This document shows positions 1 through 24,370 of a stretch of 24,370 bases of DNA, piece by piece. The notes under the pieces were generated by a model, which had not been told where the DNA came from, made no database searches, and was given only the letters and a program-made list of their open reading frames with translations. Position numbers and translations under genes: made by a program. The DNA is from a virus, in IMG/VR virus record IMGVR_UViG_3300032240_000126, positions 1 to 24,370 of that record; one strand, written 5' to 3'. Within the stretch, counting starts at the first letter, position 1. Every line of letters starts with the position of its first letter.

Positions 1-951
1 ACATCCAGGACATGGTGAATATAAACTTGAAACGGATGCTGGTGTGTCGCAAGCATATTTTGTCTCATTTTGATAATATTTATATTGAGTAATAGCAGAA
101 CTTACATAACATGGAGAACCAGCTGTAGAACCTAAACTTGGTTGAGTATCACTTGTATATATTAAATCTCCACATGTTAATTTTGGATAACATGCTAACT
201 GACTTTGTTGTGTAAATTCTGTGGCAGTATTAGATGCATTTCCAGAATAACCATTTCCAGATGGACCAGTATATGGAATTATTTTAAATGCATATTGTGT
301 ATCAGCATTTAATCCAGTTACTGTTTTTGAACTTGTAGATCCAGAATAAGTACCATACCCAATCCAAGTAGATGTTCCAACTTCTCTATATTGAACTATT
401 TGAGATTCTGCATATTGAGATGGAGTCCATCCTAATGTTATTGATGATGGTGTACTAGATGTGGCTGCAAGATTTGTTATATTTCTAGGGGCTTGTATTG
501 TAGTAGTATCAGAAATAGATGATGACTCTTGTCCTCCTGAAGATATTGTTGTTACTTTAAATCTATATAGGTTTGCCACATTTGGAGTAATAGATGTGAG
601 TAAGTATGATTTGGTATTAAAACTTCCTAAAGGTGGATTTAATATAGTTCCAGTATTTATGTCACTCCAAGTACTTCCGCCATTTATAGATTTTTGAAAT
701 TTATATGTTGAACTATCATAATCAGACCAATGATAATTAGTTCCAATTAATGTTATATTATAGTATATATCAGTTTCTTGACTTATTTCAACTTGTTGAG
801 ATATTTCAGAGCCACTAGAAAAAAATAATCTCCAGTCTCCAGCTGATTTTATATATCCAAATTTAATATCTTGCCAGATAGAAGATGTTTTAATTTTAAT
901 TTGTTTAATAGTTGTAGACCATACACCATTTGTTTTAATTCTAGCAGACAT
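1..951 (-). CDS. Receptor-facing tail protein with FN3 domains and cysteine-rich end (partial)
   Basis: The frame starts at 951 (TAATG overlap with the upstream gene) and is open to the left edge, giving 317 residues. The first 44 residues carry a repeated step (SIWQDIKFGYIKSAGDWRLFF) like the 'W-x-x-I/V-K-x-x-Y-V/I-K' segments found at the N-terminus of phage tip proteins. FN3 domains follow at about 57-152 and 155-247 (GLNADTQYAFKIIPYTG in the second). After residue 250 cysteine becomes frequent: Cys254, 260, 281, 301, 314 and 317, with a CPGC at the edge. Other tail proteins here have almost none. The rest of the gene lies beyond the window, so the end domain may be a larger metal-binding or disulfide-stabilised tip. 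Function is inference. Confidence 0.85.
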   Translation of the reverse strand, partial: MSARIKTNGVWSTTIKQIKIKTSSIWQDIKFGYIKSAGDWRLFFSSGSEISQQVEISQETDIYYNITLIGTNYHWSDYDSSTYKFQKSINGGSTWSDINTGTILNPPLGSFNTKSYLLTSITPNVANLYRFKVTTISSGGQESSSISDTTTIQAPRNITNLAATSSTPSSITLGWTPSQYAESQIVQYREVGTSTWIGYGTYSGSTSSKTVTGLNADTQYAFKIIPYTGPSGNGYSGNASNTATEFTQQSQLACYPKLTCGDLIYTSDTQPSLGSTAGSPCYVSSAITQYKYYQNETKYACDTPASVSSLYSPCPGC

Positions 952-2789
952 TAGCTATATACCAATACTATGTCTCCATCACCAAAAATACTTGCTGAGG
1001 GTAGAGAGTCATACGCAGCAATTCTTCTAAATCCTGGATAGCCTGCTGGATAAGAAGTTGAAATAAATGGTTTAGTAAATGTTACAATTCCTTGTTCTAC
1101 TACTAAACCTTGTAATTCTCCATTTTCAATTCCGCTAAATATGGATGCTTTTCCATTACTTGCTACGGCAAATCCAGCAGAATTTCCACCTGTTGCTGTT
1201 ATTTGAAGTCCAGTTACTCCAAGTGTGTTTCCAGATGCTATTAGACCGCTTGTTGAACCTTCTGATTGAAATAATACTTGATCTAATGTTCCAGTTGATG
1301 TAATTAAAACTCCTGTTCCATTTTTAATATTTGAAAAACTTGATCCAGTAATATTAGATCCATTAATATTTCCAGATAATGTTAAATTTCCTTGACTAGA
1401 TGTTGATAAAGTAAATTTACCACTTGGTGCCCCTGATCCATTATAATGTGCAATTTGTGTAGGAGATAATGCTATATGATTAGAATCTGGGTCTCCTAGA
1501 ATAATTCTTGAATTACCACTATCTATTTGAAATGTACCTAAACTATTTTGTAATGAATTTCCATTCAATGACCAACCAGCAATTACTCCAGCTTTTGCTG
1601 TTAAGTATCCAGTTTTACTAACACTAAAATTAGCATTATCAAATAATGCATTTCCCAACCAAATTCCAGTTGCTGGTTCTGCTTTAAATATATCATCTAA
1701 AACACCTATAGAAAGATTTCCAGTAAATGTTCCTCCACCGTTTACAATCAAACTAGGCGTTGGACTTGATGTAAACTTTAATAATTCTTGACTTCCAGAT
1801 CCATATATTACAAATGGTGTAGTGGATCCTGATAACTCTACTCTTGCTCCACCACTAATTCCAGCAAGAATTTGTGCGTCTGCTGATAAGAATCCTGTTT
1901 TAATTTCGCTTGCAGGTAATTTATCAACTGTAACTGGGTTTCCAACTGCTGAAACTGGATGTCCATTTGCCGTATTATCAGCATTTACTGTATCAATTTT
2001 TACATAATATGGAACCCCATATTCCAATTTAATATTATCAGTTTTATTAATTACAGTTCCAACTCCTATTGAAACTTTATTTACACCATTAGCAAAATTT
2101 AATGTATGTACCCAATTATTATCACTTGGAGTAAAATCTGATGCTGTACCTATAAATACTTTTGCTCCTGCAAAACTTCCTGCTGAAAAATTTACAAATG
2201 TACCATCTCCATTATTTTTTTTACCATCCCATTCTACAATTACTGACGCAAGGCCTGCCGTTGCTTTAGGTGCTGATGGGTTTTCTGGACTTATGATTTC
2301 TTGTGTAACTGGTAATACTTTTACTGTTCTTGATAAACTCACTGGTGAAATTCCACCATAATTTGTAACTGCATACAGTGTTACTGCATATTGACCAGCA
2401 GCTGCAGCAATAGTTTGAGTACCAGCTGCTTTAAAACTTGCGGCAGGCTTTGTTGCATTAAACACTCCACCATCAATATAAATATCTACTCTATCAATAT
2501 TGGTAATTGGTTTTCCAGCTGAATCATTTCCATTCCAAGTTACACTAATAAATCCTTTTCCACCGACAAGGTCTGAGGTTGCTAAATTTGGTCTACCAGG
2601 AAGAGTTTCTCCTGGTGTTGTAATTAACTTAGTAGCACCCCATAATCCATAAGTACCATTTTTATATTTCCATCTAAATTGTAATGGATATGATTGATTT
2701 AAATCAAGATCAGTAATTGTAATAAGAAAATAATTTCCACTATCTACTGACATGGAAGTATCTTTTAACAGATCTTGATATTCTGCCAT
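951..2789 (-). CDS. Tail fibre / minor tail protein with FN3 domains and long beta-rich shaft
   Basis: The 612-residue product starts with FN3-like material: residues about 1-60 (end part with YPLQFRWKYKNGTYGLWG), 66-159 (ISVTWNGNDSAGKPIT, YAVTLYAVTNYGGISP) and 171-289 (ASVIVEWDGK, GVPYYVKIDTVNADNTANGH). Residues about 290-580 look like a trimeric shaft: short Gly/Asn/Ser-rich strands, with TGFLSADAQILAGI and TGYLTAKAGVIAGWSLNGN as repeated steps of the kind seen in J-type host specificity fibres. The last ~40 residues (GFRRIAAYDSLPSASIFGDG) probably end the trimer. It is a receptor-facing structure by context, but the receptor is unknown. The stop TAA shares its last base with the next ATG (TAATG). 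Confidence 0.78.
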   Translation of the reverse strand: MAEYQDLLKDTSMSVDSGNYFLITITDLDLNQSYPLQFRWKYKNGTYGLWGATKLITTPGETLPGRPNLATSDLVGGKGFISVTWNGNDSAGKPITNIDRVDIYIDGGVFNATKPAASFKAAGTQTIAAAAGQYAVTLYAVTNYGGISPVSLSRTVKVLPVTQEIISPENPSAPKATAGLASVIVEWDGKKNNGDGTFVNFSAGSFAGAKVFIGTASDFTPSDNNWVHTLNFANGVNKVSIGVGTVINKTDNIKLEYGVPYYVKIDTVNADNTANGHPVSAVGNPVTVDKLPASEIKTGFLSADAQILAGISGGARVELSGSTTPFVIYGSGSQELLKFTSSPTPSLIVNGGGTFTGNLSIGVLDDIFKAEPATGIWLGNALFDNANFSVSKTGYLTAKAGVIAGWSLNGNSLQNSLGTFQIDSGNSRIILGDPDSNHIALSPTQIAHYNGSGAPSGKFTLSTSSQGNLTLSGNINGSNITGSSFSNIKNGTGVLITSTGTLDQVLFQSEGSTSGLIASGNTLGVTGLQITATGGNSAGFAVASNGKASIFSGIENGELQGLVVEQGIVTFTKPFISTSYPAGYPGFRRIAAYDSLPSASIFGDGDIVLVYS

Positions 2790-2790
2790 G

Positions 2791-3861
2791 CTATAAATTC
2801 CAGTCTAAATCTAACTTGTATTCTATATCTAATGATCTACCAGCAATTTTTTTAATTCCATAAAAGTTTCCAGTACCTGAAATTGCGCCAGAATTATTTA
2901 CTGATAACGTAACTATATTTCCTACAATATTTGTAATTAAAGCATTTGTGCCAATTCCAGTTCCAGTAACTGGTTGTCCAATAAATAAATTATTAACTGA
3001 ATCTACTGTAATTGTATTTTGTCCAGATGTTCCAGATATTGATGTATTGTTAATAACTACTGATCTGGAGATTAATCCATAAATAGGATCAAAAGTATCT
3101 TCATCATTTATTCTTAATCCATCAAATCCAACATTTGTTATTGTGCCTGTAGATGGGACCAAAATAATTCCTATTTTAATAATTGCTGATTTATCTGGGG
3201 CTACTTGTGTTGCATTATTAAATACATCTGACATTAATATATCATTTGTAATTTTATGTCCTAATCCTGACGCAGGGATTATTGTGGTTTCAAAATACTC
3301 TGTATCTGTGCTATAGAATCTAATTTTAATGAATTGTAAATTATTATCATATTTATAATAGGCTAATCTTAAAGTATCATTGACGCTGTATCCAGAAAGA
3401 TTTAAAGATCCAATATTATAAAAATACTCATTAGAACTGCCATTATTAGATTGTAGTGTTAATGTACTTAATCCAATTCTAGGATTGCCTGTATTAAATC
3501 CAGCTCTGAATCCATCCTGATCTACCCAATTTATATAAGATTCAAAATCTGTAATGAACTTGCTATCAAATATATTAATAGATGATCTTAATGATGGATA
3601 TAATCCAATTTCATTAATGTATCCTTCAACATCTTGTGGAATTGTAGCTTTAAATATGACTGAGTGAGTAGAAGATCCTCCGCTAGATTGAATATCTGTA
3701 GAACCAAATAATACTGGTGTTCTATAAAATTCAAATCCTAATCTAGTATTATTTTCATTGGCTGAAGATGAATCTATTCCAATAGCTAAATCTTTATTTA
3801 AATTTGATGCATTACCTGCAATCACATTAGTTAAAAATCTTTTTCCAAATTTTGTTATCAT
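2791..3861 (-). CDS. Tail fibre/collar-type protein with CBM-like insert
   Basis: The 356-residue product begins MITKFGKRFLTNVIAGNASN and has KDLAIGIDSSS and INEIGLYPS (residues 24-90), reminiscent of the N-terminal part of tail-collar/fibre base domains. Its end, FYGIKKIAGRSLDIEYKLDL (about 333-352), looks like the closing strands of the same fold. Two other units lie between: about 100-255, a carbohydrate-binding-module-like beta sandwich (FESYINWVDQDGFRAGF, FIKIRFYSTDTEYFETTIIP, VGFDGLRINDED), and about 272-332, a short beta unit (SGTSGQNTITVDSV, then FIGQPVTGTGIGTNALITNI) seen singly or repeated in adhesins. It probably helps host contact. The next gene starts one base after its stop. Assignment is by visible pattern only. 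Confidence 0.68.
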   Translation of the reverse strand: MITKFGKRFLTNVIAGNASNLNKDLAIGIDSSSANENNTRLGFEFYRTPVLFGSTDIQSSGGSSTHSVIFKATIPQDVEGYINEIGLYPSLRSSINIFDSKFITDFESYINWVDQDGFRAGFNTGNPRIGLSTLTLQSNNGSSNEYFYNIGSLNLSGYSVNDTLRLAYYKYDNNLQFIKIRFYSTDTEYFETTIIPASGLGHKITNDILMSDVFNNATQVAPDKSAIIKIGIILVPSTGTITNVGFDGLRINDEDTFDPIYGLISRSVVINNTSISGTSGQNTITVDSVNNLFIGQPVTGTGIGTNALITNIVGNIVTLSVNNSGAISGTGNFYGIKKIAGRSLDIEYKLDLDWNL

Positions 3862-3871
3862 GATTCTCCTA

Positions 3872-4678
3872 TTAAATTGGTGTAGAGTAAGATGAATAAT
3901 ATGTATTACTATCTGTACCCACTACCTTTGTTCTTACTCTTAGCCATCTTGCTGCAGAAGTTGATGAAGTGTCCCCATCTTTAGAGCTTACTCGATATTG
4001 CTTAGTTACTCCATTAATTCCAATAGGCAATCCAGTTGATGTACTATAATCTTCCATTCCATTGCTTAATGTAGATGCATTTGATGAACTAGAAGAACTT
4101 ATTATCCATTCATATGATACCGACTTGTAAGACCCAAGTCCAGTTACGTTATCCCATCCCCATGATATTGTTGTACCATCTCGTTTAAATACTACCTCTG
4201 GAGTTCCTGGGGCAGGTGTAACAAATTGTGCAGATTGATTTGCTCCAAGTGTATCTACCTTAACAATAACAGTATTTGGATTAAATATTCTAGTGTCTAC
4301 AGATTCAACACCAGATGGATTTTTACTTGAATTTTTAATTTTAATAATTGCTCTTACTTTTTGTAATTTACTTGTAGTATCGTAATATGGCTCAAAATTA
4401 ATACTTTGTATATCTGTTAACTGTGGGACATCTAATAAGTTATCAAATGTTGGAAGAATAGTATTCACATTTCCATCATTGGTTGTATATGTAGTAGATG
4501 CTGCTGCTTGTCCATATGGGTTAGTTGTTAAATAAGCATCATAATTAATTGAATCACCTTTAATAGCAATATATGCACTTGGATACATATGTAGTGCATC
4601 TGGGTGTTCTTTATTTAAAGCAATAATTTGACCTCTGGTAAGGTTGCTATAATCTATTCTTGGTTTATCGTTTGCCAT
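3872..4678 (-). CDS. Minor tail protein with C-terminal FN3-like domain
   Basis: The 268-residue protein is coded 23 nt after the hub-like gene. Residues 1-155 are not recognised; they contain a LTRGQIIALNKEHPDALHMY stretch and a beta-rich IQSINFEPYYDTTSKLQKVR segment, which may be a short tip-adapter domain. Residues about 155-268 resemble an FN3 domain: PGTPEVVFKRDGTTISWGWD at its start and SYEWIISSSSSSN, then ARWLRVRTKVVG near its end. A poly-Ser patch (about 193-198) lies in a loop. Such proteins lie in tail-tip clusters and are usually virion components that decorate the tip or hold fibres. Function is inferred from position and domain type only. Confidence 0.66.
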   Translation of the reverse strand: MANDKPRIDYSNLTRGQIIALNKEHPDALHMYPSAYIAIKGDSINYDAYLTTNPYGQAAASTTYTTNDGNVNTILPTFDNLLDVPQLTDIQSINFEPYYDTTSKLQKVRAIIKIKNSSKNPSGVESVDTRIFNPNTVIVKVDTLGANQSAQFVTPAPGTPEVVFKRDGTTISWGWDNVTGLGSYKSVSYEWIISSSSSSNASTLSNGMEDYSTSTGLPIGINGVTKQYRVSSKDGDTSSTSAARWLRVRTKVVGTDSNTYYSSYSTPI

Positions 4679-4701
4679 ATTTTTAATTATACCATTTTAA
4701 G

Positions 4702-6432
4702 CTATAGGGCTCTGCAGGTAATGCTAGTCTCCAATCCTTGAGAAAATGAATGTTTGACTGCAGTAACTATAAAATTTTCTGTTCCATTAAGTCCTTGATA
4801 AGGATAATTTATTGATACCATATCTCCTACAGAAATTAATGGATTTCCAAATATTGACATTTCTACAAGTTTACCCTTATTAACAACATTAGCTTTAATC
4901 CAATTTGCTAAAGATTTAACATCAGATTCATTTTGTAACCATGTAGACCCAAATAATACTGGCTCTTTTGTATTAAATGTATTGGCAGAATCAGTTGTAT
5001 ATACCAATTGTCCAGAAGATCCAAGAGTATTTCCATATATATAAAGACTTGCCTCCATGCCATTTGATAAAGGAATTGTTGTTGAGGTATTATTTAATAC
5101 AAATATTTCTGCTCCAAAATTAGATATTTTTTGACCAAGAACATTTGCATATTTATTTACACCAGTACTCCATTTAATTGGATATCCTGGCCTTGTATCA
5201 AACTTAACATCTTGTCTATATATTTCTCTAACAACAGTACCAAACTCATCTAATCCAGTTTCTTTTAAATTATTAGAAGAAATTTCATCATCCTTATACT
5301 GACCAGTATATGCAAGATCTCCATATGTTGTATTTATTAAATCATTGCTAAATTGACCTTGATAAAAATTTAAATTTAATAATTCATTGTATTGAAATTC
5401 TGTTAATGATTTACCATATGCATAATCAAATGATACGGTTCCACGCATACATAATAATGCAACTCTACTTGTTGGGGTAAGAATAGCTGTCTGATCCATA
5501 GTCTCAGTTACTTTATTACTTTTATATGTAGTATCTACATAACTAATTTTATATCCATTAATATAAGCATCTATATAAACTGATTTTGTTTTTACCTTTA
5601 CTTTAATATCAACGTTGTATATTCTACCGCCATAAATACCTTCAATTGTTGATTCTGTTCTAGTACCTACTTCTTTTAATGTTATTATTTTATTTCCAAC
5701 AAATTTTACAATTCTTACAGCTTTTTGATCAAATGTAGAAATTGAACTAGTACTTTCTAAAATAACATAATATCCAGTTGTTCCAGTAGAATTAACAAAA
5801 AATCCAAACCCACCAGATTGTGCCGTATTATCTAAACTATTATCCATTAAAATACTTGTTCCAAAAGAATAGTATCCTGCATTTGCATAATTGTCACCAT
5901 TAATTTTTGATACATCTGTAGCAGGAATTACTGTAATTGCTGGAAATACTTTATGAGCTACAGCAAGTTTTTTATTTTTATAGTCATCTTCTGATACTGA
6001 TAAATTTACATATGATTTACTTGCTTTAAATGTAGTAGGTGTAGTTGAAAATGGTTTTAGATTTGCCCCGTCTACTGGCATGGGAGTTGCTTCGGAATAA
6101 GCTGTATTTCCTGAATCTAAATTTAAATATGCAGTTGCAAAAAAATAATAAGTATCTCCAGGAACTAAACCTGTTATTGTAAGAGTTTCGGATGGACCAT
6201 AATTCCTTACTATTGTTTGAAAATTAATATCTGGGACATATACTCCAGATTCATCAAATATAAGCTTATGAGCTCTTACCTTATATGATGTAGGAGTTAC
6301 AGTAAAACTTGTTTTATCTATATTTATTGTAACTGATGTTGAAGATGTTATTTCAACCCCAAGGGCTTTAGATATAGTAAGTGATGATACTGTTTGTCCA
6401 GCACTATCAAGAATTCCAGAATCTCTAGGCAT
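4702..6432 (-). CDS. Minor tail protein: FN3, lectin-like domain and hub C-terminal domain
   Basis: The 576-residue product has at least three parts. Residues about 25-125 look like a fibronectin type III domain (SYKVRAHKLIF, SETLTITGLVPGDTYYFFATAYL). Residues about 180-345 look like a LamG/concanavalin-type beta sandwich, which in such proteins binds sugars (GGFGFFVNSTGTTGYYVILE, VYIDAYINGYKISYVDT, RVALLCMRGTVSFDYAYGKS). The last ~90 residues (about 490-576: DVKSLANWIKANVVNKGKLV, FGNPLISVGDMVSINYP, FIVTAVKHSFSQGLETSITC) match the terminal domain of siphophage hubs. Such a domain normally ends a single hub protein. Here it is separated by domain insertion or gene split from the upstream hub part. 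The start overlaps that gene by 8 nt. Confidence 0.74.
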   Translation of the reverse strand: MPRDSGILDSAGQTVSSLTISKALGVEITSSTSVTINIDKTSFTVTPTSYKVRAHKLIFDESGVYVPDINFQTIVRNYGPSETLTITGLVPGDTYYFFATAYLNLDSGNTAYSEATPMPVDGANLKPFSTTPTTFKASKSYVNLSVSEDDYKNKKLAVAHKVFPAITVIPATDVSKINGDNYANAGYYSFGTSILMDNSLDNTAQSGGFGFFVNSTGTTGYYVILESTSSISTFDQKAVRIVKFVGNKIITLKEVGTRTESTIEGIYGGRIYNVDIKVKVKTKSVYIDAYINGYKISYVDTTYKSNKVTETMDQTAILTPTSRVALLCMRGTVSFDYAYGKSLTEFQYNELLNLNFYQGQFSNDLINTTYGDLAYTGQYKDDEISSNNLKETGLDEFGTVVREIYRQDVKFDTRPGYPIKWSTGVNKYANVLGQKISNFGAEIFVLNNTSTTIPLSNGMEASLYIYGNTLGSSGQLVYTTDSANTFNTKEPVLFGSTWLQNESDVKSLANWIKANVVNKGKLVEMSIFGNPLISVGDMVSINYPYQGLNGTENFIVTAVKHSFSQGLETSITCRAL

Positions 6433-8482
6433 TTTTAGTAATCATTACTCCTGTCCATGGATATTTAGAAGTTGGTGCACCACTAGAATAATGAGTAGCA
6501 GCCTTAGTTCCTAATGCTCCTCTAGTCTTAACTCTATATACTCCGTTTGGTTTTAAATAAGTATCTGAACCATCTGAGTTAATTGATTGTTTACAAAAAT
6601 TTCTATATTTACCCAAATCATTTGAGTTTTCAATCCAAAGATTAATAAAATTTATTCCATTATCTAAAACAGTTCCTTTAAGAACATCTGTTACTTGTGT
6701 ATTAGTTGGATTTCTTGGTACATATTGATATCCTATTGCATCGAATTCAATAATTTCTGAATCTATTAGGAAATATCCATTGAAATTAAATCCAGTTTGA
6801 AATCTACTATATTTATCTGGAGTTTGTAGGTCTAATACAACTTTATCGTTTGTAGGACTTAATTCATCTTTTAATCCGCCAGCTATTAAAAATGAAGTTG
6901 GTGCTTGCCATAATGGGCCAGAAGATCCTAAATAATTAGATGATATAGGTGTAGACCAAGTTACTCTTACTTCATTTGCAGATGCTATATCTTTTTGACT
7001 AAAGTCTATTATGTTTGCTAGCCTATTGGTATCATTATCTTTATCATAATAAAAATTCCAATTTTTTGATCTACTTGCATACATATAATTTCTACTATAA
7101 AATTGTAAAATATTGTTTTCATCAACAACTGCATTCATTTGAATATCTCTACATAATTCTTGTAAGCTTTCCCATATTGTTTTAGAGCCATCAGTCCAAA
7201 AATAATTAATTAATGGTATTGAAGAATCTGTATCTGATGTGAGATTAAATGCATAATTTGTGAATCCTACAGAATCTAATAATCTTCTAATAATAGCGGT
7301 CACTGGATAGAATTCGCATAACATATCGGGTGCTGTAGTATCCATTAAATATTTAGAACTATCTAATGCTGTAATGGATGCATCACCATAATCACCTATA
7401 GACCAACTATCTATATAATAATGTCCTTGTAAAACTTTATCATATTTTTTAGATCCTTCTGTAATTGCGCCATTTGAATGATATATTTTAAAATATGGAT
7501 ATAGTTTTGCAAATTTAATTATATAATTAATTGAGTTAGACAATATATCAGTTCTTTTATATGATTTATATTGCAATGATGATTCATTATATTTTGATAA
7601 ATTTAAAATTAAAGACTGAGATACTATTTTACCTACTGGTAATATATCTTCTGAACTAGACGATGACTCTTTAGATATATCAAAAGATACAATATCTGGT
7701 GATATATCTTTAATCCATTTTGCAGATATTTCAATTACTCCAATTATTTTTGTAGCGCCTGCACTTGGTGTAGTCAATGTAATTGATTTAATTGATATTG
7801 GGTCTGGATATATTATTGGTTCTGACGGTTCTGCTACAGACCACGATGTTCCATTATAGTAAAGATTTACAATTCCATCTGATGGGGTTGATAATGCGTC
7901 TGCTACAATAACATTAGTATTATCTGATTTTGTAATTGAAACTGTGTAGGTTGACGGAAGGCTATGTGTTTTTTCAAATTTAACAACAATTTTATTTGTT
8001 AATGCATAAAGATTACCTGATGTTGCATAATTAATTTTAACATTTACTCCAGTATTTTTTGGAGTAAGCCAGTATTTATAAAAATTATCTGCTCCTGGGT
8101 AATATATTCTAGGTTGATTTGTTGGATACGATACAGATCTTGCAGGAGAAAATGATTTTGGTAAAGTGTCTCCAGTAACCATAACATAATATTTTACTCC
8201 TGGCATTGTTGGTCTAAAAGGTTTAATTAAAGAATCAATAGGGAATAATTTTTTATATGGATTTGGTCTTTCTGGTGGCCAACCAGGTTGTGTAACTGTT
8301 GTATTACCACTTGTTACAGTTTGTAATATTTGATCAGTATAAGCTGAATCTGCAATATTATTTTCTGCATATACTGCATCGATCATTTCATTCATATTAT
8401 ATTCGATATAGCATCCAGTACCAATTTCTACATTAGTATTTTTATAAAATATATCTTTTAAATTATCGGATGCTGAAATCAT
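6425..8482 (-). CDS. Baseplate hub / tail-associated protein, N-terminal half of a split hub
   Basis: The 685-residue product begins the tail-tip operon. Residues about 230-280 and 340-500 contain stretches expected of Tal/gp44-type hubs: KWIKDISPDIVSFDIS and GKIVSQSLILNLSKYN, YYIDSWSIGDYGDASITALD, and IWESLQELCRDIQMNAVVDE followed by NNILQFYSRNY (a hub domain with a Trp-Glu-Ser-Leu helix next to a beta pair). Residues about 75-260 look like an insert, probably beta-rich and containing a proline-rich stretch near 60-85 (PGWPPERPNPYKKLFP). The protein lacks the typical hub C-terminal domain; that domain is found at the end of the next gene, which overlaps this one by 8 nt. Acting together they would form the trimeric tip. 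No peptidase or lysozyme motif is visible. Confidence 0.7.
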   Translation of the reverse strand: MISASDNLKDIFYKNTNVEIGTGCYIEYNMNEMIDAVYAENNIADSAYTDQILQTVTSGNTTVTQPGWPPERPNPYKKLFPIDSLIKPFRPTMPGVKYYVMVTGDTLPKSFSPARSVSYPTNQPRIYYPGADNFYKYWLTPKNTGVNVKINYATSGNLYALTNKIVVKFEKTHSLPSTYTVSITKSDNTNVIVADALSTPSDGIVNLYYNGTSWSVAEPSEPIIYPDPISIKSITLTTPSAGATKIIGVIEISAKWIKDISPDIVSFDISKESSSSSEDILPVGKIVSQSLILNLSKYNESSLQYKSYKRTDILSNSINYIIKFAKLYPYFKIYHSNGAITEGSKKYDKVLQGHYYIDSWSIGDYGDASITALDSSKYLMDTTAPDMLCEFYPVTAIIRRLLDSVGFTNYAFNLTSDTDSSIPLINYFWTDGSKTIWESLQELCRDIQMNAVVDENNILQFYSRNYMYASRSKNWNFYYDKDNDTNRLANIIDFSQKDIASANEVRVTWSTPISSNYLGSSGPLWQAPTSFLIAGGLKDELSPTNDKVVLDLQTPDKYSRFQTGFNFNGYFLIDSEIIEFDAIGYQYVPRNPTNTQVTDVLKGTVLDNGINFINLWIENSNDLGKYRNFCKQSINSDGSDTYLKPNGVYRVKTRGALGTKAATHYSSGAPTSKYPWTGVMITKNA

Positions 8483-8483
8483 T

Positions 8484-8963
8484 TTAAACCTCTACCAGGG
8501 TCATTGATACATTCCAAAAAGGTTGTATGCCTCGTTTCAATACTGTAAAATTACAACTACCAAATACTACTGTATAATCTTCATATTTACCAGAAATATT
8601 TTCTTGATTAGTTCCATCCTTAGCTAAATTAACTCTAATATTAAATGATCCTTTACCTGATGTACTTGCATAAAAAGATCTTAAATCTTCTGCTCCCCAT
8701 GCTCCATCAACTGTTAAAGTTCTATATGAAGGAAGCATATCCCAAGATAAACTAAATGTTTTTTTATCGGCAATAAAATATTTTCTTAATGTTCCATTAC
8801 TCATTCTTTGTTGTTTTTCAATACGTTCAGTAGATATATCAAATTGAGATCTATTATGTTCAGTAATTTTATTATACTTTAATGTTCCATCTCCACCATT
8901 TGTTGTTAAATCATATCCTTGAATTTGAAGAATAGATCCTCTAGGCATTGTTACAGTTGTCAT
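8484..8963 (-). CDS. Distal tail protein (Dit-like) / tail-tip minor protein
   Basis: The 159-residue protein follows the tape measure, where the distal tail protein lies. Dit forms the hexameric hub ring that joins the tube to the baseplate. The opening MTTVTMPRGSILQIQGYDLT, an aromatic beta region (KTFSLSWDMLPSYRTLT) and the end (DYTVVFGSCNFTVLKRGIQP, then FWNVSMTLVEV) are of the kind seen in small minor tail proteins here, in which the last strand resembles tube-type beta sheets. It is shorter than typical Dit proteins (about 250 residues), so it may be only the ring domain. Its ATG overlaps the tape measure stop (ATGA) with GGAGAA upstream. The next gene begins one base after its stop. 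Confidence 0.72.
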   Translation of the reverse strand: MTTVTMPRGSILQIQGYDLTTNGGDGTLKYNKITEHNRSQFDISTERIEKQQRMSNGTLRKYFIADKKTFSLSWDMLPSYRTLTVDGAWGAEDLRSFYASTSGKGSFNIRVNLAKDGTNQENISGKYEDYTVVFGSCNFTVLKRGIQPFWNVSMTLVEV

Positions 8964-11900
8964 ATTGTTCTTCTCCGTCCAGCTACAATTTCACGCATTT
9001 TCATTTCATTATGTATTGCTTTAGCTACATCATTAGCGTCTAGGTTTGATCCATTAAGTGTAACATTTATATTATATAAAGAGCTAGATGGAGTTGTTAA
9101 TCCACCTCTTGAATAATTAATAATTCCACCCATATTCATTCTAGGAATATCATATTTAGTTGCTAGTCCGCCAGCAGCCATTTTATTAATTCTATCTAAT
9201 GTAGGGGTTCCAATTGCCTGTACTGATGCTGCTCTTACTACATATTCACCATTTGAAAGCATTGTTGGAATAGAGTCAGATGTTCCAGTTCCAGGACCTC
9301 TAATTAATCCACCAATTGCCCTATCTGCTATTCTTGTGCTAGGACTTTTTGTTTCTGTAGTTTTTGATTGTGGCGTCAATCGTTTTAATAGTACTCCACT
9401 TCCACCACTATCTAAACCAGTTATTTGCCACTCAATTCCTGATTTATCAGTAAATTTTGTTCCAGCTTGAAAACTAATACCATTATCACTTAATTGACTA
9501 AAAGTAGCCCTATTAGATGATACGCTAAAATTAGTACTTCCAAGAGTATTTCTTCCATTACTAACAGCCACTAATATATCTTTTAAAATAGAGTTTGTTG
9601 TATCTATTTTTGCACCTGTCACATTAGCATTAATAGCATTTTGCAAATCATAGCTAAGTGCAGCACCTTGTGATGTTCCAGTTAATGTTCTTTTATCATT
9701 TCCTCCACCAAGAGCATTACCCATTCCACCTTCACTTCTACCTGTTATTTGAGCAACTGGTCCATTGTTACTTAATGCATCTACATACTTTTGTCCGCCA
9801 GGCATTCTTTGTAAATCAGTTAGCATTGAGTTAAATGATGTTAATTGTTCTTCTGTAAAATTACCTGTTGGGTTATTTAAAGAAACATCTTTTAAGAAAG
9901 CCAAAATTCTATCATATTGACCTTGTAATGGTGAAGTTTTAACAGTTGCATCTGCTGAATTTTTAGTTGCTAATGCTTTATTTAGTGCATCAATTTCTGC
10001 TTGAAGAGCATCTATTTTCTTTTGTGTTGCATCATCTATTGCATTTTCTGCAGCTTTTAATTGTTGTTGTCCAACTAATCTTTGAATATTAATTTGAGCC
10101 TGTGCAGCAGAAGACATATCTCCTGATGCTAAAGCATTTTGATAATTTAATTGTTCTTGTTGAATTTGAAGCTTAGTATCTTCAATTTGTTGCTGATCTT
10201 GCAGTGCTTTTTTTCTGGCTTCTGCTTCTTTTTTAATTGCAGCAATTAATTTTTCTTTTGCAGATATTTGATCTTCTACACTAGTAATTGCTGCTTTTGA
10301 TGCTGCTGCTTGTTGCTTATTAAATTTATCAATATCTTTAGCTAGTAATCCAGTAACTTTATTTGATTGAGCTTCTTTTGATGAAACATTTGATAGTTTA
10401 TCAAAATATGAAGATACCTTTGTTGCATATTCTGCTAGTGTTTGTAATTGATCATTAGACAATCCAGATAAATCTTTTGTTACACCAGATGTAACTATTT
10501 TCCATTTAGCAAATGTACTAGCTATCGTATCTGATGTAGTTAAAATATTTCCTAGTTCAGGAACCATATCTTTAAATTTTTGTACTTGATCTGAGGTTAA
10601 TTTTAATTGTCCAGAGGCAGATGAATTAATATCATTAAATATTGTTTTTAATGCTTCTCCGCTATCTTTTTGTTTTCCAATATAATCATCTGATGAAGTA
10701 AATATTTGAAGTATTGATTGTACAGATTGTGCTGAATCTCCAAGCCAATCTCCCTTAACCATGCTTAACATTGATTTAATTGCAGATTCTGCATTTGTTA
10801 TATCAGACATGCCTTTACCACCTAGGATGGCAGCTAACATTCCACCTTTACCACCTAATTGTAATAAGGCTGCAATTTTTTCATTTGCATAAGCAGCGGA
10901 ATCTCCTGCTGCAACAAACTGTGCTTTTAATCCTAGCGCTACTTTTTGTAAATCTTTAGTAGAAGTATTTTTAATTAAATCAACTAACTTTGGATATGTT
11001 TTTGCAATTTCATCTTTTACTTGTTTAAATTGTGCTGCTGTTACAACCAATCCTGGAAGTCCAGCGCTAGTAAATTGTGCACTTAATAATTCTCTTGCTG
11101 CTCTTGCATCTTGAAGTGATTTTTGAATAGCTTTAATTTTTCCATTAAAATCTTCTAATGGTTTAACTCCACCAGCAAAAGCTAATCTATTTCTTTCACC
11201 AGCTTCTGTTGCACGTTGTTTTAATTTAAATAAACCAACACCTAAAGCAGCTACTGCCACGCCAGCTGCAACGTATGGATTTAATAAAGCTGGTCCCAAT
11301 CTACTAAAGATTCCAATAGATGATGCGCCTAATCTATTAAGTGCCCCTAATTTAGTTATTGTTCCATTTAATATTGTGGGTGCAAGAATTGATCCTGCAA
11401 ATCCTCCAGTTGTACCGCCAAGTTTTTGTCCTACAGCACCACCACCCATTGATAGTGCAGAATATAGAATAGTTGATAAAAGATTAGAGCCAATTGCTTT
11501 GCCAAATCCAGAACTTTTTGTTTGTGGTTGTTGTTCTGGATATTGAACTGGGTAGGAATTACTTGCACCAGGATTGTCTGTATTAAATGTTATTTTTGGA
11601 GTATTAGTTACTGGTATCTCTCCACCATTTTGATATCCTGGAACTAGTCCGCCCTTATTAAATCCAATTAGTCCACCTTGATTTTTAAATGCAGGTATCT
11701 TTGTATAACTGTATTTTCCTACAGCTCCAGATTGCTTTAATTCTCCAAGTTTAATTTTTGGAAATAATGCTCTAACACTATCTGCTACCTGTGTAGGTTT
11801 TTTCTTTTTAGCAACTATTGAAGCAATTATATTAGATGCTGTTTCACCAATACTAGCAAATTTTCTTTGTTGATTTCTTGTACTAGAGCCTGGTCTTGTA

Positions 11901-14900
11901 AATCTAACTTCTGAGATTCCCATTAATTTTTTAAAATTTGGCATTAATTCAGGATGTTTATTTGATAAAAATGATTTTAATGAATTTCCTAATAGTGTGG
12001 ATTTAATTTTTCCTGGTGCTTCTTTATCTGATATATAAGTAATTTTACTAATATTATTATTTGGGTTTAATTCTTTTTCTTTTGCTTTTAATGTTGCAAT
12101 AAATTCATTATCAATTTGTTTAACAAAATCTGCTCTTTTATCTACTGGTACACCTAGATCAGTTAATATCCCCTCGTAAGCAATCATTGGATCATGCTTA
12201 ATCATATTGCCAGTCATAGGATCTTTTATTAAATTTCCAGATAAATAATCAATTGCTAAACTAGATGGTAGTGTTCCATGATTTGTCATTTGATTAAAGA
12301 ATTTATGATATGCTGCAAATAAAGAAGTATTTACTCTAGTTTTAGGATTATTAACTTGATCACTAGTTAATTCAAACTGTCTAGCAATTTGCATTCTTTG
12401 TGTAATGGGAATTGATGATAATAATACTGAATCAGTAAGATGTGCTAATTCTCTGCCTTGATATCTTTGTCTTATTTCTTTAGATGAACCAAGATCATAT
12501 CCTGGTCCATTTGAACCAGCACCATTAATTGCTTGAAGTAATGGAAGATTTGCTCTAGTTGCTTTTGCATTTACAACAAATTCCCCAGGAGTAAGCATTG
12601 CTGGAACTGTGTCTGTACTTCCAACTCCTGGTACTGATCCTCCTACTGCAAACTTCTTTGGAATAGTAGTTTCAATTGAATATCCACCACCATATGTTTT
12701 TACTCCTACTGCTCTGGCAATTACATCAAGCATCTTCTTTGATGCTCGTCCTTGTCTAAATAGTGATCTTAAATTAGACTTGCCAGCTTTATCAACTACT
12801 GCTTCTCCAGTTAATGGAACCGTTGTTAAGTTAGCAGTTCTTCCCATTTGTTGAGCCATTGCATTTGTTGTTGCAGCCATATCAGCTTCTAATTGTGCAT
12901 TAATAGCCATAATTTTTGCTTGTGCTTGGTCTACTTTGAGTTTGCCCATTTCAACTTGTTGAATAATTTTTTGAGACTCAATAACTGCATTATCAATTAC
13001 CTGTGTCATTGCTGGTAATATGGTTGAATAACTACTTAAAAAGTCTTGACTTACAGTTCCTGTTGTATAAATTTCTTTTCTTAATTGTGCAACCTCTTGT
13101 TTAGTCTGCATAGATAATGTTGCCATAAGTGTATGCCATTTAGCTGCTTCTCCTGCAACTATACCTGTTGATACTCCACCTTTTGTTGTAAGACCAGGAA
13201 TATTTGGCATATTTTGATATGTAAATATTTGTGGAGTTTTTCCAATTGCTTGGTTAACAGCAATTGGATTTGGTGTTACTGAGTGGATTGTTTGTAAATT
13301 CTTTTCTGACTGTGTCATTAATCCGACTGGATTAGTATGTGCTGCTGCTCTTGTATCTATTGCGCCAATTAAAGGATGTGCTGGATTTGCTACTCTTGCA
13401 ACTTTATTAAGAGTAATTGGAGTACCTTGTAATGTTGATACTCCTGGATTAGTTAAAATCATTGCCTTTGATGCATCTGCAGCTAATTTTTCATATGAAG
13501 CAGATAGTCTTTGAATTGCTTGATTTAATATATCAGACGCTTTTGCATCACTATAAAATGTTTGTTCTACAAGTCCGCCTGCTTTATTAGCTGCAAGAAT
13601 TTCTGGAGTTAGTAACTTCCATCCTTCTCCGCCTTTTGTTAATGCTCTCATATGAGAAACACCTTTAATAATATATCCAAAGAAGTTTCCAAGTACACCA
13701 GTTAACATAATTAATGGACCAGCAACAGCAGTTAATCCACCAAATAATCCTAATATTGTTTTAACTGGACCAGGCAACTTATTAACAAATTTTAATATAC
13801 CGTCAACAATATTAATTAAATGTGTATTAATATTTAAGAATTGTTCTCCAACTCCAGCAAGGTCTGCTTTAAGTCCTTCTAATGCTCTACGGTATTTACC
13901 AGAAGCAGATTCTGTAACCTGACTTAATTCTCGACCTGCTATATTTGCAAGATCTTGAGAACTTGCTTTCATTAAATCTAAAACTGCAAGTGTTTGGCTT
14001 CCTTGTTTTCCAAGATTTGAAAATAAAGCATTCATACGAGCAAATTGGAATTTACCAAATAATTGTTCTAATGCTTGTTGTTTTTGTAATGGATTAAGTT
14101 TATCTAATGCTGCTTGTAACTCTAATATTGTTGCAGTAGTATGTCCAGCATTTTTTTCAACTATATTTTTAAGATTTATTCCAAATCCAGCAAACATATT
14201 TTGAGCAGTTTTTGTTGGATTAATAAGAGATGCAAGACCAGATTTTAAAGCATTTGCTGCTTCAGTTGCACTAATTCCACCTTCACGCATTGCTGTTAAA
14301 TAAAGTGCTAAATCTTTTACATCTCCACCAAGACCTTTAATAACTGGTCCAGCTTTTGGAATTGCTTCTACAAGATCTCCAAGAGTTGTTGATGTTTGGT
14401 TTTCTACTGCGTTTAAAAAGTTAATTGATTCAGATAATTGTTCTGTATTTTGTTTAAATGCTGTTTGAATTGCTAAAGTAGCTTTCATTGCATCTTGTCT
14501 ATCAACTTCACCCAATACTGAAAGTCTTGTTGTTTCTTTAATTGAACCAAGTAATTCATTTCCTTGTTTACCAGTTGCTGCAATATCAGCTGCTAATGCT
14601 AGTGTATCTTTAAATGATGATCCATATGTTTTAGAAAGATCTGCTGCAGTTTTTGCTACATCTTTTCTAACTTGACCTAATTCTTTTGTAGATGTTGCTG
14701 CTATACCACCATAAACCTTAGTTAAACGGACAAGTTCTTGATCTGCTTGTTTAAATGCGTCTGCTGATGCTTTACCAAATGCTGCAAGTGGTAATGTTAA
14801 ACCTACTGTTAGTTGACGACCAGCCCATTGAGTATTTTTACCCCAGTTAATTAATTGATTAGCACCTTCTTGAACTACCTTGTTCATGATTTGTATTTCT

Positions 14901-15367
14901 TGTTTTGTTAATGCTGCTGCATTTTTTACTTTATCTAAACCTGCAGGAATTTGAACATTATATTGCATTAACCCTTCGGCATTTTTACCAAGTGGTTGAA
15001 GAATTGCATTTTGTAATTGAACTTGTTGTTGAGCTAACTGTCTAACTAATCCGCCACTAGTTTTTATATGTGTTTGATATATTTGAGCAAATTGTTTTAA
15101 TTTAATTTGACCTTTATCTAATTGGGTACCAAATTTTTCTACGTCTGAAGATAGACTTACAAAGTGTGTAGAATATTGTCCTGTGCTTCTTAGCGTTTCT
15201 GCAAAAGAACGATTCATCACATTTACTTGTGATGATAAATTTTTATTGGTTGCGTTTAATTTTGCTTGAAGATTAAGTAAGGCTGAAGATACCTTATTGA
15301 GATCTGCAATAAGATTTGAAAAGTCGGATTTAGCGACTATATTCGTTACTATTTGTTCTTCAGCCAT
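8960..15367 (-). CDS. Tape measure protein
   Basis: At 2135 residues this is the tail-length ruler; with about 0.15 nm per residue the tail would be roughly 300 nm. Residues about 1-190 are helical. About 190-500 resemble the TP901/PhageMin_Tail core (FKQADQELVRLTKVYGG, TSTTLGDLVEAIPKAG, MREGGISATEAANALKSGL). Hydrophobic segments lie at about 532-572, 1289-1332 and 1359-1383 and may cross the host membrane at DNA entry. The motif GxGTxDxxPxMLxxGExVV occurs twice, at about 910-932 and 2020-2042. Between about 945 and 1230 is an unrecognised soluble domain. About 1690-1800 is a Lys/Glu/Gln-rich coiled coil. The C-terminus (INVTLNGSNLDANDVAKAI) is of a kind often seen at tape measure ends. Start: ATG with AAGGAG 13 nt upstream, inside the end of the chaperone. 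The stop overlaps the next ATG. Confidence 0.96.
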   Translation of the reverse strand: MAEEQIVTNIVAKSDFSNLIADLNKVSSALLNLQAKLNATNKNLSSQVNVMNRSFAETLRSTGQYSTHFVSLSSDVEKFGTQLDKGQIKLKQFAQIYQTHIKTSGGLVRQLAQQQVQLQNAILQPLGKNAEGLMQYNVQIPAGLDKVKNAAALTKQEIQIMNKVVQEGANQLINWGKNTQWAGRQLTVGLTLPLAAFGKASADAFKQADQELVRLTKVYGGIAATSTKELGQVRKDVAKTAADLSKTYGSSFKDTLALAADIAATGKQGNELLGSIKETTRLSVLGEVDRQDAMKATLAIQTAFKQNTEQLSESINFLNAVENQTSTTLGDLVEAIPKAGPVIKGLGGDVKDLALYLTAMREGGISATEAANALKSGLASLINPTKTAQNMFAGFGINLKNIVEKNAGHTTATILELQAALDKLNPLQKQQALEQLFGKFQFARMNALFSNLGKQGSQTLAVLDLMKASSQDLANIAGRELSQVTESASGKYRRALEGLKADLAGVGEQFLNINTHLINIVDGILKFVNKLPGPVKTILGLFGGLTAVAGPLIMLTGVLGNFFGYIIKGVSHMRALTKGGEGWKLLTPEILAANKAGGLVEQTFYSDAKASDILNQAIQRLSASYEKLAADASKAMILTNPGVSTLQGTPITLNKVARVANPAHPLIGAIDTRAAAHTNPVGLMTQSEKNLQTIHSVTPNPIAVNQAIGKTPQIFTYQNMPNIPGLTTKGGVSTGIVAGEAAKWHTLMATLSMQTKQEVAQLRKEIYTTGTVSQDFLSSYSTILPAMTQVIDNAVIESQKIIQQVEMGKLKVDQAQAKIMAINAQLEADMAATTNAMAQQMGRTANLTTVPLTGEAVVDKAGKSNLRSLFRQGRASKKMLDVIARAVGVKTYGGGYSIETTIPKKFAVGGSVPGVGSTDTVPAMLTPGEFVVNAKATRANLPLLQAINGAGSNGPGYDLGSSKEIRQRYQGRELAHLTDSVLLSSIPITQRMQIARQFELTSDQVNNPKTRVNTSLFAAYHKFFNQMTNHGTLPSSLAIDYLSGNLIKDPMTGNMIKHDPMIAYEGILTDLGVPVDKRADFVKQIDNEFIATLKAKEKELNPNNNISKITYISDKEAPGKIKSTLLGNSLKSFLSNKHPELMPNFKKLMGISEVRFTRPGSSTRNQQRKFASIGETASNIIASIVAKKKKPTQVADSVRALFPKIKLGELKQSGAVGKYSYTKIPAFKNQGGLIGFNKGGLVPGYQNGGEIPVTNTPKITFNTDNPGASNSYPVQYPEQQPQTKSSGFGKAIGSNLLSTILYSALSMGGGAVGQKLGGTTGGFAGSILAPTILNGTITKLGALNRLGASSIGIFSRLGPALLNPYVAAGVAVAALGVGLFKLKQRATEAGERNRLAFAGGVKPLEDFNGKIKAIQKSLQDARAARELLSAQFTSAGLPGLVVTAAQFKQVKDEIAKTYPKLVDLIKNTSTKDLQKVALGLKAQFVAAGDSAAYANEKIAALLQLGGKGGMLAAILGGKGMSDITNAESAIKSMLSMVKGDWLGDSAQSVQSILQIFTSSDDYIGKQKDSGEALKTIFNDINSSASGQLKLTSDQVQKFKDMVPELGNILTTSDTIASTFAKWKIVTSGVTKDLSGLSNDQLQTLAEYATKVSSYFDKLSNVSSKEAQSNKVTGLLAKDIDKFNKQQAAASKAAITSVEDQISAKEKLIAAIKKEAEARKKALQDQQQIEDTKLQIQQEQLNYQNALASGDMSSAAQAQINIQRLVGQQQLKAAENAIDDATQKKIDALQAEIDALNKALATKNSADATVKTSPLQGQYDRILAFLKDVSLNNPTGNFTEEQLTSFNSMLTDLQRMPGGQKYVDALSNNGPVAQITGRSEGGMGNALGGGNDKRTLTGTSQGAALSYDLQNAINANVTGAKIDTTNSILKDILVAVSNGRNTLGSTNFSVSSNRATFSQLSDNGISFQAGTKFTDKSGIEWQITGLDSGGSGVLLKRLTPQSKTTETKSPSTRIADRAIGGLIRGPGTGTSDSIPTMLSNGEYVVRAASVQAIGTPTLDRINKMAAGGLATKYDIPRMNMGGIINYSRGGLTTPSSSLYNINVTLNGSNLDANDVAKAIHNEMKMREIVAGRRRTI

Positions 15368-15378
15368 TTACTATAATT

Positions 15379-16037
15379 TTACTCCTTAGAGTATCCTAAA
15401 CCCGCTCCTATTCCGAATCCAGCTTCTGTGGCGAACTGTCCCTGAAGTGATACTATATCATCTCCGCTAACATTCATTCCTAATGCTTTTCTTCGTATAT
15501 CATCAAAGGTAGGACCTTCTTTTTCTTCTTCTTCATTTAAGTTTACTCCCTGAAGTGATGCTAAGAATTTTCTTTTCTCATCTTCAGTCTTTTGCATTGA
15601 CTTAAATGTTTGTATCAGTTCTGGCATTGAGAGGCTATCTTCTAATTCTTCGTAATTTTTCCAATTACCTAAAAGAAAAACTTCTCCTAATAAAGCGGCT
15701 AAATCTAGTTCTGCCCAGCCAGAACCGCTGCCGCTAGAAGGTTTGGGTCGTCAAGTTTGATTCCACCACATACTTCTAGAATGCGATTAATGGTTGGCAT
15801 ATCTAATGCATCCTCTAGTTTATCTTTATCTGCTACCAAATCTGGTACTTGTGATTCAATTGCAATTCCACATGCTGTAATTAGAATTGTAAGTGTTTCA
15901 TCTTCTCCTGATGAGCTTTCAGTTTTTTTAATTTCTGCCATGAACTTTCTTAAGGCTTTAATAGTCAAAGGTTTTAGTTTTACCTTTGAGCCATTTTGAA
16001 GTTCAATTTCTTCTACGTCGTATACTGTTGTAGCCAA
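15379..16037 (-). CDS. Tail assembly chaperone, -1 frameshift fusion (lambda gpGT-like)
   Basis: A -1 slip at CCCAAAC (15747-15741) joins the first 99 residues of the short chaperone to 120 residues of the second frame, giving 219 residues. The junction reads LDDPN then PSSGSGSGWAELDLAALLGE, so a flexible Ser-Gly linker comes directly after the slip, followed by the helical T-like domain and an acidic EEEEKEGPTFDDIRRKALG stretch near the end. The T frame is open from just downstream of a TGA at 15753-15751, so it can only be entered near this site. The ATG at 15627 has no SD and would cut the conserved part. The stop codon (TAA, 15381-15379) overlaps the tape measure's SD AAGGAG. The T-like part is expected to contact tube protein, the G part the tape measure. 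Confidence 0.87.
15705..16037 (-). CDS. Tail assembly chaperone, short form (lambda gpG-like)
   Basis: The 110-residue product is the unshifted form of the tail assembly chaperone pair. It would bind the tape measure and recruit tube protein during tail building, and is not expected in the virion. The start is a TTG with a perfect AGGAGG 5 nt upstream; there is no nearby ATG in frame. The protein is acidic, with a short beta opening (YDVEEIELQNGSKVKLKPLT) and helices after it (IKALRKFMAEIKKTES, INRILEVCGG). This opening, in which a surface beta pair is followed by LTIKALRKF, is common in chaperones of actinophage and Gram-positive siphophages. Codons 97-99 cover the slippery site that feeds the long form. 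Confidence 0.88.
   Translation of the reverse strand: MATTVYDVEEIELQNGSKVKLKPLTIKALRKFMAEIKKTESSSGEDETLTILITACGIAIESQVPDLVADKDKLEDALDMPTINRILEVCGGIKLDDPNLLAAAVLAGQN
15708..15747 (-). promoter_or_regulatory. Programmed -1 frameshift site: slippery CCCAAAC plus downstream stem-loop
   Basis: CCCAAAC (15747-15741) is in the required phase (C CCA AAC in the zero frame, CCC AAA in -1). Fifteen nt downstream GTTCTG, the loop GCTGGG and CAGAAC (15725-15708) form a perfect 6-bp stem-loop overlapping the end of the short form. CTA/TAG flanks could add a lower stem and shorten the spacer. Confidence 0.85.
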
Positions 16038-16063
16038 TTTATCCTCCTAGGATTGTCTTAATT

Positions 16064-16092
16064 ATTATAACAAATTGATACTAATAAGACAA
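16064..16092 (-). promoter_or_regulatory. Candidate strong promoter for tail chaperones and tape measure
   Basis: TTGTCT (16092-16087), a 17-nt spacer and TATAAT (16069-16064), the latter in extended form TGTTATAAT, make the best sigma70-like match in the window. The -35 lies in the T-tract of the terminator just upstream. The start would fall near 16058, leaving a short leader with AGGAGG (16048-16043) before the TTG start at 16037. Confidence 0.68.
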
Positions 16093-16097
16093 ATAGA

Positions 16098-16121
16098 AAA
16101 CCCCCAAATTAATGGGGGTTT
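16098..16121 (-). terminator. Intrinsic terminator after the major tail protein gene
   Basis: On the minus strand AAACCCCCA, the loop of about six bases and TTTGGGGGTTT form a 9-bp stem followed by TTTTCTATTTGTCTTATT. The stem and loop are near-copies of the terminator after the capsid gene. It separates the abundant tube protein from the chaperone/tape measure transcript. Confidence 0.85.
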
Positions 16122-16144
16122 CTATAATTTAAATTAAATTAAAT

Positions 16145-16852
16145 TTATGCTACTAATACACGGTCAATAATCTTACCGTATTCTGAACCAGCATAATTAG
16201 CATCTGGTAGAAGACGGAAGGTTACTGGGAATGTAGTCGCAGTAGTACGTGCTAGAGAGAATTGTGATTGTTGTACTGACAATACACGACGTGCATAATA
16301 TACACGCTCTGATGAAGTTGATGCTGCAGTTGGAGCTTGTCCTACTGCGATCAATTGACGCTCTGTTGGAGCTTGTCCAAGAGCACCTGCTGCAAGACCT
16401 AGTGTATCTTTCTTAGATGTTCCAGATCCTGTTGTTGAAAGTGTATCTGCACCTTGTCCGAATACGGTTACGATGTTTTCCAAAGTACCTTCTGACATTT
16501 CTGTTGCAATCATAACTTCCATTGCAGATTTGAATAGTTTTGCTGTATCCAATAATTGGTCTACAGTAACTGAATCGTATGTTGGGTTGTATGTAACTTG
16601 AAGACCGTTGTTAGTATAACCAACGTTACGGTATCCAAACTTTCCTGCTTCTTGCTCTACACCATTAAGTGTAGTTGTGTATGAAACACCAGTTGCGAAA
16701 GCTGGAACTCCTACTGTACCTGCGCCTGAAACGATGGCTGCGCCTGCTTCTGCGTTAGCGATATAGTCTGAGTCATTTACGTCAATTGTTGATAAAAACA
16801 ATGGTGACGCACCAACAAGAATATTTTTTGCATTACCTACGGATTGTGCCAT
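16145..16852 (-). CDS. Major tail (tube) protein
   Basis: The 235-residue product forms the hexameric rings of the tail tube. The call rests on position (after the tail terminator, before the frameshifted chaperones and tape measure), size, and beta-rich sequence with alternating hydrophobics (LQVTYNPTYDSVTVDQLL, FPVTFRLLPD). The opening MAQSVGNAKNILVGASPLFLS and a Gly/Thr-rich surface are typical of tube proteins. A perfect AGGAGGT lies 10 nt before the ATG. Codon choice is clearly less AT-biased than in the tail-tip genes (CGT, TAC, AAC, GGT common), as in the capsid gene, in line with very high expression. A strong terminator follows 23 nt after the stop. Confidence 0.88.
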   Translation of the reverse strand: MAQSVGNAKNILVGASPLFLSTIDVNDSDYIANAEAGAAIVSGAGTVGVPAFATGVSYTTTLNGVEQEAGKFGYRNVGYTNNGLQVTYNPTYDSVTVDQLLDTAKLFKSAMEVMIATEMSEGTLENIVTVFGQGADTLSTTGSGTSKKDTLGLAAGALGQAPTERQLIAVGQAPTAASTSSERVYYARRVLSVQQSQFSLARTTATTFPVTFRLLPDANYAGSEYGKIIDRVLVA

Positions 16853-16871
16853 AGTATTTGTTACCTCCTGT

Positions 16872-16903
16872 GTTTTAAACTATATATATATATTTTTTAA
16901 AAC
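16872..16903 (-). repeat. Inverted repeat in the leader of the tail tube gene
   Basis: GTTTTAAA and TTTAAAAC form a perfect 8-bp inverted repeat around a TATATATATATA run, ending 2 nt before the AGGAGGT SD (16869-16863) of the tube gene. In RNA it would make an AT-only hairpin, with the alternating run able to extend the pairing. It could shield the transcript 5' end or keep the SD open; it may also be only an AT-rich promoter flank. Confidence 0.5.
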
Positions 16904-16935
16904 CAAAGCTGGCTAGGCTTCTTTCCTCATAACTT

Positions 16936-16964
16936 ATGATACGGCATTATAGGGCTTAAAGCAA
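16936..16964 (-). promoter_or_regulatory. Candidate promoter for the major tail protein gene
   Basis: TTGCTT (16964-16959), a 17-nt spacer and TATCAT (16941-16936) form a sigma70-like pair just after the tail terminator stop. A perfect TATAAT (16951-16946) lies inside the spacer but has no good -35 at 16-18 nt. A start near 16930 would give a leader of roughly 75 nt with the inverted repeat described below. Confidence 0.42.
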
Positions 16965-17477
16965 TTAGAGGAATCGGCCTACGGAGTCTGTTATTCTTGA
17001 GTATTTAATCTCTAGGGTTACGTCTGTTGAGAAGAATCCCTGCATTTCCTCAGATGGGGCTGTAGGGGATATATCGGCTATAAATATGCTATGAAATTTA
17101 ATTTTATTGCTTTTTTCTGAATATTTGTTTATGTCCCTAGCGGAGTCATCCATTCTTCTGAACAGGTCGGTCATAAAATTTCTAATCTTGTTAATTTCTA
17201 ATACATCTGTAGAATAAATAGTAAATAGTATTTGCTCACAACATATCAGCCAGTTATCTTCATATGACATTCCAATTTTATCGTATATTAAATGAGTTTT
17301 ACCACTAAAAAAGTGATTCATTTCTGGGGACTGCTGAACTGGCAATATCGGGGATATTGTCTCTCCTATAGCATCACTATAATAATTTTCTGGATTTAAA
17401 ATTTTATGATCAATCATTTCCTGCCATAAATATTTACGCAATTCAAACATTGCATCTAATAAATAATTAGCTGTCAT
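16965..17477 (-). CDS. Tail terminator / tail completion protein
   Basis: The 170-residue product directly precedes the tail tube gene, where the tail terminator (lambda gpU / SPP1 gp17 type) lies. That protein caps the tube as a hexamer and joins it to the head. The sequence has an N-terminal helix (YLLDAMFELRKYLWQEM), a beta strand near 78-90 (ICCEQILFTIYS), a following helix (EINKIRNFMTDLFRRMDD) and two more strands (IKFHSIFIADIS, GFFSTDVTLEIKYSR). This alpha-beta pattern agrees with the gpU/gp17 fold. The ATG overlaps the preceding stop (ATGA), so the two are coupled. The family call is by position and predicted secondary structure. Confidence 0.72.
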   Translation of the reverse strand: MTANYLLDAMFELRKYLWQEMIDHKILNPENYYSDAIGETISPILPVQQSPEMNHFFSGKTHLIYDKIGMSYEDNWLICCEQILFTIYSTDVLEINKIRNFMTDLFRRMDDSARDINKYSEKSNKIKFHSIFIADISPTAPSEEMQGFFSTDVTLEIKYSRITDSVGRFL

Positions 17478-18262
17478 AATATTGATCCCCCAAATGCAGA
17501 TTCAAGAGCTGAGTCTGCCATATTTCTAATAGTATTAGCAGAAAAAGAATATTGAACTTTTCTAATTGGTGCTGGGACCTTTAATGCTTTTGTAATTTCT
17601 GAATTAAATATTTGTGCGAATCCAGATCTTTTAATTGATTGATTTACAAGATCGCTACTAAACCATCTACTATATTGTGATGTAAATTGATTTTTAACAC
17701 TGGGTCCTCCAGGCCTCTGAACGGTCACAGAGGCCCCAATAGGCATGAATACTGTAATACCATTAGATTCGAATACAAGGCGCTTAGAATGGCGTGGAGC
17801 AATTTTTAAAGGCATTCCAGCTTCCATGATAGAAGCCTTTGCTGCAAATACATGTCTACGTCTTCCTTTTTCTGTTGGAACAAATGATTTTGATGGCACA
17901 AATTCATAATTTACTTTAAAAGAAACTCCATCACCAGCAATAGATTTAAGTTTAAATAATCGTGCATTTTTATTTCCAACTTTTTTCCATTCATATACAT
18001 GGTGAAGGGATTTTGGTTTAGATCTAGCCTGAGCATCTATATGTAGGCCAAAATCTTTTTCTATTTGAGTAAATATAATTTTTCTAAATGTGTTTTTAAA
18101 TTTTTTGCTTCCTTCTAATTTAGCAAGGACATTTGCCTGATAATATAGAATTGCTGAGATTTGTGCAACATTACTATCTTTTAAAGTTGCGTCTGGATTT
18201 TTGTTATACATTAATCTTTCTAGGCCAGCAGCAGCCTGAAGTAACATTACATTAGAGCCCAA
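17474..18262 (-). CDS. HK97 gp10-like neck / minor structural protein
   Basis: The 262-residue protein is basic and lies between head closure and tail terminator, where HK97 gp10-type proteins lie. It has an N-terminal helical stretch (VMLLQAAAGLERLMY, residues 5-19), a central part with FKLKSIAGDGVSFKVNYEF and a very basic RPRH/KGRRRHVF area, and a C-terminal part ending with FSANTIRNMADSALESAFGG, a pattern seen at the end of many neck proteins. It is longer than the usual 130-180 residues. The chosen start is a TTG at 18262 with GGAGAA about 10 nt upstream; an ATG five codons in (18247) has no good SD but cannot be excluded. The stop overlaps the next start as ATGA. Confidence 0.75.
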   Translation of the reverse strand: MGSNVMLLQAAAGLERLMYNKNPDATLKDSNVAQISAILYYQANVLAKLEGSKKFKNTFRKIIFTQIEKDFGLHIDAQARSKPKSLHHVYEWKKVGNKNARLFKLKSIAGDGVSFKVNYEFVPSKSFVPTEKGRRRHVFAAKASIMEAGMPLKIAPRHSKRLVFESNGITVFMPIGASVTVQRPGGPSVKNQFTSQYSRWFSSDLVNQSIKRSGFAQIFNSEITKALKVPAPIRKVQYSFSANTIRNMADSALESAFGGSIL

Positions 18263-18680
18263 TTTGCTGGTTCTCCGATCTCTTTAATGTGCTATTCCAT
18301 GCTAAAACATCTCCAAATGGATCTGTCATTGGTGTTGTTCCTATTACCTCAAAAACAGTGGGGGTCTCAGTTGGAAAATCTAATTCAGTCCAAATTATAT
18401 TTCCCTGTTGAGTTGTAATATTTGTAATCTTATCTCTTATTGAAATTTTTTCAGTAGTTCTAACTTCTAAAAATTGAGTATTAGTATATTTATTACCTAT
18501 GATTTGCTTATCACCACTTCTGGCTGTGGCACTATTACTAATAACACCTTTGGCATAACAAGGTACAGTTTTGTAATAATTCCATTCTTTATTTAAAGCG
18601 CCAGTATATTGATTTTGAGTTTCTGACTGTCTATACACGTCCATTCTCATTGAGAATGCTGCGTCTACTACCTCAAACAT
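18252..18680 (-). CDS. Head closure (stopper) protein
   Basis: The 142-residue protein is at the position and of the size of SPP1 gp16/HK97 gp7-type head closure proteins, which plug the portal channel after packaging and form the tail docking surface. It begins with an FSMRMDVYRQSETQNQYTG stretch, typical of the family (a beta strand carrying a tagged method such as MDVYR), and contains an oligonucleotide-binding-like beta region (FLEVRTTEKISIRDKITNI, VFEVIGTTP). The start base is the last base of the adaptor's stop codon region, so translation is coupled. It overlaps the next gene by 11 nt if that gene starts at its TTG. Assignment rests on order plus family resemblance. Confidence 0.78.
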   Translation of the reverse strand: MFEVVDAAFSMRMDVYRQSETQNQYTGALNKEWNYYKTVPCYAKGVISNSATARSGDKQIIGNKYTNTQFLEVRTTEKISIRDKITNITTQQGNIIWTELDFPTETPTVFEVIGTTPMTDPFGDVLAWNSTLKRSENQQIGL

Positions 18681-19663
18681 TAGATAACCATTAATTGAGT
18701 TAATACATATGGAAGCAATATTTGATCTGCGTATACATTTCCTGTTCCACGATATGCCTCTGCATTATACTCAAAATGCCAGTCAAATGACTGTACACTA
18801 TGTACGTATTTAGATCTCCAAACGGTATCTTTAGAAAAATAATCTTTCATTAATTCAACACATGCTATTTGCACATCATTTGGAACAGTAATCCATCCAT
18901 ATCTACCTTGAACACGATAAATAGAATCTTTTATAAATACTCCAGGACCACTATCATTAATACTTGGTGGAACCATTCCATTTGCTGTATACACTGTATT
19001 ATCTAGCATATTAGCTCTGTTAACTCTAATACCAAATCCCGATTCAGAAATTTGAACATTATAGTTCCAATTATTAACATCATTAATTGCATCAACTAAT
19101 AATATATCATTACCATATAATTCATGTAATGTAGTTAATTTAAAAGGAAGAGGTAAAACGTCAGACCCAGATCCATATACGGTTATTAAATCATCATATA
19201 ATGAAAATTTTTGTCCAGTATAATTTTCAATTGCTTTACGTGCATATTTTTCAGCCATTACTAAATCATGATATGACTTATAGTTTGGATCAGATGGATC
19301 TGTTCCAAGATTTAAATCTTCTATAGCTTCTGCTATATTACAATATGGTTGAACTACATCAACTAAAGTAAAATGTTGTTCTGGTTGTCCGTTAATTTCA
19401 TATTGCCACAACACTTTAAAATTTTTATATTTATCAGTTAAATAATATGGAATATTAAATTTATATGATCCATTATCTGTTTCAACTTTTGTTGCAGTTA
19501 TTATATAAACTGGGATTTGTGGGTCAACTGGTGGGGTGACAGCAGGATCTTCAGTAATATCAAAAAGTACTGCTGTTACATCTCCGTCTGCATCTATAAT
19601 GTCCCCACCATAAATAATTTTAGTTGATGTTGGTGAACTACTGTTTATATATATCTCTGCCAT
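18680..19663 (-). CDS. Head-tail connector/adaptor with N-terminal Ig-like extension
   Basis: Residues about 106-327 match the head-tail adaptor family (HK97 gp6 / SPP1 gp15 type), which sits under the portal: a helical start (IAEAIEDLN, then HDLVMAEKYARKAIENYTGQKF), a central beta region, and a helix after RYGWITVPNDVQIACVELMKDYF. Residues 1-105 are extra: a beta-rich segment (IIYGGDIIDADGDVTAVLFD, NGSYKFNIPYY, FKVLWQYEINGQPEQHFTLV) that looks like an Ig-like sandwich. Adaptors of this family are commonly about 100-200 residues, so this one is enlarged. The extension could decorate the neck or contact neighbouring connector subunits. The gene shares one base with the next (18680). Confidence 0.82.
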   Translation of the reverse strand: MAEIYINSSSPTSTKIIYGGDIIDADGDVTAVLFDITEDPAVTPPVDPQIPVYIITATKVETDNGSYKFNIPYYLTDKYKNFKVLWQYEINGQPEQHFTLVDVVQPYCNIAEAIEDLNLGTDPSDPNYKSYHDLVMAEKYARKAIENYTGQKFSLYDDLITVYGSGSDVLPLPFKLTTLHELYGNDILLVDAINDVNNWNYNVQISESGFGIRVNRANMLDNTVYTANGMVPPSINDSGPGVFIKDSIYRVQGRYGWITVPNDVQIACVELMKDYFSKDTVWRSKYVHSVQSFDWHFEYNAEAYRGTGNVYADQILLPYVLTQLMVI

Positions 19664-19677
19664 ATTAAAGGCTTAGA

Positions 19678-20073
19678 TTAGTTATAGAAGTCTTGAGCTT
19701 CCTTTGGTGTGGCTAATCTAAAACCATCCTCCTTATCAAAAATTGACTGTGCATCATCTTCAGACATTGCTACAAATGGGTGTTCTTGAGTAAACGTATA
19801 TCCCATTGCATCATATCTAAAGTTTGCTCTAGTCATTCTAACAAGTACTGAATCTTTATCTTGATCTTTTTTAGGATCAAATTTAGGTAGTACTTCAATT
19901 TCTTCTGTTGCATCCTCTACATCTTTTAATGTTTTTGAATACACCGCCCATGTTACACCTTCTTCTGAAAGTGCTGCAATAATGTCTGTCTTGCTTTTTA
20001 ATGTTTCTATATCTACACCGAAGTCTTCGGCGATTTTTTTAATTTCAGATAGTTTTAATGTCTCAAATGACAT
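19678..20073 (-). CDS. Small conserved head-region protein with N-terminal LEM/HeH-like helices
   Basis: The product has 131 residues. Residues 5-38 (LKLSEIKKIAEDFGVDIETL, then TDIIAALSEEG) read like a helix-extension-helix SAP/LEM/Rho-N type motif, which is common in small proteins coded just after phage capsid genes. Residues 45-75 are acidic and probably a linker. The rest (VRMTRANFRYDAMGYTFTQE to the C-terminus) looks like a small beta-containing domain. I do not know its function; candidates are a head-stabilising or head-fibre protein, or an assembly factor for the connector. It is the first gene after a terminator and a likely promoter, so it probably starts a new transcript with the adaptor 14 nt downstream. 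The SD is AAGGAGA. Confidence 0.85.
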   Translation of the reverse strand: MSFETLKLSEIKKIAEDFGVDIETLKSKTDIIAALSEEGVTWAVYSKTLKDVEDATEEIEVLPKFDPKKDQDKDSVLVRMTRANFRYDAMGYTFTQEHPFVAMSEDDAQSIFDKEDGFRLATPKEAQDFYN

Positions 20074-20099
20074 ATATTCTCCTTAGTCTAAGTTATTTA

Positions 20100-20128
20100 A
20101 TTATAGCATTAGTAAATTCAAATGAAAA
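20100..20128 (-). promoter_or_regulatory. Candidate extended -10 promoter for the connector genes
   Basis: TGCTATAAT (20108-20100) is an extended -10 element with a perfect TATAAT. TTTTCA, 17 nt upstream (20128-20123), matches four of six -35 bases and lies in the terminator's T-tract. The start would fall near 20094, giving a leader of about 20 nt with AAGGAGA before the ATG at 20073. Confidence 0.6.
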
Positions 20129-20150
20129 GCCCCCAAAATTAATTGGGGGC
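20129..20150 (-). terminator. Intrinsic terminator after the major capsid gene
   Basis: On the minus strand GGCCCCCAA, the loop TTAATT, and TTGGGGGC form an 8-bp GC-rich stem, followed by TTTTCATTTGAATTT. It lies about 23 nt after the capsid stop. Stem and loop closely resemble the terminator after the tail tube gene. Confidence 0.85.
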
Positions 20151-20172
20151 CTTCAATATGGTTAATTCTTAA

Positions 20173-21222
20173 TTAAGAAGCAACCTTAACGTTCTTTACA
20201 ACTACCCAAGCGTCTGCTTGCTCGATCTGAACACCAACACGAGTATACATTGTGTACTCAATTGAGTCCTTACGTGGCCAGAAGAATCGGTATACAGTTA
20301 CGTCACGCTTGATACCAATAACTACGTTATTTGGGAATGTCAAGTGGATATCACCGTGTGAACCAGATGTTCCTGAATATGTACCAGTTTGTGTCTCTGG
20401 TAGTAATGGAACTTCAACAATTGGAATACCAAATGCGAATGGAGCTACGTATCCAGCTGGGCCAGATAGAGGAGCTACATCACCACGGATAAGGCTTGAT
20501 GCGATATCTTGTGGATTGGTAAAGTTTGTTGAGTTGCTTGTATTGTATAGATAATCTTGAATCAAGTTTGAACCTGACAAGAAGCGAAGATCTGTACGAC
20601 GTTGCTTGTACTTACGTGGAAGTGCCTTCAAAGCGCTGTTAAATACAGCACGAGAAACTGCAGCTCCACCAGCGTCAACTACGTGACCGTATGACTTAGC
20701 TTTCTTTACAACACCATCAAATGCCTTGTATAGACCATCTGATGATAAGTCGGTATTACCATTTAGGATTACATCTTCAATGTCGTTACCTGCCTGTGTT
20801 GCCATCAAACGTGCAATATGATCTTCTAGATCTGCACCTTCAATATTGTCTTCTAGAGACTCAGTTGAAAGTTCCCAATCTAGGCGCAATTTCTTTGTTG
20901 TCAAAGAAATCTTTGAAAAAGTAACTGCTGCGTTAGCTGCAGTATTATCTCCTTCTGTCGCAAGTTTCATAAGCTTTTCGCCTACGTTCATGCGATCAAT
21001 TTCAGTTGTATCTGCCTTCATGCGAACTGTACGTGCAACCTTACCAATTACGGTAGCGTCGAACATATAGTCTAGGAATCGGGCTGATTGTTCTGGGTTT
21101 AGTAAACCACCGTTGCCATTTTCAGACGCAGTGTGGACTCCTGAACCACCAGATGTTGAAGCAAATGTTGCTCTTGCTGTTGTATCAGCAGCAATAGCTT
21201 TTTCTAATAATTCATTGCTCAT
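20173..21222 (-). CDS. Major capsid protein, HK97 fold
   Basis: The 349-residue product is the shell subunit. The fold is suggested by the N-terminal arm (about 1-45, Gly/Ser-rich, GLLNPEQSARFLDYMFD), an E-loop-like stretch around 65-100 (VARTVRMKADTTEIDRM), a spine helix about 120-155 (ESLEDNIEGADLEDHIARLM, then GNDIEDVILNG), and a C-terminal A-domain ending with a beta stretch (FFWPRKDSIEYTMYTRVGVQIE, then ADAWVVVKNVKVAS). It lies directly after the protease-scaffold, the classic order. The start has AGGTGA upstream. Codon use is clearly less AT-biased than in neighbours, with many AAG, CGT/CGC, AAC, GAC and TTC codons, as expected for a very abundant protein. Whether the N-terminal arm is cleaved cannot be told from here. 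A terminator follows the stop. Confidence 0.96.
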   Translation of the reverse strand: MSNELLEKAIAADTTARATFASTSGGSGVHTASENGNGGLLNPEQSARFLDYMFDATVIGKVARTVRMKADTTEIDRMNVGEKLMKLATEGDNTAANAAVTFSKISLTTKKLRLDWELSTESLEDNIEGADLEDHIARLMATQAGNDIEDVILNGNTDLSSDGLYKAFDGVVKKAKSYGHVVDAGGAAVSRAVFNSALKALPRKYKQRRTDLRFLSGSNLIQDYLYNTSNSTNFTNPQDIASSLIRGDVAPLSGPAGYVAPFAFGIPIVEVPLLPETQTGTYSGTSGSHGDIHLTFPNNVVIGIKRDVTVYRFFWPRKDSIEYTMYTRVGVQIEQADAWVVVKNVKVAS

Positions 21223-21243
21223 TGTATTTATTTCACCTACCCT

Positions 21244-21765
21244 TTATTTGAATAATTCGTTTACGGAACCGAGGAAAGAACCGTTCCATTTTGATTTTTG
21301 GATTGTTACTTCCTGAGACCCGCCAAGGTCTGAGGACTTCTTAATTGCAGTCTCTGATTCTACTGCATCGACACGTTTTTCTACGCCATCAATCGTGTTC
21401 TTGATATTCTCAACAGCTTTGCTGAGTTCTGCGTGTTGTTCTGCCAACTCTGAAATTCGACCTTCAACGCTCTTGCTGAAAGTTTCAACTGTTTCTTTAA
21501 TAGTTGTAACTTGTGCTGCATTTGCTTCTGAAGCTTTGCTTAGAGTTTCTGAGAAAAAGCCTTTTAGATCACCTAACATTTTTGCAAAATCAGGTTCATC
21601 AACAACGACCTCTGAGACGTCTGCTGCCTTTTCAACGGTTTCGGCAGAAGCATCTGCTGCTACATCTTCTGCAACAACTTCTTCAACTGCTGCATCTTCT
21701 GCAGGAGCTGAAACTTCTACTGGAGCAGTTTCTTCTACTGCTACTGTTTCTGTGTTTTCTGACAC
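21244..21765 (-). CDS. Nested free scaffold protein from internal GTG start
   Basis: Inside the protease-scaffold gene a perfect AGGAGGT (21778-21772) is followed after 6 nt by an in-frame GTG (21765-21763, codon 264). This would give a 173-residue protein starting MSENTETVAVEE and containing only the acidic segment, the coiled coil and the capsid-binding tail. The start falls exactly at the border between the protease/linker part and the scaffold part. Such nesting is known from lambda C/Nu3 and related phages, where free scaffold greatly outnumbers the protease fusion. An ATG two bases after the SD is out of frame and stops within about ten codons. The site and its position are seen in the sequence; that it is used is inference. 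Confidence 0.72.
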   Translation of the reverse strand: MSENTETVAVEETAPVEVSAPAEDAAVEEVVAEDVAADASAETVEKAADVSEVVVDEPDFAKMLGDLKGFFSETLSKASEANAAQVTTIKETVETFSKSVEGRISELAEQHAELSKAVENIKNTIDGVEKRVDAVESETAIKKSSDLGGSQEVTIQKSKWNGSFLGSVNELFK

Positions 21766-22554
21766 TTCATTACCTCCTTCTGCGTTTGCCTGTTTTGCAA
21801 TTGTTTGTGTTTCAGGCAACGTTAATCTTGACTTCTTGAATGAAGCAAGAATCTTTTCTATTTCTTTTGCTTTATTAACATCTTGGCTCTCAACCCATCC
21901 AATTAAGCTTGCAGGCTTACCAGTGATTGGGGAGTTATAAGATGACTCTGTTGACATGAATACTGAATCACTGTCTTCACAATAAAAAATATTTTCTGTA
22001 AGTACTTCTGTTGCAATACCTTTAAATATTAATTGACCATTCATTTTTGAAATAGAAACAATATTGCATAATTCATTTGCTGGTGAATCTACTACTGATA
22101 GTTCCATTAATGAGTAGTCTTTAATAAATCTAACCTTTTGTCCTGTTGACTTATTTACTTCATTATCTGATTCAATAATTTTTCCGCCAATTGAAAATCC
22201 TGAAAGTGTACCGTCAAGAACTTTTTCCCAAGTATCTTGTGCGCCTTTTGAAATGTAAGCATTTACATAAACACCATGATAAAATTCGCCACTCTTAGCA
22301 TCATAATATGTTTCAGGTTTAAAAGAAACCATTTTACCAACTGCATTTGATCCATGCATCTCTCGGATATTTCCACGGAAATTTTCAAATGCTTTTAAGC
22401 TTGCTTCTGCTGTAACTACATCGCCAGTTTGATCAACATTGTCTAGTGTTGCAAAGCCAGAAACAGTTCTCTTTTCACGATTAACTTTTGTGAATGGAAC
22501 TGATAAATTGATATTATCGCCATTGCTGGACCAATAAGATTTTTCAATATTCAT
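21244..22554 (-). CDS. Prohead maturation protease fused to capsid scaffold
   Basis: This 436-residue protein joins a prohead protease to a scaffold. Residues about 15-165 look like the S78/U35-type prohead serine protease: a VSGFATLDNVDQTGDVV opening, His67 in REMHGSN, Ser118 in LSGFSIGG, and Glu151 in SLMELSVVDSPAN, where the family carries its conserved acidic/PA segment. Residues 171-258 are a linker region with its own small domain (IFYCEDS, then ITGKPASLIGWVES) that I do not recognise. Residues 264-325 are Ala/Glu/Val-rich and acidic. Residues 326-400 are strongly heptad-like (coiled coil) and the end (WNGSFLGSVNELFK) resembles a capsid-binding tail. The protein would scaffold the procapsid from inside, then digest itself and the scaffold. 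The capsid gene follows 21 nt downstream. Catalytic assignments are by motif only. Confidence 0.9.
   Translation of the reverse strand: MNIEKSYWSSNGDNINLSVPFTKVNREKRTVSGFATLDNVDQTGDVVTAEASLKAFENFRGNIREMHGSNAVGKMVSFKPETYYDAKSGEFYHGVYVNAYISKGAQDTWEKVLDGTLSGFSIGGKIIESDNEVNKSTGQKVRFIKDYSLMELSVVDSPANELCNIVSISKMNGQLIFKGIATEVLTENIFYCEDSDSVFMSTESSYNSPITGKPASLIGWVESQDVNKAKEIEKILASFKKSRLTLPETQTIAKQANAEGGNEVSENTETVAVEETAPVEVSAPAEDAAVEEVVAEDVAADASAETVEKAADVSEVVVDEPDFAKMLGDLKGFFSETLSKASEANAAQVTTIKETVETFSKSVEGRISELAEQHAELSKAVENIKNTIDGVEKRVDAVESETAIKKSSDLGGSQEVTIQKSKWNGSFLGSVNELFK
21772..21778 (-). promoter_or_regulatory. Internal Shine-Dalgarno for the nested scaffold
   Basis: AGGAGGT, one of the strongest SDs in the window, lies inside a coding region 6 nt before an in-frame GTG. 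By contrast the full-length gene's own start has only a weak SD. Encoding Glu-Gly-Gly does not require this exact string. Confidence 0.72.
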
Positions 22555-22561
22555 ATGCTTA

Positions 22562-22590
22562 ATTTTATCTTTCTATAAATAAAAAGGCAA
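22562..22590 (-). promoter_or_regulatory. Candidate sigma70-like promoter for protease-scaffold/capsid, possibly leaderless
   Basis: TTGCCT (22590-22585), a 17-nt spacer and TAAAAT (22567-22562) match the sigma70 layout. A start site 6-8 nt after the -10 falls at about 22556-22554, at or within two bases of the ATG at 22554, so the transcript would have almost no leader. The SD upstream of that ATG is weak (AGAAAG), which fits leaderless starting. The -35 element is shared with the terminator stem. Confidence 0.5.
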
Positions 22591-22604
22591 ATAACTAGTT
22601 GCCT
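22585..22604 (-). terminator. Intrinsic terminator between portal and protease-scaffold
   Basis: On the minus strand AGGCAA, an 8-nt loop and TTGCCT form a 6-bp stem directly followed by TTTTATTT. It sits 5 nt after the portal stop. The stem is short, so termination is probably partial. The 3' arm TTGCCT also reads as a promoter -35 element (next entry). Confidence 0.6.
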
Positions 22605-22609
22605 AATAA

Positions 22610-24196
22610 TTAAGCAGTGACTCTACCCTCACCTTTTGGATTTCTAGCCTCCCCAGAATTATCTGGTGAATTTGCTGATCTTTCTTGAGTTCTTTGTCTA
22701 GAATTCATTGCTTGTGCTGTTTGTTCTGCTGCCTGTTGAGGTTTTAATTGTACTACGGCATCTCCACTTTCCATTGGAACCATGCCCTTTCTAATTCTAA
22801 CTTCATTAGGGGTAATTACCTGCATTCTTAAATATCTTTCATCAATTTTAGACTGAGTATCTTCATCTGTTAGTGTTAATTCATTGAATTTAAGAATTAA
22901 AGCATCTGTTTTTTCTGCAATAATTCTATTTAATTTCTTTTCTAAAATATCTTGAGCTGGACGACAAACTTGTTCTTTAAACATTTTATCTGCATCTCTA
23001 GCTGGTCCTAAATTAACACCTTCAGGAAGACCTAATTTAGAAATAGGAACTCTATGGGCTAGTAATATTTCATCTCTATTTGATTTACGATATACGTTAA
23101 ATGAAGACTCTTGAGCATTTGCCTCAATTGGTTCCATTTTAAATTCAACCTTAGAGTCTGATGTGTCTGCTGGAAGTGGAACATAGAGTGATCTGTGGTT
23201 TTTACCTTTTAGACCTACTTGGAAAAATTCAAGTAATTTACGTTCTGACTCTGGAGATAACTTTGCACCCTTTACTGTAATGATATAACGAGGTACTGCT
23301 TTATTTTCAAAATAATCTAAGTTATATTTACCAGCAAATTCATTTCCTGCCATTGCATTTTGTGCAGCAACAATATCTGGTAATCCGTAGTAGTTATTCA
23401 TTGGTGTATATTTCTTTAAATGAATAATTTCATTTGGACGATCTTCTACTCCTGAAATTGGATTAGGTGTTTCTGTATCTCCAAAGTTTCTAAAGTATAC
23501 AGCCTTGCCGTAAAGCAATTGAATAAATCCGTCACGCAAGCGACGTACACGCATTGTCTTTGCTGGGATATGTCCAATATATCCAATATTACCTGCGGTG
23601 GTTCTACCAATTTCAATAAAGCCATTTCCTGTAGCTTCTAGGTCTGTATATGCCTTAATTAAAGTTTCTGTAAATGTCTCTTCTTCATTTGTTTCCTCTA
23701 ACCAATTATCTAAATCTTGACGTAATTTATTTAATTTACGACGAGCACGTTCTAATTGTTTTGGATCATCAATTCCATCTAATGCATCATTAGCTTTTTT
23801 TGTTTCAGAAAATGTATATCCAAGACCTACAATATTTGCAACTTTTGCATTAATTGCTGCATAGTTATATGGAGATATTTCATAAATTTGAGATAAATAT
23901 TCTAAATTATATGGTGGTTGCACAAGATCGAACATTGCATAACCAGTAACTGCTTGTTGTAATAAATTCTGTTGTGTTGCAGTTCCTTCTTGACCAACAA
24001 AACGTTTTGAAAATTCTCTAGACATTTTTCTACGGAAAGATGTTCCTAGTCCATTAACTTTTTTTAATTCTTCGCCTTCAATATTAAATGGGTCAGTATT
24101 AAGAGATACTTCCCTATTATTAAACTTTACCCAATCTGCAGAATTTGAAATATCAATTCTTTGTGATGAGTCTTGTTCATCATCAATAAATTCCAT
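22610..24196 (-). CDS. Phage portal protein
   Basis: The 528-residue product fits the usual size of HK97/PBSX-type portals. As a dodecamer at one capsid vertex it forms the DNA channel, the terminase dock and the base for the connector. Family-like features include an N-terminal segment around residues 94-126 (PPYNLEYLSQIYEISPYNY, then AINAKVANIVGLGYTF), the GNGFIEIGR and IGHIPAKTMRVRR stretches (about 190-219), NEIIHLKKY followed by YYGLPDIVAA (about 255-278), and a late clip/stem region with HRVPISKLGLPEGVNLG and a following helix. The C-terminal ~35 residues are polar and look disordered. Translation is coupled to the upstream gene, with GGAGGA about 8 nt before the ATG. Codon use is AT-rich but less extreme than in the fibre genes. 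A terminator lies directly after the stop. Confidence 0.95.
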   Translation of the reverse strand: MEFIDDEQDSSQRIDISNSADWVKFNNREVSLNTDPFNIEGEELKKVNGLGTSFRRKMSREFSKRFVGQEGTATQQNLLQQAVTGYAMFDLVQPPYNLEYLSQIYEISPYNYAAINAKVANIVGLGYTFSETKKANDALDGIDDPKQLERARRKLNKLRQDLDNWLEETNEEETFTETLIKAYTDLEATGNGFIEIGRTTAGNIGYIGHIPAKTMRVRRLRDGFIQLLYGKAVYFRNFGDTETPNPISGVEDRPNEIIHLKKYTPMNNYYGLPDIVAAQNAMAGNEFAGKYNLDYFENKAVPRYIITVKGAKLSPESERKLLEFFQVGLKGKNHRSLYVPLPADTSDSKVEFKMEPIEANAQESSFNVYRKSNRDEILLAHRVPISKLGLPEGVNLGPARDADKMFKEQVCRPAQDILEKKLNRIIAEKTDALILKFNELTLTDEDTQSKIDERYLRMQVITPNEVRIRKGMVPMESGDAVVQLKPQQAAEQTAQAMNSRQRTQERSANSPDNSGEARNPKGEGRVTA

Positions 24197-24370
24197 TATG
24201 GTTTTCCTCCATTTTTTAATGAATCTTTATAAACACCAATATCAAGTGGATCTGGTGTTAGACCCCATTCAAGTCTTTGTTTTTGGTATTGGAACTCTTC
24301 ATCATCAATTTTACGTCTACCAGATAAAAATTTTGGTTGCCCCTCATAAATACCATATGATCTTACCTCT
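24196..24370 (-). CDS. C-terminal end of an unidentified gene upstream of the portal (partial)
   Basis: An open frame enters from the right edge and gives 57 residues ending in SLKNGGKP before a TAA whose last base is the first base of the portal ATG (TAATG coupling). The visible part is charged, with an RRKIDDEEFQYQKQRLEWG stretch, and holds no motif I can assign. In most siphophages the gene directly before the portal is the large terminase subunit, so this could be its C-terminus. That rests on position only: neither the ATPase nor the nuclease motifs are in the window. A small head-associated protein is equally possible. The SD for the portal (GGAGGA) lies inside its last codons, so the two genes are translationally linked. 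Confidence 0.7.
   Translation of the reverse strand, partial: EVRSYGIYEGQPKFLSGRRKIDDEEFQYQKQRLEWGLTPDPLDIGVYKDSLKNGGKP

Follow-up and report, generated by a model that had tools for sequence, protein, structure and literature searches.

A two-for-one arrangement of protease and scaffold is known from phage lambda, phage Mu and the herpesviruses, and it is unannotated in more than 100 sequenced relatives of the gene analysed here. The lambda C protein is a ClpP/SppA-like protease of the S49 type. Proteases of the S78 type and those of herpesviruses are thought to have a common fold, and the short form of the herpesvirus scaffold has its own transcript. This nested product, UL26.5, makes up about 90% of the scaffold (PMC12474303). 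In lambda, according to Shaw and Murialdo (1980) as cited in PMC8508860, C/Nu3 comprises a protease-scaffold fusion and a free scaffold, the latter encoded by a gene that overlaps in the same frame; Nu3 binds C as well as the capsid protein (PMC3224144). In phage PaMx73 the scaffold starts at Val177 within the protease gene, behind an SD with a 9-nt spacer, and Mu has the same layout (PMC4378225). A nested protease/scaffold gene is also annotated in KS10, and the arrangement is said there to be common to many phages (PMC2628397). A different solution is found in HK97, where the delta domain is a stretch of 102 residues at the N-terminus of the major capsid protein (MCP) (PMC12749128).

The window, i.e. 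the whole stretch of DNA that was analysed, comprises the 24,370 bases of an IMG/VR virus record. It is AT-rich, and its minus strand carries a set of head-to-tail genes with the order portal, protease-scaffold, MCP; the MCP gene lies 21 bp downstream of the protease-scaffold gene. The features of this region are as follows.

22610..24196, minus strand: portal protein gene, upstream of the protease gene (PF04860, 2.6e-33)
21244..22554, minus strand: outer gene (ORF), S78-type prohead protease with a C-terminal scaffold-like region, 436 aa
22554-22552, minus strand: outer start ATG, with a weak SD
22075..22554, minus strand: protease domain, residues 1-160 (AlphaFold2 pLDDT mostly 75-89; BFVD matches)
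21772..21778, minus strand: internal SD AGGAGGT, inside AAGGAGGT, conserved in 202/204 distinct relatives
21763..21765, minus strand: internal in-frame start GTG, codon 264 of 436 (GTG in 60/60 close relatives)
21244..21765, minus strand: nested gene, translated into a predicted free scaffold protein of 173 aa, MSENTETVAVEE...SVNELFK
20173..21222, minus strand: MCP of 349 aa with the HK97 fold (PF05065, AlphaFold2, Foldseek)

A terminator-like stem-loop with a T run is located at 22585-22604 (minus strand) between the portal and protease genes, just upstream of the outer start. Two further observations concern the tail genes on the same strand. Just upstream of the tape-measure gene, at 15379-16037, two ORFs overlap in different frames (15705-16037 and 15379-15750, the latter open from stop to stop); they look like a tail-assembly chaperone pair of the lambda G/GT type and may involve a programmed frameshift. 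At 4702-8482 the minor-tail family phrog_10359 (1081 positions) is spread over two consecutive genes with an 8-base overlap, of which 6425-8482 corresponds to the N-terminal part and 4702-6432 to the C-terminal part.

The product of the outer gene matched phrog_9427 ('head maturation protease') along its entire length (E 1e-128, 431 bits). PF04586 (Peptidase_S78) was hit with 27.8 bits at a cut-off of 21 (3.2e-6), and PF14550 with 22.5 bits stayed just under its cut-off of 24. His67 and Ser121, which we take to be the catalytic residues from general knowledge of the family, are invariant in 58 relatives. In the BFVD the protease part matched prohead proteases and XkdF over about 160-180 residues (E 1e-8 to 1e-10). 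A fold search of the PDB with the full-length model gave no match and hence no protease, and a sequence search of the PDB with the long form gave only generic, non-specific coiled-coil matches. The assignment of the outer protease to the S78 type, made in a first-pass annotation of this DNA, is upheld by the PF04586 score above cut-off and the prohead-protease folds in BFVD. The same annotation had expected gene callers to report the long form only; indeed, the annotated relatives listed name just a 'capsid maturation protease' or 'head maturation protease'.

Some relatives deviate within the outer gene. In L139 an SH3-like domain is inserted between the protease and the scaffold region (3750-4050; PF11160 Hva1_TUDOR, 1.8e-7). 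A similar-looking SH3-like insert without Pfam match is present in L141 (870-1140); its place ahead of the internal start means that it would be part of the long form only. In two relatives (L107 and L159) the protease part is interrupted by a premature stop, with the nested frame and its SD intact, which could reflect a sequencing error or a real split. As these stops may be sequencing errors, they were not used as evidence.

An AlphaFold2 model of the outer protein was built with 58 relatives; confidence over the full length is low overall (pTM 0.37). The protease (residues 5-160) is modelled with confidence; next come a small beta domain (about 165-225), a helix (228-243), a disordered stretch of 75 residues (245-319) and helices at 323-343 and 346-407. 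The internal start falls inside the predicted disordered, acidic linker. According to the first-pass annotation it sits exactly at the boundary of linker and coiled coil. It does lie at the junction between the protease and the C-terminal region, but within the disordered residues 245-319, about 59 residues before the helices set in. The short form would have 173 aa, 18.3 kDa and a pI of 4.3, and its first 59 aa are acidic with a charge of about -18. A C-terminal motif, K-S-x-D-L-G...S-x-W-x-G-x-F-L, is conserved in the relatives and would fit a coat-binding end. Searches with the C-terminal region revealed no named scaffold family, the matches being phrog_9427 itself and a weak unknown family, and a literature search found no paper on the scaffold of the phrog_9427 family.

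On the coding (minus) strand the site reads AACGCAGAAGGAGGTAATGAA followed by GTG TCA GAA AAC, or with wider flanks GCAGAAGGAGGTAATGAA followed by GTGTCAGAA. AGGAGG occupies 21773-21778 and AGGAGGT 21772-21778, which leaves a gap of 6 nt to the GTG at 21763-21765, so that the window sequence bears out the earlier claim of a perfect AGGAGGT 6 nt before an in-frame GTG at codon 264. The energy of the anti-SD duplex at the nested start is -13.9 kcal/mol, the best among 19 starts scored in the window, with a runner-up at -11.6; these energies assume a canonical anti-SD. The outer ATG, likewise described as weak in SD by the first-pass annotation, reaches -5.3 kcal/mol at a poor spacing of 13 nt. 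The internal SD is unpaired in the predicted RNA, and local prediction of RNA structure around the internal start showed nothing unusual (z -0.3). When synonymous codons were shuffled within the window gene, a comparable site arose in 0 of 2000 trials, and the codon-permutation null in the relatives averaged 4.5%. AGGAGG alone was dropped as evidence, because its count in the window (6 observed, 5.9 expected) is not above chance. The weight rests on the combination of SD and start and on its conservation, not on AGGAGG by itself.

Relatives were collected by a first scan and then by two alignment-based scans reaching deeper. They comprise freshwater contigs, Streptomyces phages of the Stanwilliamsviridae and Rhodococcus phages of Trinavirus, with identities down to about 33-45%. 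A site was counted if it had an SD of ≤ -9, usable spacing and an in-frame ATG or GTG at the junction. It was present in 80/80 loci of the first scan and in 202 of 204 distinct ORFs of the whole set; after dereplication at 80% nucleotide identity 63/65 keep it. The two exceptions are L164, with AAGGAG-N9-ATG and a weaker SD (-8.2), and L139, whose contig ends before the site is reached. As background controls, a second such site was found in 5/126 genes and any such site in 19/307 long neighbour ORFs. The inner SD has a median of -13.2 across 64 dereplicated relatives, and among the 60 dereplicated relatives whose upstream region could be read, none has an outer SD at least as strong as -8 at usable spacing. 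Relatives that keep the protein but lose both SD and start would have spoken against the nested gene; the opposite was seen, as the 202 of 204 demonstrate. A scan with the divergent relative L124 as sole query returned L124 only, and when 296 Actinomycetota genomes were searched for S78_2 proteins, only a phage-like MAG contig came up, which was already among the relatives. Relatives are also contained in an uncultured cyanobacterium MAG (L179) and an Actinomycetota MAG (L180), a hint of an actinobacterial host; the cyanobacterial MAG contig may be misbinned.

In the Streptomyces phages (Stanwilliamsviridae), at about 44% identity, the site is kept amid different flanking residues. Annadreamy has AAGGAGGTGTAATC followed by GTG, and BillNye a GTTATC spacer; Jay2Jay has GGGAGGTGCAGAACAA followed by ATG and Yaboi GAAGGAGGTGCAGAACAA followed by GTG. 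The site is also kept in the Rhodococcus phages, whose identity lies below about 44%. The sequence is AAGGAGGTCAGTCAAAT followed by ATG in Rhodococcus phage Trina and AAAGGAGATTTCCCACAA followed by ATG in NiceHouse.

Counts of this kind are not independent, since the sequences are related; on the tree, by contrast, the register shifts and start-codon swaps each occurred separately. Across lineages the SD core occurs in all three codon registers (0, 2, 1), encoding EGG in one set, KE(E/V/A) in another and ERS or GRL in two single lineages. A tree of the protease domain only requires at least three register changes of the SD and nine ATG/GTG changes at the internal start, where swaps occur only between ATG and GTG. 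From these shifts and swaps it follows that the nucleotides are conserved and not the peptide. Comparison of the SD and GTG with surrounding synonymous sites, which the first-pass annotation had proposed as a check, came out in its favour: codons 253-265 have the lowest synonymous diversity in the gene, namely zero at conserved residues over 60 distinct close ORFs, at a gene mean of 0.302. Val264 is spelled GTG in all 60 close relatives, a codon that is rare elsewhere (115 GTG among about 2,485 Val codons in the whole set). Taken together, the comparative evidence of the sequences argues strongly for a used internal start, and the conservation of SD and start across relatives supports the earlier placement of an in-frame start between the protease and scaffold parts.

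The neighbouring MCP carries PF05065 at residues 38-208, and its best Foldseek matches are phage capsid proteins (E down to 5.7e-12). Its AlphaFold2 model begins with about 41 disordered residues, the capsid domain extends from about residue 42, and there is no delta-type domain. In the isolated relatives examined, no neighbouring gene from portal to MCP is annotated as a scaffold. Since the MCP has no delta domain, another protein must provide the scaffold for this phage; the nested product suggests itself as the candidate.

Very probably, the best explanation as a whole is that one frame yields a 436-aa fusion and a free 173-aa scaffold; we infer the accumulation of both, their ratio and the scaffold activity. 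The site might instead arise by chance, or from a conserved EGG peptide motif that happens to spell an SD. AGGAGG is after all common in the window, and GG is always encoded in the close clade. This explanation is exceedingly improbable: the three codon registers encode different residues, GGA, GGT and GTG show zero synonymous variation, and the codon-permutation null also opposes it. The register shifts by themselves already refute it. Still less credible is that the SD serves an out-of-frame ATG 2 nt behind it (AGGAGGTAATGAAGTG), which would open a 9-codon leader peptide. Such an ATG does exist in the window (21770-21768), but the spacing of only about 2 nt is against its use. This candidate was rejected because several close relatives (L048, L044) read AAG or GTG at this triplet and distant ones lack it, whereas the in-frame start persists. 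It is also conceivable that translation yields the fusion alone and that self-cleavage is the sole source of the free scaffold, as for P2 gpO, the SD-like site being for example a pausing site. P2 indeed obtains protease and scaffold from one gene (PMC8508860), and self-cleavage of the fusion may occur here too. The internal start is nevertheless conserved in the window family: in essentially every lineage an in-frame start, always ATG or GTG, follows within about 11 nt of the SD. Pausing requires no start codon, so its constant presence behind the SD makes this explanation very unlikely.

The alternative with the most remaining weight, though still an unlikely one, accepts the internal start and takes the short product for a protease regulator, a minor head protein or a cargo-docking factor. 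The lack of a match between the C-terminal region and a named scaffold family is in line with this. The position between portal and MCP, the acidic disordered and helical make-up and the conserved C-terminal motif argue for a scaffold instead, as do the MCP without delta domain and the portal-to-MCP neighbours of the isolated relatives examined, in which no scaffold is annotated. The scaffold role of the short form is thus predicted from position, composition and analogy. A herpes-style internal promoter was also considered and rejected, as no promoter-like site was found just upstream of the internal start on the coding strand. An internal RBS is preferred to an internal promoter, given this result and the fact that the conserved element is an SD.

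The site itself, the selection at the nucleotide level, the domain layout, the adjoining portal and MCP genes and the absence of a delta domain are directly established. In the two-product model, ribosomes starting at the weak outer ATG would synthesize the 436-aa fusion of S78 protease, linker and acidic helical scaffold, and ribosomes binding at the internal SD would start at the GTG of codon 264 and make the 173-aa scaffold part alone. The weak outer and strong inner SD fit low output of the fusion and high output of the short form, a ratio suggested by the sequence. By precedent, the free scaffold would co-assemble with the delta-less HK97-fold MCP into a procapsid, the fusion would join through the common scaffold part and carry the protease inside, and the protease would then digest the scaffold.

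Among the described systems, Mu I/Z, PaMx73 and KS10 resemble the window gene in having an in-frame scaffold start with its own SD inside the protease gene. In contrast, no full-length homology was found between the Mu-like proteases and the window protein, which belongs to phrog_9427 of large actinophages and is distinguished by a stronger SD and by conservation across codon registers. The first-pass annotation had drawn the parallel to lambda C/Nu3. It holds for the gene layout, although the protease is of the S49 type there and of the S78 type here, and Mu I/Z and herpesvirus UL26/UL26.5 are equally good or better counterparts. With the herpesvirus pair the window gene shares a maturational protease fused to scaffold and a nested gene for the C-terminal scaffold alone; it differs by a conserved internal RBS and the absence of a promoter-like site just upstream. 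HK97 likewise has an S78 protease, an HK97-fold MCP and the order portal-protease-MCP. Its scaffold is the 102-residue N-terminal domain of the MCP, whereas here the scaffold-like part belongs to the protease and the capsid domain of the MCP is preceded by only about 41 residues.

It is likely that the S78 branch possesses a nested protease/scaffold gene of ancient origin, driven by an SD and extending from freshwater actinophages to phages of Streptomyces and Rhodococcus, in which the RBS nucleotides were preserved while the peptide was rewritten in three registers; the gene could correspond, at the level of translation, to herpesvirus UL26/UL26.5. Conservation of an SD across codon registers provides a clean comparative criterion for nested starts that gene callers miss. 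The strategy of a protease-fused plus a free scaffold, as in lambda, Mu and herpesviruses, would extend to this S78 branch. For an actinophage family represented by 127 Streptomyces records and hundreds of freshwater contigs, whose capsid proteins have no delta domain and whose annotation holds no separate scaffold, the nested gene would supply the missing scaffold gene.
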